Assembly: GCA_947623585.1 (NCBI GenBank)
Contig: CANQHA010000003.1
Span: 62,001-126,000 of the forward strand
Direction: 5' to 3'
Origin: an uncultured Clostridia bacterium
Lineage (GTDB): Bacteria; Bacillota; Clostridia; Oscillospirales; Ruminococcaceae
Length of the DNA: 64,000 nt
Made by a program: the position numbers and the translations under genes. Under the pieces are notes generated by a model, which searched no databases, was not told the DNA's origin, and was given only the letters and a program-made list of their open reading frames with translations. Shown here piece by piece: positions 1-64,000 of this stretch; positions within the stretch are counted from its first letter, which is position 1; the number at the start of each line of letters is the position of its first letter.

Positions 1-2
1 AT

Positions 3-251
3 TCCGAGCTTAGCCTTGCCGTGACCGGCGATCTCGGATATAAAACGGTGCTGTGGAGCTTTGCGTATGCCGACTGGGATACCGACGACCAGCCCGACCC
101 CGATGCCGCCCTTTCAAAGCTGATAGAGCGCGCTCACCCGGGAGCGATATATCTTTTGCACTCGGTTTCCGAGACCAACGCCTCTATCCTCGGAGATTTC
201 ATCGACGCCATGCTCGCCGAGGGATATACTTTCGGCTGCGATTTTGATTAG
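3..251 (+). CDS. pdaA: Polysaccharide deacetylase, PdaA-like, C-terminal part
   Basis: Only the last 82 codons are present; the gene begins upstream of the window. The visible part has the end of a NodB-type deacetylase barrel: a WSFAYADWD segment followed by HPGAIYLLHSVS, the late conserved Leu-His motif, and a closing GYTF strand. The WSFAY-DW stretch is the pattern I associate with the PdaA branch, which N-deacetylates muramic acid during formation of muramic-delta-lactam in spore cortex. That fits other sporulation genes in the window. Catalytic Asp and His-His metal ligands lie in the missing N-terminal part, so activity cannot be judged. The PdaA assignment, rather than another NodB-family deacetylase, is an inference. 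Confidence 0.7.
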   Translation, partial: SELSLAVTGDLGYKTVLWSFAYADWDTDDQPDPDAALSKLIERAHPGAIYLLHSVSETNASILGDFIDAMLAEGYTFGCDFD

Positions 252-267
252 CGAAAATATAAATAAT

Positions 268-297
268 AAAAAGCAGGCGAAAAGTCGTCTGCTTTTT
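268..297. terminator. Intrinsic terminator, bidirectional
   Basis: A 12-bp stem (268-279 with 286-297, one G-U pair) carries five A on one side and five T on the other. It ends the pdaA-like gene and could also end the minus-strand gene at 347-667. Confidence 0.8.
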
Positions 298-346
298 ATT
301 TTCGAGCGAAAAGCTCAATTTATCCGTCGGATAAACAGAAAGCCGC

Positions 347-667
347 CTATTTCATCTTTTTAGGTTTTGGCGCCGGCAGCTTCTCATACATGGCATTAAA
401 TAAACCCGTCAAAAACTCTCTGTTGTCAACTTCATCTACCAGAAGCATCTCTTTTGCTCCCTCATAGGGCAATTCACAGGTCGCTGTCGGCATATAGTCG
501 ATCGCCGCTTTTATTGGCTTTACAAGCAGCCTGTCATCATAGATACCGCCTATGATTTTGCCGCGGTAATAGATGATATATTCTCCCATCATAGCCCGAT
601 ATGTTATATCATCCAAATCGGATAACTGCCCTAAAATAAATTCTAAATATTCTTTACTCGATGCCAT
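347..667 (-). CDS. TfoX N-terminal domain protein
   Basis: A 106-residue protein matching the stand-alone TfoX/Sxy N-terminal domain: a leading helix with YLEFILGQLSDL, then YRAMMGEYIIYYRGKIIGGIYDDRLLVK, the strand-rich core typical of this family, and a Lys/Pro-rich tail. Full-length TfoX regulates competence in gamma-proteobacteria. Short single-domain versions in Firmicutes have no established function, so no competence role is claimed. It is the last gene before the convergent pdaA-like gene and follows rqcP by 24 bases on the same strand, so it may be co-transcribed with rqcP. A GGTGGAA ribosome binding site precedes its ATG at position 667. Confidence 0.75.
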   Translation of the reverse strand: MASSKEYLEFILGQLSDLDDITYRAMMGEYIIYYRGKIIGGIYDDRLLVKPIKAAIDYMPTATCELPYEGAKEMLLVDEVDNREFLTGLFNAMYEKLPAPKPKKMK

Positions 668-691
668 TATTCCACCTCAAACGTCGGAGCC

Positions 692-934
692 TCACTGAAC
701 TATCTCATAAAGCTCCTGAGCGCTGTCCTTTCTGACGACCTCCTGCACCGAGGTCACCTTTGCTTTAAGCGGCGTCTGCCCAAGGCGTATTTCGATTATG
801 TCTCCGACCTTGACGTCGTAAGAGGCGCGCGCCTGCTTGTCGTTCACAAAGATACGTCCGGCGTCGCAGGCCTCGTTTGCAACGGTGCGGCGCTTTATCA
901 GCCGCGAAACTTTAAGGTATTTATCAAGTCTCAT
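692..934 (-). CDS. rqcP: S4-domain RNA-binding protein RqcP
   Basis: An 80-residue protein that is almost entirely an S4 RNA-binding domain: MRLDKYLKVSRLIKRR at the N terminus, the GRIFVND turn, and VGDIIEIRLG. In Bacillus subtilis the equivalent (YabO/RqcP) works with RqcH in ribosome quality control, stabilising tRNA during alanine tailing of stalled nascent chains on 50S subunits. The neighbourhood supports this: HU and a SpoVB/YabM-type flippase lie directly upstream on the same strand, as around yabM-yabN-yabO in Bacillus. The usual next genes yabP and yabQ are absent. A GAGG site lies before ATG 934. The HU terminator sits between HU and this gene, so its expression probably depends on readthrough or a promoter I cannot identify. 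Confidence 0.85.
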   Translation of the reverse strand: MRLDKYLKVSRLIKRRTVANEACDAGRIFVNDKQARASYDVKVGDIIEIRLGQTPLKAKVTSVQEVVRKDSAQELYEIVQ

Positions 935-952
935 ATCAAACCTCGCTTGATT

Positions 953-988
953 AAAAAAACAGACCGACCGGCCAAAAGCCGATCGGTC
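953..988 (-). terminator. Intrinsic terminator after HU gene
   Basis: Read on the minus strand, an 11-bp GC-rich stem with one mismatch and a TTTT loop is followed by seven T. It sits between the HU stop codon and the rqcP start and would allow HU, needed in bulk, to be expressed above rqcP. Confidence 0.8.
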
Positions 989-999
989 CTAAGAGCCTA

Positions 1000-1275
1000 T
1001 TACTTGGCGACCTCGTCCTTGAGGGCCTTGCCTGCCTTGAAAGTGGGAACCTTTCTTGCAGGGATAACGATCTGAGCCTTGGTTCTCGGGTTGATACCGG
1101 TCTTGGCGTCGCGCTTCTTAACTTCAAAAGTTCCGAATCCGACGAGAGTGATCTTCTCGCCCTTGGCAAGAGCCTCGGAGATGCTGCTTACGACAGCGTT
1201 AAGAGCCTTCTCGGCGTCTTTCTTCGAGCAGTCAGCTTTGGCTGCGATCTTGTTTACGAGTTCAACTTTGGTCAT
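1000..1275 (-). CDS. hup: Nucleoid protein HU
   Basis: A 91-residue histone-like protein. It begins MTKVELVNKIAAKADCSKKDAEKAL (helical dimerisation part), followed by GFGTFEVKKR and the DNA-binding arm GINPRTKAQIVIPARKVPTFKAGKALK with the proline that intercalates into DNA. Length and motifs match the HU family exactly. It binds and bends DNA without sequence specificity and compacts the nucleoid. The start was placed at ATG 1275 because AGGAGG lies 8 bases upstream; an in-frame upstream extension of 17 codons lacks a ribosome binding site. It has its own promoter (1348-1376) and terminator (953-988). Confidence 0.97.
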   Translation of the reverse strand: MTKVELVNKIAAKADCSKKDAEKALNAVVSSISEALAKGEKITLVGFGTFEVKKRDAKTGINPRTKAQIVIPARKVPTFKAGKALKDEVAK

Positions 1276-1347
1276 TTTTGTTTCCTCCTGTTTGTTGCAT
1301 AAATCATATTTGCGTCTCGCGAACAACGCGGACCCAACATAGCTATC

Positions 1348-1376
1348 ATTTTATACCGTTATCGCGCAAAAATCAA
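1348..1376 (-). promoter_or_regulatory. Promoter of HU gene
   Basis: On the minus strand TTGATT (1371-1376), a 17-base spacer and TAAAAT (1348-1353) precede the HU gene. The site begins immediately after the flippase stop codon, giving HU an independent vegetative promoter. Confidence 0.65.
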
Positions 1377-1378
1377 GA

Positions 1379-3121
1379 CTATTTTCCCAAGATTTCTTTT
1401 CTTAAACGATTTTTAGTAGAAATGTCCAACAAAACAACAAAAATTATGTATGATATAACGGCAAAATTTACAGAAATACCCACTAAAACGGTATTTGAGA
1501 AGCAATTTGCGAAAGTGTTCCTGAATTTTAACGCGAGACCGACCGATATCGCTCCGCCGACTATCGGCGCCGCCGCCGAGAGGGCGAAGCTCGGTTTTGT
1601 CGAGGTTATTTTAAGAAGCGACCCCGCCGCAAAAAAGCACATGATAGCACCGCTCGCCAAAGAGGCTATCGCCGCGCCCGAAAGCCCGAGCGAGGGTATC
1701 GGCACCAAAACGAGGTCGAGCCCGAGCCTTACGAAAGCGCCGAGGAGGTTTATTTTTATCGGAAGCTCGGCTTTTCCGACCGCCTGAAGCATCGAATACG
1801 CGGCGCCCGTCAGTGTCACAAAAGCTGTCCCGAGCGCCATGACGCTGAGCGGCCGGGCGCTTATCGCGGCCTCCTCGACCCTTGACGAGAACAAAAGCCC
1901 GAGTATCTCCCTTGAAAAGGCGCAAAGCCCGAAGCCCGCCGGCACCGAGATATACATAATAACGGTCAGAACGCGCTTTATCTCTCGCCCGACCTTTTCG
2001 CCGTCGCCCTTAGCCCAAGCCTCCGCGATGTTCGGCAGCGCGCTTTTTCCGAATACCGAGCAAAGCGACGGCGCAAGCCCGAAAACCGTCGCCGCAAGGC
2101 CGGTGAACGAGCCGTAAAGATAGTTCGGCAGCTCTTTGAGAGACACCCCGCTCGCGATGATATCGGCGTATTTTTGCGAATAGAGCAGGGGGTCTTTGGC
2201 GAGCGACGTTTTTATCCCAAAGATTATCGTGTAAAGATCGACGGTCCCCGCGAGGCTTGAAACTATCGCCGCGGTGGATATCGGAACGATGAGCTTTAAG
2301 AGCTTTGCTCCCTCTTCTTTGACCTCCGATTTTTCGGGGCGAATATTTTTTGCAATTCCGTCCGAGCCGAAGCGGTGGCGTATCAGCATAAAAAGAAAGC
2401 TCGATATTTCCGAAGCCGTAACGCCGAGGATAGCCGCCGCCGCGATATAAGGCAGCGAAACGTCAGAAAGCTGACTTTGCGAGGCGCAGTGAACGCCGAA
2501 GATATCCTTTCCGTCAAGAAAGTCCGCATATACTCTCGCCTGAAGAAAATACGCAAACCCGAGCCCCGCGCCGACCCTCACCGCCGATTCGGTTATCTGC
2601 GAAAGGGCGGTCGGTGTCATGTTTCTTAAGCCCTCGTAATAGCCTCGGTATATAGCGGTTACGGTCCCGAGAAAAACGCAGGGCAAAATCGCCGCGACGG
2701 CAGGCGCCGCGCCCTCGTTTCCGATAAATCTTTTTGTGATGAACCCCGCGAAAGCCATCGGAACGACCGAGCAGAGAACGCTCGGCAGAACGAAAATTTT
2801 CAGCGCTGCGGTCTTAACGCCTCTGACGCGTGAATAAAGGCGCTTTCCCTCGTTTTCCGAAACGAGCTGAGCGACCGCGGGCGTAAGGCTTGCGGCGCAA
2901 AGGGCGTAAAGCGGCGTAAAAACGGCGTAAGCGCTTGAAAAATAGCCCATGCCGGTGCCGCCGAGCATATTTGCGAGAAAAATCTTGAAAACGAGCCCCG
3001 CAGCTTTTCCGACCAAAACCGAGACCATGAGGATTATCGAGCTTCTGAGGATCCCCTGTTTTTTCGTAAATCCCACTCCTTTAAGAACAGTCTTGTACCA
3101 TTCTATTTTGAAAGGGGACAA
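1379..3121 (-). CDS. spoVB: SpoVB/MurJ-family lipid flippase
   Basis: A 580-residue integral membrane protein of the MOP/MATE exporter superfamily with about 14 hydrophobic segments. The segment KKQGILRSSIILMVSVLVGKAAGLVFKIFL and the following GGTGMGYF are the N-terminal signature of SpoVB/YabM-type polysaccharide flippases. Such proteins move lipid-linked peptidoglycan precursors across the membrane; SpoVB is needed for spore cortex synthesis and paralogues have vegetative roles. Placement upstream of HU and rqcP matches the spoVT/yabM region of Bacillus. The start is uncertain: the annotated TTG at 3121 has no convincing ribosome binding site, and an AAAGGAG at about residue 13 suggests translation might begin around residue 16 (GTG). 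Whether it is the sporulation or the vegetative paralogue cannot be told. Confidence 0.8.
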   Translation of the reverse strand: MSPFKIEWYKTVLKGVGFTKKQGILRSSIILMVSVLVGKAAGLVFKIFLANMLGGTGMGYFSSAYAVFTPLYALCAASLTPAVAQLVSENEGKRLYSRVRGVKTAALKIFVLPSVLCSVVPMAFAGFITKRFIGNEGAAPAVAAILPCVFLGTVTAIYRGYYEGLRNMTPTALSQITESAVRVGAGLGFAYFLQARVYADFLDGKDIFGVHCASQSQLSDVSLPYIAAAAILGVTASEISSFLFMLIRHRFGSDGIAKNIRPEKSEVKEEGAKLLKLIVPISTAAIVSSLAGTVDLYTIIFGIKTSLAKDPLLYSQKYADIIASGVSLKELPNYLYGSFTGLAATVFGLAPSLCSVFGKSALPNIAEAWAKGDGEKVGREIKRVLTVIMYISVPAGFGLCAFSREILGLLFSSRVEEAAISARPLSVMALGTAFVTLTGAAYSMLQAVGKAELPIKINLLGAFVRLGLDLVLVPIPSLGLSGAAIASLASGAIMCFFAAGSLLKITSTKPSFALSAAAPIVGGAISVGLALKFRNTFANCFSNTVLVGISVNFAVISYIIFVVLLDISTKNRLRKEILGK

Positions 3122-3136
3122 AGTATGACGGAATAA

Positions 3137-3163
3137 TTGACATACGGCTTTTTTTGTGATAAT
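3137..3163 (+). promoter_or_regulatory. Promoter of trpS operon
   Basis: TTGACA at 3137-3142 is followed by an extended -10, TGTGATAAT (3155-3163), with a short 15-base spacer; TAATAT at 3160-3165 gives 17 bases. It reads into trpS and overlaps the upstream side of the divergent flippase gene. Confidence 0.65.
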
Positions 3164-3200
3164 ATATCTCAGATTACTATTTCAGAACAGGAGGATTATA

Positions 3201-4208
3201 ATGTCAGAAACAGAGAGAAAAAAGGTCATACTCAGCGGAATTCAGCCGACCGGCGTATTCACCCTCGGCAACTATGTCGGGGCGATCCGCAACTGGGGAG
3301 CCTTGCAAGAAGAATTTGACTGCATATATTTCATAGCCGATCAGCACGCGATAACCGTCCGCAAAGACCCCGCGGCTTTTCGCAAGCAGACTGTCGAGAG
3401 CTACGCCCTCACCCTTGCCTGCGGCATCGACCCCAAGCGCTCGATAGCGTTCATACAGTCTCACAACCCTAACCATGCTCAGCTGAGCTGGATATTAGGC
3501 TGCGTGACCCAGTTCGGAGAGCTTTCAAGAATGACACAGTTCAAGGATAAAGCCGCAAAGCACGCCGACGATATCAACGCCGGGCTTTTCACCTATCCCG
3601 TTTTGATGGCTGCGGATATTCTGACCTATAACGCCGACGTCGTTCCGATAGGAGACGACCAGCGCCAGCATTTAGAGCTTGCCCGCAACATCGCGGTGCG
3701 CTTCAATCAGCGCTACGGCGAAATGTTCACCGTTCCCGAGGGCTATTACCCGAAGGTCGGCGCGAGGATAAAGAGCCTCCAAGACCCGACAAAGAAGATG
3801 TCTAAATCCGACGATAACCCGAACGCCACCGTCTTTATTCTCGACGACAAGGACACCATCATGCGCAAATTCAAGCGCGCCGTGACCGACAGCGACACCG
3901 AGATAAGATACGCCGAGGGCAAGGACGGCATCAACAACCTGCTCACAATTTATTCCTGCGCGACCGGCAAGAGCATCGAGGAAGCCGAGAAGGAGTTTTC
4001 GGGCAAGGGATACGGCGATTTCAAGCTGGCGGTCGGAGAAGCCGTCGCCGACTATTTAGAGCCGGTCAGAACCGAGTTTGCCCGCCTCATGGACGACAGG
4101 ACTTATCTCAAAGAGTGCTGGACCGACGGCGCTCAGCGCGCGTTCAGGATATCTAACAGGGTGTTCGCGAAAGCCTGCCGCAAGATAGGCTTTGTGGATT
4201 ACAGGTGA
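3201..4208 (+). CDS. trpS: Tryptophanyl-tRNA synthetase
   Basis: A 335-residue class I aminoacyl-tRNA synthetase that charges tRNA-Trp with tryptophan in the cytoplasm. Visible motifs are the HIGH-type element TLGN (residues 21-24, in QPTGVFTLGNY; Thr instead of His is usual in Firmicutes), the Trp-site region LAADILTY-like MAADILTYNAD, GDDQRQHLELARNIA, and KMSKS at residues 199-203. Length matches bacterial TrpRS. ATG 3201 was chosen because AGGAGG stands 8 bases upstream. It leads a tight unit: the next gene starts 3 bases after its stop. No T-box leader fits in the short 5' region, so tryptophan-dependent antitermination is not expected here. Confidence 0.97.
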   Translation: MSETERKKVILSGIQPTGVFTLGNYVGAIRNWGALQEEFDCIYFIADQHAITVRKDPAAFRKQTVESYALTLACGIDPKRSIAFIQSHNPNHAQLSWILGCVTQFGELSRMTQFKDKAAKHADDINAGLFTYPVLMAADILTYNADVVPIGDDQRQHLELARNIAVRFNQRYGEMFTVPEGYYPKVGARIKSLQDPTKKMSKSDDNPNATVFILDDKDTIMRKFKRAVTDSDTEIRYAEGKDGINNLLTIYSCATGKSIEEAEKEFSGKGYGDFKLAVGEAVADYLEPVRTEFARLMDDRTYLKECWTDGAQRAFRISNRVFAKACRKIGFVDYR

Positions 4209-4211
4209 TTT

Positions 4212-4763
4212 ATGAAGCTGCTGTTTTTGTTCGGAGACGCCGCCGTCGGCAAAATGACGGTCGGGCAGGAGCTTGCGAAAATCACCGACCTGCGGCTTTT
4301 TCACAACCACATGACGATCGAGCCGGTCATTGAGATTTTCGGATATTTCAACTCCGAAGCGATAGAACGGCTCAGACAGGTCATATTCGAGGAGTATGCA
4401 AAGACTGACAACTACGGCATGATTTTTACATTCATGTTTGCGTTTGACAGTCAGGCTGATTGGGATGAAACGGAGCGCATCAAGGACATTTTCCGTCCCT
4501 ACGGCGCGGAGTTTTACTATGCCGAGCTTGTCGCTCCTCAAAAAATAAGGCTTGAGCGAAACGCCACCGAAAACCGCCTAAAGCACAAGGCTTCAAAGAG
4601 AGACATCGAGCTCTCGAATCTGCGGCTTTTGAACGATGACAGAAACCACCGTTTTGAAAGCTATGACGGCGAGATCCCGTTTGAAAACTACATCAAAATC
4701 GACAATTCAGAGCTTTCGCCCGAAGCCGCTGCACGAATGATAAAAGAGAGATTTGACCTTTAA
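4212..4763 (+). CDS. P-loop kinase-like protein
   Basis: A 183-residue protein with a Walker A P-loop, GDAAVGKMT, at residues 8-16 directly after a hydrophobic strand, as in small kinases of the shikimate/gluconate/AAA_33 type. Other visible features are HNHMTIEP shortly after, MIFTFMFAFDS in the region of a Walker B strand, and an LERNATENR segment that could be the lid. The substrate is not identifiable from the sequence. It sits 3 bases behind trpS and 11 bases before the next gene, so it is almost certainly co-transcribed. Similar proteins in Firmicutes are annotated only as AAA-family ATPases. A nucleotide-dependent kinase is the most likely class; nothing more is claimed. Confidence 0.7.
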   Translation: MKLLFLFGDAAVGKMTVGQELAKITDLRLFHNHMTIEPVIEIFGYFNSEAIERLRQVIFEEYAKTDNYGMIFTFMFAFDSQADWDETERIKDIFRPYGAEFYYAELVAPQKIRLERNATENRLKHKASKRDIELSNLRLLNDDRNHRFESYDGEIPFENYIKIDNSELSPEAAARMIKERFDL

Positions 4764-4774
4764 AGGAGCCGCTT

Positions 4775-5689
4775 ATGACCGTTTTTGAAAAATCCCGTGC
4801 CTTCATCTATCGCTCGGCCCGACCCATCGACCTTGCCGTTTTTCGCCATGCATTTGAAAACGCCCCTGCCGACGACATTATAGCCGCGCTTTCGGCCTAT
4901 CAGAACCCCGACGGCGGCTTCGCCCACGGCCTTGAGGCGGACAATTTCAACCCTCTTTCAATGCCTATGGGAGCATGGAAGGCGACCGAGTATATCCGCG
5001 AGGCGGGCGGACTTGAACCCTCGCACCCAATAATCAAGGGCATTTTGCGCTATCTTGAAAGCGGCGACGGCTTTGCTGCCGAGCACAACCAATGGGCGAA
5101 CACCGTTCCCTCAAACAACGACGCGCCCTGTGCGATTTGGTGGAAATGCCCGGAAAACGGTGGCGAGTTCAAATACAATCCGACCGCCGCTCTTGCGGGA
5201 TTTATCGTGAGATACGCCGAAAAGGGGAGTGCGCTTTACTGTAAAGGCGTTCAGCTTGTCAAGGAGGCTGCCGAATGGTATCTTAAGGAAGCGCCGATAG
5301 AGCGCCATATCGCGCGCTGCTTCATCACGATGTATGACGACTGCAAGGCTGCGGGCGTCATGCGCTTTGACGGCGATGCACTTTTAAAGAAGCTCGATGA
5401 AATTGTCGACCTCTCCATTTGTCGCGAACCAAGCCGCTGGTGGGAATATCTGCCGCGCCCGTCGGCGTTTATAGAATCACGCAGCAGCAGATTCTATCGC
5501 GCCGACTTAGAGGACATATGCCGCGCAGAATGCCGATACATCGTGGAAACTCAGAACCCCGACGGCTCGTTTTATGTCCCGTGGACATGGTGCAATGATT
5601 ACAAAGAGTGGTACGTCGCGGAGAACTGGTGTAAAGCGATTATCGCTATCGAAAACATGAAATTTTTGCGGGAGTTCGCTCCCGAGTAA
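4775..5689 (+). CDS. Alpha/alpha-toroid (terpene cyclase-fold) protein, unknown function
   Basis: A 304-residue cytoplasmic protein without signal peptide. Two QW-like repeats stand out: YQNPDGGFAHGL near residues 42-53 and QNPDGSFYVPWTW near 260-272, each followed by aromatic residues. Such repeats are typical of the alpha-6/alpha-6 barrel shared by squalene-hopene cyclases, protein prenyltransferase beta subunits and several uncharacterised bacterial proteins. No DXDD protonation motif of triterpene cyclases is visible, and the length is about half of a hopene cyclase. A glycan or peptide ligand is as possible as a lipid. AAAGGAG precedes the ATG; the gene lies between the P-loop gene and ychF with 11-base gaps on both sides, suggesting one operon from trpS to ychF. 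Confidence 0.65.
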   Translation: MTVFEKSRAFIYRSARPIDLAVFRHAFENAPADDIIAALSAYQNPDGGFAHGLEADNFNPLSMPMGAWKATEYIREAGGLEPSHPIIKGILRYLESGDGFAAEHNQWANTVPSNNDAPCAIWWKCPENGGEFKYNPTAALAGFIVRYAEKGSALYCKGVQLVKEAAEWYLKEAPIERHIARCFITMYDDCKAAGVMRFDGDALLKKLDEIVDLSICREPSRWWEYLPRPSAFIESRSSRFYRADLEDICRAECRYIVETQNPDGSFYVPWTWCNDYKEWYVAENWCKAIIAIENMKFLREFAPE

Positions 5690-5700
5690 GGAGTAAAGAT

Positions 5701-6792
5701 ATGAAATTAGGAATGGTTGGGCTTCCGAACGTCGGAAAGAGTACCCTTTTCAACGCGCTGACGAACGCCGGGGCCGAGTCCGCAAACTATCCGTTCTGCA
5801 CGATTGAGCCGAATGTCGGCATTGTTTCCGTGCCGGACGAGCGTCTTGACTGGCTCGCAAAGTTTTACGACACCCTCAGCTTCAAGCCGGCGACGCTTGA
5901 ATTTGTCGATATCGCGGGGCTTGTCAAGGGTGCCTCAAAGGGCGAGGGCCTCGGCAACAAATTTTTAGCTAATATCCGCGAGTGCGACGCAATAATCCAC
6001 GTTGTGCGCTGCTTTGAGTCTGACGATATAATACACGTCGAGGGTTCGGTTGACCCCAAGCGCGACATCGAGACCATTGACCTCGAACTAATTTTTGCCG
6101 ACCTTGAGGTGCTTGAGCGCCGCCTTGACCGTGCCAAAAAAGCGCTCAAAGGCGACAAAAAATATCAGTCCGACATTGACATGACCGAGGCGCTTATCGC
6201 CCACCTCACCGACGGCAAGCCTGCACGCTCCTATCCGTTCACCGAAGAAGAGGCCGAGATGATAAAATCGACGCCGCTGCTTTCTCAGAAGCCGGTAATT
6301 TACGCTGCAAACGTCTCGGAAGAGGATTTTTCCGATATCGACGGCTGCAAAAACTATCAGACCGTAAAATCCATAGCCGACGCCGAGGGCTCGGTGGTTT
6401 TGCCGATCTGCGCTCAGATAGAAGCCGAGATAAGCGAGCTTGACGATGCCGACAAGCAGATGTTTTTGGAAGAAATGGGACTGAAAGTATCGGGGCTCGG
6501 ACGTGTAATAAAAGAGGGTTATTCGCTTTTGGGACTGATTTCTTTCCTGACCGCGGGACATGACGAGTGCCGCGCATGGACGATTAAACGCGGTACCAAA
6601 GCGCCACAGGCGGCGGGAAAGATACACACCGACTTTGAGAGGGGATTTATCCGCGCCGAGGTCGTCGCTTTTGACGATTTAAAAGCCTGCGGCTCGATGA
6701 ACGCAGCCAAGGAAAAGGGTCTTGTGCGCTCCGAGGGCAAGGACTATGTTGTTGCGGACGGCGATGTTATACTGTTCAGGTTCAATGTGTGA
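5701..6792 (+). CDS. ychF: Obg-like ATPase YchF
   Basis: A 363-residue P-loop NTPase of the YchF/OLA1 family. The G1 motif GLPNVGKST lies at residues 7-15, followed by [13 protein letters not shown] (switch I), [20 protein letters not shown] (G3 and switch II), and NVSE in place of the NKxD G4 motif, the change that makes these proteins prefer ATP. The C terminus carries the TGS-domain end [10 protein letters not shown]. YchF associates with ribosomes and affects stress responses; its exact task is not settled. It closes the trpS-ychF gene group. Its last 34 coding bases recur exactly at 7312-7345, 521 bases downstream of the first copy's end, as part of a decayed second ychF end. Confidence 0.95.
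6757..6790 (+). repeat. Direct repeat at ychF 3' end, copy 1
   Basis: These 34 bases at the end of ychF are identical to 7312-7345. Both copies end with the codons for the final residues FRFNV, but the stop codons differ (TGA here, TAG in the second copy). They bracket an AT-rich lipoprotein gene. Confidence 0.9.
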
Positions 6793-6837
6793 TTAAATGC
6801 GCTGAGGGTAAATCAAAATTTATTGGAGGAATGTAGT

Positions 6838-7260
6838 ATGAAAAAATTTGCAAGGGTAATTATTGCAGTGGCAGCATTGGTATTGTGTTTTACATTATCT
6901 GCTTGCGGAAATAAATATGTAAGCCATTATAGTGCTATGCTGATGGTAAGGGAAAATACCTCAAATAAAGCGTCGGTTTCATTTGATAGTTTTAGCGGGA
7001 CATACGTAATACAGTTGAAGAACAAAAGCGCAGATGAGGTGTTTATAAATTATGAAGCGACGTTGGGAGAAGGAAATATAAAAGTTTACTATGATTTTAA
7101 TGATGAAAAGCTGAACTTATTTGAAATTGAAACTAACGGTTCTGTTGATGGAAAAACCGAAACTTTTACAGGCAATAAAACAATTTACATAATAATTGAA
7201 TCAGACGATAAATGCAACGATGGCAGTTTTTCGTTTGTCTTGGAAAAATCAGAGAAATAA
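6838..7260 (+). CDS. Small lipoprotein, unknown function
   Basis: A 140-residue protein with a lipoprotein signal peptide: a Lys-rich start, hydrophobic helix VIIAVAALVLCFT and lipobox LSAC at residues 19-22, so Cys22 is the expected acylated N terminus at the outer face of the membrane. The remainder (NKYVSHYSAMLMVRENTSNK ... TYVIQLKNKSADEVFINYEATLG) looks like a single beta-sandwich domain and is not recognised. ATG 6838 was chosen because GGAGGA lies 7 bases upstream; an in-frame TTG at 6823 overlaps that site. Base composition is clearly AT-rich against its neighbours, and the gene is flanked by ychF-end direct repeats, which together point to acquisition by recombination. Confidence 0.75.
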   Translation: MKKFARVIIAVAALVLCFTLSACGNKYVSHYSAMLMVRENTSNKASVSFDSFSGTYVIQLKNKSADEVFINYEATLGEGNIKVYYDFNDEKLNLFEIETNGSVDGKTETFTGNKTIYIIIESDDKCNDGSFSFVLEKSEK

Positions 7261-7278
7261 ATTCCCGTTTATCATCAT

Positions 7279-7347
7279 CTCCGCTCATATGGTAAAGGCT
7301 CCGTCGTTGTCGACGGCGATGTTATACTGTTCAGGTTCAATGTGTAG
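7279..7347 (+). pseudogene. Remnant of a second ychF 3' end
   Basis: Translation in one frame gives [22 protein letters not shown] and a TAG stop, which aligns with the YchF C terminus ([22 protein letters not shown]). The last 34 bases match ychF exactly, while the preceding 26 differ at roughly a third of positions, with mostly conservative protein changes. There is no start codon or upstream ychF sequence. It is therefore a fragment of a divergent ychF allele, not a simple local duplication of the resident copy. Confidence 0.85.
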
Positions 7348-7412
7348 GACACATCTGTTTCCGTGACAATGATTGTCCGCGGAACCAAAGGTAATTCCGG
7401 AGGTTGATAGGC

Positions 7413-7589
7413 ATGAAATTAAAGTTCAGGATCGTTTTTGATATTTTACTTGTGGCAGCGGCAATAGCAGCGTTTGTCTATAATTTTTCTGAGCAAAGGG
7501 TGATTCTATATTTTTCGTCTGTTGTGGCGGTATGCGGCACAATCGCTCTGCTGGTCAGAGATATTGTAAAGTTGCTCAGAGATAAGTAG
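7413..7589 (+). CDS. Small membrane protein, 58 residues
   Basis: A 58-residue protein with two hydrophobic segments, FDILLVAAAIAAFVYNF and VILYFSSVVAVCGTIALLV, joined by a short polar turn, and a positively charged tail RDIVKLLRDK. GGAGG lies 9 bases before ATG 7413. It is not recognised as a known family; the only supported statement is that it is a two-helix membrane protein. It follows the ychF remnant by 65 bases and precedes the gapA terminator, so it may be part of the same inserted tract as the lipoprotein gene. Confidence 0.55.
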   Translation: MKLKFRIVFDILLVAAAIAAFVYNFSEQRVILYFSSVVAVCGTIALLVRDIVKLLRDK

Positions 7590-7613
7590 CCGACGGTAAC
7601 TCAAATGCATAAC

Positions 7614-7643
7614 AAAAAAGACCTCCCTCGCGGGAGGCCTTTT
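7614..7643 (-). terminator. Terminator of gapA
   Basis: On the minus strand GCCTCCC-GCGA-GGGAGG forms a short strong stem followed by six T, directly after the gapA stop. The A/T symmetry may let it also stop transcripts arriving from the plus-strand small membrane gene. Confidence 0.85.
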
Positions 7644-7655
7644 AAATTTTTGAGA

Positions 7656-8726
7656 TTATCCGAGCTCAGCGAAGTACTTGATGGTTCTTACCATCTGGCT
7701 GGTATAGCTGTTCTCGTTGTCATACCACGAAACGACCTGAACCTCGTAAAGACCGTCGGCGATCTTTGCGACCATGGTCTGAGTGGCGTCGAAGAGGGAG
7801 CCGTACCTCATTCCGATAACGTCGGAGGAGACGATCGGGTCTTCGTTATAGCCGTAGGACTCGGAAGCGGCGGCCTTCATGGCGGCGTTGATTCCGTCCT
7901 TGGTCAGCTCGTCAGCCTTGACGACTGCGGTGAGAATGGTGGTCGAGCCGGTGGGAACGGGAACTCTCTGAGCGGAGCCGATGAGCTTGCCGTTCAGCTC
8001 GGGGATAACAAGACCGATAGCCTTTGCGGCGCCGGTGGAGTTAGGAACGATGTTGGCAGCGCCGGCGCGGGCTCTTCTGAGGTCGCCCTTGCGGTGCGGG
8101 CCGTCAAGAATCATCTGGTCGCCGGTATAGGCGTGAATGGTGCTCATGATACCGCTCTGGATAGGAGCATAGTCGTTGAGCGCCTTAGCCATCGGGGCGA
8201 GGCAGTTGGTGGTGCAGGAAGCGGCGGAGATAATGGTATCGTCCTTGGTGAGGGTCTTCTCGTTTACGCCGAAAACGACGGTGGGAAGATCGTTGCCCGC
8301 GGGAGCGGAGATAACGACTTTCTTAGCGCCTGCGTCGATGTGAGCCTGGCTCTTTGCCTTAGAGGTATAGAAGCCGGTGCACTCCAAAACAACGTCAACG
8401 CCGAGCTCGCCCCAAGGGAGCTTTTCGGCCTTAGGCTCGGCATAAATGGTGATCTCCTTGCCGTCAACGATGATAGCGCCGGGAACGGTAACGGTCTTGC
8501 CGTCTTCCGCATAGACAGCGGGCTTAACGTCAACGGTGTGAAGATTCTCGCCGATCTTTCCGCAGTAGCCGCCCTGAGCGGTATCGTACTTGAGAAGGTG
8601 AGCGAGCATTTCGGGCTTAGTGAGGTCGTTGATGGCAACGATCTCATAGCCGGGGGCGTTGAACATCTGCCTGAAAGCGAGACGTCCGATTCTGCCGAAG
8701 CCATTGATTGCAACTTTTACTGACAT
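7656..8726 (-). CDS. gapA: Glyceraldehyde-3-phosphate dehydrogenase
   Basis: A 356-residue type I GAPDH that oxidises and phosphorylates glyceraldehyde-3-phosphate to 1,3-bisphosphoglycerate in glycolysis. It starts with the NAD-binding INGFGRIGR motif (residues 7-15), has Asp34 in AINDL, which favours NAD, and the active-site SCTTNC with catalytic Cys171, followed by the conserved HAYTGDQ and [11 protein letters not shown] phosphate-binding region. Length is slightly above the usual 335 or so because of extra residues around 60-100. GGAGG precedes ATG 8726. It is monocistronic with its own promoter and terminator, suiting a highly expressed enzyme. Confidence 0.97.
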
Positions 8727-8770
8727 GATTAAAACCTCCTAATAAAGCTAACGCTTATTTTGCATTTATT

Positions 8771-8799
8771 ATCTTACACCAAATCGCTTCGCTTTTCAA
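8771..8799 (-). promoter_or_regulatory. Promoter of gapA
   Basis: Minus strand TTGAAA (8794-8799), 17-base spacer, TAAGAT (8771-8776), about 45 bases upstream of the start codon. Confidence 0.55.
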
Positions 8800-8880
8800 G
8801 TCTTTTGGCAAAAAATTATCAAGAAATTTGCACGAAAGTCGAAAAAGGCAAAAAAACTATCGAAAAATGTAGAAAAAACC

Positions 8881-8909
8881 TTTACTATTTCGGCCCGTGA
8901 TGATATAAT
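8881..8909 (+). promoter_or_regulatory. Promoter of kinase-like gene
   Basis: TTTACT (8881-8886), 17-base spacer and a perfect TATAAT (8904-8909), giving a leader of about 125 bases before the ATG at 9043. Confidence 0.65.
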
Positions 8910-9042
8910 CAAGACAGGAAAGCATCGAAATTCCGAGAATATCGGCGCTTTTTCATCGGCATAAGCCCGCTTTTTCGGATAAATTCCGAAAATCAGGTAT
9001 AATATATCCGAGCGCTGTCGGAAAACTTTTAAGGCGGTATCT

Positions 9043-9789
9043 ATGAACAAAAATCCCCGTTCGGGCGTCGATCCCGATAAAATAAGCGAATATATGAACC
9101 GTGCGCTTGCCATAGATCAGGAGCTCATCTATCTTTTGGAGAGCTCGGAGCGCTATGACGAAGCGAAGCTGTTAAGAGAGCAGGCGCGCTGCTGCTTCAG
9201 GGCGCTCGCCGAGGTTCAGAACGAGATCGAGATATGCCAATATCTCGGCGGCAGAGTGAAGCCCTCGGTCTTTAACATAAGCGACGTCGCGGAGGATATT
9301 TTCGCGGTGGTAAGATCAAAAATGCGAAACAGCGCGATAACCCTTGAAAGCGACATCGAGCCGCTGATATATGCTTCGGCCGACGCCGACAGGTTCTCAG
9401 CCTGCCTTATGAATCTCATCATCAACGCCCTTCAGAACGTTGACCGCGAAGAGGGCATGGTGAGGCTGACGCTCAAAGCAAAGCTCGGCTACGCGGCGGT
9501 CTCGGTGATAGACAACGGCTACGGAATGACCCAGCAGCAGCTTTCCGACAGTCTTGACGGCGAAGGCTCGAACGGCTTCGACGTTTTAAAGAGATTCTGC
9601 GCCGCGGTCGGCACCTCGCCGGTTTTCGAGACGACCGAAAACGGCGGGTTCAGCGTCACCGTCAAGGTCCCGCTTGCTCCGCCGCCCGATAAGATCGAAC
9701 TCCGCTCAAAGGCCCGCCCGAGGCTCGGCACCCTTTCGCCGTTCGCAGTCATGCTTTATAAGTTAGACGAGGCGATAGTCGATATCTGA
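9043..9789 (+). CDS. Histidine-kinase-like ATPase lacking any histidine
   Basis: A 248-residue soluble protein with a C-terminal HATPase_c (GHKL) domain. The N box is MNLIINALQN (about residues 123-132) and the G1 box is VIDNGYGM (about 155-162); a GSNGFDVLKRFCAAVG segment fits the G2/last helix. Upstream, about 75 residues of charged helix sit where a kinase dimerisation helix pair would be. There is no histidine anywhere in the protein, so autophosphorylation on His is impossible. It could bind ATP as a degenerate kinase, act like Spo0B- or anti-sigma-type GHKL proteins, or phosphorylate Ser/Thr. No response regulator is adjacent. The coding region abuts the convergent membrane gene with no spacer. 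Confidence 0.75.
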   Translation: MNKNPRSGVDPDKISEYMNRALAIDQELIYLLESSERYDEAKLLREQARCCFRALAEVQNEIEICQYLGGRVKPSVFNISDVAEDIFAVVRSKMRNSAITLESDIEPLIYASADADRFSACLMNLIINALQNVDREEGMVRLTLKAKLGYAAVSVIDNGYGMTQQQLSDSLDGEGSNGFDVLKRFCAAVGTSPVFETTENGGFSVTVKVPLAPPPDKIELRSKARPRLGTLSPFAVMLYKLDEAIVDI

Positions 9790-10311
9790 TCAGCCCTCCG
9801 CTTCCTCCTCGGCAAATTTTTTGAGATAGAATCTGTGCGCGATTATATAGCTCACAAAGCAGATAACGGCGAGCGCCGCCGTGCCGACAAGTGCGTATAT
9901 CTGCGGGTCGTCGTTCAGCTTCGAGCACCAAAAGCCGGTGAAATAGAGGCTTTTAACCACCGCGACGACTTTTTTCTCGTCGGTCGCTTCAAGAATAAAC
10001 ACCGGAGCATAGTATGCCGCCGCAGTCAGAATAAGAATGATAGCCACCGCCGTCGGGTTGTAAAGCCCATAGGCGGTGTGTCTTTTTGCGTCGTCAACAA
10101 AAAGCCAGACGAGCAGCCAAACGGGTATCAGCCACGAGAAAAAGCTGAGAAGCTCGGGATTGTCATAAAGCGCCAGCTTCGGGAAAAACGTTCCGAGAAC
10201 GCCCAGCAACGCGGTTTTTCCGAATATCATGGCAAAAATATTTACCAGCCAGAAAAGACCGAATCTTGCCCAGCCGTAAAGTATCGTTCTGAGATTGTCT
10301 CTTTCCTCCAT
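9790..10311 (-). CDS. Membrane protein, unknown function
   Basis: A 173-residue protein with four to five hydrophobic stretches, including FGLFWLVNIFAMIFG, LLSFFSWLIPVWLLVWLFV, VAIILILTAAAYYAPVFIL and IYALVGTAALAVICFVSYIIA, and a charged C terminus (KKFAEEEAEG) expected in the cytoplasm. No family is recognised. GGAGGTGA precedes ATG 10311. Its stop codon touches that of the plus-strand kinase-like gene; no terminator lies between the two. Confidence 0.7.
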   Translation of the reverse strand: MEERDNLRTILYGWARFGLFWLVNIFAMIFGKTALLGVLGTFFPKLALYDNPELLSFFSWLIPVWLLVWLFVDDAKRHTAYGLYNPTAVAIILILTAAAYYAPVFILEATDEKKVVAVVKSLYFTGFWCSKLNDDPQIYALVGTAALAVICFVSYIIAHRFYLKKFAEEEAEG

Positions 10312-10423
10312 AAAAAGTCACCTCCGTAGTATTATATAAATAATACCACAGCTTTCGGCTCACGTCAAGTAAATTAAAACCCCGGGAGTGCCCATTCCGC
10401 ACGCATTATACAAAATTAAATAT

Positions 10424-10438
10424 GTCGCCGAAGGCGAC
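10424..10438. repeat. Short palindrome in intergenic region
   Basis: GTCGCC-GAA-GGCGAC forms a perfect 6-bp stem with a GAA loop, followed by an AT-rich tract with repeated TCTAA units (10446-10475). It may be a dispersed palindromic unit, but only this copy is present in the window. Confidence 0.35.
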
Positions 10439-10503
10439 TCCTTGAGATTCTAACATCTAATATCTAATTTCTATCTTCTTGATGTGGCCGTTTAGGACAC
10501 ATC

Positions 10504-10532
10504 AAAAAACCCGGACAGAACTCTGTCCGGGG
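10504..10532 (-). terminator. Terminator of Cys/Asn/Gly-rich gene
   Basis: Minus strand CCCGGACAGA ... TCTGTCCGGG followed by six T. A second inverted repeat, CGAGGC/GCCTCG, lies between it and the stop codon. Confidence 0.85.
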
Positions 10533-10565
10533 GTGCGAGGCTTATTTTTAAGCGCCTCGGGCTTT

Positions 10566-10718
10566 TCAGTTGCAGCCGCAGCCGCAATCGTTGTTGTTTC
10601 CGCAGCCGCAGCCGTTGTTGCCATTGCAGCCGCAGGAGTTGTAGCCTCCGTTGAAGCCGAAGAGGATTATCAGAATGAGAATGATTATCCACCAGTAGCC
10701 GTTACCGAAATTGCACAT
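10566..10718 (-). CDS. Small Cys/Gly/Asn-rich membrane peptide
   Basis: A 50-residue protein: MCNFGNGYWW, one transmembrane helix IIILILIILFGF, then a tail made almost only of Gly, Asn and Cys (repeats of GCGCGNNN and NGN, eight Cys after the helix). ATG 10718 was chosen because AAGGAG lies 10 bases upstream; an earlier in-frame ATG overlaps that site. The hydrophobic helix plus Gly-rich tail recalls short YjcZ-type spore proteins, but the Cys content is unusual and the similarity is only of style. The Cys tail could bind metal or cross-link. It is monocistronic with a strong terminator. Confidence 0.6.
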   Translation of the reverse strand: MCNFGNGYWWIIILILIILFGFNGGYNSCGCNGNNGCGCGNNNDCGCGCN

Positions 10719-10873
10719 AGAAAATATCTCCTTCATGTAATTTTTTGAAGCACTTCGATACTTCATGCTACATTTTATGATAATTCCGAAAATGTGTTAC
10801 AGCAGTGTTCAATCGTAAGCAAGCCGACCGCCGGCATAGAATTAAAAAGCGGTGATTATATTTTCCGAATCTG

Positions 10874-10890
10874 CCGATAATTGTTATCGG
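10874..10890. promoter_or_regulatory. Inverted repeat upstream of clpC-like gene, possible operator
   Basis: CCGATAA-TTG-TTATCGG is a perfect 17-base inverted repeat 26 bases before the start codon. Its right half also forms GTTATC-G-GATAAC with the next bases (10883-10895), so two palindromes share one half-site. It does not resemble the CtsR heptamer repeat or CIRCE. Confidence 0.45.
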
Positions 10891-10916
10891 ATAACCTAAG
10901 GAAAGGAAAGATTGCA

Positions 10917-13253
10917 ATGCTTGAATTCAACCGGCTATACGGCAGCGCGAATTTCACCGATTCGGCGCTTGCGGCAATAAGCCACGGCATAATGCGCGCC
11001 GGCCAGATGGGACACACATATGTCGGCACCGAGCACCTTCTTCTCGGGATTTTAAACGACGGCTCCTCGGCGGCGGCGTCGATTCTTCAAAGATTTTCGG
11101 TGAGCTATTCCGCCGTGGAAAAAAAGATTTCCGAGCTTATCGGAACCGGCGAGCCGACCGTCGTCACCGGCGCTCAGCTGACCCCCGCGGCAAAAAGATG
11201 CGTCAGGTTTGCAAAGAGAACGGCGGGCGAGATATCCGACGCAAAGGTCGGCACCGAGCACATTCTCTGCGCGATATTAAATCAGCAGAACTCGACCGCG
11301 CGAAGCATTCTTTACGACCTCGACTGCAACATTTCAAGGCTTTACACCACCGCCGGAGAAGCCGTCGAAAAAAGCGCGGCGCTCGGCAGGTTCGGCGAGC
11401 GCCAGCGGCTCACGCAGCTTGAAAAATACGGCTTCGACATGGTCGAGCGCGCCGCTCGGCAGGGCTATGACCCCTGCGTTGAACGCGAGCCCGAGCTTGA
11501 AAGAATGATCGAGATACTTCTTCGCCGAGGAAAAAACAACCCCTGCCTCGTCGGAGAGGCGGGGGTCGGCAAAACCGCGATAGTAGAGGCTTTGGCGACA
11601 AAAATAGCAAATTCCGACGTGCCGAGACCGCTTCTCGGAAAGAGAATTTTTTCGCTGAGCCTGACCTCGCTTCTTGCCGGGGCTAAATATCGCGGAGATT
11701 TTGAAGAGCGCCTGAAAGCCTGCGTTGACGAGGCGATAAACGGCGACGGAGTGATACTTTTTATCGACGAGCTGCACACTCTTGTCGGTGCCGGAGCAGC
11801 CGAAGGCGCCATAGACGCCGCGAACATCTTAAAGCCGATGCTTGCAAGGGGAGAGCTAAGGCTTATCGGCGCCACGACCTACGACGAATACAGAAAGACC
11901 GTCGAGGGCGATAAGGCGCTCGAGCGAAGATTCTGCGTGATAAAGGTCAACGAGCCTTCGCAGCCCGCCGCCGTCAAAATGCTCGAGCGGCTCAAGCCGA
12001 AATACGAGCAGCACCACCGCGTCGTCATCGAAAAGGCTGCCATCGAGGCCGCCGTCAGCCTCTCGGCAAGGTATATGACCGACAGATTTTTGCCCGACAA
12101 GGCCATCGACATCATCGACGAAGCATGCGCGTCCGTAAAGCTAAAAGCCTTTACACGTTCAAAAATCAGCGGCGATCTCTCCTCGGCATTCAACGACTAT
12201 GTTAGCGGTAAAATCCCGAAAGAACGCTATTTTGACGAGCTTTTCAACCGCACCTCCGAGCCGTCCTCCGCAATAAGGGTCACCGCAGACGATGTGAAAA
12301 GCGTTATAGCTTTACAGACCGAAATCCCCCAAGACGTTTTCATCGCCGAAAAAGCCGAGCTGCTTTATGAAAAGCTCAGCGAAAAAATCATCGGTCAGCC
12401 CGAAGCGGTGATGTCTCTTGCGGGTGCGATAAAGCGTTCGGGCAGCGGTTTAAGGGCGGGCGAGGGGCCTATCGCAGCGCTGATGTTCTCGGGGCCGACC
12501 GGCGTTGGCAAAACCGAGCTTGCGCGGCTTCTTTCCGAGAATCTTTTCGGAAAGGATTCGCTGATACGCTTTGATATGTCTGAATTTTCCGAGCGGCACA
12601 CCGTTTCGCGGCTAATCGGCTCGCCACCGGGCTACGTCGGCTTCGGTCAGGGCGGAGAGCTGACCGAGCGGGTGCGCAGAAAGCCCTCATGCGTGCTGCT
12701 TTTCGACGAATTTGAGAAAGCCGACCGCGAGGTCGCGGCGCTGCTTTTGCAGCTTCTTGACGCGGGCTATCTGACCGATTCAAACGGCAGGCGGGTCTCG
12801 TTCAAAAACTGCGTGGTGATTCTGACGACCAACGCCGAGGCCGAAAAGTCGTCGCCGTGCGGATTCGCCGGCGGCTCCCGCGCGGTTTCGGCAAGAAGCG
12901 GGCTTTCAAAGGTCTTTTCGTTCGAGCTGATGAACCGCCTCGACGCCGTGTGCTCGTTCAGGCGTCTTACGCGGGACGACTGCATAGAGATAGCGTCTAT
13001 GCGCCTTTGCGAGCTTTCCGAGCGCGCCCGAAAAAGGGGAGCGACCCTTGAATTTTCCGACGGCGTTGCAAACGAGATAGTCGCCGCCGCGGATTTTAAC
13101 CGCTTCGGCGCAAGGGAGATAAACCGGGTCATCGCCGAAAAAATCGAAAACCCGCTCGCCGATCTTTTGGCCTCGGGCGTAAGGGGAAAGGTCGCGGTCG
13201 GCGCTCAAAACGGCGTTATAACCGTCGAGGCCTGCCCGGTGCTTTCGGCATAA
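10917..13253 (+). CDS. clpC: ClpC/ClpA-type AAA+ unfoldase
   Basis: A 778-residue class I Hsp100 ATPase. Order: double Clp_N repeat (residues about 5-145, each with GTEH), first AAA+ module with Walker A GEAGVGKT (213-220) and Walker B LFIDELH, a short linker (about 410-455), second AAA+ module with GPTGVGKT (526-533) and LLFDEFEKA, and a C-terminal D2 small domain. The linker is far too short for the ClpB coiled coil and it lacks a clear UVR motif. CGFAGG near 648-653 lies where the ClpP-docking loop is expected. It probably unfolds substrates for ClpP. Start ATG 10917 follows AAGGAAAGG. Unlike Bacillus, ctsR, mcsA and mcsB are not next to it, and radA faces it instead of following it. Confidence 0.85.
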   Translation: MLEFNRLYGSANFTDSALAAISHGIMRAGQMGHTYVGTEHLLLGILNDGSSAAASILQRFSVSYSAVEKKISELIGTGEPTVVTGAQLTPAAKRCVRFAKRTAGEISDAKVGTEHILCAILNQQNSTARSILYDLDCNISRLYTTAGEAVEKSAALGRFGERQRLTQLEKYGFDMVERAARQGYDPCVEREPELERMIEILLRRGKNNPCLVGEAGVGKTAIVEALATKIANSDVPRPLLGKRIFSLSLTSLLAGAKYRGDFEERLKACVDEAINGDGVILFIDELHTLVGAGAAEGAIDAANILKPMLARGELRLIGATTYDEYRKTVEGDKALERRFCVIKVNEPSQPAAVKMLERLKPKYEQHHRVVIEKAAIEAAVSLSARYMTDRFLPDKAIDIIDEACASVKLKAFTRSKISGDLSSAFNDYVSGKIPKERYFDELFNRTSEPSSAIRVTADDVKSVIALQTEIPQDVFIAEKAELLYEKLSEKIIGQPEAVMSLAGAIKRSGSGLRAGEGPIAALMFSGPTGVGKTELARLLSENLFGKDSLIRFDMSEFSERHTVSRLIGSPPGYVGFGQGGELTERVRRKPSCVLLFDEFEKADREVAALLLQLLDAGYLTDSNGRRVSFKNCVVILTTNAEAEKSSPCGFAGGSRAVSARSGLSKVFSFELMNRLDAVCSFRRLTRDDCIEIASMRLCELSERARKRGATLEFSDGVANEIVAAADFNRFGAREINRVIAEKIENPLADLLASGVRGKVAVGAQNGVITVEACPVLSA

Positions 13254-13257
13254 ATTC

Positions 13258-13287
13258 AAAAAGCAGACGGAAAACCGTCTGCTTTTT
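13258..13287. terminator. Bidirectional terminator between clpC-like gene and radA
   Basis: A perfect 13-bp stem AAAAAGCAGACGG/CCGTCTGCTTTTT with an AAAA loop serves both convergent genes. It closely resembles the hairpin at 268-297. Confidence 0.9.
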
Positions 13288-13306
13288 CTCGTTAGAATCT
13301 CCGCTT

Positions 13307-14668
13307 CTATTTTATCGCTTCAAAGGCCTGTCTGAGCGTGCCTACGCCGACGACCTCTATCCCCGAATATTTTTTCAGAGATTTAAGCGCCTGCCTCGGA
13401 ACTATGCACTTTTTGAAGCCGAGGCGCTGCGCTTCGGCGACGCGCTGCTCGATGTGCGAGACCGAGCGTATTTCTCCGCCGAGGCCGAGCTCGCCGAAAG
13501 CGATAACGTCGTCGCCGACCGGCTTGTCCGTCAGCGAGGAATAAAGCGCCATCGCGACGGGAAGATCCGCCGCCGGCTCCTGGATTTTCAGCCCGCCGAT
13601 GATGTTTACATAAACGTCCAGCGCGCCGTAATAGAACCCGAGGCGTTTTTCGAGCACCGCGAGGAGCATATAGATGCGGTTATAGTCGAAGCCGCTCGCG
13701 ACCCTTCTCGGAGCGCTTGCGCCGCTTTTTGAGACGAGCGCCTGCACCTCGGCAAGGATTGGTCTTGAGCCCTCCATTGTGCATACGACGCAGCAGCCCG
13801 AAACGCCCGTCGGTCTTCCCGAAAGAAGCATCTGCGAGGGGTTTTCGACCTGTTCGAGGCCGTCGTCCTGCATTTCAAAAACGCCTATCTCGTTCGTTGA
13901 GCCGAAGCGGTTTTTCGCCGCCCTTAAAATCCGATAGCTTAGGTTTCTGTCGCCCTCAAAATAAAGCACCGCGTCAACAATATGCTCCATAACCTTCGGT
14001 CCGGCGATAGCGCCGTCCTTGTTGACGTGCCCGACGATGAAAAAGGGTATCTCCTCTGATTTTGCGAGGCGCATGAAAAGGTTTGTGCACTCTCTCACCT
14101 GAGTGATGCTTCCCGGGGCGGAGTTTATCTCTCCGATAGACATGGTTTGGATAGAGTCAATGATGACGATATCCGGCTTTTGGGCCGAGACCGAATCCGC
14201 GACCGCCTGAGCGTCCGATTCCGCGAGTATGTAAAGCCCCTCGCCGCCGACTCCGAGCCGTTTTGCCCGAAGGCTTATCTGTCTCGCCGACTCTTCTCCC
14301 GAAACATAGAGTATCGAGTGTTCCTTTCCGAGATATTCGCATATCTGGAGCAAAAGCGTCGATTTTCCTATTCCGGGCTCGCCGCCTATCAAAACGAGCG
14401 AGCCTTTTACCAGCCCTCCGCCGAGGACCCTGTCGAGCTCGTTCATTCCGGTGAGATATCTCACTTCTCCGTCCGAACTCGTATCGACGTCTTTTAGGCT
14501 GACGATCTTTTCAATCCTTCGCGAGGGGGCCCTTGAAGCCGAGCTTTTCGGCAGGGCTTCGACCTCCTCAAAAGTGTTCCACTCGCCGCAGTTGGGGCAG
14601 CGACCGTTCCACTTTGCGCTTTCAAACCCGCATGAGCGGCAGACGAACACGCTTTTTGATTTCGGCAT
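13307..14668 (-). CDS. radA: DNA repair protein RadA
   Basis: A 453-residue RecA-like protein that helps process recombination intermediates. Domains in order: N-terminal four-Cys zinc motif (Cys10, 13, 24, 27), RecA-type ATPase with Walker A GGEPGIGKST (95-104) and the RadA signature KNRFGSTNE (252-260), then a Lon-protease-like C-terminal domain without protease activity. All motifs are intact and the length is normal. It is transcribed toward the clpC-like gene and lies 20 bases after cwlD on the same strand, so cwlD and radA are probably one transcript. Confidence 0.96.
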   Translation of the reverse strand: MPKSKSVFVCRSCGFESAKWNGRCPNCGEWNTFEEVEALPKSSASRAPSRRIEKIVSLKDVDTSSDGEVRYLTGMNELDRVLGGGLVKGSLVLIGGEPGIGKSTLLLQICEYLGKEHSILYVSGEESARQISLRAKRLGVGGEGLYILAESDAQAVADSVSAQKPDIVIIDSIQTMSIGEINSAPGSITQVRECTNLFMRLAKSEEIPFFIVGHVNKDGAIAGPKVMEHIVDAVLYFEGDRNLSYRILRAAKNRFGSTNEIGVFEMQDDGLEQVENPSQMLLSGRPTGVSGCCVVCTMEGSRPILAEVQALVSKSGASAPRRVASGFDYNRIYMLLAVLEKRLGFYYGALDVYVNIIGGLKIQEPAADLPVAMALYSSLTDKPVGDDVIAFGELGLGGEIRSVSHIEQRVAEAQRLGFKKCIVPRQALKSLKKYSGIEVVGVGTLRQAFEAIK

Positions 14669-14688
14669 TTTAAACTTCCTTTCACGGG

Positions 14689-15423
14689 TCAGACGCCCGT
14701 TTCAAAAATAAAGTCGCAGAGACTTTTATAAATCGTGAAGGCGACCTTAGACTGATATTCCTCGGTCTCAAGAAGCGCCGCCTCGGCTTCGTTTGACAAA
14801 AATCCGCATTCCGCCATTACCGCCGGGCATTTAGCGTTGTGGAGCAGATATATCTCGGTGCCGACGGGTTTTATCTCGCGGGTGTTCTCGGGCTGAAGAA
14901 GCGTCGCAAAATTGCCCTGCATAATGCTCGCGAGGCGTTCGCTTTCGGCGCTTTCCAAGGGATAGAACATCTGAGCGCCGGAATATTTCGGGTCGGTGAA
15001 CTGATTCTGATGGATAGAGACGAAAACCGCGTTATCAAAGGAATTTATGATATCGAGGCGGTTTTTCATATCCGATTTTTTCTGATTCCCGAGCCCGGTA
15101 ACGCCGGTGTCGTGAATAGAGCGGTCGGTGTCTCTTGTGACCTCTACCTTAAAGCCGCCGACCTTGAGCATATCGCGCAGCTTAAGAAGAATGCTGAGAT
15201 TTATGTCCTTTTCCTCGGCGCCGTCGGCGCTGACGCAGCCGCTGTCAATCCCTCCGTGACCGGCGTCAAGAACTATCACCGGCAGAGAGTCCTCGGTCTC
15301 CGCCCCGACGGGTATCGCCTGTTCGGGCAGCTCGGCGGTCTTTATGAACCCGAACACCAAAAGATAGGTGCACAAAAGCACTATCAGCGCCCCGACGCGG
15401 TTTACCCACAGCTTTTTCAACAT
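14689..15423 (-). CDS. cwlD: N-acetylmuramoyl-L-alanine amidase CwlD
   Basis: A 244-residue Amidase_3 protein. Residues 10-28 form an uncleaved-looking signal anchor. Zinc ligands and catalytic residues are visible: His56 in DAGHGG, Glu71 in GAEEKDINL, His138 in SIHQN and Glu205 in MAECGFLSN. The size and the single amidase domain without repeats match CwlD, which removes stem peptides as the first step of muramic-delta-lactam formation in spore cortex; the PdaA-like gene at the window start would do the second step. GGAGG precedes the ATG. A vegetative amidase of the same family cannot be excluded, but sporulation context makes CwlD likely. Confidence 0.85.
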   Translation of the reverse strand: MLKKLWVNRVGALIVLLCTYLLVFGFIKTAELPEQAIPVGAETEDSLPVIVLDAGHGGIDSGCVSADGAEEKDINLSILLKLRDMLKVGGFKVEVTRDTDRSIHDTGVTGLGNQKKSDMKNRLDIINSFDNAVFVSIHQNQFTDPKYSGAQMFYPLESAESERLASIMQGNFATLLQPENTREIKPVGTEIYLLHNAKCPAVMAECGFLSNEAEAALLETEEYQSKVAFTIYKSLCDFIFETGV

Positions 15424-15511
15424 AATACCGTTACCTCCGTAGTCTTTTTTTAATGACTATGAGGTTGTCTTTCGGTTTAGAAGCTGTTTTTTGCGATTTC
15501 GGGACGGGTTT

Positions 15512-16105
15512 TCAGTCCTTTTTGTTTCCGTAGAGTATTTTCGACTTGACGTCGATGTGCTCGTGACCGATATAGAACGTCGCCCAGCAAACAAGCAGGA
15601 ACAAAAGCGGCAGCAGGGTTATTATGATCATTCCGAGCCATGAAAGCTCGGACGCGGGAACGCTTTGAGAAAACGATCTTCCGGTCTCGTCATAAACGAG
15701 GGTGTTCGGCGCAAAGATATAAGTAAACGGCATGAAATAGAAGGTCAGTGTCTTATACCACGGGAAGAAATCGAATTTGAGAGCCCCGAGCTTTGAAAGC
15801 CAGAGAAGAATAACGAAAACATAGTTGATGCCGGTCGGCACCGCGCCGATGACCGCTCCGAAGTGCTTTTCGTTCTCGGGCATAACGTCCCGGCGCGAGC
15901 GGGTGTTCATCTTTGCTCCGGCTTTAAGGCAGAAGTCGGCATAAATGCAGAGCGCCGCGCCCAACGAGCAGAAGCCGAACAGAAAGCACATCACCGTTCC
16001 GAATTTCTGATAGCACATCGGGAAGAACATCGAAATAAAGAATCCCGCGAGCCAGCCGGCGACAAGATAGAGAGCGGATTTTATCAGAAGCGTAGATTTT
16101 TTCAT
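15512..16105 (-). CDS. Membrane protein, unknown function
   Basis: A 197-residue protein with about five hydrophobic segments: LYLVAGWLAGFFISMFF, VMCFLFGFCSLGAALCIYA, FGAVIGAVPTGINYVFVILLW, LTFYFMPFTYIFA and LGMIIITLLPLLFLLVCWATFYIG. The loops carry mostly basic residues on the N-terminal side (NTRSRRD). It is not recognised as a transporter family. It has its own promoter (16141-16169), divergent from trkA, and lies 88 bases upstream of cwlD on the same strand. Confidence 0.7.
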   Translation of the reverse strand: MKKSTLLIKSALYLVAGWLAGFFISMFFPMCYQKFGTVMCFLFGFCSLGAALCIYADFCLKAGAKMNTRSRRDVMPENEKHFGAVIGAVPTGINYVFVILLWLSKLGALKFDFFPWYKTLTFYFMPFTYIFAPNTLVYDETGRSFSQSVPASELSWLGMIIITLLPLLFLLVCWATFYIGHEHIDVKSKILYGNKKD

Positions 16106-16140
16106 GCTTTTTGTTTCCTTTCAAAAAAGTTCTTGAATCA

Positions 16141-16169
16141 ATTATAAACCAACCGCGTGAGAAAAACAA
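16141..16169 (-). promoter_or_regulatory. Promoter of membrane protein gene
   Basis: Minus strand TTGTTT (16164-16169), 17-base spacer, perfect TATAAT (16141-16146), 35 bases upstream of the coding region. Confidence 0.6.
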
Positions 16170-16256
16170 GAGATTTATTTCAGATATATGTTGCAAATTT
16201 TGCGCATAAGTGTTAAAATATAATAGAATTACTCTCAGCTTTTACAGGAGGATAAC

Positions 16257-17612
16257 ATGAGGATAATAATCGCGGGGTGCGGAAAAATCGGCGCCTCGGT
16301 TCTTTCAAGCCTTGCTTCCGAGGGTCACGACGTCGTCGCCGTAGATAAAAACAACGCGGTGATATCGGAGCTTACGAACGTTTACGACGTCATGGGGGTA
16401 TGCGGCAACGCGACCGACTGCGACACGCTTGAAGAAGCTGGCACGGCGGATTGCGGGCTTTTCGTCGCCATGACCGATTCGGACGAGCTGAATATGCTCA
16501 GCTGCTTTATTGCGAAAAAAATGGGGGCCGAGCACACCATCGCAAGGATAAGAAACCCCGAATACAACGATTCGAGCCTCGGCTTTTTAAGGCAGCACCT
16601 CGAGCTTTCGATGGCGATAAACCCCGAGCTCGGCGCGGCGCGAGAGCTTTACAACATTCTGAAATTCCCATCGGCGCTTAAGATCGAGACTTTTTCGAGA
16701 AGAAATCTCGAAATGATAGAATTCCGCCTCGACGAGGATTCCGACTTTGCCGGAAAGACCCTTTTCGAGATCAGAAAAAAATACAACGCGAAGTTTCTCA
16801 TCTCCTGCGTTCAGCGGGGCGACGACGTTTATATCCCCAACGGCGATTTCGAGCTCAAAGCGGGGGACAAGATAGGCATAACCTCCTCGATGAATGAGAT
16901 GCAAAAGCTGCTCAAAATGCTTAATTCGCTCAGAAAGCAGGCCAAGAAGATTCTCATTCTCGGCGGAAGCAAGACCGCATATTACCTCGCGAAGATGTTT
17001 GAATCCTCCGGCTCGGTGACGATAATCGAGCAGGACGAAAAGCGCTGCGCCGAGCTTACCTCCTTGCTTCCCGCGGCGACGATAATCTGCGGAAACGGCA
17101 CTCAGCAGGAGCTTCTGACCGAAGAGGGCCTGAACACCTGTGACGCTTTCGTTGCTTTGACCGGCATCGACGAGGAAAACATTCTCATCTCGATATTCGC
17201 CGCGACGCAAAACGTTCCCAAGACCGTCGTTAAGATCAACCGCGACGAGCTTGCCGCCCTCGCGAAAAAAATCGGGATAGACAGCATCGTTTCCCCGAAA
17301 GAGATAACCTCGAACATTTTGGTTCAGTACGCCCGCGCGCTCGACAATTCGTCGGGTTCTGCGGTCGAGACGCTTTACAAGATATTCGACGGCAAGGCCG
17401 AGGCGCTTGAATTTCTCGTCAACGCCGACTCAAAGCTGGCCGGAAAAATGCTCAAGGACATAAGGCTGAAGCCGAATATCCTCATCGGGGGCATAATGAG
17501 AGGTCGCTCGACGATAATCCCCGCCGGCTCCGATTCAATTCTTGCCGGAGACAGGGTGGTCGTCGTCTCCTCGAAAAACCGTCTGAACGATATCAACGAT
17601 ATCCTCAAATAA
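16257..17612 (+). CDS. trkA: Trk potassium uptake regulator TrkA
   Basis: A 451-residue cytoplasmic regulator made of two tandem RCK units. The first starts with the nucleotide-binding GCGKIGASV turn (residues 7-15) followed by VDKNN; the second has LILGGSKTAYYLA and IEQDEKRC. Each is followed by a TrkA_C domain (SDFAGKTLFEIRKKYN and DSKLAGKMLKDIRLKPN). It gates the membrane channel TrkH by binding NAD(H)/ATP. AGGAGG stands before ATG 16257, and a TATAAT at 16219-16224 marks a probable promoter without a clear -35. trkH follows 28 bases downstream. Confidence 0.95.
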   Translation: MRIIIAGCGKIGASVLSSLASEGHDVVAVDKNNAVISELTNVYDVMGVCGNATDCDTLEEAGTADCGLFVAMTDSDELNMLSCFIAKKMGAEHTIARIRNPEYNDSSLGFLRQHLELSMAINPELGAARELYNILKFPSALKIETFSRRNLEMIEFRLDEDSDFAGKTLFEIRKKYNAKFLISCVQRGDDVYIPNGDFELKAGDKIGITSSMNEMQKLLKMLNSLRKQAKKILILGGSKTAYYLAKMFESSGSVTIIEQDEKRCAELTSLLPAATIICGNGTQQELLTEEGLNTCDAFVALTGIDEENILISIFAATQNVPKTVVKINRDELAALAKKIGIDSIVSPKEITSNILVQYARALDNSSGSAVETLYKIFDGKAEALEFLVNADSKLAGKMLKDIRLKPNILIGGIMRGRSTIIPAGSDSILAGDRVVVVSSKNRLNDINDILK

Positions 17613-17640
17613 ATCAATAAATCTGAAACGGTGGATACAT

Positions 17641-19086
17641 ATGAATCGCAAAATGGTCTTTTACACCTGCGGGCAAATGCTTCTTCTTGAAGCCGTGCTG
17701 CTTTTTCTCCCGCTTATATCCTCTTTCATGTTCGGCGAGAGCTGCGCGTGGGCGTTTATGATAACGATAGGCATATCTGCGGCCTTGGGCGTCGTCGTCA
17801 TGGCGCTTTCCAAGCCCGACACTACCGTCATATATTCCCGCGAGGGCTTTGTGATAACTGCGCTTTCATGGCTGATACTTTCGGCCGTCGGAGCGCTTCC
17901 GTTTGTGATATCCGGCGAGATACCCTCTTATGTTGACGCCTTTTTCGAGACCGTCAGCGGCTTCACTACCACCGGAGCTTCAATACTTACCGACCTTGAA
18001 TCCATGAGCAGGGGGCTTTTGCTTTGGCGCAGCTTCACTCACTGGGTCGGCGGAATGGGTATCCTTGTTTTGGTCATGGCGGTGCTTCCGATGACCACCG
18101 ATCGCTCGATACACATCATGCGCGCCGAAATGCCGGGGCCGGTCGTCGGAAAGCTGGTCCCGAGGGTGCGGCAGACCGCGAAGATACTCTATATCATATA
18201 CATAATTCTCACGGTCTCCGAGATAATAATGCTTCTTGCGGGCGGAATGAGCCTTTTCGAGGCTGCCGTTCACGCTTTCGGCACCGCCGGAACCGGCGGC
18301 TTCGGAATAAAGTCCGACAGTATCGCAAGTTACAGCCCCTATATCCAGTGGGTGATGACCGCGTTCATGATAATTTTTGCGGCAAACTTCAACCTTTACT
18401 ATCTGATTCTGATAAAGCGCTTCAAGTCGATTCTTTCAAGCGAGGAGCTTTGGGTCTATCTCGGAATAATCGTCTTTTCGGTGACGGCCGTTTCGCTTAA
18501 CATTCACGCGCTTTACCCCACGGTCGGTGAGACCGTTCGTCATGCGGCGTTTCAGGTCATGACGGTGATGTCGACCTCGGGCTTTGCGACCACCGATTTC
18601 AACCTTTGGCCGCAGTTTTCAAAGAGCCTTTTGTTCATTCTAATGCTGATAGGCGGCTGCGCGGGCTCGACCGCCGGCGGTTTAAAGATATCCCGCGCGG
18701 TGATGCTTTTCAAATCGGGCAGGCGCGAGCTCAAAAAAATGCTCCACCCGCGTTCGGTCTCGTCGATAAGGCTTGAGGGCAAAAGCGTCGAAGATTCGAC
18801 CGTTTCAAGCGTCGGAGTTTACTTTGCGTTCTTTGCGGCGCTCCAGCTTATGTTTTTCCTTCTCATCAGCTTCGAGCCCTTTGATTTCGAGACGAAGGTG
18901 ACCTCGGTGGTCGCCTGCTTCAACAACGTCGGGCCCGGTCTCGGCGCGGTCGGCCCCGCCGGCAACTATGCCGCCTATACCGATTTTTCAAAAATTCTCC
19001 TCTCAATAGCCATGCTTTTCGGTCGGCTCGAGATCTATCCGATAATCTTCCTGCTCAGCCCGTCGGTCTGGAAGAAAAAGGTTTAA
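17641..19086 (+). CDS. trkH: Trk potassium channel subunit TrkH
   Basis: A 481-residue integral membrane protein of the TrkH/KtrB family with four pore-loop repeats. Selectivity-filter-like segments are visible: TVSGFTTTGAS, FGTAGTGGFG, STSGFATTD and NNVGPGLGAVG. The sequence GGCAGSTAGGLKISR is the conserved loop before the fourth repeat. It conducts K+ into the cell under control of TrkA, encoded directly upstream. The translation start lies after GGTGGA. The gene is normal in length and intact. Confidence 0.95.
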   Translation: MNRKMVFYTCGQMLLLEAVLLFLPLISSFMFGESCAWAFMITIGISAALGVVVMALSKPDTTVIYSREGFVITALSWLILSAVGALPFVISGEIPSYVDAFFETVSGFTTTGASILTDLESMSRGLLLWRSFTHWVGGMGILVLVMAVLPMTTDRSIHIMRAEMPGPVVGKLVPRVRQTAKILYIIYIILTVSEIIMLLAGGMSLFEAAVHAFGTAGTGGFGIKSDSIASYSPYIQWVMTAFMIIFAANFNLYYLILIKRFKSILSSEELWVYLGIIVFSVTAVSLNIHALYPTVGETVRHAAFQVMTVMSTSGFATTDFNLWPQFSKSLLFILMLIGGCAGSTAGGLKISRAVMLFKSGRRELKKMLHPRSVSSIRLEGKSVEDSTVSSVGVYFAFFAALQLMFFLLISFEPFDFETKVTSVVACFNNVGPGLGAVGPAGNYAAYTDFSKILLSIAMLFGRLEIYPIIFLLSPSVWKKKV

Positions 19087-19098
19087 GGTGGTATAAAA

Positions 19099-19407
19099 AT
19101 GATAATATTGCTTTTGGTTTTTGCGGCGCTCGTCGCTTTGGGCATAGTGTTTTTGCGCGGCAAGGGAACGTTTTTGATCTCGGGCTGCAATTCCTTTTCC
19201 AAATCCGAAAAAGAAAATATCGACGAGAAAAAACTTTGCAGGTTCATGGCGAAGTTTATGTTTGCGCTTTCGGCGTGCTGGCTCGTCATGATAACAGGCT
19301 TCGCGGTCGGCATTAAACCGATAGCGTGGTGGGGGATGCTCCTCTTCCTTGCCGTCGCGATTGCGGGTGTTATCCTTGCAAACACCGGCGGCTGCTTTAA
19401 AAAATAA
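19099..19407 (+). CDS. DUF3784-like small membrane protein
   Basis: A 102-residue protein with an N-terminal hydrophobic helix, the motif FLRGKGTFLISGCNSFSKSEKENIDEKKLCRFMAKF and two further helices. The GKGxFLIxGxNxxSxxEKxxxDxxxLCRFMGK pattern is one I recognise from the DUF3784 family of Firmicutes membrane proteins, whose function is unknown. It starts 12 bases after trkH, so it is probably co-transcribed with the potassium system, but nothing ties it to potassium. Confidence 0.75.
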   Translation: MIILLLVFAALVALGIVFLRGKGTFLISGCNSFSKSEKENIDEKKLCRFMAKFMFALSACWLVMITGFAVGIKPIAWWGMLLFLAVAIAGVILANTGGCFKK

Positions 19408-19426
19408 TTTTCGGAGAAGCGATTTT

Positions 19427-20011
19427 ATGGAAAGATTTTATTACGAAACGCCGTCGGTTTCAAGAAAAGCCGACGCGCTCGAATATATAGCCGAGTTTCA
19501 CCGCTTCGGCTCAGATATCAACGGCTCGGGCGGCTTGGACCGTTTCACCGACGACTATGAGGGCTGGCTTTTAAAGCTCGAGGAAGACCGAAACCTTGTC
19601 CCCGACGAGAAAAAATCGCCCGCAGAGACATATTTTTTGGTGCGCTCGGCAGATAAAAAAATCGTCGGCATGGTAAATATAAGATACGTTTTGAACGAGC
19701 GGCTGAAAAAATACGGCGGAAATATCGGCTACTCTATCCGCCCGACCGAGCGGCGCAAGGGCTATAACAAAATAAATTTATATCTCGCCCTGAAGCTCTG
19801 CCGCCTCCACGGACTTAAAAAGGTGCTACTTGACGCCGATACCGACAATCCGGCCTCTTGGAGGACGATAGAGGCGCTCGGCGGCGTTATGCTCAGGGAA
19901 TATTTTGAAGACGAATTCGATCACTGCATGGTCAGGGATTATGAAATAGACGTTGAAAAAAGCCTTGAACGTTTCTCGCACATTTATGAGCCGCTGCTCG
20001 AAAAGACATAA
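19427..20011 (+). CDS. GNAT-family N-acetyltransferase
   Basis: A 194-residue acetyltransferase. The acetyl-CoA-binding core is visible: KKIVGMVNIRYVLN (strands 2-4), NIGYSIRPTERRKGYNKINLYLALKLC with the R/QxxGxG/A-like RRKGYN pyrophosphate loop, and LDADTDNPASWRTIEALGGVM in the C-terminal half. The arrangement resembles the RimJ/RimL or aminoglycoside-type GNAT_3 branch; the substrate is unknown. ATG 19427 is preceded by GGAG at 13 bases. A bidirectional terminator separates it from convergent htpG. Confidence 0.85.
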   Translation: MERFYYETPSVSRKADALEYIAEFHRFGSDINGSGGLDRFTDDYEGWLLKLEEDRNLVPDEKKSPAETYFLVRSADKKIVGMVNIRYVLNERLKKYGGNIGYSIRPTERRKGYNKINLYLALKLCRLHGLKKVLLDADTDNPASWRTIEALGGVMLREYFEDEFDHCMVRDYEIDVEKSLERFSHIYEPLLEKT

Positions 20012-20013
20012 AA

Positions 20014-20044
20014 AAGACCGTACCCATTTGGATACGGCCTTTGT
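20014..20044. terminator. Bidirectional terminator GNAT / htpG
   Basis: AAGACCGTACCC ... GGATACGGCCTTT forms a stem with A-rich and T-rich flanks between two convergent stop codons. Confidence 0.75.
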
Positions 20045-20051
20045 TTAATTA

Positions 20052-21932
20052 TCAGACCATCAGCTCGGTTATAAGCCCGCTGAGCTCCTCGGCGTTTTCG
20101 ATTTCAAGCCCCGAGAGCAGCCTTGCCTGAGCATAGAGCAGCTTGCAGTATTTTGCGCATTTATCCTTGTCCTGCGAGAACAGCTCCTTTATCTTTGAGG
20201 TCACCGCGTGCTCGCTGTTTATCTCAAGCACCAGCGAGGCTTTCAGTCCCTCGCCGGCGTCCGGCATTTTCGAGAGCACCCTCGCCATTTCGATAGACAT
20301 TCCGCCCTCGCTTGAAAGCGCCGCGGGGTGGCCTCCGAGCGTGTTCGAGAATTTCACCGAGTTAAGCCCGCCGACGCTTTCCTTGATGAAGTCCAAAAGC
20401 TCCTTGCCGCTTTCGTTCTCCTCTTTTAGCTTCTTTGTTTCCTCCTCGGTCGCAAGGTCAAGCTCATCGGTCGAGACGTTCACGAACTTCTTCTCCTCAT
20501 AATTCATCATCGTCTGCAAGGTGAATTCATCGACGTCCTCGGTCAGAAGAAGCACTTCATATCCCTTTGCGATGACAGCCTGAGCCTGAGGCAGCTTCAA
20601 AGCCTTTTCGGCGCTGTCTCCGCAGGCGTAATAGATACTCTTCTGCGCCTCGGGCATTCTTGAAACATATTCTTTGAGGGTGGTATATTTCATCTCGTTT
20701 GACGAGGTGAACATAATAAGGTCTTGGAGCAGCTCCTTGTGGGTGCCGTAATCCGAATACACGCCGAATTTCAGCTGCGAGCCGAACGCCTTATAGAAGG
20801 TCTCGTATTTTTCGCGGTCTGTTTCGAGCAGCTTTAAAAGCTCGGACTTGATTTTTTTCTCGACCGCTTTTGCAATAGTCCTTAGCTGGTGATCCTGCTG
20901 AAGCGTCTCGCGCGAGATGTTCAGAGAGATATCCGAGCTGTCGATAAGCCCCTTTACGAAGCTGAAATAATCGGGCAGCACCTCCGCGCAGCGATCCATT
21001 ATCATAACTCCGCTCGAATAGAGCTGAAGCCCTTTTTCATAGCTTTTTGAGTAATAGTCGAAAGGCGCGTGAGAGGGGATATACAAAAGCGCGGTATATT
21101 CGACCGCTCCCTCCTGCTTATAGTGCATGACCTTGACGGGCGGCTCATAGTCCATGAATTTCGAGGTATAGAAGTTGTTATATTCCTCCTCGGTGACCTC
21201 TGCCGCCGGTTTTTTCCAAAGGGGAGTTATCGAGTTGAGGGTCCTGCGCTCGGTGACCTTTTCGGTCTCGCCCTCTTTTCCGCCCTCGACCGGCTTAGTG
21301 GTCTCAAAGTCCATGCGGATAGGGTAGTGGATATAGTCGGAGTATTTCTTGACGAGCCGCTGGATAGAATAGGGCTCCAAAAATTCGCAATAGTCCTCTT
21401 CCTCGGTATCGGGCTTGATATAAAGAGTGATCTCGGTGCCGACGGCTTCTTTGTCGCACTCCTCAAGGGTATAGCCGTCAACGCCCTCCGATTCCCATTT
21501 AAAGGCTTTTTCGGCGCCGTATACTTTTGATACGACGGTGACCTTTTCGGCGACCATGAACGCCGAATAGAATCCGACGCCGAACTGACCGATTATATCG
21601 ACGTTCTCGGCGGCGTTTTCGCTTTTGAAGTCGAGCGAGCCGCTTTTTGCGATGGTGCCGAGGTTGTTTTCAAGCTCGTCCGCGGTCATTCCGCAGCCGT
21701 TGTCGCTGATTTTGAGAATTCGTTTTTCCTCGTCGGCCGAAATGAAAATCTCATATTCGTCGCGGTTAAGGCCGCTGTCGGGGTCGGTGAGCGAGCGGAA
21801 ATAGCGCTTGTCAATGGCGTCGCTCGCGTTTGAGATAAGCTCTCTGAGGAAAATTTCCTTGTGGGTATAGATCGAGTTGATCATCATATCGAGCAGCTTT
21901 TTTGATTCCGTCCGGAACTGTTTTTTCTTCAT
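20052..21932 (-). CDS. htpG: Molecular chaperone HtpG (Hsp90)
   Basis: A 626-residue Hsp90 homologue. The N-terminal GHKL ATPase motifs are clear: ELISNASDAIDK (residues 34-45), ISDNGCGM, and IGQFGVGFYSAFMVA lid region; the middle domain has SRETLQQD with the catalytic Arg; the C-terminal dimerisation domain is complete. It helps mature client proteins under stress. AAGGAGA precedes ATG 21932. A CIRCE operator lies 110-136 bases upstream, which implies repression by HrcA; in Bacillus subtilis htpG is not an HrcA target, so the control differs here. Confidence 0.97.
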   Translation of the reverse strand: MKKKQFRTESKKLLDMMINSIYTHKEIFLRELISNASDAIDKRYFRSLTDPDSGLNRDEYEIFISADEEKRILKISDNGCGMTADELENNLGTIAKSGSLDFKSENAAENVDIIGQFGVGFYSAFMVAEKVTVVSKVYGAEKAFKWESEGVDGYTLEECDKEAVGTEITLYIKPDTEEEDYCEFLEPYSIQRLVKKYSDYIHYPIRMDFETTKPVEGGKEGETEKVTERRTLNSITPLWKKPAAEVTEEEYNNFYTSKFMDYEPPVKVMHYKQEGAVEYTALLYIPSHAPFDYYSKSYEKGLQLYSSGVMIMDRCAEVLPDYFSFVKGLIDSSDISLNISRETLQQDHQLRTIAKAVEKKIKSELLKLLETDREKYETFYKAFGSQLKFGVYSDYGTHKELLQDLIMFTSSNEMKYTTLKEYVSRMPEAQKSIYYACGDSAEKALKLPQAQAVIAKGYEVLLLTEDVDEFTLQTMMNYEEKKFVNVSTDELDLATEEETKKLKEENESGKELLDFIKESVGGLNSVKFSNTLGGHPAALSSEGGMSIEMARVLSKMPDAGEGLKASLVLEINSEHAVTSKIKELFSQDKDKCAKYCKLLYAQARLLSGLEIENAEELSGLITELMV

Positions 21933-22041
21933 TATTAACTTCTCCTTATTATTGATATAGGGGTCTTAGCTCCCTGCCGATTGTTATTATAGCCTTGATA
22001 TATTACCAATATATTTCCTTTTTATTAAGCATTTGTAAATT

Positions 22042-22068
22042 TTAGCACTCAAAATAAATAAGTGCTAA
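22042..22068. promoter_or_regulatory. CIRCE operator (HrcA site)
   Basis: TTAGCACTC - 9 bases - AAGTGCTAA matches the CIRCE consensus TTAGCACTC-N9-GAGTGCTAA at 17 of 18 arm positions. It lies in the divergent region between htpG and galE, 20 bases from the galE -35, and most likely controls htpG. Confidence 0.93.
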
Positions 22069-22087
22069 ATTAAATTTTATATTGCTA

Positions 22088-22116
22088 TTTACAATTTTGA
22101 GGGATTGTGATATACT
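22088..22116 (+). promoter_or_regulatory. Promoter of galE
   Basis: TTTACA (22088-22093), 17-base spacer, TATACT (22111-22116), followed by a 36-base leader. Confidence 0.75.
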
Positions 22117-22152
22117 TATGAGCGAAAATAATCATCGGAAAGGAAGATCTTG

Positions 22153-23181
22153 ATGTCAATACTTGTAAGCGGAGCCGCCGGATATATCGGTTCGCACACT
22201 GTTCTTGCGCTTTTGGAGCGCGGATATGAGGTCGTCGCGTTCGACAATCTCTCAAACTCGTTCGAGGAATCGCTGATACGCGTTCAGAAGATAACCGGCA
22301 AAAAGCTGAAATTCTACAAGGCCGATATGTGCGACGCCGAGGCCATGGACCGCATTTTCACCGAGAATCCCGATATCACGGCGCTGATACACTTCGCCGG
22401 TCTTAAGGCCGTCGCGGTTTCGGTCTCCGAGCCGGTCGAGTATTACAAAAACAACATCGGCGGCACTCTCACCCTTGTCGAGACGATGCGCGCTCACAAC
22501 GTCAAGAACATAATTTTCAGCTCCTCCGCGACGGTTTACGGCTCGCCCCAAGAGCTTCCGATAACCGAGAATTCTCCGAAAGGCGTCTGCACCAACCCTT
22601 ACGGCTGGACCAAGTGGATGATAGAGCAGATACTCACCGACGTTCACACCGCCGACCCGAGCTGGAACGTCATTTTGCTTCGCTATTTCAACCCCGTCGG
22701 AGCTCATTCGAGCGGGCTGATAGGGGAGGACCCGCAGGGAGTCCCCAACAACCTCACTCCTTATATCTCTCAGGTCGCGGTCGGAAGGCGCGAGCATCTC
22801 AACGTCAACGGCAACGACTATAACACTCCCGACGGCACCGGCGTCCGCGATTATATTCACGTCGTCGATCTCGCCGAGGGGCATATCAAGGCGCTCGAAA
22901 AGATAGAGCAGCTTTCGGGAGAAGTGAAGATATACAATCTGGGTACCGGAAAGGGCTCGTCGGTGTTCGACGTTCTTCACGCGTTCGAGCGCGCCTGCGG
23001 CAGAGAGCTGCCCTATGTCATCGCGCCGCGCCGCCCGGGCGATATCGACGCCTGCTGGGCCGACCCGTCTTTGGCCGAGAAGGAGCTCGGCTGGAAAGCG
23101 AAGTACACGCTCGACGATATGTGCCGCGACGCATGGAACTGGCAGCAGAAGAATCCCTACGGTTTTAAGGATCACGAATAA
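22153..23181 (+). CDS. galE: UDP-glucose 4-epimerase
   Basis: A 342-residue extended short-chain dehydrogenase that interconverts UDP-glucose and UDP-galactose. The NAD motif GAAGYIG is at residues 7-13, the catalytic Ser in FSSSATVYG (about 124-126), and the Tyr150-xxx-Lys154 pair in NPYGWTKW. The NPVGAH and PTPDGTGVRDYIHV-like segments (NTPDGTGVRDYIHVVDLA) are family hallmarks of GalE. Start ATG 22153 follows GGAAAGGAAG. It is monocistronic as far as visible; no other Leloir gene is nearby. Confidence 0.96.
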   Translation: MSILVSGAAGYIGSHTVLALLERGYEVVAFDNLSNSFEESLIRVQKITGKKLKFYKADMCDAEAMDRIFTENPDITALIHFAGLKAVAVSVSEPVEYYKNNIGGTLTLVETMRAHNVKNIIFSSSATVYGSPQELPITENSPKGVCTNPYGWTKWMIEQILTDVHTADPSWNVILLRYFNPVGAHSSGLIGEDPQGVPNNLTPYISQVAVGRREHLNVNGNDYNTPDGTGVRDYIHVVDLAEGHIKALEKIEQLSGEVKIYNLGTGKGSSVFDVLHAFERACGRELPYVIAPRRPGDIDACWADPSLAEKELGWKAKYTLDDMCRDAWNWQQKNPYGFKDHE

Positions 23182-23399
23182 GCGCTTTGCCAAATGAAAG
23201 CGATAAATTTTTGAAGAAGATTTAACAGAAATTTAATATTTTCCACTGCAATCTTTTGCACTTTTGCGCACTTTATCTTATTTTGCCGAAAAATAGTCGC
23301 TAAAGATTGTGCAATTTGGATATAGTAAAAACAGCCAAACTATTGTATAATATTTAACACAAAAGCGCATATGCGCCGAAATTCAAGGAGGTTACAATT

Positions 23400-23633
23400 A
23401 TGAAGAAGATTCTTGCTATGCTTCTGGCAGTTATGATGGTTCTTTCCGTTCTTTCCGTTTCCGTTTTCGCACAGGGAACCGAGAACACCGAGGATACCAA
23501 CGACGGATCCGACAGCTTCGAGGCTGAGCCCGAGACCACCGAGCCCGACACCAACCCGACTACCGGCGTTGCTCTCGCTGTCGTCCCGATGCTCGTTGCC
23601 GCCGCCGCTGCTGTTGTTTCCAAGAAACACTGA
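23400..23633 (+). CDS. Tiny secreted/surface peptide with sorting-like C terminus
   Basis: A 77-residue protein. Residues 1-24 form a signal peptide (KKILAMLLAVMMVLSVLSVSVFA, cleavage before Q25). The mature region is about 30 residues, highly acidic (TENTEDTNDGSDSFEAEPETTEPD), followed by NPTTG, a hydrophobic helix VALAVVPMLVAAAAAVV and a basic end SKKH. The NPxTG-helix-basic tail order resembles a sortase signal of the kind common in Clostridia, though NPTTG is not a canonical LPXTG. If sorted, the anchored product would be only a short acidic tether. AAGGAGG precedes the ATG and a terminator follows. The 218 bases upstream are AT-rich, with a TATAAT at 23346-23351. Confidence 0.65.
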   Translation: MKKILAMLLAVMMVLSVLSVSVFAQGTENTEDTNDGSDSFEAEPETTEPDTNPTTGVALAVVPMLVAAAAAVVSKKH

Positions 23634-23674
23634 TTGTCGGAAAATCATGGCCTTAACGGTCTGAATCAAGTTGT

Positions 23675-23704
23675 AAAAGCGTCCGTTTTTTCGGGCGCTT
23701 TTGT
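23675..23704 (+). terminator. Terminator after tiny surface peptide gene
   Basis: AAAAGCGTCCG and CGGGCGCTTTT pair around a T-rich loop, with T residues following. Confidence 0.8.
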
Positions 23705-23775
23705 TCTATTATTTTCAGAAATTTCCGCAAAAAGCAAACGCTTTATATCTAATTCGCCGATATTGAAAAATTTAG

Positions 23776-23804
23776 TTGACAACCGTTCAAATGGGTGTTA
23801 GAAT
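23776..23804 (+). promoter_or_regulatory. Promoter of fhs
   Basis: TTGACA (23776-23781), 17-base spacer, TAGAAT (23799-23804). Confidence 0.8.
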
Positions 23805-23819
23805 TTTCGTTAGAAATAA

Positions 23820-23835
23820 CGGCGGGCGCCCGCCG
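23820..23835. promoter_or_regulatory. Perfect GC palindrome in fhs leader
   Basis: A 16-base perfect palindrome (CGGCGGGC/GCCCGCCG) lies between the fhs promoter and its ribosome binding site. It could be a protein operator or a leader hairpin; it is too short to be a THF riboswitch. Confidence 0.4.
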
Positions 23836-23854
23836 GTTTAAAAGGAGTATTGAC

Positions 23855-25531
23855 ATGGCTTATCTTTCAGACATTGAGATCGCGCAGAAAACGCCCTTAA
23901 AGCCGATAACCGAGATCGCCGAAAAGGCGGGCATCTCTTTAGATCATCTTGAGCAGTACGGCCGATACAAGGCCAAGCTGGATAACCGTCTTATAATGAA
24001 GTCGGGCCGCCCGAACGGCAAGCTGGTGCTTGTTACGGCTATAACTCCGACCCCTGCGGGCGAGGGCAAGACCACCACCACGATAGGACTTGCCGACGGT
24101 TTGAGAAAGATAGGAAAAAATTCCGTCGTCGCTTTAAGAGAGCCTTCGCTCGGGCCTGTTTTCGGCATAAAGGGCGGAGCGGCCGGCGGCGGCTATGCTC
24201 AGGTCGTGCCGATGGAGGACATAAACCTGCACTTTACCGGCGATTTTCACGCAATAGGAGCCGCGAACAATCTTCTTGCGGCGATGCTCGACAACCATAT
24301 TTATCAGGGCAACGCGCTCAACATCGACCCGCGAAGAATAACCTGGAAGCGCTGCGTCGATATGAACGACCGCCAGCTCAGATTCGTTGTTGACGGAATA
24401 GGCGGCAAGGCAAACGGCACCCCGCGCGAGGACGGCTATGATATAACCGTCGCGAGCGAGATAATGGCGGTTTTCTGCCTTGCGAGCGACATCGACGACC
24501 TCAAGGAGCGCCTCTCCAAAATCGTCGTCGGATACACCTATGACGACAAGCCGGTGACTGCGGGTCAGCTCAAAGCCGTCGGCGCAATGGCGGCGCTGCT
24601 CAAAGACGCTATCAAGCCGAACCTCGTTCAGACCCTTGAAGGCACCCCCGCGATTGTTCACGGCGGACCTTTTGCGAACATCGCGCACGGCTGCAACTCT
24701 GTGATAGCGACGAAAACCGCGCTCAAGCTGGGCGATTACGCCATCACCGAGGCGGGATTCGGAGCAGATCTCGGAGCGGAGAAGTTTCTTGACATAAAGT
24801 GCCGAATGGCGGGGCTCGTGCCGAACGCTGTCGTCGTAGTAGCGACGGTCAGGGCGCTCAAAATGCACGGCGGGCTTCCCAAAACCGAGCTCGGCTCAGA
24901 GGATCTCTCGGCGCTTGAAAAGGGTCTGCCGAACCTTATGCGCCACGTCTCAAACATCAAAAACGTATACGGTCTGCCCGCGGTCGTCGCGGTAAACCGT
25001 TTCCCGACCGACACCGACGCCGAGATCGAGCTTGTCATCAAAAAGTGCGCCGAGCTCGGAGTAAAAGCCGTTCTCTCCGACGTTTGGGCCAAGGGCGGCG
25101 ACGGCGGCGTCGAGCTTGCAAACGAAGTCGTTAGGCTTTGCGAGGAAGAAAAGCCCGACTTCAGATTCTCTTACGAGCTCGATCTGCCTATCGAAAAGAA
25201 AATCGAGGCGGTCGTCAAAAAGGTCTACGGCGGAGACGGCGTTACCTTCCTCCCTGCAGCCGCAAAAGAGATAGCGCGGCTTGAAAGCCTCGGCTTCGGA
25301 AACTGCCCCGTATGCATCGCAAAAACTCAGTACAGCTTCTCGGACGACCCGACCAAGCTCGGCGCGCCGACCGGCTTCACCGTGACCGTCAAAAGCGTCA
25401 AGATATCCGCGGGTGCGGGCTTCGTCGTTGCGCTGACCGGCGATATCCTCACAATGCCGGGTCTTCCGAAAGTCCCCGCCGCCGAGAAGATCGACGTCGA
25501 TTCCGACGGAGTTATCTCGGGCCTGTTCTGA
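23855..25531 (+). CDS. fhs: Formate--tetrahydrofolate ligase
   Basis: A 558-residue enzyme that joins formate to tetrahydrofolate using ATP, giving 10-formyl-THF for purine and fMet synthesis or, in acetogens, for the methyl branch of CO2 fixation. The P-loop [12 protein letters not shown] is at residues 64-75, followed by [20 protein letters not shown] and [15 protein letters not shown], both conserved in this family. ATG 23855 was chosen for its AAGGAG 7 bases upstream; an in-frame upstream extension overlaps the promoter. No other Wood-Ljungdahl gene is visible nearby, so a biosynthetic role is more likely. Promoter and terminator flank it closely. Confidence 0.97.
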
Positions 25532-25547
25532 CATAAGATATAAGTAT

Positions 25548-25580
25548 AAGCGCCCTGCTTCAAAAGCGGGGTGCTTTTTT
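25548..25580 (+). terminator. Terminator of fhs
   Basis: AAGCGCCCTGCTT pairs with AAGCGGGGTGCTT (with G-U pairs) around a CAA loop and is followed by T residues. Confidence 0.85.
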
Positions 25581-25589
25581 GAATTATTT

Positions 25590-25598
25590 TTAGCACTC
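25590..25598. promoter_or_regulatory. Isolated CIRCE half-site
   Basis: TTAGCACTC here repeats the left arm of CIRCE, 14 bases upstream of the complete element. It has no matching right arm and could be a decayed second operator. Confidence 0.5.
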
Positions 25599-25612
25599 TC
25601 GCTCGGTCTCTG

Positions 25613-25639
25613 TTAGCACTTAACAAGATTGACTGCTAA
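25613..25639. promoter_or_regulatory. CIRCE operator upstream of hsp20
   Basis: TTAGCACTT - 9 bases - GACTGCTAA matches the CIRCE consensus at 16 of 18 arm positions and lies 149 bases upstream of hsp20, the next plus-strand gene. HrcA repression of the small heat-shock gene is inferred. Confidence 0.85.
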
Positions 25640-25788
25640 AATTCATCATAACATCACCGTTTCATCATAAAATTATCATAAAGCGGGTATATATTCATAA
25701 TTGTCAAAGGGGAAAAGAAAAGATACCCCGAGACAAATAAAAAGTTCTAAACCACATACAATATAGTATCCTGAAGGAGGAAAAAACT

Positions 25789-26223
25789 ATGTTAGTACCT
25801 TATGTAAGAAGAAATCTTTCCGCTTTTGATCCTTTCCGTGAGCTCGATGAGCTCGAGCGCGCATTCTTCGGCGACCCCGTCGAGAAAAAGGGCGCTCAGT
25901 TCTCGACCGATATCCGCGACAACGGCAGCGAGTTCCTGCTTGAAGCCGACCTGCCCGGAGTCAAGAAAGAGGACATCAAGCTCGACCTGTCGGACAACAT
26001 TCTGACCATCTCCGCCGAGCGCCACTCCGAGTTCGAGGAGAAAGACAAGAAAGGCAACTATGTCCGCTGCGAGCGCTCCTACGGCTCGTATCAGCGCAGC
26101 TTTGACACCACCGGCATCGACGTCGATAAGATCGAAGCCGAGTTCAAAGACGGCGTTCTCAAACTTACGATGCCCAAGTTGGTCGAGCAGAAGCCCGAGC
26201 CGAAACGTCTTGAGATCAAGTAA
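25789..26223 (+). CDS. hsp20: Small heat-shock protein Hsp20
   Basis: A 144-residue alpha-crystallin-domain chaperone. The N-terminal arm has the FDPFRELDELERAFF pattern of class A bacterial Hsp20s; the core runs from about residue 38 to 132 with DIRDNGSEFLLEADLPGVKKEDIKLDL, LTISAER and the FKDGVLKLTMPK signature; the C-terminal tail LVEQKPEPKRLEIK has an I/L-x-I-like LEI end. It binds unfolding proteins in oligomers. GGAGG stands before the ATG. A CIRCE element in the leader region makes heat induction through HrcA likely. The long leader (150 bases) contains repeated TCATCATAA units but no obvious -35/-10 pair. Confidence 0.95.
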   Translation: MLVPYVRRNLSAFDPFRELDELERAFFGDPVEKKGAQFSTDIRDNGSEFLLEADLPGVKKEDIKLDLSDNILTISAERHSEFEEKDKKGNYVRCERSYGSYQRSFDTTGIDVDKIEAEFKDGVLKLTMPKLVEQKPEPKRLEIK

Positions 26224-26239
26224 AAGCAAAACCCGCAGA

Positions 26240-26270
26240 GGCGGCCCAAAAAATGGGTCGCCTTTTTTTG
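26240..26270 (+). terminator. Terminator of hsp20
   Basis: GGCGGCCCA and TGGGTCGCC pair around an A-rich loop and are followed by seven T. Confidence 0.9.
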
Positions 26271-26281
26271 TTTTTTTTCTA

Positions 26282-26309
26282 TTGACATTAACCCCCGATG
26301 TGCTATAAT
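26282..26309 (+). promoter_or_regulatory. Promoter of the cysteine-repeat protein gene
   Basis: TTGACA (26282-26287) and TATAAT (26304-26309), both perfect, with a 16-base spacer. It is among the strongest promoters in the window and gives a leader of about 90 bases. Confidence 0.85.
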
Positions 26310-26404
26310 AAGGTGTATACACAATCGCACAGACCTTTTCTTCGCAATCCCGCCATATTTTCCGCCGGAATTTGCGATTTTTTATTTTTTAAGGAGGATA
26401 AATT

Positions 26405-29400
26405 ATGAAAACTTTGCAAAGAGCAGCGTCGCTGATTTTGAGCGCGTTATTGCTGCTCAGCGTCTTTCCCGCTCAGATCTCGGCGGCAACTCTGCCGTCC
26501 GCTCCCGAGCCCGGAAACCCGACATTAAAAGTAGCGGGCTCAAACCCTTATATCACCGTGAAAACCTATTTCCCCGACGGTAAAGATTTTTACAACGGTG
26601 AAAGATTTACCTGTATTCCGCCGAATCTTTATATCGAGGCGACCGAACCGATCGAATCTGTTACAGCCGTGTCGATAGTATATGAATCATATAATACGCC
26701 GACTAATAAGCCGGTTTCTCTTGATGTGACTACCGGCGCCGCCACGGCCGTAGCAACTTTTTCCGACGCTGTTAACGGAACTATCGAGGTAACCGTAAAG
26801 GCCGGCAGTCACGATCTGACGGTAAAACTTTACATCAACCACACGATAGGCGAAACCATAAAGGGCAGAGGATACAGAGAAGAGATAACTTATCCCGCGA
26901 CTTGCAATCATCAGGCGAGAGATATAATGTATTACGTCTGCGGCGGCTGCCACGCTATGTATGCTTCATATGTCTCCGTGGTAAAAGACAGCGAGCCAAA
27001 GGGTCACACTTTTGTGGAAATGGAAAATACCCATTTTTGCAACAATGATAATGTTGTTCTTGAGCAGTGCAAAGATTGCGGTTATATCCATATAAAAAGC
27101 GGCGAATTCAGTGGAAGTCATAGTTGGGAGAGTTCCGCGACAGTTCATGAAGCCACCTGCGTTTCAGACGGAGTGCAATATATTAAATGTGAAAACTGCG
27201 ACGCAATATACATTCCGGCAGAATCCGAAACCGGCGGCATGACCGTTTTGAACATGAAAGGTCACGATTTCCCGAGCTGGAACGATACTTCAAAGTTAGA
27301 ATATGTCCCCGCGACCTGCTCGGCCCAAGGCACGCTTACTCGCAGGTGCAATAACTGCGGCGTGGAAAGCGTGAGATATTATCCCAGGTTGAGCCACAGT
27401 TGGGTCTATGACGACGCCGCCGCGGCAAAAGTTCCCTGCGGAGAGACCGCAAACATTTTCGCTCAGTGCTCAAAATGCAATGAGACCACTAACGAATATT
27501 CTTACACCGCGCCCTCGCACAGCTATGCTTATCAGGTCGTGAGCGAATCGACCTGCTCGGTTGCGGGTCTCGGAGCAGAGGTCTGCCAAAGGTGCGGCAA
27601 TCAGATGAATCCGACAACGCTTCCGACAAAGGAGCACGTTATCGAAGCCGACGACGGCGACTGCACCACTCCGCGCAAATGCGTTAATTGCGGCGAAATA
27701 GTCGAGCAGGGGCAGGCGGCCCACGCCTTTGAAAAATATGCAAGCAACGGAAGTCAGCACTGGTACACCTGCTCGAACCCGGGCTGCAATCAAATCAGCG
27801 CCGGCGAGCCGCACTCTCCGCCGACAAACTGCCAGCATTCTTATTTCTGCACTATCTGCGGCGGCTGGGTACCTCCGAAGCCCCACACCCCCTCCGAAAC
27901 TTATGAAACCGACGGCGGCTTCCACCGGCAGAAATGCGCGCTGTGCGGCCAGTACATTTCCATAGCCATTCACTCTACCACAAATAACGATAACGATTGC
28001 ACAACGCCCCTTGTCTGCGATGTTTGTCACGTGGCATGGGTCTCAGGAATGCCGAACCACAATTATGCATATGTAACCGTTGACGACCAAAACCACAGAC
28101 AGATTTGCACTAACAACGGCTGCACCGCTGTCAATGTTTTAGAGCCTCACAGCTGGGGCGAACCCACGAAAATGAACGAAGTCCCCGCGACCTGCACAAT
28201 GCCCGGAAGCTATCTTAATGTCTATGAATGTTCAGTCTGCCACGCCAAGAAGACCGAGACGGTGACGACGGAAGCGACAGGTCATCAATATGACGGTACG
28301 ATTCATAATTCTGCTGACGGCGAGCATGATTGCACCGGCGCTACTTATACATATCGGGATTGCATTGTTTGCGGCGAGCGCGAAATTCTTACTGAGAATC
28401 CGGGAACCGGTGAACACAACTGGGCTTCCGTTTTCACCATTGACAAACAAGCAACTTGTGCAACCGAAGGTTCTATGTCTATTCACTGTCTCAATGAGAA
28501 TTGTATCGGCAGAAAAGACGCACAGACAATTCCCAAAACCGAAGACCATAACTATAATCTTGTTCCCGAAAAAACCGTACTGCCCACCTGCACGCTTCAA
28601 GGCGCCTATGTTTATGTTTGCTCGAATTGCGGCCACGAAAAGTACGAGCCGATTCCTCCTGCCGGCCACACCTATGACGCTGATTATGTCTACAACGAAG
28701 ACGCCGACTGTCAGCACCCGGGAACCATGACGAGGTTCTGCAAAGTCTGCAATCTGCCCGACACGGTTTCAGACCCTACGCACCCTCAGACAAATCACCT
28801 GTTTGTAGACTATGTCTATCAGGACGACGCGACTATCGAGAGAAACGGCACCGAGATAGCTTACTGCTCCTACGGCTGCGGAGCCTTTGACGTCAGAGAA
28901 GCCGCGGATTCAAAGCTGCACTCTCACTCATTCACAAATTATCAGATAGTCACTCCCGCGACCTGCACTGAGCCGGAAACCCGTCAGGCCAAGTGCGATG
29001 TTTGCGGCACTCCTTCCGAGATCGAGACGGTTGAGGGCACCGAGCTCGGCCACGTTGCCGATGTTCCCACCCTGATTTCCGCCGCTACCTGCACCGCCGA
29101 CGAAGTCATCGGCGTTAAATGTCAGCGCTGCGGCACGGTCTTAGAGACCGGCTCGAGGCCCGGCACCATGCTCGGGCACAGCTTCACGGTCTATGTTTCA
29201 AACAACGACGCTACGCCCGAGAGCAACGCCACCGAGACCGCGGTCTGCGACAACGGCTGCGGAGCGACCGACACCCGCGAGATACCCGGCACGCGCCTTG
29301 AGGAGCACGTTTTCGCGAATTACGTTTATGACAACAACGCGACCTGTACCCGCGACGGCACCGAGACCGCCTATTGCGAGAACGGCTGCGGTTCGTACAA

Positions 29401-30283
29401 CACGAGGGTAGTCCCCGGAACGGCAAAGGGCCACGTTAAGGACACAGGAACCGTTATCAAGCGCCCGACCGCGACCGAGAGCGGCGAGATATCCTATCGC
29501 TGCACCGTTTGCGGAGAGCTGCTCGAGCCCGAGGTTTTGGCGCCGGGAAGCGATTACCCCGACAACGGAAACATTTCCCGCGAGGTCGTTCCCGAGCCGG
29601 GAGCGCCCGCAGTCAGCTTCGGAAACAGGGGAGTTTCCTTCGCGGTGTTAAGCGAGGAGGAGCTCAAATCGGTCGATAATGGCGCGGTGGTAAAGATAAC
29701 GCTCAACGTCGCTCCTGCCGACGAAAAAGTCGCGGGCATAGAGAAAGAACTCGTCGAGGCGTTTGCCGAGAGCACCGAATACACCGTCGAGCAGTATCTT
29801 GACATCGAGCTGTTCAAGGACATCAACAACTACGTCTCTCAGGTCGAAAAGACCGCTCAGCCGCTGAGGCTCGTCATAACTATCCCGAGCGAGATGCGCA
29901 GCCGCGACAGAGCTTTTGCGATGGTAAGAATCCACGACGGCAAGGCCGACGTTCTTCCCGACCTTGACAACGACGTGAACACCCTCACGTTCGAGACCGA
30001 TCGCTTCTCTATCTACGCTATCGTTCACAAGCCGGCGCCCGTTCACAATCACACAATGGCCTATCTCTGCGACCAGAACTACCACTATCTCGTCTGCACG
30101 ACCTGCGGCGAAAGGCTGATGACAGCGCCTCATGTGTTTGCCGGCAACAGATGTCAGGCGTGCGGCTATACCGTTTCGATGGGCGTGCCGCCGCAGGGTC
30201 AGCTTCTTCCCGCCGATCCTTCAGCGGGCGGACTGGTCGACGTCAGCACCCCGACCGAGGGAACGGCAAACCTCGAAGACTGA
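26405..30283 (+). CDS. Large secreted cysteine-pair repeat protein
   Basis: A 1292-residue secreted protein. Signal peptide 1-28 (SLILSALLLLSVFPAQISAA). Residues about 30-165 form a beta-rich entry domain. From about 165 to 1060 runs a long array of imperfect 40-50 residue modules of the type GHxY ... PATCTxxG ... C-x2-C-G; I count 19 CxxC, 3 C-x3-C and 3 C-x4-C pairs overall. Three late modules (FxxYVYxxDATxxxNGTExAYCxxGCG) are near-identical. Then a repeat-free domain (about 1075-1220) ending TLTFETDRFSIYAIVHK, seen in other clostridial surface proteins, and two last Cys pairs. There is no transmembrane anchor or sorting motif, so it may be released or wall-associated. Metal binding or disulfides are possible; function is unknown. 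Strong promoter; AAGGAGG before ATG. Confidence 0.75.
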   Translation: MKTLQRAASLILSALLLLSVFPAQISAATLPSAPEPGNPTLKVAGSNPYITVKTYFPDGKDFYNGERFTCIPPNLYIEATEPIESVTAVSIVYESYNTPTNKPVSLDVTTGAATAVATFSDAVNGTIEVTVKAGSHDLTVKLYINHTIGETIKGRGYREEITYPATCNHQARDIMYYVCGGCHAMYASYVSVVKDSEPKGHTFVEMENTHFCNNDNVVLEQCKDCGYIHIKSGEFSGSHSWESSATVHEATCVSDGVQYIKCENCDAIYIPAESETGGMTVLNMKGHDFPSWNDTSKLEYVPATCSAQGTLTRRCNNCGVESVRYYPRLSHSWVYDDAAAAKVPCGETANIFAQCSKCNETTNEYSYTAPSHSYAYQVVSESTCSVAGLGAEVCQRCGNQMNPTTLPTKEHVIEADDGDCTTPRKCVNCGEIVEQGQAAHAFEKYASNGSQHWYTCSNPGCNQISAGEPHSPPTNCQHSYFCTICGGWVPPKPHTPSETYETDGGFHRQKCALCGQYISIAIHSTTNNDNDCTTPLVCDVCHVAWVSGMPNHNYAYVTVDDQNHRQICTNNGCTAVNVLEPHSWGEPTKMNEVPATCTMPGSYLNVYECSVCHAKKTETVTTEATGHQYDGTIHNSADGEHDCTGATYTYRDCIVCGEREILTENPGTGEHNWASVFTIDKQATCATEGSMSIHCLNENCIGRKDAQTIPKTEDHNYNLVPEKTVLPTCTLQGAYVYVCSNCGHEKYEPIPPAGHTYDADYVYNEDADCQHPGTMTRFCKVCNLPDTVSDPTHPQTNHLFVDYVYQDDATIERNGTEIAYCSYGCGAFDVREAADSKLHSHSFTNYQIVTPATCTEPETRQAKCDVCGTPSEIETVEGTELGHVADVPTLISAATCTADEVIGVKCQRCGTVLETGSRPGTMLGHSFTVYVSNNDATPESNATETAVCDNGCGATDTREIPGTRLEEHVFANYVYDNNATCTRDGTETAYCENGCGSYNTRVVPGTAKGHVKDTGTVIKRPTATESGEISYRCTVCGELLEPEVLAPGSDYPDNGNISREVVPEPGAPAVSFGNRGVSFAVLSEEELKSVDNGAVVKITLNVAPADEKVAGIEKELVEAFAESTEYTVEQYLDIELFKDINNYVSQVEKTAQPLRLVITIPSEMRSRDRAFAMVRIHDGKADVLPDLDNDVNTLTFETDRFSIYAIVHKPAPVHNHTMAYLCDQNYHYLVCTTCGERLMTAPHVFAGNRCQACGYTVSMGVPPQGQLLPADPSAGGLVDVSTPTEGTANLED

Positions 30284-30295
30284 AAATAATAATCT

Positions 30296-30324
30296 ATCCG
30301 CGGATATCCTCCGCGGATTTTTTT
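30296..30324 (+). terminator. Terminator of the cysteine-repeat protein gene
   Basis: ATCCGCGG and CCGCGGAT form a stem with seven following T, 13 bases after the stop codon. Confidence 0.9.
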
Positions 30325-30340
30325 GCCTATTTTGCAGCAT

Positions 30341-30373
30341 AAAAAATCCCCTGCCTTTTTGAGGGGCAGGGGA
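30341..30373 (-). terminator. Terminator of pyrR-uraA
   Basis: Minus strand TCCCCTGCC ... GGCAGGGGA followed by six T, 14 bases after the permease stop codon. Confidence 0.85.
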
Positions 30374-30386
30374 GCTTTTGTTTTTA

Positions 30387-31772
30387 TTATTTATCCGACT
30401 TTTTAACGCTGAGTATCTGGTTGATGATGATTCCGAGGATAAGCGCGGTGGCGATAGAGGTAATAGTAACCGTGCCGTTTCCGAAGCTGAGCGTCAGACC
30501 GCCGATGCCGCAGATGAGTATCGTTGAGACGACGAAGAGGTTTCTGTTGTCCTCAAGATCGACCTTCTGGACCATCTTAAGACCCGAAACGGCGATGAAG
30601 CCGTAGAGCGCTATGCAGACGCCGCCCATTACGCAGCTCGGGATCGAGTTGACGAAAGCGACGAACGGCGCGAAGAAGGATACGATGATAGCGAGTATCG
30701 CGGTGGTGATGATAGTCGCGACCGAGGCGTTGCCGGTGATAGCCACGCAGGCGATGGATTCGCCGTAGGTGGTGTTGGGGCAGCCGCCGAAGAGCGCGCC
30801 AGCCATCGAGCCGACGCCGTCTCCGAGGAGGGTCCTTGAAAGTCCGGGGTCTTCAAGAAGGTCCTTCTCGATGATAGAGGAGATGTTCTTGTGGTCGGCA
30901 ACGTGCTCGGCAAAGACGACGAAAGCGACGGGAACATAGGCCAAAGCGATAGCGCCTATGTATGAGCCGCTAAGCTCGCCGAACGCGCCGAACGCGGTCA
31001 GGAATGTGAACTCGGGAACGTGGATAAGGGTGTGAAGACCGAAGCCGCCGTCAACAAGGTTTGCAAACGACTGGAAGCTGATGACCTTGAGGCTGTCGAT
31101 TCCGGCGGCGTTGCCGATAACGGTGAATACCGTCGCGACCGCATAGCCCGCGAGAATACCTATGATAAAGGGTATCAGCTTGACCATTTTTTTGCCGAAG
31201 GTTGAAGCGATGGTGGTAACGATGAGGGTTACGATTCCGACGAGAACGCAAAGAAGCACGGCGGCGACCGAGGTGCCGTCGTCGGCTTTAACTCCGCCGG
31301 TCTGAAGGTCTCCGATAGCGTTTCCGGCAAGAGAAAGCCCGATTATCGCAACGGTGGGGCCGATGACGACGGTGGGCATCAGCTTGTTGAGCCAACCCAC
31401 GCCGACCGCTTTAACAAGCAGCGCGATGACTACATAAACGAGGCCCGCAAAGACGGCGCCGATTATAAGTCCCAGAAAACCGAGCTGGACCGAAACGCCG
31501 CCCGCGAATGCGGCAGCCATCGAGCCGAGAAACGCGAACGATGAGCCGAGAAAAACAGGGCTGTTCGCCTTTGTGAAGAGAACGTAGACCAAAGTGCCTA
31601 TGCCCGCTCCGAAAAGCGCGGCGGCGGGGTCCATTGAACCGCCCTCGATGCTTCCCGAGGTGATGACGGGGACGACGAGGGTCGCCGCCATGATCGCGAG
31701 GAGCTGCTGGATCGCGAAGACGATCATCTGACCGAACTTCGGCTTATCCTTGATGCCGTAGATGAGTTTCAT
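30387..31772 (-). CDS. uraA: Uracil permease (NCS2 family)
   Basis: A 461-residue permease with about 14 membrane segments. Family marks are the N-terminal GIKDKPKFGQMIVFAIQQLLAIMAATLVVPV, the NCS2 glutamate-containing helix FAEHVADHKNISSIIEKDLL, and the GGCPNTTYGESIACVAITGNAS loop with the NTTYGE motif that shapes the substrate site in UraA. Adjacent pyrR points to uracil rather than xanthine as substrate. ATG 31772 follows GGAGGA by 7 bases; a TTG five codons earlier overlaps that site. It is co-transcribed with pyrR, 44 bases upstream. Confidence 0.93.
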   Translation of the reverse strand: MKLIYGIKDKPKFGQMIVFAIQQLLAIMAATLVVPVITSGSIEGGSMDPAAALFGAGIGTLVYVLFTKANSPVFLGSSFAFLGSMAAAFAGGVSVQLGFLGLIIGAVFAGLVYVVIALLVKAVGVGWLNKLMPTVVIGPTVAIIGLSLAGNAIGDLQTGGVKADDGTSVAAVLLCVLVGIVTLIVTTIASTFGKKMVKLIPFIIGILAGYAVATVFTVIGNAAGIDSLKVISFQSFANLVDGGFGLHTLIHVPEFTFLTAFGAFGELSGSYIGAIALAYVPVAFVVFAEHVADHKNISSIIEKDLLEDPGLSRTLLGDGVGSMAGALFGGCPNTTYGESIACVAITGNASVATIITTAILAIIVSFFAPFVAFVNSIPSCVMGGVCIALYGFIAVSGLKMVQKVDLEDNRNLFVVSTILICGIGGLTLSFGNGTVTITSIATALILGIIINQILSVKKSDK

Positions 31773-31816
31773 TTTACATTCCTCCAATATAGTTTAGAGA
31801 ACGGACGGCAAAAAAG

Positions 31817-32356
31817 CTATACGTTCTCCATTAGCTTAACCGCCGTTTCGCTGTCGAAAGGCGGAATATGCACGCTTATAAGCTCGCTGCGCGAGGTGGG
31901 TATGTTTTTCCCGACGTAGTCGGCGCGGATGGGAAGCTCGCGGTGGCCGCGGTCGATGAGTATCGCAAGCTGGATAGCCGCGGGTCTTCCGACCGAAAAA
32001 ACGGCTTCAATGGCCGCGCGCGCGGTTCTGCCGGTATATAAAACGTCGTCAACGATGACGACCTTTTTGCCCTCGACCGAAAAAGGAAGCTCGGTTTTTT
32101 TGAGCACGGGCATATCGGAGAGTTTAAGAAGGTCGTCGCGGTAATAGGAAATGTCGATATCTCCGCAGGGGACGGACACGCCCTCGATCTTTTCGATGTT
32201 TTCGGCGATGATCCTTGCAAGGGCCTCGCCCCGGCGGCGAATGCCGATAAGGCAGAGGTTATCGGTGCCCTTGTTTTTTTCGAGTATCTCGTGAGAGATC
32301 CTTATAAGAGCGCGTTTCACCGCGCTTTCCTCCATGATTTCGGCCTTTTCGATCAT
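31817..32356 (-). CDS. pyrR: Pyrimidine operon regulator PyrR
   Basis: A 179-residue phosphoribosyltransferase-fold RNA-binding regulator. The PRPP-binding loop VVIVDDVLYTGRT lies at residues 99-111, preceded by LIGIRRRGEALA and DISYYRDDL, and followed by ILIDRGHRELPIRADYVGKNIPTSR, the PyrR-specific stretch. In Firmicutes it binds pyrimidine leader RNA when UMP is high and causes termination; many homologues also have weak uracil phosphoribosyltransferase activity. AAAGGAA precedes ATG 32356. The gene is led by an attenuator (32377-32450), so it probably regulates its own transcript and the permease behind it. No pyrimidine biosynthesis gene is in the window. Confidence 0.95.
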   Translation of the reverse strand: MIEKAEIMEESAVKRALIRISHEILEKNKGTDNLCLIGIRRRGEALARIIAENIEKIEGVSVPCGDIDISYYRDDLLKLSDMPVLKKTELPFSVEGKKVVIVDDVLYTGRTARAAIEAVFSVGRPAAIQLAILIDRGHRELPIRADYVGKNIPTSRSELISVHIPPFDSETAVKLMENV

Positions 32357-32376
32357 GATTATTCCTTTCGGGCAGT

Positions 32377-32450
32377 AAAAAGCCCTGCCGCGCCGCAAGG
32401 TACGATAGGGCTAAAAAGTATGCTCGTATCTTGCGGCATCACGGTACCGC
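32377..32450 (-). promoter_or_regulatory. Transcription attenuator in pyrR leader
   Basis: Read on the minus strand, three mutually exclusive hairpins follow each other. An early stem pairs 32447-32450 with 32433-32436; an antiterminator pairs 32424-32436 with 32393-32405 (12 of 13 positions); a terminator pairs 32407-32412 with 32381-32386 and is followed by four to five T. The early stem occupies the antiterminator's 5' arm, as in PyrR-bound anti-antiterminators. The known PyrR loop consensus is not clearly visible, so PyrR as the ligand is inferred from the gene order. Confidence 0.7.
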
Positions 32451-32468
32451 ATTTAAGATTCTGCATAC

Positions 32469-32497
32469 ATATTACCACCATATATTGTACTTGTCAA
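32469..32497 (-). promoter_or_regulatory. Promoter of pyrR-uraA
   Basis: Minus strand TTGACA (32492-32497), 17-base spacer, TAATAT (32469-32474), placing the transcript start just before the attenuator. Confidence 0.75.
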
Positions 32498-32536
32498 GGG
32501 GAATTTGACTTTTTTTGATGATTTTTCGCTTTATTT

Positions 32537-32579
32537 GAAAAACACAGCGAGCCCCGCAAAAGAGCAGGGCAAGCTGTGT
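32537..32579 (-). terminator. Terminator of ECF sigma gene
   Basis: Minus strand ACACAGC ... GCTGTGT with an inner GCCC/GGGC stem, followed by T residues. Confidence 0.75.
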
Positions 32580-32611
32580 ATCACGAACCATATGAAAAGA
32601 ATAGATATATT

Positions 32612-34090
32612 TTAATTTGTAAGCCCGAAATATCCGGGGTATTCGTCCTCGCCTGCGGGCTCAAGAGCGCCGGTTTTGATCGCGGCGCCGCCGTACCAGC
32701 CCATGAGGTTCCACATAACGATGTGCGGGCAGTGATAGTCTATGACCTCGGCCGCGCAGTCGGGCGAGTGGTCTTTGAGCATTTCCGTCGCCAGCTTTCC
32801 GATCTCGGTCATCAGCTCTTTGAGGGCTCTGAACTCATCGCCCAGAATTCCGTAGAGCAGGTGGTCGCGCTGCTCCAAGGTGAAGCTCGGGAATTTCGCG
32901 TCTTCCAGCCGTACTTCTCTGTCGCGGCTGAATCCGTCCGCATACTTGGCCGAATATGCGGCGTTGAACTCTATCCAAGTCGCTTTTTGACCGCCGACCG
33001 AGCCTTCTCCGGCATAGCATATAGTGCCGTAATACCGGTTCGTCTCGAGGTTTTCGCCCTCTATGCCGTAGCATATGCCGGTAACTTCCTTGTGTCCGAC
33101 CTGATACATCGGGCGGAATTTTGCGCCGCCGTCGGTCTGCTGAGTGCCCCTCATGACCGCGTAAGCGAAGATATCCCACAGAAGAATGTTGTCCGAGAAT
33201 TCATTCGCGCCCTCAAAGCCGATTTTTCTTATCTCGGGCAGCTTTTCGCGCATAGAATCTACGAGCGCTTTCACCTTGTCCGGGTATTTTTCGTTGAGCG
33301 TTTTGAGGATATCCTCGCTGTAATCCTTTGTGAAAATGGGAATGCAGGTCTGATATTTTTTGCCCTGCTGCTTGATGAAGTTATAGCGCAAAAGCGTGTC
33401 AAGCTCGTCCTCAAGGTAAACCGAGGCGATGCCGAGCTCGACCGAGAGCTGCTCAATGGTCATCGGCTCGTAATAAGCCGAGAGCAGAATCTGACCGGGC
33501 AGCTTTCTTGTGACCAGATTGTCGAATGCGTTGTTATAGTCTCCGTTATAAATGTAGCGGAAATTAAAGGGCTGAGGGTTGAAACTTTTTTCTCCGAACT
33601 GTCTTTCCATAGCGATGCCTTCTTTCAGAATTTTTCTCGACTGAAACAGGTTGAACTTGACCGTCTGTGTCGTCAGCCCGAACTTTTCCGAGATGTCCTT
33701 TATCGACATTCCCTCGTAGTAATAGGCGACGGTGCAGAGGCGGTATTTCTCCGACAAAAAGGCGAGCTCGCGTCTCAGAATATTCTGCTGTTCTTTTTCA
33801 CAGAGGTCGTCCTGAAAATTCTCGGTATCCGGGATATCGTCGCTTATCTCGACCGCGGCGTTCTTCGATGTCTTTCGCAGATATTGTTTATAGGTATTCG
33901 CCGCGACTTTCCAGACAAACCCGAAGAAAGCGTCGTCGCATTTGAGATTGGGAGCGCTTTTTAAGACCGCGAGAATTATATCCGAGCACAGATCCTCGGC
34001 CTTGTAAGGGTCTGAGGTTTTATGCAGCGACCATAGATAGAGCGTGCGCATGTTTTCCGAGATGAGTTCTCCTGCTTTTTGCGTTGTCAT
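32612..34090 (-). CDS. ECF-type sigma factor with long C-terminal extension
   Basis: A 492-residue protein. Residues about 10-75 form sigma-70 region 2 (KAEDLCSDIILAVLKSAP ... FFGFVWKVAANTYKQYLRK); about 105-155 form region 4 (LSEKYRLCTVAYYYEGMSIKDISEKFGLTTQTVKFNLFQSRKILK). That alone is a complete ECF sigma factor. About 330 further residues follow: a winged-helix-like part at about 185-245 (YEPMTIEQLSVELGIASVYLEDELDTLLRYNFI) and about 240 residues not recognised, with a Cys/Tyr/Trp-rich part. There is no adjacent anti-sigma gene, so the extension may be the regulator or sensor. Start ATG 34090 follows AAAGGAAC; a GTG 22 codons earlier has no ribosome binding site. It is monocistronic. Confidence 0.8.
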   Translation of the reverse strand: MTTQKAGELISENMRTLYLWSLHKTSDPYKAEDLCSDIILAVLKSAPNLKCDDAFFGFVWKVAANTYKQYLRKTSKNAAVEISDDIPDTENFQDDLCEKEQQNILRRELAFLSEKYRLCTVAYYYEGMSIKDISEKFGLTTQTVKFNLFQSRKILKEGIAMERQFGEKSFNPQPFNFRYIYNGDYNNAFDNLVTRKLPGQILLSAYYEPMTIEQLSVELGIASVYLEDELDTLLRYNFIKQQGKKYQTCIPIFTKDYSEDILKTLNEKYPDKVKALVDSMREKLPEIRKIGFEGANEFSDNILLWDIFAYAVMRGTQQTDGGAKFRPMYQVGHKEVTGICYGIEGENLETNRYYGTICYAGEGSVGGQKATWIEFNAAYSAKYADGFSRDREVRLEDAKFPSFTLEQRDHLLYGILGDEFRALKELMTEIGKLATEMLKDHSPDCAAEVIDYHCPHIVMWNLMGWYGGAAIKTGALEPAGEDEYPGYFGLTN

Positions 34091-34358
34091 GTTATCACTG
34101 TTCCTTTTTAACGTCTGTGCGAACGCCTTTTCGGCGCCCTCGAAAGCTGCTTTCACCTATATAGTGTCAGAAATCTGCAAAAGGTTAGAAGAAATTTGAA
34201 AAATTTTTTGGATATGTGTGATGCGTGTAAAACCAAAGAAAAAATCCGCTTACGCGGAAAAGGGAGCGGCAGCACAAGAAGCGTTAAAACTTGCTTTTCG
34301 CCTTCCCTCGGCAAAAATGCCCGCCTCGGTCGGCTCAAAGAGTTTTAATCGCATCTTT

Positions 34359-34389
34359 GTAAAGCGAAGCCGTGATTTGCATAGCAAAT
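34359..34389. repeat. 31-base direct repeat, copy 1
   Basis: Identical to 34443-34473, spaced 84 bases start to start. It contains ATTTGC-ATA-GCAAAT, a perfect inverted repeat at its end. Confidence 0.9.
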
Positions 34390-34442
34390 ATAGGGGCCCC
34401 CGAAAATGCGTAAGCATTTTTGGGGAAAAGGAGCGGCAGCCC

Positions 34443-34473
34443 GTAAAGCGAAGCCGTGATTTGCATAGCAAAT
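34443..34473. repeat. 31-base direct repeat, copy 2
   Basis: Identical to 34359-34389. It directly abuts the strong hairpin downstream of the tRNA gene. Confidence 0.9.
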
Positions 34474-34501
34474 CGCGGCGAGCCAAAAGGGCTCGCCGCG
34501 A
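34473..34501 (-). terminator. Strong hairpin downstream of tRNA-Leu
   Basis: A 12-bp perfect stem (TCGCGGCGAGCC/GGCTCGCCGCGA) with a 5-base loop ends 3 bases after the tRNA CCA. It lacks a proper T-run, so it may act in 3' end processing or as a weak terminator. Confidence 0.55.
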
Positions 34502-34503
34502 CG

Positions 34504-34589
34504 TGGTGCCGCTGACCGGACTCGAACCGGTACGCTTTAAGGGCGGGGGATTTTAAGTCCCATGTGTCTGCCAATTTCACCACAGCGGC
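34504..34589 (-). tRNA. tRNA-Leu (UAA)
   Basis: An 86-base class II tRNA including an encoded CCA end. On the minus strand the acceptor stem GCCGCTG pairs with CAGCGGC, the anticodon loop is CTTAAAA (anticodon TAA), a long variable arm follows, and the T loop is GGTTCGAGTCC. The D arm has TGGTGAAATTGGCAGAC, typical of tRNA-Leu. It has its own promoter. Confidence 0.97.
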
Positions 34590-34598
34590 GCGAAACTA

Positions 34599-34627
34599 AT
34601 ATTATCACTTTGCGTTCAAAATGTCAA
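34599..34627 (-). promoter_or_regulatory. Promoter of tRNA-Leu
   Basis: Minus strand TTGACA (34622-34627), 17-base spacer, TAATAT (34599-34604), 9 bases before the mature tRNA 5' end. Confidence 0.8.
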
Positions 34628-34697
34628 CCTAAAAGCATATAAAAATATTTTTCTGCGCATAATATCACCGACATACGATATCGAAAGGAGGATCCCC

Positions 34698-34871
34698 ATG
34701 TCCGAAAAAGACGGCGTGAAAATCTATAAGCCGAAAGGAAAGCTCAGCCCCGTATATCAGACGAACACCATCGTCGATAACGTCACCGACCCGAAAAACG
34801 AGCGGGTTTACAACCGTTCGGTCGAGAACGTTATCCTTTCAAAGGAAGAGGTAGACGCGAACAAAAAATAA
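34698..34871 (+). CDS. Small conserved-looking protein, 57 residues
   Basis: A 57-residue open frame with a strong ribosome binding site (AAAGGAGG, 8 bases before ATG). The product is polar and without hydrophobic segment: it opens MSEKDGVKIYKPKGKLSPVY, continues QTNTIVDNVTDPKNERVYNRS and ends in a charged tail EEVDANKK. Codon use resembles that of neighbouring genes, and a terminator follows 37 bases after the stop. I do not recognise the family. Coding status is supported by the ribosome binding site, codon use and flanking signals, not by similarity. Confidence 0.65.
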   Translation: MSEKDGVKIYKPKGKLSPVYQTNTIVDNVTDPKNERVYNRSVENVILSKEEVDANKK

Positions 34872-34907
34872 CTTGCTTCTGTCCCTTGAATTTTTTGCTT
34901 GCTCGGG

Positions 34908-34934
34908 CGGGCGCGATGTCGTCGCGCCCGTTTT
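34908..34934 (+). terminator. Terminator after 57-residue gene
   Basis: CGGGCGCGA and TCGCGCCCG pair around TGTCG and are followed by TTTT. Confidence 0.85.
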
Positions 34935-35065
34935 GCTAATTTTATGTTGCAAACCGAAAAGGTTTGTGATAAAATATCCTAAACGGCATTTTTAAAATCA
35001 AAAACCGTGTCGCGGCTTTGCTTTCCGGCATAATATAAACAAAGAAAGCAAAGAAGGTGCGGCTT

Positions 35066-35419
35066 GTGAGAGATATAATAACCGCTTCGGTGCTTATCGC
35101 GGCGACGGTCGGGCTCATCTGCCTTATAAGGCTTTTAAGCTCGGGGCTCGGAAGCGTATGCAAGGGCCCGCGCGTCGATCTGATAATTTATTTCGATATA
35201 AACTGCGAATGCCTTGAATACGATCTCGCAAAGATCTATTCCTGCGCCGCCCTCAAAGGCGCTCAGCTAAGCGTCAGCGTTATAGACTGCGTAGGCACGC
35301 CCGAGAGCGCAAGGTGGCTCGAAGCGCTCAGAAAAAAGCTCAAAAAGGATTTCGATATAATCACGGAGGAAAAAAGTGACGGAAAATCAAAATACCGTGA
35401 CGGTCAGGGGAATTGTTGA
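35066..35419 (+). CDS. Membrane-anchored small protein overlapping recD2
   Basis: A 117-residue protein. Residues about 4-26 form one transmembrane helix (ITASVLIAATVGLICLIRLL); the rest is a soluble domain, GPRVDLIIYFDINCECLEYDLAKIYSCAALKG followed by LSVSVIDCVGTPESARWLEALRKK, and a charged tail. Strand-helix alternation suggests a small alpha/beta fold, but no family is recognised. GTG 35066 is preferred, 8 bases after AAGG; a GTG three codons earlier overlaps that site. It overlaps recD2 by 44 bases in another frame, implying translational coupling. Confidence 0.6.
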   Translation: MRDIITASVLIAATVGLICLIRLLSSGLGSVCKGPRVDLIIYFDINCECLEYDLAKIYSCAALKGAQLSVSVIDCVGTPESARWLEALRKKLKKDFDIITEEKSDGKSKYRDGQGNC

Positions 35420-37610
35420 CAGCGTTACATATCGCAACGACGATAACGGTTTCGGCGTGATAGTTTTGGATCACGAGGGCGAGCCGCTCACCGTCGTCGG
35501 CGAGCTCGGAAACGTCGAAGAGGGCGAAGAGCTCGAGCTCACCGGAACGTTCATGAAGCACCCCAAATTCGGCGATCAGTTCAAAGCCGACGTCTGCGTG
35601 CGGTCTTTACCCGCCGAGGCGTCGGCTATAAGGCGTTATCTTGCCGGCGGGGTAGTAAAGGGCATAGGCCCCGTTCTTGCCAAAAAGATCGTTGACTGCT
35701 TCGGCGACAAGACCCTTGAGATCATGGAGACCGAGCCCGACCGCCTCGCCGAGGTCGAGGGCGTAACGCTTCAAAAAGCGAGGTCTTTTGCCGAGGAATT
35801 TGAAAAGGTCATCGGCTTCCGCACTCTTTTAATGTATTTCACCGAGTGCAAGATTCCCGCGCTTTACGGCATCAGGGCTTGGAAAAAATACGCCGAAAAC
35901 GCGCTTCCGCTCATCGACAGAAACCCTTATATCCTCTGCTCGTCGGGCATCGAGCTTCCGTTTTTGAAAGCCGAGGAGATAGCGAGCGAAAAGGGCGTTC
36001 CCGAGGACTCCGAGTTCAGGCTTTCGGCGGGGGTCAAGTTCATTCTTGAGGAAAACGCCGCCGCGGGTCACACCTGCCTGCCCGAGGACAAGCTGACCGA
36101 CCTCGCCGCAAGACTTTTGCGCGTCGAGCCCTATCTTATAAGGGAATCCGTTCAAAAGGAAGCCGACGAGGAAAATCTTTACATATACATAAAAAAAGAG
36201 CGTCCGTTCGTTCTGCTGAGGGATTACTATGTCGCCGAGGAATATATCGCCCGCAGGCTTGCGATAATGAACAGCCTTTCCTATGACACCCGCATAAATT
36301 ACGACGACGTCATCGACATCGCCGAGGAGGAAAACGGTATCGTTTATGCCGAAAAGCAGCGCGAGGCGATAAACACAGCGCTTTCAAAAGGCTTCATGGT
36401 GCTGACCGGCGGCCCCGGCACCGGAAAGACCACGACCCTGAACGCGATAATCTCGCTTTATAAGCAGCAGGGGCTCAAGCCGCTGATATGCGCGCCGACA
36501 GGCAGAGCAGCAAAGCGCGTTTCCGACCTCACCGGCTGCGAGGCAAAGACAATTCATCGGCTTCTCGGCGTAAAAGCGGGCGGAGAATTGGCGGGGTTTG
36601 AGCACAACGAGAACAACCTTTTGGAGTGCGACGCCGTTATAATCGACGAGATGTCGATGGTCGATTCTCTGCTTTTCGAGGCGCTTTTGCGAGCGCTTCC
36701 CATCGACTGCAAGCTGATAATGGTCGGAGACAGCGACCAGCTTCCCTCGGTCGGCGCGGGAAACGTTCTTCACGACATGATAGCCTCGGGAACGATACCT
36801 GTTATATCCCTCACCGAGATTTTCCGTCAGGCGCTCGAAAGCGCTATCGTAACTAACGCGCACCGAATCGTCGCGGGGAAAATGCCCGAGCTTGACAATT
36901 CAAAGGATTTCTTTTTCCTGCAAAGGCTCGAATTCGACGCCGCGGCCGATCTTACCGTTCAGCTTTGCCTCACCCGCCTGCCCAACGCCTACGGCTTCGA
37001 CCCGATAAGCGACATTCAGGTGCTTTCGCCGACGAGAAAGGGCCCGCTCGGCACCGTTGAGCTGAACAAAAGGCTTCAGGCCGAGCTGAATCCGCCCTCG
37101 CGGCAGAAATCCGAGATAAAGACCTTTTTATATACCTTCCGCACCGGCGACAAGGTAATGCAGACCAAAAACGACTATGAGATCGAGTGGAAAAAAGACG
37201 GCGAAAAGGGCGCCGGTATCTTTAACGGCGACATAGGGGTCATCGTTAGGCTCAACCGTCTTTTGGGAGCTATCGACATCGACTTCGACGGCCGCCTCGC
37301 GACCTATAACGTCGAAATGCTCGAAAACGTCGAGCTTGCCTATGCGGCGACGGTGCACAAAAGTCAGGGCAGCGAGTTCGACGCGGTGATACTTCCGATA
37401 CTCGGGGGATACGACAAGCTGTATTTCAGAAATCTTCTTTACACCGCCGTCACCCGGGCGAAAAAGCTGCTCGTGATAGTCGGCTCGAAAAACAGGCTCG
37501 AATTCATGGTGAAAAACAACCGAAGAATGAACCGCTATACCTGCCTCAAGCAGATGCTTTGCGAGGAATCCTTCAAAAAGCCCGACGAGCAGGAGGAAAG
37601 CGATGAGTAA
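35376..37610 (+). CDS. recD2: RecD2 helicase
   Basis: A 744-residue superfamily 1B 5'-3' DNA helicase of the RecD2 type, which acts apart from RecBC in replication-fork and mismatch-associated repair. An OB-like N-terminal domain and a helix-hairpin-helix region (about 85-200, VVKGIGPVLAKKIVDCFG) precede the helicase core: Walker A TGGPGTGKTTT near residue 346, DEMSMVDSLL (motif II), GDSDQLPSVGAGNVL (motif III), and ATVHKSQGSEFDAVILP plus YTAVTRAKKLLVIVG (motifs V and VI). The start is GTG 35376 with GGAGG upstream. The adjacent addBA genes form the recombination nuclease of this organism, so no RecBCD is expected. Confidence 0.95.
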   Translation: MTENQNTVTVRGIVDSVTYRNDDNGFGVIVLDHEGEPLTVVGELGNVEEGEELELTGTFMKHPKFGDQFKADVCVRSLPAEASAIRRYLAGGVVKGIGPVLAKKIVDCFGDKTLEIMETEPDRLAEVEGVTLQKARSFAEEFEKVIGFRTLLMYFTECKIPALYGIRAWKKYAENALPLIDRNPYILCSSGIELPFLKAEEIASEKGVPEDSEFRLSAGVKFILEENAAAGHTCLPEDKLTDLAARLLRVEPYLIRESVQKEADEENLYIYIKKERPFVLLRDYYVAEEYIARRLAIMNSLSYDTRINYDDVIDIAEEENGIVYAEKQREAINTALSKGFMVLTGGPGTGKTTTLNAIISLYKQQGLKPLICAPTGRAAKRVSDLTGCEAKTIHRLLGVKAGGELAGFEHNENNLLECDAVIIDEMSMVDSLLFEALLRALPIDCKLIMVGDSDQLPSVGAGNVLHDMIASGTIPVISLTEIFRQALESAIVTNAHRIVAGKMPELDNSKDFFFLQRLEFDAAADLTVQLCLTRLPNAYGFDPISDIQVLSPTRKGPLGTVELNKRLQAELNPPSRQKSEIKTFLYTFRTGDKVMQTKNDYEIEWKKDGEKGAGIFNGDIGVIVRLNRLLGAIDIDFDGRLATYNVEMLENVELAYAATVHKSQGSEFDAVILPILGGYDKLYFRNLLYTAVTRAKKLLVIVGSKNRLEFMVKNNRRMNRYTCLKQMLCEESFKKPDEQEESDE

Positions 37611-38322
37611 AGCGCTCGACTGGATATCCGATCTTTTATTTCCGAACCGCTGTCCGTTTTGCGATTGTTTTATCCCTTGGAACACGGTCGTCTGCGAGAG
37701 CTGCCGCAGCGATATCGTTTTCACCGATTGCTGTCCCAAGTGCGGGCATTCCGAATGCGAGTGCCGATACGGCGATCTTGAATTCGACGGCTGCATAAGC
37801 GTCGCCGAATACGCCGGAAAGTGCCGCGAGGCGATACTTTCATTAAAGCACGGCTACGGCTTCAACGCGGCGAAGTTTTTGACCCCGAGGCTTTCCGAAA
37901 AGCTCAAAGAGCAGGGCTTTGCGCAGACCGGTTCGATAATCACCGCCGTTCCGATGACATATAAAAGAAAGAACCCGACGGGCTATAACCAGTCGGAATA
38001 TATCGCTAAGCTGCTTTCAAAAAGCCTCGGTCTGCCGACAGATTTCGGGCTTTTGGGCAAAAGAAGCTCGTCGCCCGCCCAGCATGAGCTTTCGGCAGCC
38101 GAGCGCCGCGAGGCCGCAAAGCAGGCTTATTTCGCCAAAAAGGGCTGCAAGCGGGCCGAGGGAAAAACGGTGATACTCTGCGACGATATCATAACTACCG
38201 GCAGCACTCTTTCCGAGTGCGCCCGAATACTTAAAAGCTGCGGAGCCGCGACGGTCTACTGCGCGGTTCTGACAGAGACGAAACGCGGTCCCGAAGGAGG
38301 TAACGAAAATGTCCGTGCTTGA
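37603..38322 (+). CDS. comF: ComF-family phosphoribosyltransferase
   Basis: A 239-residue protein with the ComF layout: an N-terminal Cys-rich zinc part (CPFCDCF, CESC, CCPKCGHSECEC) followed by a phosphoribosyltransferase domain with AVPMTYKRKNPTGYNQSEYIA and the PRPP loop VILCDDIITTGSTL near residues 187-200. In naturally competent bacteria ComFC helps DNA enter the cytoplasm with the ComFA helicase; many Clostridia keep only this gene. It overlaps recD2 by 8 bases and mreB by 14, so the three are translationally linked. dprA is also present in this window; other competence genes are not. Confidence 0.9.
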   Translation: MSKALDWISDLLFPNRCPFCDCFIPWNTVVCESCRSDIVFTDCCPKCGHSECECRYGDLEFDGCISVAEYAGKCREAILSLKHGYGFNAAKFLTPRLSEKLKEQGFAQTGSIITAVPMTYKRKNPTGYNQSEYIAKLLSKSLGLPTDFGLLGKRSSSPAQHELSAAERREAAKQAYFAKKGCKRAEGKTVILCDDIITTGSTLSECARILKSCGAATVYCAVLTETKRGPEGGNENVRA

Positions 38323-39325
38323 TCTCGGCATAGATCTCGGCACTGCAAACATAATCATAACCGTCGGAAAAAGCGGCGCAATTCTCAACGAGCCGACGGT
38401 CATAGCCTTTGACAAAAACACCGAGAGCGTAATAGCTTTCGGGCAGGAAGCCTATAAAATGATAGGCCGCGCGCCCGAGCATATCGCGGTGATAAAGCCG
38501 CTCAGAGACGGCGTTATATCAAATAACGACATGGCGCAGGAGCTCATCAGGCTTTGCATTTTAAAGGTCATCGGCAAAAGGCTGATAAACCCGCGCATCG
38601 TCATGTGCGTTCCGAGCGGGATAACCGCCGTCGAGCGAAAAGCCGTCGTTGAAAGCGCGGTCTCGGCGGGCGCAAGGACCGTTTATCTCATCGAAGAACC
38701 CGTCGCCGCGCTTTTGGGAGCAGGGGAGGATATAATGAAGCCGTTCGGCAGAATGGTCGTCGATATCGGCGGCGGCACCTCCGATATCGCGGTCACCTCG
38801 TTGGGAGGGATAGTCGCGGCAAATTCCGTCAAAAAGGCCGGAAACGCTTTCAACGCATCTATTCAGCGCTATTTCGAGGAGGAGCACCGGCTTCTTATCG
38901 GCGAGCGCATGGCCGAGGAGGCGAAGATCTCCTGCGCAAATATGTTCTGGCCGTCCGAAGAAAAAACCGGCGTGATATCCGGAAGAAGCCTTGTCAGCGG
39001 GCTTCCCGCAAGAATGGAGATTTCGGAGGCCGACATCTGCGCCGCTATAACCGACGACGTCGATGACATCATCGCCGCAATAAGAACGGTCTTTGAAATG
39101 ACCCCGCCCGAGCTCGTCGGAGACATTTACGATCACGGAATGGTGCTCACCGGCGGCGGAGCGCTTCTTCGCGGCCTCGATATGTATATCACCCGCGAGT
39201 TCGGCGTCAAATGCTTCGTCGCAAACGACCCGCTCGGCTGCGTGGCGAGAGGCACTCACATGGCGTTTCGGGTAAGGGACAGGCTCAGAAACGGCTTCGA
39301 AAAGGCTTCTGTTTCAAGACTTTGA
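38309..39325 (+). CDS. mreB: Rod-shape actin homologue MreB
   Basis: A 338-residue actin-fold ATPase that forms membrane-bound filaments steering lateral wall synthesis. The phosphate-1 loop GIDLGTANI is at residues 7-15, phosphate-2 VDIGGGTSDIAV lies near 150-161, and the adenosine motif VLTGGGALLRGLD near 275. The PSGITAVERKAV and EEPVAAL segments are MreB-typical. It could equally be Mbl or MreBH; mreC and mreD do not follow, so it is a solitary copy here. GGAGG precedes the ATG within comF. A terminator starts 25 bases after its stop. Confidence 0.93.
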   Translation: MSVLDLGIDLGTANIIITVGKSGAILNEPTVIAFDKNTESVIAFGQEAYKMIGRAPEHIAVIKPLRDGVISNNDMAQELIRLCILKVIGKRLINPRIVMCVPSGITAVERKAVVESAVSAGARTVYLIEEPVAALLGAGEDIMKPFGRMVVDIGGGTSDIAVTSLGGIVAANSVKKAGNAFNASIQRYFEEEHRLLIGERMAEEAKISCANMFWPSEEKTGVISGRSLVSGLPARMEISEADICAAITDDVDDIIAAIRTVFEMTPPELVGDIYDHGMVLTGGGALLRGLDMYITREFGVKCFVANDPLGCVARGTHMAFRVRDRLRNGFEKASVSRL

Positions 39326-39352
39326 ATATAAGCGGAAAATTTTGCCAATAAT
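39324..39352 (+). promoter_or_regulatory. Possible sigma-F promoter of spoIIR
   Basis: GAATA (39324-39328), 15-base spacer, GCCAATAAT (39344-39352) matches the sigma-F pattern GYATA-N15-GGNNANANT with one mismatch in each element. A start about 7 bases downstream would fall at 39359-39361. Confidence 0.45.
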
Positions 39353-39383
39353 CCTCTCGAAAACAAATTCGGGAGGATTTTTT
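39350..39383 (+). terminator. Terminator of mreB containing the spoIIR ribosome binding site
   Basis: A 12-bp stem (39350-39361 with 39368-39379, one G-U pair) with a 6-base loop is followed by T residues up to the ATG of spoIIR at 39384. The 3' arm contains GGGAGG, the only ribosome binding site available to spoIIR. Transcripts from mreB should therefore stop, or have this site masked. Confidence 0.85.
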
Positions 39384-39995
39384 ATGAGCATAGGAAAACT
39401 CACAGCCGCCGCGATAATCTCTCTCATGACGGTTTGCGCGGCGGGGGTGATAAATAATTCCCGCGAGGTCGAGGGCATGACCGACAAGCTGATAAGAATA
39501 CACGTCGTCGCAAATTCCGACAGCGAAAGCGATCAGCGCCTAAAGCTGATGGTCCGAGACGGAATCTTAGGCGAGGTATACGGCCTTGCGGGCGAGTGCA
39601 AAACCAAGCAGGAAGCGCTTTCGGCGATATCGAACGGGCTTGAAGAAATAACCCGCCGCGCCGAAGAGGTCGTTTTGCAAAGCGGCGCGCAGCTTTCGGT
39701 GAGCTGCACTCTTTCTCGCAAGGATTTTCCTCAAAAAAGCTATGACGGCTTCACGCTTCCCGCCGGAGAATACGATGCGCTTTGCGTCCGCCTCGGAAGC
39801 GCCGAGGGCAAAAACTGGTGGTGCGTCTGCTATCCATCGCTTTGCGTCGGAGCTTTCAGCAAAATAGACGACTGCGGGGTCTTCACCGAGGGCGAGCTGA
39901 AAATAGTAACTCAGCCCGAAAAGGTAAGATACAAGCTGTGGTGCTATGAAGCGGTGATGAAGCTGAAAGCGCTGTTCTCAAAAGCCCGTGTCTGA
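39384..39995 (+). CDS. spoIIR: Stage II sporulation protein R
   Basis: A 203-residue secreted signalling protein. A signal anchor is at residues 5-23 (KLTAAAIISLMTVCAAGVI); the family signature follows, LIRIHVVANSDSESDQRLKLMVRDGIL (about 36-62), then a conserved core ending WWCVCYPSLCVG near 145-156. SpoIIR is made in the forespore under sigma-F and activates the SpoIIGA protease that releases sigma-E in the mother cell. Start ATG 39384 lies 7 bases after GGGAGG. The unusual upstream region combines an mreB terminator with that site and a sigma-F-like promoter. Confidence 0.92.
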   Translation: MSIGKLTAAAIISLMTVCAAGVINNSREVEGMTDKLIRIHVVANSDSESDQRLKLMVRDGILGEVYGLAGECKTKQEALSAISNGLEEITRRAEEVVLQSGAQLSVSCTLSRKDFPQKSYDGFTLPAGEYDALCVRLGSAEGKNWWCVCYPSLCVGAFSKIDDCGVFTEGELKIVTQPEKVRYKLWCYEAVMKLKALFSKARV

Positions 39996-40020
39996 AAGTT
40001 TCGGAGCATTTTGCGGCTTT

Positions 40021-40042
40021 AAGTCCGATTTTTCGGACTTTT
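40021..40042 (+). terminator. Terminator of spoIIR
   Basis: AAGTCCGA and TCGGACTT pair around a T-rich loop; a few T follow. It is weaker than most terminators in the window. Confidence 0.6.
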
Positions 40043-40065
40043 CGCATTTTCGGTGAAAAATAGGT

Positions 40066-40094
40066 TTGACAGCGAGCCCCCGCGATGCTAAAAT
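40066..40094 (+). promoter_or_regulatory. Promoter of addBA
   Basis: TTGACA (40066-40071), 17-base spacer, TAAAAT (40089-40094). Confidence 0.8.
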
Positions 40095-40115
40095 AAAGAA
40101 AAAGGGGGCGAAGAC

Positions 40116-43100
40116 GTGCTGCGAATATTTCTCGGTGAAAACCAGTCGGAGAAGCTGAAAAGAAACGCCGCCGAGATGAGAGAGCTTTTGAAAAGCTCGG
40201 AGGTCATCTCGATAGTGCCGGACCAGTTTTCGTTTGCATACGACAAGGCGCTTTATAAAGAGCTCGGCGCGAAGGACTTCAACAGGGTCACGGTGCTCAG
40301 CTTCAAAAGGCTTTCCGAGTCGTTCATAAACCGCTTCGGAACGGCGGGCGGCTCGCTTTTGTCTCAAAACGACCGCACGGTGCTTTTGTGGCTTTCTCTG
40401 AGAAGGGCGCGGGCAAAAAAGAGCCTCGGGCTGCTTGCAAAGTCGTCCGAAAAGCCGGCCTTTTGCGAGGAAATGTCCTCACTCGTCGATTCTTTCCGGC
40501 GCTGCGGGATAAGCCCGCAGGGTCTTAAAGAAGCCTCCGAAAAGCTCGGCGGCACGCTCGGCGAAAAGCTGTCCGATGTCGCCGCGATATATTCCGAGTA
40601 CCTCGGTCTTTTAAGCGAAAGGTCTTTTCGCGACGAAAGCTCGGTGATATCCGACGGCGCGGCCGTCGCCGCGAAAAACTCGGCGTTTAAAGGGGCGAAC
40701 GTCTTCGTCGATCGCTTCGACAGCTTTTCTCCCGACGAGTTAGAGCTTTTGCGCGCTGCTATCCGCGACGCTTCGAGCGTCACCGTGAACATCGCCATGC
40801 CCTCAAAGATTCGCCGCTCGCCGCTTTCGCCGTTCAGCCATTGCGAGGCGACCGTCTCGGCGATAGCTCAGCTTGCCGCCGATTTGAACCGCCGGGTCTC
40901 TTACATATCCTGCGATGTGCCCAAAACCGACGACGCCTGCCTAAAAGCCGCCGCCGACTGCCTTTTTTCTCCGACCGAAAAAGCCGGCCCCTCCGACAGC
41001 GTTACCGCGCTTAGGGCCGACAACCTTTACGACGAGGCCGATTTTGTCGCGGCCGAGATAAGGCGGCTCGTCACACGCGAGGGCTATAAATTCAACGATA
41101 TCGCGGTCATAACCCACGACCCCGAATCCTATTCCGACATTTTGGAGGCCTCGTTTTTGCGCTACGGGGTCGAGGCTTTCATCGACCGTCCCGCTCCGGC
41201 GGCTTCGATGTCGCTCGTGCTTTTCATGCTCGACGCCTTAAGCGCCGCCGCGACGAGATCGCCCGACACCGATAAGATACTTAAATATCTCCGCTCGCCG
41301 TTTTCGCCGCTCAGCCGAGAGGAGATCTCCGCCCTGTGGGATTACTGCGTGCGCTGGAACGTCTCGGGAAAAATGTGGCTCGAGGACTTCACCGCTTCCG
41401 AAAAAGAGGATATTTCGGCAATAAACGCCGCAAGGCAAAAGGCGATAGAGCCGCTTTTGGAGCTTCACAACGCCTGCGAATCAAAAAGCGCCGCAGAGAT
41501 ATCGCGGGCGTTCTGCGCCTTTTTAAAGAGAATAGGCGCCGCCGAGCGGGCGTTCGAGGTCATAAAGGAGTGCTCCGACGAAAAGCTGAAGCTGGAGACT
41601 GCGCGGCTTTTCAAGCAGATGTGGAACGCCGTGATGTCGGCGGTGACCTCGGTTTACATAACGGCGGGGGAGGAGAAAATGACCCTTCGCGGCTTCGGCG
41701 AGCTTTTGCGCCTGATGCTTTCTCAGACCAAGCTGGCGAGCCCCCCGCAGAAGCTCGACAGCGTTATCGTCGCCGACGTCGGACGCTCGGTGATATCCGA
41801 GGCGAGGGCTGCGTTCGTCGTCGGTCTTGCCGACGGTGTTTTTCCCGCCGACGTGCGAAAAAACGGTCTCTTCTCGGGCCGAGACATAGCCGCGCTCGAG
41901 GAGATAGGCGTTTGCTTCGATTCCTCTCCCGAGGCCCGTCTCGGCTCGGAGAGGTTTGACTGCCGCAAGGCGATGACCGCCCCGACCGAGCGCCTTTACG
42001 TCAGCTATTCCTGCTCCGACCTTCGCGGAAAGGAGCTTCGCCCGTCAAGGTTACTTCGCAGAATATGCCTTTTTTGCCGCACGGATCTAAAAAACGTGCG
42101 CTCCTTTGACGAGAGCTTTTACTGCTCGACGCCCGAAAGCGCCTATTACCGCTACGCCGTTTCGCAGTCAGCTTCGTTTGAGCAGAAAGCCGCGCTTCGC
42201 GAGGCGCTTTTGACCGTTTCGGGATATCCCGAAAGGCTCGCCCGATTGAGCGCTCAAAAAGGCTCGGCGCACAGCCTTGACCCCGAGATATCGAAAAAGC
42301 TGTTCGCGCCCCGAGACGTCAACGTCACGGCTTCGAGAATTGACGTTTACAACCGCTGCGGCTTCGAGTATTTCTGCCGCTACGGCTTAAAAATCGAGCC
42401 TGTAAAGCCGCTCGAGGTAGACCCCGCTAACCGCGGCACCGTCATGCATTATCTTTTCGAGAGCGTGCTTCGCCACTTCGGCGGAGGGTTCTCCGAGGCC
42501 TCCGACGACGATATCAGGCAGCTTATAGCACGGCTTCTTGCCGAATTTTCGGAGGAAAAATTAGGCGGAGATTTCGGCAAAAGCGCAAAATTTGCGGCGG
42601 ATTACAACCGCCTCGGCGACGCTGCGGCGGAAATCCTTCTCAATATGCGCGAGGAGTTCAGAGTATCGAAATTCCGCCCTGAGCGCTTTGAATACGATCT
42701 CTCAAAGGAAAACGGCGAGAGCGTTCTTTCCATTCCGATAGGCCGAGGAGTGAACGTGAACATACGCGGAATAGTCGATAGGGTCGATGTTTTCACCTCG
42801 CCCGACGGCAAAAGATACGTCCGCGTGGTCGATTACAAGACCGGCGCCAAAAAATTCAGCTTCGAGGACATCTATAACGGCGTTAATCTCCAGCTCCTGC
42901 TTTATATGCTCGCGCTGACCGAGGGCAGCGACGCCGATTTCAAAGACTGCTCGCCGGCGGGTATCCTTTATATGCGCGCGGGATTTTTGGAGTGCAAGGA
43001 CGATTTCGACCCTCTTGACGACGGTGCGAAAACCCGTCTCAAGCGCGTTTCCGAGCAGCTTCGGCGCAGCGGTCTTATCGTTGAAAACGACGAATCGGTC

Positions 43101-43436
43101 GAGGCGATGGATATGACGTTCAGCGGAAGCTATATCCCTGTGAAAAAGAAAAAAGACAGCGGCTACACGCAAAATTCCGAGACGATAAGCCCCGCCGGCT
43201 TTAAGCTGCTCGAGGAGTTTGCAAAGCGCCGCACCGTTGAATTCGGAAAAAATCTTCTCGGCGGAAAGATAGACGCGATACCTTTGGGCGACGACCCCGA
43301 GCATCTTCGCTGCGCTTACTGCGACTACTCCTCGGTCTGCGACCGAAAAAAGTACATGATGCGCATATTGCAAAAGGCCGACGGCGAAAAGCTCAAAGCC
43401 GAAATAGGAATGAAGGAGGCGGAGAAAAATGTATGA
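40116..43436 (+). CDS. addB: ATP-dependent nuclease subunit AddB
   Basis: A 1106-residue subunit of the AddAB helicase-nuclease that resects double-strand breaks up to a Chi-like site. The N-terminal helicase-like part (SIVPDQFSFAYDKAL) and the C-terminal RecB-type nuclease with VRVVDYKTGAKKFSFED are clear. The iron-sulfur ligands are present: a Cys near residue 748 in NRCGFEYFC and CAYCDYSSVC near 1066-1075 (C-x2-C-x5-C). The N terminus lacks the usual GxxGxGK[ST] P-loop: where it is expected the sequence reads GENQSEKLKRN. GTG 40116 has AAGGGGG upstream. It overlaps addA by 8 bases. Confidence 0.92.
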   Translation: MLRIFLGENQSEKLKRNAAEMRELLKSSEVISIVPDQFSFAYDKALYKELGAKDFNRVTVLSFKRLSESFINRFGTAGGSLLSQNDRTVLLWLSLRRARAKKSLGLLAKSSEKPAFCEEMSSLVDSFRRCGISPQGLKEASEKLGGTLGEKLSDVAAIYSEYLGLLSERSFRDESSVISDGAAVAAKNSAFKGANVFVDRFDSFSPDELELLRAAIRDASSVTVNIAMPSKIRRSPLSPFSHCEATVSAIAQLAADLNRRVSYISCDVPKTDDACLKAAADCLFSPTEKAGPSDSVTALRADNLYDEADFVAAEIRRLVTREGYKFNDIAVITHDPESYSDILEASFLRYGVEAFIDRPAPAASMSLVLFMLDALSAAATRSPDTDKILKYLRSPFSPLSREEISALWDYCVRWNVSGKMWLEDFTASEKEDISAINAARQKAIEPLLELHNACESKSAAEISRAFCAFLKRIGAAERAFEVIKECSDEKLKLETARLFKQMWNAVMSAVTSVYITAGEEKMTLRGFGELLRLMLSQTKLASPPQKLDSVIVADVGRSVISEARAAFVVGLADGVFPADVRKNGLFSGRDIAALEEIGVCFDSSPEARLGSERFDCRKAMTAPTERLYVSYSCSDLRGKELRPSRLLRRICLFCRTDLKNVRSFDESFYCSTPESAYYRYAVSQSASFEQKAALREALLTVSGYPERLARLSAQKGSAHSLDPEISKKLFAPRDVNVTASRIDVYNRCGFEYFCRYGLKIEPVKPLEVDPANRGTVMHYLFESVLRHFGGGFSEASDDDIRQLIARLLAEFSEEKLGGDFGKSAKFAADYNRLGDAAAEILLNMREEFRVSKFRPERFEYDLSKENGESVLSIPIGRGVNVNIRGIVDRVDVFTSPDGKRYVRVVDYKTGAKKFSFEDIYNGVNLQLLLYMLALTEGSDADFKDCSPAGILYMRAGFLECKDDFDPLDDGAKTRLKRVSEQLRRSGLIVENDESVEAMDMTFSGSYIPVKKKKDSGYTQNSETISPAGFKLLEEFAKRRTVEFGKNLLGGKIDAIPLGDDPEHLRCAYCDYSSVCDRKKYMMRILQKADGEKLKAEIGMKEAEKNV

Positions 43437-46400
43437 CTGGACCGACGAACAGCTCGAAGCGATAAACGCGGTCGGCTCGCCGATAATAGTTTCGGCCGCC
43501 GCGGGAAGCGGAAAGACAGCGGTTTTGGTCGAGCGCACGATAAGGCTTTTGTGCGACGAAAAACTTAATATCCCCGCCGATACGCTTTTGGCCGTCACCT
43601 TCACAAACGACGCCGCCGCGCAGATGTCTCAAAAACTCTCGCAGGAGATAGATCTTCGTGCCGAAAGCGAGCCCGACAACGCATGGATACAGCGCCAGCA
43701 GTCGCTTTTAAGGCTTTCGGAGATAACGACGATAAACTCGTTTTGCTATAATCTTGTAAAGGACAACCTTGCCGACACCGATTTTCAGAGCGGCGTGAGG
43801 ATTCTTGAAGAAAACGAAGCCGATATGCTCACCGACCGTGCGCTGACCGAAGTGCTCGAGACCGAGTATGCCGAGCGGCCTGCCGAAACGGAAGAGCTAA
43901 TCTCGCTTTTTTGCCGCGAGAACGATTCGGCGCTCAGAAGAATGATACTCCAGCTTTACCGCTTTCTGCGCTCGCTGCCTTTTCCCCGGCTTTGGCTGAA
44001 AAGCGCGATAGACGATCTTCTGAAAATGAAAGCTGCCGAGCGCATCTTTGAGACCTTCGATTCTCAGGCCAAGGAGATTTTGGGGCTGATAAAAAGCACG
44101 TCGTCGCGGCTTCGCTCGCTTGCCTCGGCGCTTGAATATCACTCCGCCGCAAAAAAGGTTCTTGCCGATAACTGCGACATCGCCGACGCTTACGCCGATT
44201 CCGCGTCATGCTGCAAAAGAGAGCAGGTCTCGGAATTCATATCGAATATCGTCTGGAAGCCGCTCACGGTCAGGCAGACAAAGCTCGAAAAAGAAAGCTC
44301 CTCCGAGCTTGAAGCGGGCATATATGAATCGGCAAAGGAATGTTATTCTCATCTTAAAGACCTCTTTTCAGAGCTTTCGGGGATTTACAAATACACCGAG
44401 GAGGACATTAAAAGCGATTCAAAAAAGGTCGCGCATTACTTTGAACGCCTCGCCGAGCTTTGCTTAAAGCTCGACGACAGGGCTTATGAAATGAAGGTCG
44501 AGAAAAACGCGCTCGACTTTGCGGACACCGAGCTGATAAGCGTTTCGCTGCTTGTCGGCTGCGACGAAAACGGCAGGGTGTTCCGCAAGCCGCTCGCCGA
44601 GGAGATAGTCGCTTCAAAAAGATACCGCGTAATACTCATCGACGAGTTTCAGGACGTCAACAATCTTCAGGAGCTTATTTTCAAGGCGATATCCGACACT
44701 TCAAATCTTTCCGAAATAGGCGAAAATCTCTTTGCGGTCGGAGACGTCAAGCAGGCTATATACCGCTTCAGGCAGGCAAACCCGCAGATATTCATGAAGA
44801 CCCGCGCTCAGGGAAAATCCCCCGAAAGCGCCGTGCGCGAGCTTTTGCTGAGAAAGAATTTCCGAAGCCGCAAAAGCGTTCTTGACTTCTGCAATTATGT
44901 TTTCGGAGCACTGATGTCGCGCCGAGTGGGCGAGACCGACTATACCCACGAGGAAGCGCTTGTTTTGGGTTCGGATTTTGAGACCGACGATCCTCCGACC
45001 GAGATAATCACCGTGAACGACGACGGCTCCGAGGAGCTTTCGACGGTCGAGTTCACCGCCGTCGCAAGAAGGATAAGAGCGCTCATCAATGAAAAAGCGC
45101 CGGTCCGTGAAAACGGCGCGTTCAGGCCCTGCCGCCCGTCCGATTTCTGCGTTCTGACGAGAACAAACGTCACCGGCTCCGAGCTTTCCGACATCTTTGC
45201 AAAAGAGGGTCTTCGGGTGTTGACCAACGACACCTCGGGCTATCTTCGCTCGCGTGAGATATCGCTGCTTTTGAACCTTTTGGCGATAATCTCAAACCCG
45301 ATGCAGGACGTTCCGCTCGTTTCGGTCATGCTTTCGCCGATACTCGGCTTTTCAGACGACGACGTCGCTACGCTGAGAATTTTCTCCCGCGAGGATAAAA
45401 TTTACAAGATAATGCTCGCGGTTTCCGAGGGAGGCTATGGCGCGGACGCCGTTTTAAAAGAAAAATGCGCGGGCGCCGTCCGTCTTTTAAAGCGTTTAAG
45501 CATACTCGCCTCGGGGCTTACGCTCACAAAGCTGATAAGAAAGATATACGATCTGACCGACATTTTCGCCATGGCCTCCGCCTATGAGGACGGCGCGCAG
45601 AAGTGCGCCAACCTCTATTTGCTTCTCGAATATGCCCGAAGCTATGAGCAGGCTTCACCCGACGGCGTCGAGGGCTTTTTGAGATACATCGAATACATAT
45701 CCAAAAGCGGCGGAGACTTTGAGCAGGCGCTCACCGTCACCGAGACCGGCGACGCCGTCTCGATAAAGACGGTTCACCGCTCAAAGGGGCTTGAATATCC
45801 GTTCGTTTTCATCTGCCAGACCCGCAAGCGATTCAACACGAGCGACCTAAACGGCCCGCTTATGCTTAACGCCGAGGTCGGCGCGGGGCTCAGCTTTTTG
45901 GACTATTCCACCCTTACGAAGCGCCCGACCGCTTTTTGGGAGAACGTCAGGGCAAAAAACCGCTCCGAGCTGCTTTCCGAGGAGCTGAGGCTTCTTTACG
46001 TCGCTATGACGAGGGCTAAAGAGAGGCTTTTCATAGTCCTTGATATGAGCGACAGATCTACAAAGCGCGCCGCCGAGCTTTCCTATGAGATTTGCTCGGG
46101 CAAAATTCCTCCCGCTGCGGTTCAGCGAGCGCTTTGCACCGCCGACTGGCTTTTCATGGCGCTTATGAGGCACCCGGGGTTTGCGGCGCTGCGCTCAAAG
46201 CTCGGCCCGGGCATATGCACCGACTCCGGCAAACTTCCCGAGATAAAAGTCGCCGGAATGCCGCCGTCGCCCTCCGAAAGCGTTGAATCCGAGGAAAAAA
46301 GCGGAGTTATCGACAATTCTCTCGCAAAAAAGATAGCGGAGAATTTCAGGCTTTCGCCCGATGAAAGGCTGACCTCAAACGAAGCCAAGCTGACCGTTTC

Positions 46401-47007
46401 GGAGATAGTAAAGGACGACGCGCTCAGCTTCTTCCCGCAGGTGCCGAGCCTTGACGAATCGCTCGACGAATTCACCGCGGCCCAGCGGGGGACCATCACC
46501 CACCGCTTCATGCAGTTCTGCGATTTAAACGCCGCCGCCGGTGACATTGAAGCCGAGATTTCTCGCCTTTGCAAAATAAACGTTTTCACGCCGAAAGAGG
46601 CCGAAGCCGTCGATCGCCCGAGCGTTCGGAAATTCTTTCAAAGCGAGATATATTCGCGGCTTCGTTCAAGCGGCAGGGTGCTCAGGGAGCAGCGCTTCAT
46701 CGTCGGGTTTAACGACATAAAGGCCGATCTGAGCGTCGCCGAGGATTATCGCGGCACCGACGGAATGCTTCAGGGCGTCGCCGACTGCCTTTTCGAGGAA
46801 GAGGACGGCTATGTGCTCGTCGATTACAAGACCGACAGGGTGAAAAGCTGCGCTCAGCTTGCCGAGAGATATTCGGCTCAGCTCGAGCTTTATAAAGCCG
46901 CGTTCGATATTTTGCTCGAAAAGCCGGTCAAGTCGTGCTTCATTTATTCTTTTCGTCTCGGCGAGGGTATAGAAATAAGCGCAAAAAACTTCGTAAAAAC
47001 CCCTTGA
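43429..47007 (+). CDS. addA: ATP-dependent helicase/nuclease subunit AddA
   Basis: A 1192-residue UvrD-like 3'-5' helicase with a C-terminal nuclease, the motor of AddAB. Motifs: Q motif WTDEQLEAI, Walker A SAAAGSGKTAVL (residues 22-33), motif II ILIDEFQDVNNLQ, motif III VGDVKQAIYRFRQA, motif V AVSIKTVHRSKGLEYPFVF, motif VI LLYVAMTRAKERLFI, and the nuclease motif VLVDYKTDRV near residue 1131. Length matches the family. Its stop codon lies within the -35 of the next promoter, which starts the infC operon. Confidence 0.96.
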   Translation: MYDWTDEQLEAINAVGSPIIVSAAAGSGKTAVLVERTIRLLCDEKLNIPADTLLAVTFTNDAAAQMSQKLSQEIDLRAESEPDNAWIQRQQSLLRLSEITTINSFCYNLVKDNLADTDFQSGVRILEENEADMLTDRALTEVLETEYAERPAETEELISLFCRENDSALRRMILQLYRFLRSLPFPRLWLKSAIDDLLKMKAAERIFETFDSQAKEILGLIKSTSSRLRSLASALEYHSAAKKVLADNCDIADAYADSASCCKREQVSEFISNIVWKPLTVRQTKLEKESSSELEAGIYESAKECYSHLKDLFSELSGIYKYTEEDIKSDSKKVAHYFERLAELCLKLDDRAYEMKVEKNALDFADTELISVSLLVGCDENGRVFRKPLAEEIVASKRYRVILIDEFQDVNNLQELIFKAISDTSNLSEIGENLFAVGDVKQAIYRFRQANPQIFMKTRAQGKSPESAVRELLLRKNFRSRKSVLDFCNYVFGALMSRRVGETDYTHEEALVLGSDFETDDPPTEIITVNDDGSEELSTVEFTAVARRIRALINEKAPVRENGAFRPCRPSDFCVLTRTNVTGSELSDIFAKEGLRVLTNDTSGYLRSREISLLLNLLAIISNPMQDVPLVSVMLSPILGFSDDDVATLRIFSREDKIYKIMLAVSEGGYGADAVLKEKCAGAVRLLKRLSILASGLTLTKLIRKIYDLTDIFAMASAYEDGAQKCANLYLLLEYARSYEQASPDGVEGFLRYIEYISKSGGDFEQALTVTETGDAVSIKTVHRSKGLEYPFVFICQTRKRFNTSDLNGPLMLNAEVGAGLSFLDYSTLTKRPTAFWENVRAKNRSELLSEELRLLYVAMTRAKERLFIVLDMSDRSTKRAAELSYEICSGKIPPAAVQRALCTADWLFMALMRHPGFAALRSKLGPGICTDSGKLPEIKVAGMPPSPSESVESEEKSGVIDNSLAKKIAENFRLSPDERLTSNEAKLTVSEIVKDDALSFFPQVPSLDESLDEFTAAQRGTITHRFMQFCDLNAAAGDIEAEISRLCKINVFTPKEAEAVDRPSVRKFFQSEIYSRLRSSGRVLREQRFIVGFNDIKADLSVAEDYRGTDGMLQGVADCLFEEEDGYVLVDYKTDRVKSCAQLAERYSAQLELYKAAFDILLEKPVKSCFIYSFRLGEGIEISAKNFVKTP

Positions 47008-47032
47008 CAAAGTGAAAAAATGGGTGTATAAT
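47004..47032 (+). promoter_or_regulatory. Promoter of infC-rpmI-rplT
   Basis: TTGACA (47004-47009), 17-base spacer, TATAAT (47027-47032): a perfect consensus promoter overlapping the end of addA. Confidence 0.93.
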
Positions 47033-47039
47033 GCTCCGA

Positions 47040-47190
47040 GTAAAGAAAGCAGACGCTTCAGCGCTCTCACCTCAAGCAATGCGAAGAGGTCAATATCCGA
47101 TTTTTACCGACCGGCATTCTGCCGTTTTGTGCGGATTTTGAGCGCGAACCGAAAAAGTTTGCGCTCTTTATATTTCTCAACTTTATTTTT
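47040..47190 (+). promoter_or_regulatory. L20-type leader with attenuator
   Basis: A leader of about 150 bases before infC. A strong terminator pairs 47140-47149 with 47157-47166 and is followed by TTTATATTT. GCGCTC at 47061-47066 is identical to the terminator's 3' arm and can pair with GAGCGC at 47140-47145, giving an exclusive antiterminator. In between, ATCCG ... CGGAT (47095-47135) encloses CGGCA-TTC-TGCCG. The order fits the L20 leader of Firmicutes, in which ribosomal protein L20 controls readthrough. A covariance-model search was not possible. Confidence 0.75.
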
Positions 47191-47204
47191 GGAGGTGTTG
47201 CGCC

Positions 47205-47726
47205 ATAGCCAGCATGGAGCATCAGATCAATGAAGAAATTCGCGACCCGCAGGTCAGAGTCATTGACTCGGACGGAACGCAGCTCGGTATCATTTCCTCG
47301 AAAGAAGCGCTGAACATCGCTATCTCAAAGGAACTGGACCTTGTAAAGATCGCGCCCGCGGCGAATCCGCCGGTCTGCAAGATCATGGACTACGCCAAAT
47401 ATTGCTTCGAGCAGTCAAAGCGCGAAAAAGAAGCCAGAAAGAATCAGAAAACCGTTGACATCAAGGAAGTCAGAATGACCTCTAAGATCGACACCAACGA
47501 TTTCAACACAAAGGTCAATCAGGCGATAAAATTCCTCAAAGGAGGAGACAAGGTCAAGGTCTCTATCCGGCTTCAGTTCAGAAAGGGCGTCGCACTTCAT
47601 TCCGAACTCAGCAGCAAGCTGCTCGACGAGTTTAAGGATGCCGTCGCTGAATACGGCGTATTCGATAAGCCCAGCAAAGTTGAGGGCAGAAACATCGTGC
47701 TGTTCGTTTCGCCCAAAAAGCAGTAA
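47205..47726 (+). CDS. infC: Translation initiation factor IF-3
   Basis: About 173 residues. The N-terminal domain (INEEIRDPQVRVIDSDGTQLGIISSKEALNIA), linker helix and C-terminal domain (DTNDFNTKVNQAIKFLKGGDKVKVSIRLQFRKG) match IF-3, which binds 30S subunits and rejects wrong start codons. The start is notable: GGAGGTG (47191-47197) lies 7 bases before an in-frame ATA at 47205 but 16 bases before the first ATG (47214). Non-canonical infC starts allow IF-3 to limit its own synthesis, so ATA is the likelier start; if ATG is used the protein has 170 residues. First gene of infC-rpmI-rplT. Confidence 0.93.
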   Translation: MASMEHQINEEIRDPQVRVIDSDGTQLGIISSKEALNIAISKELDLVKIAPAANPPVCKIMDYAKYCFEQSKREKEARKNQKTVDIKEVRMTSKIDTNDFNTKVNQAIKFLKGGDKVKVSIRLQFRKGVALHSELSSKLLDEFKDAVAEYGVFDKPSKVEGRNIVLFVSPKKQ

Positions 47727-47749
47727 TTCATTTTTAGGAGGATACAAAA

Positions 47750-47953
47750 ATGGCAAAGATCAAGGTCAAGACCCATTCCGGCTCCAAGAAGCGCTTCGCT
47801 TTCACCGGAACCGGCAAGGTAAAATTCCAGCACGCCAACAAAAGACACCGCCTCGTTTCAAAAGACCACAAGGCAAAGAGACTCGCAAGAGGCACGGCTT
47901 ATGCTTCGAGCGCAAACATCGAAGCGCTCAGAAAGACCATCCCTTACAAATAA
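47750..47953 (+). CDS. rpmI: Ribosomal protein L35
   Basis: A 67-residue basic protein with the L35 pattern: MAKIKVKTHSGSKKRFAFTGTGKVKFQHANKRHRL, followed by KRLARGTAYASSANIEALRKTIPY. Length is normal. It belongs to the 50S subunit near the peptidyl transferase region. AGGAGG precedes the ATG; it lies 23 bases after infC and 49 before rplT in the usual operon order. Confidence 0.97.
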   Translation: MAKIKVKTHSGSKKRFAFTGTGKVKFQHANKRHRLVSKDHKAKRLARGTAYASSANIEALRKTIPYK

Positions 47954-48002
47954 TCACGGGTTGTAAGGAAGCTGAAACATCAAATAACGGAGGTAATAAA
48001 TT

Positions 48003-48356
48003 ATGGCTCGTGTAAAGGGAGCAATGATGACCCGCAAGAGAAGAAACAAGACCCTCAAGCTCGCAAAAGGCTATTGGGGTTCAAAATCAAAGCATTTCAA
48101 GATGGCTAAACAAGCCGTCATGAAATCCGGCAACTACGCTTATATCGGCAGAAAGCAGAAAAAGCGCGAATTCCGTCAGCTTTGGATAGCGAGGATTTCT
48201 GCCGCCGCAAAAATGAACGGCATGAACTATTCGACTCTCATGAACGGTCTGAAAAAGGCAGGCGTCACCCTCAACAGAAAGATGCTTTCCGAGATCGCCA
48301 TAAACGACCCTGCGGGCTTCACCGCGATCGTTGAAAAAGCAAAAGCGGCGCTTTAA
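48003..48356 (+). CDS. rplT: Ribosomal protein L20
   Basis: A 117-residue 50S assembly protein. It shows the long basic N-terminal helix ([44 protein letters not shown]) and the globular RNA-binding part ([45 protein letters not shown]). L20 is needed early in 50S assembly and represses its own operon by binding leader RNA; the leader at 47040-47190 is the probable site. A strong terminator follows. Confidence 0.98.
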
Positions 48357-48365
48357 GCCCGATAT

Positions 48366-48395
48366 AAAACACGCTCCCGCGCGGGCGTGTTTTCT
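48366..48395 (+). terminator. Terminator of infC-rpmI-rplT
   Basis: AAAACACGC and GCGTGTTTT enclose a GC-rich inner part and are followed by T residues. Confidence 0.9.
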
Positions 48396-48428
48396 CATTT
48401 ATTGCAAGTCTTGAAAAGGGGGATAGCC

Positions 48429-49217
48429 ATGCTGATCTTGAGCAGAGACAATCCGCGCATAAAGCGCTTTGCAAGGCTTAAAGACAAGCGCTCGGCCCGC
48501 GAGGAGGAGGGGCTTTTTGTCCTTGAGGGTGCAAGGATAGTCTTTGACGCGCTTCGGGAAGACGCGCCTCTTTGCGAGGCTTTTTACACAAAAAGCGCCA
48601 TCGAGCGCTTTCCCGAGACCGTTCGCCCGCTTATTGAACTTTTGGGAGATTCGGCGTTTGAGATCTCCGATGAGGTCTCCGAAAAACTCAGCGCCACCGC
48701 AACCTCTCAGGGCGTGTTTGCGATATGTTCAAGACTTGACAAAACCGAACCTTTGGATAAAATAGTATACGGAAAAAAGTTTGTCGTTCTCGATTCGCTT
48801 CAGGACCCCGGCAACGTCGGCACCATTTTAAGAACTGCCGACGCTTTCGGCGCCGACGGAGTTTTTCTCTGCGACTGCTGCGACGTTTACGGTCCCAAAA
48901 CCGTCCGCTCGACGATGGGCTCGCTTTTCAGAGTGCCTTTTTGCGATACTCTTTCCGCAAAAGAAGCCGTTGAAAAGCTGAAAGGCCTCGGAGCAGAGGT
49001 TTTGGCTGCGGTGGTTGACGGCGGCGCCGAGGATATCAAAAAAATCTCCTTCGCCGAGCGCTGCGCCGTAGTTATCGGAAACGAGGGCAACGGGCTTTCA
49101 GACGAGACCGTGGCGCTTTGCGACCGCAGGATAACGATAAAAATGCGAGGCTCGATAGAATCGCTGAACGCCGCGACTGCGGCGGCGGTGCTTCTGTGGG
49201 AGCTTTCAAAGCGCTGA
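48429..49217 (+). CDS. SpoU/TrmH-family RNA 2'-O-methyltransferase
   Basis: A 262-residue SPOUT methyltransferase. N-terminal RNA-binding part (SRDNPRIKRFARLKDKRSAREEEGLFVLEGARIV, the substrate-binding SpoU_sub_bind type) and a C-terminal knot with VVLDSLQDPGNVGTILRTADAFGADGV (motif 1), VVIGNEGNGLSDE (motif 2) and IKMRGSIESLNAATAAAVLLWEL (motif 3). The SAM-binding knot motifs are intact; the target (23S rRNA or tRNA ribose) is not clear. ATG 48429 has AAAGGGGG upstream; an earlier in-frame ATG overlaps the rplT terminator. Confidence 0.92.
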   Translation: MLILSRDNPRIKRFARLKDKRSAREEEGLFVLEGARIVFDALREDAPLCEAFYTKSAIERFPETVRPLIELLGDSAFEISDEVSEKLSATATSQGVFAICSRLDKTEPLDKIVYGKKFVVLDSLQDPGNVGTILRTADAFGADGVFLCDCCDVYGPKTVRSTMGSLFRVPFCDTLSAKEAVEKLKGLGAEVLAAVVDGGAEDIKKISFAERCAVVIGNEGNGLSDETVALCDRRITIKMRGSIESLNAATAAAVLLWELSKR

Positions 49218-49229
49218 AAGGGGAATACT

Positions 49230-50423
49230 ATGTCCGAGCTCAGATACTGGATATGGCTGACGGCGGCATTCGGCTGCGCAAACGCCGCAAAGTGGAACGC
49301 GGTGTCATATTACGGCAGCGCCGAGAACGCCTATCAAAAAATTTCGGGCGGCGATCTTTCTCACGTTCTGCCTCAGTTCAAGCGAAGCGTCGAATCGGCG
49401 ACCCTTGATTCGGCGGAAAGAATGATCGACTTCTGCGCCTCAAAGAATATCGGCGTATGTTCGTTTGAGGACGAGCTTTTTCCTCAGCGTTTAAGGGAGA
49501 TATACAACCCGCCGTCGGTGCTGTTTTATAAGGGCGATATCTCGGGCATCGACGAGAGCGTCGTCATAACCGCGGTCGGAACAAGAAATCCGAGCGAATA
49601 TTCCGTTGAGGTAAGTCAAAAGCTATGCCGTGAGCTTGCTTCCGAGGGCGTTTCGATCGCAAGCGGCTTTGCCGTCGGTCTTGATTCCGTCGCGCACCGC
49701 TCGGCTATCGAGGGCGGCGGAAAGACCTACGCGGTGCTTCCCTGCGGTCTTTTAGTTGATTTTCCTCCCGAAAACGCCGGCGCAAAGCCTCTTATCGAGC
49801 GGCACGGCGCGCTTATAAGCGAATATTTTCCCGCCGACCGCACCACCTCTATAGGCTTTCGCGCAAGAAACAGGATACTTTCCGGAATAAGCCTCGGCAC
49901 CCTTGTGCTTCAGGCGGGCGCAAAAAGCGGTTCTTTGAGCACCGCCTCCTTTGCGCTTTCTCAGGGAAGAGATATTTTCTGCGTTCCCCCTCACGAGCTT
50001 TTCAACAGCGACTACGCGGGCGTCATCGGGCTGATAAGAGACGGTGCGATACCCGTCTTTGAAAGCTCCGACGTCATTAACGAATACAAAGGGCTTTATC
50101 CGCATAAGCTCAGAACGGATAAGCCGCAGGCGGTTCAAAAAGCGGCTTCGGCGCCCAAAAAGCGGGCGGCTTCAAAGCCCAAGCCCGAAAAAACTTCGGC
50201 TGAAAAAACCGCCGCCCCAAAGCTGCCGCCCGTTTCGGTCAGGCCCGAGGGGCTCAGCGGCACAAAGAAGCTGATATACGAATATATTCGGGAGAACGGC
50301 GAGGTTCACCTCGACCAGCTCGACATCGGCACCGGAGACGTTTTCGAGATCGAAGCGTTTCTTACCGAGCTCGAGCTTGACGGTCTCGTTCGTTCTCTCC
50401 CCGGAAACAGATTCACGGTATAA
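49230..50423 (+). CDS. dprA: DNA processing protein DprA
   Basis: A 397-residue DprA/Smf protein. N-terminal helical part, central Rossmann-like domain (about 95-285) with VGTRNPSEYSV, SGFAVGLDSVAHRSAI, LPCGLLVDFPPENAG, ALISEYFPADRTTSIGFRARNRILSGIS and LVLQAGAKSGSLSTASFALSQGRDIFCVP, then a Lys/Pro/Ala-rich linker (about 290-330) and a C-terminal winged helix. DprA protects incoming single-stranded DNA and loads RecA in transformation. It leads the conserved dprA-topA-trmFO set and starts 12 bases after the methyltransferase gene. Confidence 0.95.
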   Translation: MSELRYWIWLTAAFGCANAAKWNAVSYYGSAENAYQKISGGDLSHVLPQFKRSVESATLDSAERMIDFCASKNIGVCSFEDELFPQRLREIYNPPSVLFYKGDISGIDESVVITAVGTRNPSEYSVEVSQKLCRELASEGVSIASGFAVGLDSVAHRSAIEGGGKTYAVLPCGLLVDFPPENAGAKPLIERHGALISEYFPADRTTSIGFRARNRILSGISLGTLVLQAGAKSGSLSTASFALSQGRDIFCVPPHELFNSDYAGVIGLIRDGAIPVFESSDVINEYKGLYPHKLRTDKPQAVQKAASAPKKRAASKPKPEKTSAEKTAAPKLPPVSVRPEGLSGTKKLIYEYIRENGEVHLDQLDIGTGDVFEIEAFLTELELDGLVRSLPGNRFTV

Positions 50424-50445
50424 CGCAAATTTCAAGAGGTAAGAA

Positions 50446-52524
50446 ATGACGGATTTAATTATTTTGGAGTCACCCTCAAAAATTCACACGGTTCAGCACA
50501 CGCTCGGCAAGGGATATAAGGTCGTGGCGTGCGTCGGCCATGTCAGAGACCTGCAAAAGTCCAAGCTGTCGGTCGATATCGAGCACGGCTTCACGCCGAC
50601 CTATGTGAACATCTCGGGAAAAGAGAAGATCATCGACGACATAAGAAAGCTGGCCGAAAAATCGGGGCACGTTTATTTCGCTACCGACCCCGACCGCGAG
50701 GGCGAAGCTATCTCGTGGCACCTTGCAACTATTTTGGGCTTCGATCTTAACGAGAAGAACCGCGTGACCTTCAACGAGATAACAAAAACGGGCGTCGAAG
50801 CCGGAATGGCGGCGCCGCGCTCGATAGACATGAATATAGTCAACGCTCAGCAGGCAAGAAGGATACTCGACCGCATAGTCGGCTACAAGCTGTCGCCTTT
50901 TCTCTGGAAAAAGGTGCGCAGGGGGCTTTCGGCGGGCAGAGTTCAGTCCGCCGCGGTGCGAATGATAGTCGATCGCGAGAACGAGATACGCTCATTCGTT
51001 CCGGTCGAGTATTGGAGCGTCGAGGCAAAGCTGAACGCCGCGGGCTCAAAAAAGGCATTCACCGCAAAGCTGACGACCGTTGACGGCAAAAAAGCCGACC
51101 TTAAAACAAAAGAGGAGACCGACGCCGTTCTTTCCCGCGTCGAGGGGGCCGAGTTCAAGGTCGCCTCGGTCAGAAAGGGAACGCGCCAGCGTTCTCCGGC
51201 CGCGCCTTTTTCGACCTCCACTCTTTTGCAGGACGCCGCGCAGCGCCTCGGCTGGCAGGCAAGAAGAACGATGAGCGTCGCCCAGGAGCTTTACGAGGGC
51301 GTAGACATCGAGGGCGTCGGCGCGATGGGTCTTATAACCTACATGAGGACCGATTCGCTGAGGATTTCCGACGAGGCAAAAGCCGCCGCAAAGAATTTCA
51401 TTGAAAACGCTTATGGGAGCAGCTATCTGCCCAAAGCGCCGAAAAACTACCGCGCCGGCGGCAATAACGTTCAGGACGCGCATGAGGCGATAAGACCTAC
51501 CATGCCCGACCTCACGCCCGACACCGCAAGGGCCTCGCTGACCTCCGACCAATATAAACTCTACAAGCTGATATGGTCGAGATTTTTGGCGAGCCAGATG
51601 GCCGACTGCGTGCTCGACACCACTGCGGCATCCATCGAGGCCAACGGCTGCGTTTTCAGAACCTCGGGCTTCTCTGTAAAGTTTGAGGGCTTTACAGTGC
51701 TTTACGAGGAGCAAAACGACGAGAGCGAAGAAAACAACGCGCTTCCGCCGCTTTCGGCAGGCGACATTTTAAAAGTCAGGTCTGTCGGAGGAATCCAGCA
51801 CTTCACTCAGCCTCCGGCAAGATACACCGAAGCCACGCTAATCAAGGCTTTCAAGGAATACGGCATAGCCCGCCCTTCGACCTACGCCTCGACGATAACG
51901 ACGATAATTTCCCGCTCATACGTCGAGCGCGAGGGACGTCAGCTCAAGCCGACCCCGCTCGGAGAGGTGACTACCGAGCTGATGAAAGAGCATTTCGAGG
52001 ATATAGTCGATTTGGGCTTTACCGCCGAAATGGAAAACGACCTCGATAAAATAGAGCTCGGCGAAAAAGACTGGGTAAGCGTTCTCGACGGCTTCTATAA
52101 AGGCTTCGAGAAGACGCTTAAGGCCGCCGAGGAGGACATGGAGGGCAAGCGGGTAAAGATCCCCGACGAAGCGACCGATATTATCTGTGAGAAGTGCGGC
52201 AAGCCGATGGTGATAAAAATCGGCAAGTTCGGAAAATTTCTCGCCTGCACCGGCTTCCCCGAGTGCAAAAACACAAGGCGCATCGTTTTGGAAACTCCCG
52301 GAAAATGCCCTATCTGCGGTAAAAAGATAATTCAGAAAAAGACCCGCACCTCGAAAAAATATTTCGGCTGCGAGGATAACCCGACCTGCAAATTCATGAC
52401 GTGGGACGTTCCGACCGCCGAGGTCTGCCCGAACTGCGGCTGCACGCTTTTCAACAAGGGCGGAGCTCACGGAAAGCTCGTCTGTCACAAAGAGGGCTGC
52501 GGCTATGAGAGGGACGTTAAGTGA
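50446..52524 (+). CDS. topA: DNA topoisomerase I
   Basis: A 692-residue type IA topoisomerase that relaxes negative supercoils. Toprim domain with catalytic Glu8 in ILESPSK and the DPDREGEAI acidic motif; the active-site tyrosine is Tyr299 in LITYMRTDS. The C terminus has three four-Cys zinc ribbons (CEKC ... CTGFPEC, CPIC ... CEDNPTC, CPNC ... CHKEGC). All parts expected for bacterial TopA are present. It overlaps trmFO by 4 bases (GTGA), suggesting translational coupling. Confidence 0.97.
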   Translation: MTDLIILESPSKIHTVQHTLGKGYKVVACVGHVRDLQKSKLSVDIEHGFTPTYVNISGKEKIIDDIRKLAEKSGHVYFATDPDREGEAISWHLATILGFDLNEKNRVTFNEITKTGVEAGMAAPRSIDMNIVNAQQARRILDRIVGYKLSPFLWKKVRRGLSAGRVQSAAVRMIVDRENEIRSFVPVEYWSVEAKLNAAGSKKAFTAKLTTVDGKKADLKTKEETDAVLSRVEGAEFKVASVRKGTRQRSPAAPFSTSTLLQDAAQRLGWQARRTMSVAQELYEGVDIEGVGAMGLITYMRTDSLRISDEAKAAAKNFIENAYGSSYLPKAPKNYRAGGNNVQDAHEAIRPTMPDLTPDTARASLTSDQYKLYKLIWSRFLASQMADCVLDTTAASIEANGCVFRTSGFSVKFEGFTVLYEEQNDESEENNALPPLSAGDILKVRSVGGIQHFTQPPARYTEATLIKAFKEYGIARPSTYASTITTIISRSYVEREGRQLKPTPLGEVTTELMKEHFEDIVDLGFTAEMENDLDKIELGEKDWVSVLDGFYKGFEKTLKAAEEDMEGKRVKIPDEATDIICEKCGKPMVIKIGKFGKFLACTGFPECKNTRRIVLETPGKCPICGKKIIQKKTRTSKKYFGCEDNPTCKFMTWDVPTAEVCPNCGCTLFNKGGAHGKLVCHKEGCGYERDVK

Positions 52525-53849
52525 ACGCCGTTAAGGTCGTCGGCGCGGGGCTTGCGGGCTGCGAGGCGGCTTGGCGGCTCGCCGAAAGCGGCATACCCGT
52601 CGAGCTTTACGAGATGAAGCCGAAAAAATACACTCCGGCGCACAAATATTCCGGCTTTTCCGAGCTTGTCTGCTCGAATTCTCTGAAAGCGGCAAGGATT
52701 GAATCCGCGGCGGGGCTTTTAAAAGAAGAAATGCGCAGGCTCGGCTCGCTTTCAATGCAGGCCGCCGAGGCTTCAAAGGTCCCTGCGGGCGGCGCTTTGG
52801 CCGTTAATCGGGCGGAATTTTCCGACTTTATAACCGAGAAGCTCCGCTCGCACAAGCTGATAAAAATAATAAACGAAGAGGTCGCGGATATCCCCGAGGG
52901 GTATGTTATCATCGCTACCGGCCCGCTGACCTCGGACGCGCTTTCAAAAAGCATAAACAGGCTCGTCGGCTCGGATTATCTATATTTTCACGACGCCGCC
53001 GCGCCGATAGTTATCGCCGAGAGCCTTGACAAAGACGTTGTTTTTTCGGCTTCGAGATATGAAAGGGGCGGGGAGGACTACCTCAACTGCCCGATGCAAA
53101 AAGAGGAATACCTCGCGTTTTACAACGCGCTGATAAACGCCGAGACCGCGCCGCTCCACGATTTTGACGAGGCGGGAAATTACAAGGTCTACGAGGGCTG
53201 TATGCCGATAGAGGCGCTTGCCAAGCGGGGAGAGGACGCTATGCGCTTCGGGCCGTTAAAGCCGGTCGGGCTTATCGACCCCCGCACGCAAAAGCGTCCC
53301 TACGCCGTCGTTCAGCTAAGGCTTGAAAACACTTCGGGAACGCTTTACAACATCGTCGGCTTTCAGACAAATTTAAAATTCGGCGAGCAAAAGCGGGTGT
53401 TCTCAATGATACCCGGGCTTGAAAACGCCGAATTCGCCCGATATGGGGTCATGCACAGAAACACCTATCTCAACTCGCCCGAGATACTTGATCGGCATTT
53501 CTGCCTGAAAAAAGACCCGAGGATATATTTTGCTGGGCAGATAACCGGCGTCGAGGGCTATATCGAATCGGCGGCAAGCGGCATTTACGCCGCGCTGAGC
53601 CTTTCGCGCAGATTAAAAGGGCTGCCCGAGATAACGCTTCCCAAGGAGACGATGCTCGGAGCGCTCGCGGCATATGTCGAGGAAGGCTCGAAATCAAGTT
53701 TTCAGCCCATGGGGTCAAACATGGGCATTCTGCCCGAGCTTTCTGAAAAAATAAGAGGCAAGCAGGAAAAATATTCGGCGCTCTCAAAAAGATCGCTCGA
53801 AAAGCTCGAGGACGTTTTAGGAGGAAAATACTATGAGGATAATCGTTGA
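52521..53849 (+). CDS. trmFO: Folate-dependent tRNA (uracil-54-C5)-methyltransferase
   Basis: A 442-residue flavoenzyme that makes ribothymidine-54 in tRNA using methylene-THF. The FAD-binding VVGAGLAGCEAAWRL dinucleotide fold is at residues 5-19, followed by YEMKPKKYTPAHK and FSELVCSNSLKA with a catalytic Cys, and YEGCMPIEALAKRGEDAMRFGPLKPVGL with the second active-site Cys. The late segment FAGQITGVEGYIESAASG is also family-typical. Start GTG 52521 overlaps the topA stop. It overlaps plsX by 17 bases. Confidence 0.97.
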   Translation: MNAVKVVGAGLAGCEAAWRLAESGIPVELYEMKPKKYTPAHKYSGFSELVCSNSLKAARIESAAGLLKEEMRRLGSLSMQAAEASKVPAGGALAVNRAEFSDFITEKLRSHKLIKIINEEVADIPEGYVIIATGPLTSDALSKSINRLVGSDYLYFHDAAAPIVIAESLDKDVVFSASRYERGGEDYLNCPMQKEEYLAFYNALINAETAPLHDFDEAGNYKVYEGCMPIEALAKRGEDAMRFGPLKPVGLIDPRTQKRPYAVVQLRLENTSGTLYNIVGFQTNLKFGEQKRVFSMIPGLENAEFARYGVMHRNTYLNSPEILDRHFCLKKDPRIYFAGQITGVEGYIESAASGIYAALSLSRRLKGLPEITLPKETMLGALAAYVEEGSKSSFQPMGSNMGILPELSEKIRGKQEKYSALSKRSLEKLEDVLGGKYYEDNR

Positions 53850-54846
53850 CGGCTTCGGGGGAGACAATGCCCCGCTTGAAGTTTTAAAGGGCTGCGTTCA
53901 GGCAAAAGGCGGTCTCGGCGTTGATATAACCGTGGTCGGAGACGTTGAGAAGATACGCTCCTGCGCCGCCGAGAACGGAATAGACATTTCAGGTCTCGAT
54001 CTCAAAAACGCCGACGGCGTTATGGAGGTCTGCTATGAGCCGAACAAAATTTTAAAGGAATACTCCGAGACATCAATGGCGGTCGGGCTTAAAATGCTCG
54101 CAAACAGCGAGGGCGACGCGTTTTTGTCCGCCGGCTCGACTGGCGCGCTCGTCGTCGGGGCGACGTTTATCGTCAAAAGGATCAAGGGCATAAAGCGCCT
54201 CGCGCTGGCGACAGTTTTGCCGACGCTCAAGGGCAATACGCTTTTGCTGGACTGCGGCGCAAACGCCGACTGCCGACCCGAGATGCTTGCGCAGTTCGGA
54301 GTCATGGGCTCGGCTTATATGAGCCGCTTCATGAGCATAGACAAGCCCAAGGTCGCGCTCGCAAACATCGGCGCCGAGCCCTCAAAGGGCCGCGATCTCG
54401 AGCTTGAAAGCTATAAGCTGCTGAGCGAAGCCCCGATAAACTTTGTCGGAAACACCGAGGGCCGCGATATCCCTCTCGGGGCGGCAGACGTTGTCGTCGC
54501 CGACGGCTTCACCGGAAATCTCATCTTAAAAACCGTCGAGGGCATGGGAAAATTCTTCTCGCAAAGCCTAAAGGATATGTTCTCGGGCGGAATCGACTCA
54601 AAGCTGGGCGCGCTGCTCCTGCTCAAAAAGATAAACGGCTTCAAAAAGAAAATGGATTATACCGAGCACGGCGGGGCGCCGCTTCTTGGGGCGCAGAAGC
54701 CGGTCATCAAGGCTCACGGCTCGTCTAACGCAAAGGCGTTTTACAATGCCGTCCGTCAGGCAAAGATATGCGTCGAGAGCGATCTGGTCGGAGGGATAAC
54801 CTCTGGACTTGAAAAGCTGAAAGCTCAGGAAGAAGAAAACGTGTAA
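53833..54846 (+). CDS. plsX: Phosphate acyltransferase PlsX
   Basis: A 337-residue enzyme that makes acyl-phosphate from acyl-ACP, the first step of phospholipid synthesis in most bacteria. Family stretches: DGFGGDNAP at residues 5-13, SAGSTGALV, LLDCGANADCRPEML, NIGAEPSKG, FVGNTEGRDIPLGAADVVVADGFTGNLILK and HGSSNAKAF. GGAGG precedes the ATG inside trmFO. In many Firmicutes acpP stands between plsX and rnc; here only 34 bases separate the two, containing a small TGTAAAG/CTTTACA hairpin, so acpP is elsewhere. Confidence 0.96.
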   Translation: MRIIVDGFGGDNAPLEVLKGCVQAKGGLGVDITVVGDVEKIRSCAAENGIDISGLDLKNADGVMEVCYEPNKILKEYSETSMAVGLKMLANSEGDAFLSAGSTGALVVGATFIVKRIKGIKRLALATVLPTLKGNTLLLDCGANADCRPEMLAQFGVMGSAYMSRFMSIDKPKVALANIGAEPSKGRDLELESYKLLSEAPINFVGNTEGRDIPLGAADVVVADGFTGNLILKTVEGMGKFFSQSLKDMFSGGIDSKLGALLLLKKINGFKKKMDYTEHGGAPLLGAQKPVIKAHGSSNAKAFYNAVRQAKICVESDLVGGITSGLEKLKAQEEENV

Positions 54847-54880
54847 AGATATTTGCCTTTACATATAAAGGAGGCAGGAA

Positions 54881-55573
54881 ATGGACAGGCTCGAAGAATT
54901 TGAGAAGATAATAGGCTATAAATTCAACGACAGGCAGCTTCTTTTCGAGGCTTTGTCGCACTCGTCGTTCGCCAATGAGTCAAAGCATCGCTACCGCTCG
55001 AACGAAAGGCTCGAATTCCTCGGAGATTCGGTGCTTTCGATAGTCGTGTCGGATTACATTTTCAAGCACTGCCGCGACATTCCCGAGGGCGAGCTGACAA
55101 AGACCCGGGCCACTCTCGTCTGCGAGAAGGCGCTTTACACTTTCGGCGAGAGGATAGACCTCGGCTCGTTCATAATGCTCGGTAAAGGCGAAGAGCTTGC
55201 CGGGGGACGCGAGCGCCCCTCGATAATCGCCGACGCTTTCGAGGCCGTCATCGCGGCGATTTATCTCGACGGCGGCATGGAGCCGGTCAGAAAGCACATA
55301 CTCAGATTTCTGCCCGAGGATATTCAGGGCGCCGTCGCCGACGCTTACGACGACTATAAGACCATTTTGCAGGAGATTGTTCAGAAAAACCCCGAGGAGC
55401 ACGTCGAATACCGCATCGCTGGCGAATCGGGACCCGATCACAACAAATCCTTCACGGTTCAGGTCATGTTAAATTCAAACGTCATCGGCGAGGGCACAGC
55501 TCACAGCAAAAAGTCGGCCGAGCAGCAGGCCGCGCATGAAGCCCTGAGGCTTATGGGCTGGGAGAAAAAATGA
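54881..55573 (+). CDS. rnc: Ribonuclease III
   Basis: A 230-residue double-strand-specific endonuclease used in rRNA and mRNA processing. The signature NERLEFLGDSVLS (residues 41-53) holds the catalytic acidic residues, with Asp and Glu completed by ADAFEAVIAAIYLDGG near 115-130. A C-terminal dsRNA-binding domain (about 155-228) ends with AHSKKSAEQQAAHEAL. AAAGGAGG precedes the ATG. It overlaps the radical SAM gene by 4 bases. Confidence 0.97.
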   Translation: MDRLEEFEKIIGYKFNDRQLLFEALSHSSFANESKHRYRSNERLEFLGDSVLSIVVSDYIFKHCRDIPEGELTKTRATLVCEKALYTFGERIDLGSFIMLGKGEELAGGRERPSIIADAFEAVIAAIYLDGGMEPVRKHILRFLPEDIQGAVADAYDDYKTILQEIVQKNPEEHVEYRIAGESGPDHNKSFTVQVMLNSNVIGEGTAHSKKSAEQQAAHEALRLMGWEKK

Positions 55574-56559
55574 GCGCACGGGCCTCGGTATCTATTTTCG
55601 TGCCGCATATCGGCTGCCCTCACAGGTGCAGCTTCTGCGACCAAAACGCCATAACCGGAAAGAGCGCAATTCCTCGCGCTGACGACGTTAAAGCCGCCTG
55701 CGAGCGAGCGCTCGAGTGCGGAGCCGACCCCTCGGAAACCGAGATAGCTTTTTTCGGCGGCAGCTTCACCGCCGTTCCGAAAAGCTATATGAACGAGCTT
55801 CTTTCGGCGGCAAAGCCCTATCTCGACAGGGGTTTTCGCGGCATAAGGCTTTCGACCCGCCCCGACGCCATAGATCTCGAGATCTTGGATATTCTCAAAA
55901 ACAGCGGGGTCACGTCGATAGAGCTCGGCGCGCAGTCGATGTCGAATGAGGTGCTCGAGCTTAACGGGCGGGGGCATACTGCCGAGGACGTTGAACGCGC
56001 CTCCGAGCTTATAAAAAGCCGCGGCTTCACCCTCGGACTTCAGATGATGGTCGGGCTTTACGGCTCGACGCCCGAGCTTGACATCTACACCGCAAAAAGG
56101 CTCATATCGCTCAAACCCGAGGAAGCGCGTATATATCCGACGGTGATTCTCAAAAACACCGTTTTGGGCAGCCTTTTCGAGCGCGGAGAATATTCGCCCT
56201 ATCAAATGGAGGAAGCGGTCTCGCTTTGCGCCGACCTTCTTACGATGTTTGAAAGCGCGGGCGTTTCGGTGATAAAGCTGGGGCTTCATTCCTCCCGAGA
56301 GGTCGAGCGAGATATGCTCGGCGGCCTGTATCACCCCGCGTTCCGCGAACTCTGCGAAAGCCTTATTTACCGCAGAAAAATGGAATCGCTCATCGGCGGG
56401 GAAAATCGCGTGAGCTTCAAGGTGCCGGCAAAGAGCCTTTCAAAGGCGCTCGGCCAGAAAAGATCGAACATAGAATATTTTCGCTCAAAGGGCGTCGAGG
56501 TCAAGGTGATTCCTGACGCTTCCGTGAGCGTTGACATCATTAAAACGGAGGATAATTAA
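55570..56559 (+). CDS. Elp3-like radical SAM protein
   Basis: A 329-residue radical SAM enzyme with a Cx3Cx2C-type cluster site CPHRCSFC (about residues 16-23, preceded by FVPHIG), then EIAFFGGSFTAVP and RLSTRPDAID and ELGAQSMSNEVL, the order seen in the Elp3/HemN-like group. It lacks the C-terminal acetyltransferase of true Elp3, so tRNA wobble acetylation cannot be assumed. Homologues commonly sit between rnc and smc in Clostridia. The substrate is unknown. It overlaps rnc by 4 bases and its stop touches the smc start. Confidence 0.88.
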   Translation: MSARASVSIFVPHIGCPHRCSFCDQNAITGKSAIPRADDVKAACERALECGADPSETEIAFFGGSFTAVPKSYMNELLSAAKPYLDRGFRGIRLSTRPDAIDLEILDILKNSGVTSIELGAQSMSNEVLELNGRGHTAEDVERASELIKSRGFTLGLQMMVGLYGSTPELDIYTAKRLISLKPEEARIYPTVILKNTVLGSLFERGEYSPYQMEEAVSLCADLLTMFESAGVSVIKLGLHSSREVERDMLGGLYHPAFRELCESLIYRRKMESLIGGENRVSFKVPAKSLSKALGQKRSNIEYFRSKGVEVKVIPDASVSVDIIKTEDN

Positions 56560-59500
56560 GTGTATCTGAAATCGCTTGAACTTCACGGCTTCAAGTCCTT
56601 TCCCGACAAGGTGACCCTTGAATTCGGCAAAGGGCTGACGGCCGTTGTCGGTCCGAACGGCAGCGGAAAATCCAACATCGGCGACGCGGTGCGCTGGGTT
56701 TTGGGCGAGCAGTCCTCAAAAACGCTTCGCGGCGGAAAAATGGAGGACGTTATCTTCGGCGGAACTCAGCAGCGAAAGGCCGTAGGTTTTGCCTCGGTAA
56801 CGCTTAACATCGTGAACGACGACCGAACGCTCAGCGTCGATTCGGACGCCGTCAGCGTTACGAGAAAGCTGTATCGCAACGGCGACAGCGAATATTTGAT
56901 AAACGGCGAGCCGGTGCGCCTGCGCGACGTCGTCGAGCTTTTCATGGATACCGGTCTCGGGCGGGACGGTTATTCGATAATCGGTCAGGGCCGAGTCGCC
57001 GACATCGTCGGAAGCAAGTCGGCCGAGCGCCGCGAGATTTTTGAAGAAGCCGCGGGAATATCCAAATTCCGCTATAAAAAGGCCGAGTCGGAAAGGCGGC
57101 TTGCAAGCGCCGAGGAGAACATTTTAAGGCTGAAAGACATTCTCTCCGAGCTTGAGGGCAGGGTAGAACCTCTCAGAATACAGTCCGAGAAGGCTAAAAA
57201 ATATCTCGTTCTTGCCGAATCGAGAAAATCGCTTGAAATAGCCGTCTGGACCCGCCGCCTCAACGAGCTGAAAGACGGCATCGACGAGCTTGAAGACAAG
57301 CTGCTCGCCGAAAACGCCGAATACGAGCACCTCGGAAACGAGATAAACAAGTGCGACGAGGACATCTCCGAGCTTTCCTTAAAGCGCCAGCAATGCACCG
57401 CCGTCGCCGAGGAATACCGCGCAAGGATATCCGAGCTTGAGGCCGACGCCGCAAGCGCCGCCGCCGATATCGCGGTCTTTAACAACAATATTTTGCACTA
57501 TAACGAGCTTATCGCCGAGAACGAGGCCCGCAAGGCCGAGCTTTCCATGGGAGATATCGAGCTTCGCGAGAAGACCGAGGAAAAAAGGCTCGGCATTGAA
57601 AAAACCGAGGCCCGCCGCAAAGAGATCGAAGCCGAAATTTCGGCGCTTGAAGCCGAGCTTTCCGAGCTCAGCGCTCAGGCCGACCGCTTCGAGCAGTCTT
57701 TAAGCGACCGAAACGAGCGTCTCGGCAAGCTGTATATCCGAAAATCCGAGCTGAATTTCTCGGCAGCGAACGCAGATCTTACAAAAGCCGAGCTTGAAAA
57801 ATCGGTCGAGAACGACCGCGCCTCCGCCGAGCAGGGAAAGGCCGAAGTCGCCGCCGCCGAAAAGGAGCTCGGGCAGATAGAAAAAGACATCTTAGAGGCC
57901 GAGAACGCGATAAAAGAGCACACAAACCGCCTAAACGGCTTTCAGATGCTTTTCGGAAAAAAAGACGCGCAGCTCAAAGAGCTCAACGCCGCTTATTCCG
58001 AGGCTGAGCTCAACATAAGAAACCTCACCCAGCGCAGGCAGATGCTCATCGACCTTGAAAACTCGATGGAGGGCTTTGCCGGAAGCGTCCGCCAGATAGT
58101 CAAGGCGGGCAGAAGCGGCCAGCTTCGCGGGGTAAGAGGCACCGTCGCGCAGCTTATTTCCGTCGAGCAAAAATACAGCCTCGCCATCGAGACCGCGCTC
58201 GGCGGCGCGCTTCAGAACATCATCGTTGACAGCGAGGATACCGCAAAGCGCGGCATAAGAATACTCAAAGAGACCAACGGCGGCCGCGCCACGTTTTTGC
58301 CGATAACCTCGGTCAGCGGAAATCTTCTTTCCGAGAAAAATCTCGATATGCAGGAGGGCTACATCGCGCTTGCGAGCGAGCTTGTTTCCTGCGACGACGA
58401 ATACTCGGGGATAGTCCGCTCGCTTTTGGGGCGCGTAGTTATCGCCGAGGACATCGACCTTGCGACCTCTATCGCGAAAAAATACGGCTACAAATTCAGA
58501 ATCATCACGCTCGACGGTCAGGTCATCAACGCCGGCGGCTCCTTCACCGGGGGAAGCTCGCAGCGCTCGAGCGGAGTGCTTTCACGAAAAAACGAGATAG
58601 CCTCGATAAGCCAAAAGCTCGAAAAGCTGAGCTCAGAGCACGAGAGCGCAAAGCAGCGGCTTTCGGCGCTTTCCGCCGAGGTCGAAAAGCTCGGCTATGA
58701 CGTTGACGGCGAAAAGGATATGATATCCCGCGAGGAGACCGAAAAGGTCAGGCTCGAGACCGAGCGCAGGCGCGTCGAGCAGCTCACCGAGCAGTATAAG
58801 CTGCGAATAGACGAGCTTGAAAAAGCCGTTCGAGACGGCGAGGAGAAGATCTCCGCCGCGATAAAGACAAAAGAGACGAGCGCCGCTGAGCTTAAAAAGT
58901 GCGAGGCCGATATTTCCGAGCTTGAATCGCTCGCGGCCCTCGATCAGGAAAAAAGCGGCGAGGCAAAGGGCGTTCGAGAGGAGATATCCGAGAAGATATC
59001 CGGCCGCCGGCTCGAGCTCGTCGAGCTTGCAAAGGATATACAGTCCGCCGAGGAAGCTGTTTTGCAGCTCGGTCAGCGGATCGAGAACTCCGCCGCCGAG
59101 GCGAAGCGGTATGACGACCGGACCGCCGAGCTGAAAGAGGCCATCGAAAAGGAAAAAGCATCCCTTAAAGACAGAAAGCGCGAGGCCGAGGAATCCAAAA
59201 AGACCGCCGAAGCCCTCGAAGCGAAGATAAAAGAGGAGCTTGAGCGCGGCATGGAGTTTGAGCGCCGTTCTCAGTTGATAAGAACGCTCCAGCGCTCGAA
59301 GTCAGACGAAAAAGAGACCGTCTCGGCCGAGATATCGAGAATAAGCGAGCGCAGAGACAATCTTTTGAAAGAACGCGACGGAATGATAACCCAGCTTTGG
59401 GAGTCTTATTCTCTGACGGTCGCCGAAGCCGCCGAGCAGGCTGAGGAAATCGACGATATCGCCGACGCGGGAAAGCGCCTCGGCGAGATAAAGAACAAAA

Positions 59501-60132
59501 TCCGAGCGCTCGGCTCGGTGAACACCGAGGCTATCGACGAATACGAAGAGGTCAGAACGCGATACGAATTCCTCTCGGGGCAGCTTTCCGACGTTTTGCA
59601 GTCAAAGGACGAGCTTGAAAAGCTGATAGCGAGCCTGACGAAGAGTATGCGCGAGATATTCACCGACAGCTTCAGCAAGATAAACGAGAACTTCAAGACC
59701 ACCTTTGTCGAGCTTTTCGGCGGAGGAAGAGCCGAGCTTACGCTCACCGACCCCGAAAACGTTTTGGAATCGGGCATCGAGATAAACGTCGCGCCTCCCG
59801 GAAAGGTCATCAAAAACCTTTCGCTGCTTTCGGGAGGAGAGCAGGCATTCGTCGCAATAGCGATATATTTCGCGATACTCAAACTGCGCCCGTCGCCGTT
59901 TTGTATTCTTGACGAAATAGAAGCGGCGCTCGACGATGTGAACGTAACGAGATATGCGCAGTATCTTCGCAAATTCACCGATACCACGCAGTTCATTCTT
60001 ATAACCCACCGCCGCGGAACGATGGAGGAGGCCGATATCCTTTACGGCGTGACGATGCAGGAAAAGGGCGTTTCAAAGCTGCTGAGAATGGATATTTCCG
60101 AGGTTTCCCGTGAAATGAGCGAGCAGAGCTGA
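56560..60132 (+). CDS. smc: Chromosome segregation protein SMC
   Basis: A 1190-residue condensin ATPase. Walker A GPNGSGKSN is at residues 31-39, a first coiled coil runs from about 165 to 490, the hinge from about 500 to 665 (RGVRGTVAQLISVEQKYSLAIETALGGALQN), a second coiled coil to about 1020, and the C-terminal head has the signature LSLLSGGEQAFVAIA and Walker B PFCILDEIEAALDD. It forms rings with ScpA and ScpB that organise the chromosome; those partners are not in this window. Start GTG 56560 directly follows the previous stop; GGAGG lies about 10 bases upstream. Confidence 0.98.
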   Translation: MYLKSLELHGFKSFPDKVTLEFGKGLTAVVGPNGSGKSNIGDAVRWVLGEQSSKTLRGGKMEDVIFGGTQQRKAVGFASVTLNIVNDDRTLSVDSDAVSVTRKLYRNGDSEYLINGEPVRLRDVVELFMDTGLGRDGYSIIGQGRVADIVGSKSAERREIFEEAAGISKFRYKKAESERRLASAEENILRLKDILSELEGRVEPLRIQSEKAKKYLVLAESRKSLEIAVWTRRLNELKDGIDELEDKLLAENAEYEHLGNEINKCDEDISELSLKRQQCTAVAEEYRARISELEADAASAAADIAVFNNNILHYNELIAENEARKAELSMGDIELREKTEEKRLGIEKTEARRKEIEAEISALEAELSELSAQADRFEQSLSDRNERLGKLYIRKSELNFSAANADLTKAELEKSVENDRASAEQGKAEVAAAEKELGQIEKDILEAENAIKEHTNRLNGFQMLFGKKDAQLKELNAAYSEAELNIRNLTQRRQMLIDLENSMEGFAGSVRQIVKAGRSGQLRGVRGTVAQLISVEQKYSLAIETALGGALQNIIVDSEDTAKRGIRILKETNGGRATFLPITSVSGNLLSEKNLDMQEGYIALASELVSCDDEYSGIVRSLLGRVVIAEDIDLATSIAKKYGYKFRIITLDGQVINAGGSFTGGSSQRSSGVLSRKNEIASISQKLEKLSSEHESAKQRLSALSAEVEKLGYDVDGEKDMISREETEKVRLETERRRVEQLTEQYKLRIDELEKAVRDGEEKISAAIKTKETSAAELKKCEADISELESLAALDQEKSGEAKGVREEISEKISGRRLELVELAKDIQSAEEAVLQLGQRIENSAAEAKRYDDRTAELKEAIEKEKASLKDRKREAEESKKTAEALEAKIKEELERGMEFERRSQLIRTLQRSKSDEKETVSAEISRISERRDNLLKERDGMITQLWESYSLTVAEAAEQAEEIDDIADAGKRLGEIKNKIRALGSVNTEAIDEYEEVRTRYEFLSGQLSDVLQSKDELEKLIASLTKSMREIFTDSFSKINENFKTTFVELFGGGRAELTLTDPENVLESGIEINVAPPGKVIKNLSLLSGGEQAFVAIAIYFAILKLRPSPFCILDEIEAALDDVNVTRYAQYLRKFTDTTQFILITHRRGTMEEADILYGVTMQEKGVSKLLRMDISEVSREMSEQS

Positions 60133-60154
60133 AAAAATTTTTAAGGAGAGAAAA

Positions 60155-61072
60155 ATGGGATTATTTGATAAGCTGAAGCAAGGTCTGAAAAAAACCAAGG
60201 ACAGTCTTTTCGGCGGTCTGAACGGACTTTTTTCAGGCTCGGAGATAACCGACGATTTTTACGACGAGCTTGAAGAAACGCTCATTCTTTGCGACCTCGG
60301 CGCAAAAACCTCCGAGGACGTTGTGAACGGCCTTAAAGCGCGTGTAAAGGAAAAGCGCCTTACGCTCACCTCCGAGGTTCGCGGCGAGCTCAAAGAGATG
60401 ATAAAAGAAATGCTCGGAGAGGACAGCCCGCTCGACCTTTCGACCGTTCCCTCGGTAATTTTGGTCATCGGCGTAAACGGCGTCGGAAAGACGACCGCGA
60501 TAGGAAAACTCTCGCACCAGTTAAAGCAGGAGGGAAAAAGGGTCATAGTCGCCGCGGCAGATACCTTCCGCGCGGCGGCTATCGAGCAGCTTAACGTCTG
60601 GACCGAGCGCGCCGGCGTTGAGATTATCAAGCACAACGAAGGTTCTGACCCCGCCGCGGTGGTTTACGACGCGCTCGACGCCGCAAAGGCAAGAAAGGCC
60701 GACGTCGTTATCATTGACACTGCGGGAAGGCTTCACAACAAGCAGAACCTCATGAACGAGCTTGCGAAAATCTCGCGGATAGTTCATCAAAAAGCCGAGG
60801 GCTGCGCGCTCGAGGTGCTCATCGCCCTCGACGCGACTACCGGTCAGAACGCCGTAAATCAGGCGCGGGCATTTAACGACGCCGCCGACATAACAGGAAT
60901 TATTCTTACAAAGCTCGACAGCTCGGCAAAGGGCGGCATAGTCATTTCGATAGCGAACGAGCTCAAAGTGCCGGTAAAGCTGATATCGGTGGGGGAGAAG
61001 ATAGACGATCTCCAGCCGTTTATCGCCAACGATTTTGTCGAGGCGCTTTTCGAGGTGGACGATGAAAACTAA
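60155..61072 (+). CDS. ftsY: Signal recognition particle receptor FtsY
   Basis: A 305-residue SRP receptor GTPase. A short N domain (about 20-95) lacks the long acidic A domain of Escherichia coli FtsY. GTPase motifs: GVNGVGKTT (106-114), [39 protein letters not shown], and [12 protein letters not shown] at the C terminus. It docks SRP-ribosome complexes to the membrane. Order smc-ftsY is usual in Firmicutes. It overlaps rdgB by 11 bases. AAGGAG precedes the ATG. Confidence 0.97.
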
Positions 61073-61667
61073 AATGATACTTGCAAGCTCGAACTCGCAT
61101 AAGCTGCGCGAGTTCCGCGAAATACTCGAACCGCTCGGCTGCGAGGTCGTCTCGCAAAAAGAGGCGGGTATCGACGTTGACCCCGACGAGACCGGCTCGA
61201 CCTTTGAGGAGAATTCCGCGATAAAGGCGCGTGCGGTATACGAAATTGCGAAGTGCGCGGTCATCTCCGACGACAGCGGCCTCGAGGTTGACGCTTTGGG
61301 CGGCGAGCCGGGGGTCTATTCGGCAAGATACGGCGGCACTCGCGACGACCGCAGGCACAACGAGCTGGTGCTCGAAAAGCTGAGCGGAGTGCCCGACGAA
61401 AAGCGCACCGCAAGGTTTATCGCGGCGATAACTTATATCGACGAAAAGGGCGAAGAATTTTGCTTCGTCGGAAAATTCGAGGGCAGAATAGGTTATTGCG
61501 AGCGCGGCAAAAACGGCTTCGGCTACGACCCCATCTTCATGGTCGGAGATATCAGCTCGGCTGAGATGACCCCCGACGAAAAAAACGCGGTCAGCCACCG
61601 GGGAAAGGCGCTGAGGCTTCTTGCCGAGCACATAATGAAAAACATTCCGGAGGAAAACGATGCTTAG
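61062..61667 (+). CDS. rdgB: XTP/dITP diphosphatase (RdgB/HAM1)
   Basis: A 201-residue house-cleaning pyrophosphatase that removes inosine and xanthosine triphosphates. N-terminal LASSNSHKLREF, the acidic catalytic segment VISDDSGLEVDALGG, GVYSARYGG, and NGFGYDPIFMV plus SHRGKALRLL near the end match the family. ATG 61062 was preferred because GAGGTGG lies just upstream; an in-frame upstream extension has no ribosome binding site and lies inside ftsY. It overlaps yhbY by 8 bases. Confidence 0.95.
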   Translation: MKTKMILASSNSHKLREFREILEPLGCEVVSQKEAGIDVDPDETGSTFEENSAIKARAVYEIAKCAVISDDSGLEVDALGGEPGVYSARYGGTRDDRRHNELVLEKLSGVPDEKRTARFIAAITYIDEKGEEFCFVGKFEGRIGYCERGKNGFGYDPIFMVGDISSAEMTPDEKNAVSHRGKALRLLAEHIMKNIPEENDA

Positions 61668-61953
61668 TTCAAAACAGCGTTCATATTTAAAGGGCATAGC
61701 GGCAAAGCTCGACCCTGCGTTTCAGGTAGGAAAGGGCGGGGTCGGCGCCGAGCAGGCCGAGGGCGTCGCGAAATATCTCAAAGCGCACGAGATAGTCAAG
61801 ATAAAGGTCCTCGACAATTCTCTTGTCACCGCAAAAGAGGCCGCCGAGCAGCTTGCAAGCATGACCGATTCCGAGATAGTCATAGTGATAGGCTCAAAAG
61901 CGGTGCTTTTTAAACCCAACCCCGAAAATCCGGTGATAAGCCGCGGCCTCTGA
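61660..61953 (+). CDS. yhbY: YhbY-family RNA-binding protein
   Basis: A 97-residue CRS1/YhbY (CRM) domain protein: LSSKQRSYLKGIAAKLDPAFQVGKGGV with the GxxG-type turn, then AEGVAKYLKAHEIVKIKVLDNS and VIVIGSKAVLFKPNPENP. Such proteins associate with pre-50S particles. GGAGG precedes the ATG. In most Firmicutes nadD follows; here only 63 bases separate it from yqeK. Confidence 0.95.
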   Translation: MLSSKQRSYLKGIAAKLDPAFQVGKGGVGAEQAEGVAKYLKAHEIVKIKVLDNSLVTAKEAAEQLASMTDSEIVIVIGSKAVLFKPNPENPVISRGL

Positions 61954-62016
61954 AAATTGCGCGCGATTAAATTTCCGGTTTTTGGGCATCTTAAATCATG
62001 AAAAGGGGACTTTGCC

Positions 62017-62613
62017 TTGTTAGATCCGAGGATAAACGAGATGACCGAATATCTTCGCCAAAATCTTTCCGAGAAGAGATTTCGGCACAGCTTGAACGTT
62101 TCCGAAGCCGCGAAGCGCCTTGCCGAGATAAACGGCGCCGACGCCGATAAGGCATACCTGAGCGGGCTTTTGCACGATATCTGCAAGGAGATGCCCGCCG
62201 AGGAGCAGACAGCGCTGATGAAGCGCTCGGGTTTTGAGATATCCGACGTCGAGTGGGGAGCGAAAAAAACTCACCACGCCGTCGCGGGGGCAAGGTTCGT
62301 CTTTGAAAAATACGGTATTTCCGACCCCGATATACTCAGCCCGATACGTTGGCACACCGTCGGACGGGGCGGAATGAGCATATATGAAAAAATCATCTTC
62401 ATGGCCGATCTCATCTCTGCCGACCGCACCTATCCCGGCGCCGAAGAAATTCGCTCGGTTACATATGAAGACCTCGATCGCGGGCTTTATGAAGCGTTCA
62501 AATGGATGATCTGCGAAAACGTCGCAAAAAAGCGACTAATTCCGAAATCCACCTTCGACGCTTACAACGAATACACCGCCAAGGAGCTCAAAAGAACGTC
62601 CGACGAAGTTTAG
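62017..62613 (+). CDS. yqeK: HD-domain hydrolase YqeK
   Basis: A 198-residue HD-superfamily protein. Metal ligands visible: His24 in RFRHSLNVSEAA, His53-Asp54 in GLLHDICKE, His near 82-83 in KKTHHAVAGA, and ADLISADRTYPGAEEIR with the late Asp. YqeK-type enzymes hydrolyse diadenosine tetraphosphate symmetrically in related Firmicutes. The start is TTG 62017, supported by AAGGGGA 8 bases upstream. It lies between yhbY and an LCP-like gene, followed by rsfS, the usual cluster but without nadD. Confidence 0.9.
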   Translation: MLDPRINEMTEYLRQNLSEKRFRHSLNVSEAAKRLAEINGADADKAYLSGLLHDICKEMPAEEQTALMKRSGFEISDVEWGAKKTHHAVAGARFVFEKYGISDPDILSPIRWHTVGRGGMSIYEKIIFMADLISADRTYPGAEEIRSVTYEDLDRGLYEAFKWMICENVAKKRLIPKSTFDAYNEYTAKELKRTSDEV

Positions 62614-62646
62614 GAGATAAGGGAAGCATCGCCCCGGGCGTTTTAT

Positions 62647-63582
62647 ATGAAAAATCAAAGCCTGAGGTTTAAGATATTCGTTTCCTGCACCGTTGCCGCG
62701 GCAATAACGCTTGCGATACTCAGCGCCGCCGAAAGAGCCGCAAAAATAAAGCTCGGCGGCCGAAATATCTCTCCCGACTATGTGAGGTTCATGTCCTACG
62801 GCTACGAGTTTGAGACCGTCAGCACTAAAAAGAACTATCTCATAACCGTCACCGACGGCGGAAAGCCCGCAAGGATACACATTTTCACCGTTGACTGCGA
62901 CAAAAAAACTCTCGATATTTTAGAGCTTCCGCCCGATTCTTATATTTTCGCCGACGGTTTTATCGGAACTCTTTCTGAGGCCTTTGAGACGTCGGTTTAC
63001 AGGCAGCTTGTCTCGGCGGCGTTATGTCTTCGCATAGACGGCGCGGCGAGCTTTGACGCCAAGACCTTCGGCGACTGCGCCGAGCTTTTAAAGGCCGAGA
63101 CCGAAAGCAAAAACAAAAAGCGCGAGGTCAAAAGCGTTTACGGCGAGCGAATATCCAAAAAAGGCGGCTCATATTCTTCGGGCGACGAGGACTGCGTTTT
63201 GGAGTATCGCAGACTTTTGGCTTCAATGCTCGAAAAAATTTGTGAAAAAGGCGCGGTCGAAAGTTTCTCGCTGCTTTTGAATCTAATAGTCAACCGCGTC
63301 GATACGAATATGACGATTGAGGATATCGCCGAGGCGGCCGACGGAGCGGTCGGGATAAAGCCCGAGAATATTTTCATCAGGCTCGCCTGCGGAAGACCCG
63401 CCGATTTTTCCGGAAAAAGGATATGGGCGCTCGACCCCGAAAAGACCGCCGAGCTTTTGAATCTGCATTTTCGGGTCAAAGATACCGAATATCCCGCCGA
63501 GAGCCTCGGGATCCCCGATATATCGGCAGGAAAGATATTTTATAAAAACCTGCCCGAAAGGGCGGCTGACATAATTGACTGA
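62647..63582 (+). CDS. Degenerate LytR-CpsA-Psr-like protein
   Basis: A 311-residue protein with an N-terminal signal anchor (about 8-27, IFVSCTVAAAITLAILSAA) and an extracellular domain that resembles LCP proteins in order: KNYLITVTDGGKPARIHIFTVDCDKKTLDILELPPDSYI, then a region ending GRPADFSGKRIWALDPEKTAELLNLHF. True LCP phosphotransferases have IPRDT with an essential Arg; here the equivalent is LPPDS, so the Arg is missing and catalysis is doubtful. LCP-type genes between yqeK and rsfS are common in Clostridia, which supports the assignment. It could be a non-catalytic polymer-binding relative. Confidence 0.6.
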   Translation: MKNQSLRFKIFVSCTVAAAITLAILSAAERAAKIKLGGRNISPDYVRFMSYGYEFETVSTKKNYLITVTDGGKPARIHIFTVDCDKKTLDILELPPDSYIFADGFIGTLSEAFETSVYRQLVSAALCLRIDGAASFDAKTFGDCAELLKAETESKNKKREVKSVYGERISKKGGSYSSGDEDCVLEYRRLLASMLEKICEKGAVESFSLLLNLIVNRVDTNMTIEDIAEAADGAVGIKPENIFIRLACGRPADFSGKRIWALDPEKTAELLNLHFRVKDTEYPAESLGIPDISAGKIFYKNLPERAADIID

Positions 63583-63600
63583 CAAAAAGGAGGATTTTAA

Positions 63601-63951
63601 ATGACACAGACCGAAAAGCTGTCGGCGATAGTAAAAGCGCTCGACTCGAAAAAGGCGCAGGATATCAAGGTCATCCGAATAGGCGATCTTACCGTTATCG
63701 CGGACTACTTTGTCATCGCCAACGGAACCTCGACTACCCACACGAGGGGACTTGTCGATGAAGTCGATTTCAGGCTCGGCGAGAGCGGCGTTCACCCCGC
63801 AAGGATAGAGGGCGTAGACGGTTCGAGCTGGATAGCCATGGATTACGGCGACATCGTTGTCCATGTATTTTACCGCGACGTCAGAGAGCAGTATAACCTT
63901 GAAAAGCTGTGGAGCGACGGCGAAGCGGTTGACATTCGTGAGCTGCTGTGA
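63601..63951 (+). CDS. rsfS: Ribosomal silencing factor RsfS
   Basis: A 116-residue protein of the Iojap/RsfS family that binds L14 on 50S subunits and blocks joining to 30S when nutrients are low. Visible signature: KKAQDIKVIRIGDLTVIADYFVIANGTSTTH, VDGSSWIAMDYGDIVVHVF and REQYNLEKLWSDGE. AAGGAGG precedes the ATG, 18 bases after the LCP-like gene, indicating one operon from ftsY or earlier. Confidence 0.97.
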   Translation: MTQTEKLSAIVKALDSKKAQDIKVIRIGDLTVIADYFVIANGTSTTHTRGLVDEVDFRLGESGVHPARIEGVDGSSWIAMDYGDIVVHVFYRDVREQYNLEKLWSDGEAVDIRELL

Positions 63952-63996
63952 TAAAATAGCGTTGATTTGATTTTACCTGAAAAGGATATGATAAAA

Positions 63997-64000
63997 ATGA
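63997..64000 (+). CDS. Start of next gene (truncated by window end)
   Basis: ATG at 63997-63999 stands 10 bases after AAAGGA (63981-63986). Only the first codon is inside the window, so the product cannot be named. An in-frame ATG at 63988 is too close to the ribosome binding site. Confidence 0.4.

Follow-up and report, generated by a model that had tools for sequence, protein, structure and literature searches.

Overlap of a sigma-F-like promoter, a terminator and a ribosome binding site at an mreB/spoIIR junction in Clostridia suggests a promoter-choice lock on a sporulation signal

In transposase genes of the IS10 type, a hairpin at the end of the element hides the ribosome binding site in RNA that runs in from outside, and not in RNA started at the gene's own promoter. 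In phage T4, long early RNAs of gene e (also of soc, 49 and I-TevI) hide the Shine-Dalgarno sequence (SD) or the start codon in a helix, for gene e with the consequence of 100-fold less lysozyme, while late promoters located just upstream give well translated RNAs from which the helix's 5' strand is missing, that strand being encoded in the promoter region itself (PMC3014915, parts accessible to us). A sporulation gene with a similar feature is sigG (spoIIIG) of Bacillus subtilis, for which a large hairpin was proposed to keep RNA reading through from the spoIIG promoter from being translated; RNA started at the sigG promoter, a promoter read by sigma-F, is unable to form this hairpin. The available sections of that paper call the block proposed and name the read-through RNA as not required (PMC5942855). 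For C. difficile, the excerpts at hand of a study with mapped transcription starts place a sigF-type promoter immediately ahead of sigG, a gene transcribed from the spoIIGA promoter as well, and note that some transcription of spoIIR remains in a sigF mutant (PMC7438776). The confinement of SpoIIR to the forespore in Bacillus ensures that sigma-E waits until the septum has formed and is active in the mother cell, according to the accessible part of PMC3789829.

The locus considered here is the mreB/spoIIR junction in a stretch of 64,000 nucleotides from an uncultured Clostridia bacterium, which is called the window in the following (Table 1). To our knowledge, it has mostly not been asked how leakage of spoIIR from neighbouring housekeeping genes is prevented. 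SpoIIR was identified by its match to PF09551 (Spore_II_R; 145.1 bits, cut-off 25), with TIGR02837 reaching 145.7 bits, just below its cut-off of 151.9. Upstream of the gene, sigma-F-type -35 and -10 elements at 15-base spacing are present as a predicted promoter. The sigma-F consensus is GYWTA-N15-GGHRANAHT, and against it the first-pass annotation was right in counting one mismatch per element for GAATA-N15-GCCAATAAT at 39324-39352. Likewise, its coordinates were exact for the stem, for the T-run reaching the spoIIR ATG and for GGGAGG in the 3' arm. The last base of the -10 box is also base 3 of the 5' arm. With 12 pairs (5 of them G-C), a loop of 6 and the T-run, the hairpin has the form of an intrinsic terminator and is predicted to terminate transcription in the cell. 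The arrangement is that of T4 gene e, with the SD in a helix and the 5' strand of this helix upstream of the predicted start of a nearby promoter.

Table 1. Features of the mreB/spoIIR junction, in window positions.
Feature	Position	Strand	Basis or remark
Upstream gene, MreB/Mbl paralogue, expected source of run-in RNA	38309..39325	+	PF06723, 387 bits
mreB stop codon TGA	39323..39325	+	shares two bases with -35 box
-35 box GAATA of sigma-F-like promoter	39324..39328	+	sequence; motif recovered unsupervised in 129/149 spoIIR upstreams
-10 box GCCAATAAT	39344..39352	+	sequence; same unsupervised motif search
Stem 5' arm AATCCTCTCGAA (anti-SD), in the gap between -10 box and start site	39350..39361	+	terminator search, folding, covariation
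Predicted forespore transcription start, about 6-8 bases after -10 box	39358..39360	+	inferred from usual -10 to +1 distance
Hairpin loop, 6 bases	39362..39367	+	terminator search
Stem 3' arm TTCGGGAGGATT, with SD inside	39368..39379	+	terminator search, folding, covariation
spoIIR Shine-Dalgarno sequence (SD) GGGAGG	39371..39376	+	sequence
T-run of six T's, making the hairpin an intrinsic terminator	39378..39383	+	sequence, terminator search
spoIIR coding sequence, ATG at 39384	39384..39995	+	PF09551, TIGR02837 matches

Upstream of spoIIR, the genes are closely packed. A recD2 gene (TIGR01448, 800.7 bits) is followed by a comF-like gene (TIGR00201, 99.6 bits, below cut-off) and by mreB, and since recD2 overlaps comF and comF overlaps mreB, run-in RNA from mreB is to be expected. 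The hairpin had been annotated as the mreB terminator; the gene in front of it, however, scores second among the three MreB/Mbl matches of this genome (494.5, 386.7 and 75.9 bits), is placed behind recD2 and the comF-like gene, and is not the main mreB. The MreB paralogue lies within 150 bases upstream of spoIIR in 27 of 31 genus loci and may, for this reason, itself be linked to sporulation. Downstream of spoIIR follows an addB-like gene (TIGR02773, 492.6 bits, below cut-off), directly upstream of which a near-consensus sigma-70-type promoter was seen at window positions 40066-40094 (TTGACA, 17, TAAAAT; 11/12). Elsewhere in the window, positions 34635-34663 hold a forespore-promoter-like GCATA-N15-GCGCATAAT with 3 mismatches to the spoIIR pattern.

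It is likely that the junction acts as a promoter-choice lock on spoIIR. Run-in RNA from the upstream gene would hold both arms of the stem, and most of it would end at the T-run terminator. In RNA reading through, the SD would be paired to the anti-SD arm, so that spoIIR would hardly be translated, and a ribosome finishing mreB should not hold the hairpin open because this begins 24 bases past the stop codon. In the forespore, sigma-F polymerase would use the spoIIR promoter, in which the anti-SD arm is encoded by the -10 box together with the gap to the start site. The resulting RNA would begin past the 5' arm, form no stem, escape termination there and leave the SD exposed. SpoIIR, whose signal across the septum leads to the activation of pro-sigma-E, would thus be made only where sigma-F is active. 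In this scheme, the start site and the dependence on sigma-F at this locus are inferred, as are the extent of read-through and the consequence for the SpoIIR protein. A switch of this kind had been put forward in the first-pass annotation, and the interpretation is supported by the anatomy, by folding models and by comparative data. Its further statement that the signal is kept silent in growing cells has to be widened: the protected cells need not be growing cells only, and run-in RNA would be just as important in the pre-divisional cell or in the mother cell.

The difference in folding between the two RNAs was, like the anatomy, the covariation and the specificity of the pairing, computed directly. 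In this genome, the predicted probability of the SD being unpaired is 0.0015 in run-in RNA vs 0.40 in RNA from the predicted start. When the start was moved stepwise along the junction, the value remained at 0.002 or below for starts up to 39353 and rose to 0.24-0.33 for starts from 39356 onwards; the SD thus opens in silico just ahead of the predicted start at 39358-39360, and even when open it is only partly free (0.3-0.4). The expectation that a forespore transcript without the 5' arm would expose the ribosome binding site is reproduced in folded RNAs, and 28 of the 29 genus members with a called promoter agree (medians 0.01 in run-in vs 0.54 in promoter-initiated RNA), L028 being the only one to fold in the wrong direction.

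The fold of the 91-base junction has a z of -3.01, with none of 200 shuffles as good, and the accessibility of the spoIIR SD (0.001) is the lowest among 53 gene starts that were called roughly across the window (next 0.094, median 0.439). Neither half of the junction is rare alone. Terminator-like sites are common (15 in 5 kb vs 9.6, sd 3.5, in shuffles), and the exact promoter pattern, allowing up to 3 mismatches, is not enriched in the genome, with 182 sites vs 223 in a reversed control. Two matches with 1 mismatch to the promoter pattern occur in the genome, one between a sigma-factor gene and sigG (L032) and one for which no meaning was evident (L033). What is rare is the combination of terminator and promoter, together with its conservation.

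SpoIIR is present in all 30 searched genus members besides the genome of the window. A promoter site above threshold was found in 29 of the 31 genus loci, with GAATA and a spacer of 15 in 19 of them; the two loci without a called promoter (L007, L014) are those where spoIIR lies about 1000 and about 220 bases from mreB. Covariation was assessed in an alignment of 14 of the 31 members, picked for carrying the stem type of the window. Here, 92.9% of the cells were paired and 5 of 11 pairs were changed on both sides, and the covariation score of 0.374 compares with 0.238 in shuffles (none of 500 reaching the native value) and with 0.106-0.188 in slid structures. The two arms thus covary in these 14 chosen members. 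Another group of the genus (e.g., L016, L018, L028, L030) has, as judged by eye, a separate terminator ahead of the promoter, and the pairing is shorter there, between CCTGCC at the -10 box and GGCGGG or GGCAGG at the SD. Matches of sigF type (spore_sigF) were found in all 31 genus genomes, none above the cut-off of the model. In the genome of the window, the match at C1:134067 fits the sigG model better (TIGR02850, 389.5 bits, vs TIGR02885, 295.9 bits), while that at C9:31446 fits sigF better (201.1 vs 146.4 bits).

For a wider sample of relatives at the level of the order, SpoIIR was matched in 168 of 198 genomes, 149 upstream regions were read, and the pairing analysis took in the 129 of these that had a called promoter. 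An iterative unsupervised search of the 149 regions returned one two-part motif, G(A/T)ATA-N14/15-G(C/T)C(A/C)ATA(A/C)T, which scores above 99% of shuffled sequences in 129 of the same 149 sequences on which the model was fitted. With one representative for each of 88 genera, pairing was measured between two segments: the one that begins with the -35 box and stops one base short of the start site, which was set 7 bases after the -10 box, and the 22 bases immediately preceding the start codon. The mean was -14.75 kcal/mol with the own partner vs -8.79 kcal/mol with exchanged partners (permutation sd 0.28), which corresponds to a native z of -21, the best of 2000 exchanges giving -9.91. Shifted control windows reached z values of -2.0, -2.6 and -2.9 only. 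The pairing of DNA ahead of the start site with the SD is hence specific to the partner from the same genome and much weaker in shifted windows. The strength differs between genera: 40 of the 88 are within the best 5% of their own mismatched partners and 48 outside, and pairing is strong in 57 and weak in 31, i.e., about a third. The pairing sequences are wholly different between genera, e.g., TCCCGCC/GGCGGGA (L191), ACGCACGTCC/GGACGTGCGT (L193) and GGCCACCCTTACTTT/AAAGTGAGGGTGG (L080).

Further sets of loci were compared in the same way. A named-organism set of 80 loci (Oscillospiraceae, Ruminococcus, Oscillibacter, Pseudoflavonifractor and others) lost 11 duplicates, 1 locus without start and 14 without promoter, so that 54 were tested and 50 were left after removal of near-copies; these non-redundant loci paired at -12.22 vs -7.64 (z -11.3, 0/5000 permutations), with 20 of the 50 at -12 or below. 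A lock is also present in this set in Oscillibacter sp. PC13 (L375), a relative that can be cultured. Among 30 top-scoring phylum loci, drawn from 252 matching genomes, 19 were usable and gave a z of -6.5, with relatedness uncontrolled and several loci from one family. With one locus per family, 12 of 40 were usable (-11.74 vs -9.57, z -3.1, 15/5000 permutations), including at least one, L422, whose 'promoter' lies inside an upstream sigma-factor gene and is probably spurious. Folding was also compared for 81 of the 88 genus representatives, with the SD unpaired at 0.31 in run-in and 0.54 in promoter RNA, and differences above 0.3 pointing toward open promoter RNA in 41 cases and in the opposite direction in 1. 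Since upstream parts swapped between genera opened the SD only slightly (median 0.33 vs 0.31 native; native lower in 52/81, p = 0.003), folding was judged the weaker measure: the specific pairing is clear, yet generic structure also closes many SDs.

The junction could also be nothing but a compact terminator, in which the end of mreB overlaps the spoIIR leader and the hiding of the SD is a by-product of crowding. This would fit the T-run of the stem, the presence of at least 4 T's among the last 9 bases ahead of the start in 34 of the 88 representatives, and those genus members in which, by eye, a separate upstream terminator goes along with a weaker SD hairpin (L028). However, such T's occur in 30 of the 57 strongly and 4 of the 31 weakly pairing representatives, and a run of 4 T's before the start is absent from the other 27 strong ones. 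Moreover, the -10 region still pairs with the SD at -13.6 to -16.6 in members with a separate terminator (L016, L018, L023), and sigG has an SD lock without a T-run. This explanation is therefore considered unlikely. Terminator and SD lock are often fused, but not always. The earlier statement that mreB transcripts would both stop and be untranslatable for spoIIR joins two effects that are separable, as follows from the 27 strong pairers and the sigG versions without a T-run and from the members with a separate terminator.

A lock comparable to that of spoIIR is seen at sigG. In the genome of the window, sigG carries the promoter sequence GAATA-N15-GGCAATAAT, its ATG is preceded by the hairpin ATCTCAAAAC/GTTTTGGGAGAT, and it sits behind a co-directional gene which is sigE by position. 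A strict-form promoter was found in 26 of 30 fetched sigG loci of the genus, and in 24 of these 26 the SD is more open in promoter RNA (medians 0.15 and 0.61). For the family, 30 loci were fetched, 27 read and 23 used, and over these 23 genera the pairing has a z of -6.6 (0/5000). In a subgroup (e.g., L176, L178, L179), the -10 box itself pairs, ACACTCCGGCAATAATGAT with ATCATTATCCGGAGTGT, at -28.3 kcal/mol. Two designs of the sigG lock are seen in the genus (L101-L108, L165-L186): in one, a short stem occupies the gap before the start site, and in the other, a long stem makes use of the -10 box itself. The examined versions have no T-run ahead of the start codon. The promoter threshold was reached in 0 of 29 gpr and 0 of 26 ssp upstream regions of the genus, with no lock among them (one gpr locus without start was left out), so that the lock and promoter element is not general to spore genes.

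A further explanation assumes a start further upstream, so that the hairpin would be active in forespore RNA too and serve as a translation brake or sensor, in the manner of the small ribosome binding site hairpin of B. subtilis sigG. A leader hairpin lowering translation 2-4-fold is indeed described for that gene in the accessible part of PMC5942855. Nevertheless, the -10 box overlaps the 5' arm or directly adjoins it, both here and in relatives, and the transcribed leader pairs with the SD zone no better than mismatched partners do (z 0.7, 27 usable), which renders this explanation very improbable. That the pairing merely reflects coincidence or motif bias, with GCC- or GTCC-rich -10 boxes naturally pairing with SD-like GGC or GGAC, agrees with the average of -8.8 for mismatched partners but is hardly credible and was rejected, as the motif-preserving partner permutation was beaten in 2000 of 2000 cases for the 88 genera and in 5000 of 5000 for the further 50 loci, and the arms covary in the genus.

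Identity and direction of the upstream neighbour were called by all-against-all protein similarity. Most often, in 61 loci, spoIIR has an ispE-type gene as its neighbour, one member of which matches TIGR00154 at 184 bits, above cut-off; mreB comes next (29 loci). The 53 genus representatives with a supported co-directional neighbour have a median pairing of -18.5, 41 of them being at -12 or below, vs 16 of the remaining 35 (rank test p = 1.4e-6, Fisher p = 0.003). When orientation was called by the longest frame instead, pairing was unrelated to the direction of the neighbour (51 co-directional vs 31 opposite genera, p = 0.49). As long antisense frames occur in G+C-rich genes, this call was judged unreliable and the call by protein similarity is trusted over it; both results stand. 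In 25 of the 53 representatives, the junction of the window among them, the upstream stop codon is located within the -35 box or in contact with it (TGAATA or GAATAA).

In other families of the phylum, spoIIR often appears to lie behind sigG, whereas it lies behind other genes in the studied relatives, as far as the encoded protein tails indicate. A sigma-factor tail of the SQAQVSRLEK kind precedes spoIIR in 31 of 70 phylum loci vs 0 of 149 relatives. SigG-like C-termini were seen upstream of spoIIR in L306, L310, L315, L319, L320, L324 and L325 and in 24 of L411-L450. By a narrow preference, we favour the view that the lock has repeatedly been rewritten in sequences unrelated to one another, and that it arose or was kept where spoIIR moved from behind sigG to behind a housekeeping gene (ispE or mreB).

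The principle of such a lock is already known from T4 gene e and, as a proposal, from B. subtilis sigG. A literature search returned no description of it at spoIIR, which is weak evidence with subscription journals mostly uncovered; within the same limited coverage, there was likewise no fusion of a terminator, an SD lock and a sigma-F-type -10 box, and no order-wide spread with unrelated sequences. The accessible text of the B. subtilis sigG paper (PMC5942855) makes no mention of a lock at spoIIR. If true, a promoter-embedded lock which is conserved in function and not in sequence would explain how leakage is blocked and would predict similar locks elsewhere. The junction itself would be a clear natural case in which a single piece of DNA works as a promoter, as a terminator and as a switch of translation. 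Compared with the transposase genes of the IS10 type, it shares the hiding of the ribosome binding site in run-in RNA, although these guard against transposition and not a developmental step. The sporulation precedent, as far as its accessible description goes, is B. subtilis sigG, in which read-through RNA would likewise be locked and promoter RNA free, while the gene is another one and no terminator is involved; its read-through hairpin is reportedly treated in Masuda 1988 and Sun 1991. The exact mechanistic precedent, in the parts of the source available, is T4 gene e, with which spoIIR shares the SD helix whose 5' strand lies in the promoter region. Gene e differs in being a phage gene, in its late sigma factor gp55 and in that no merged terminator is described in those parts (PMC3014915), whereas spoIIR has a sigma-F-type promoter and encodes a developmental signal.
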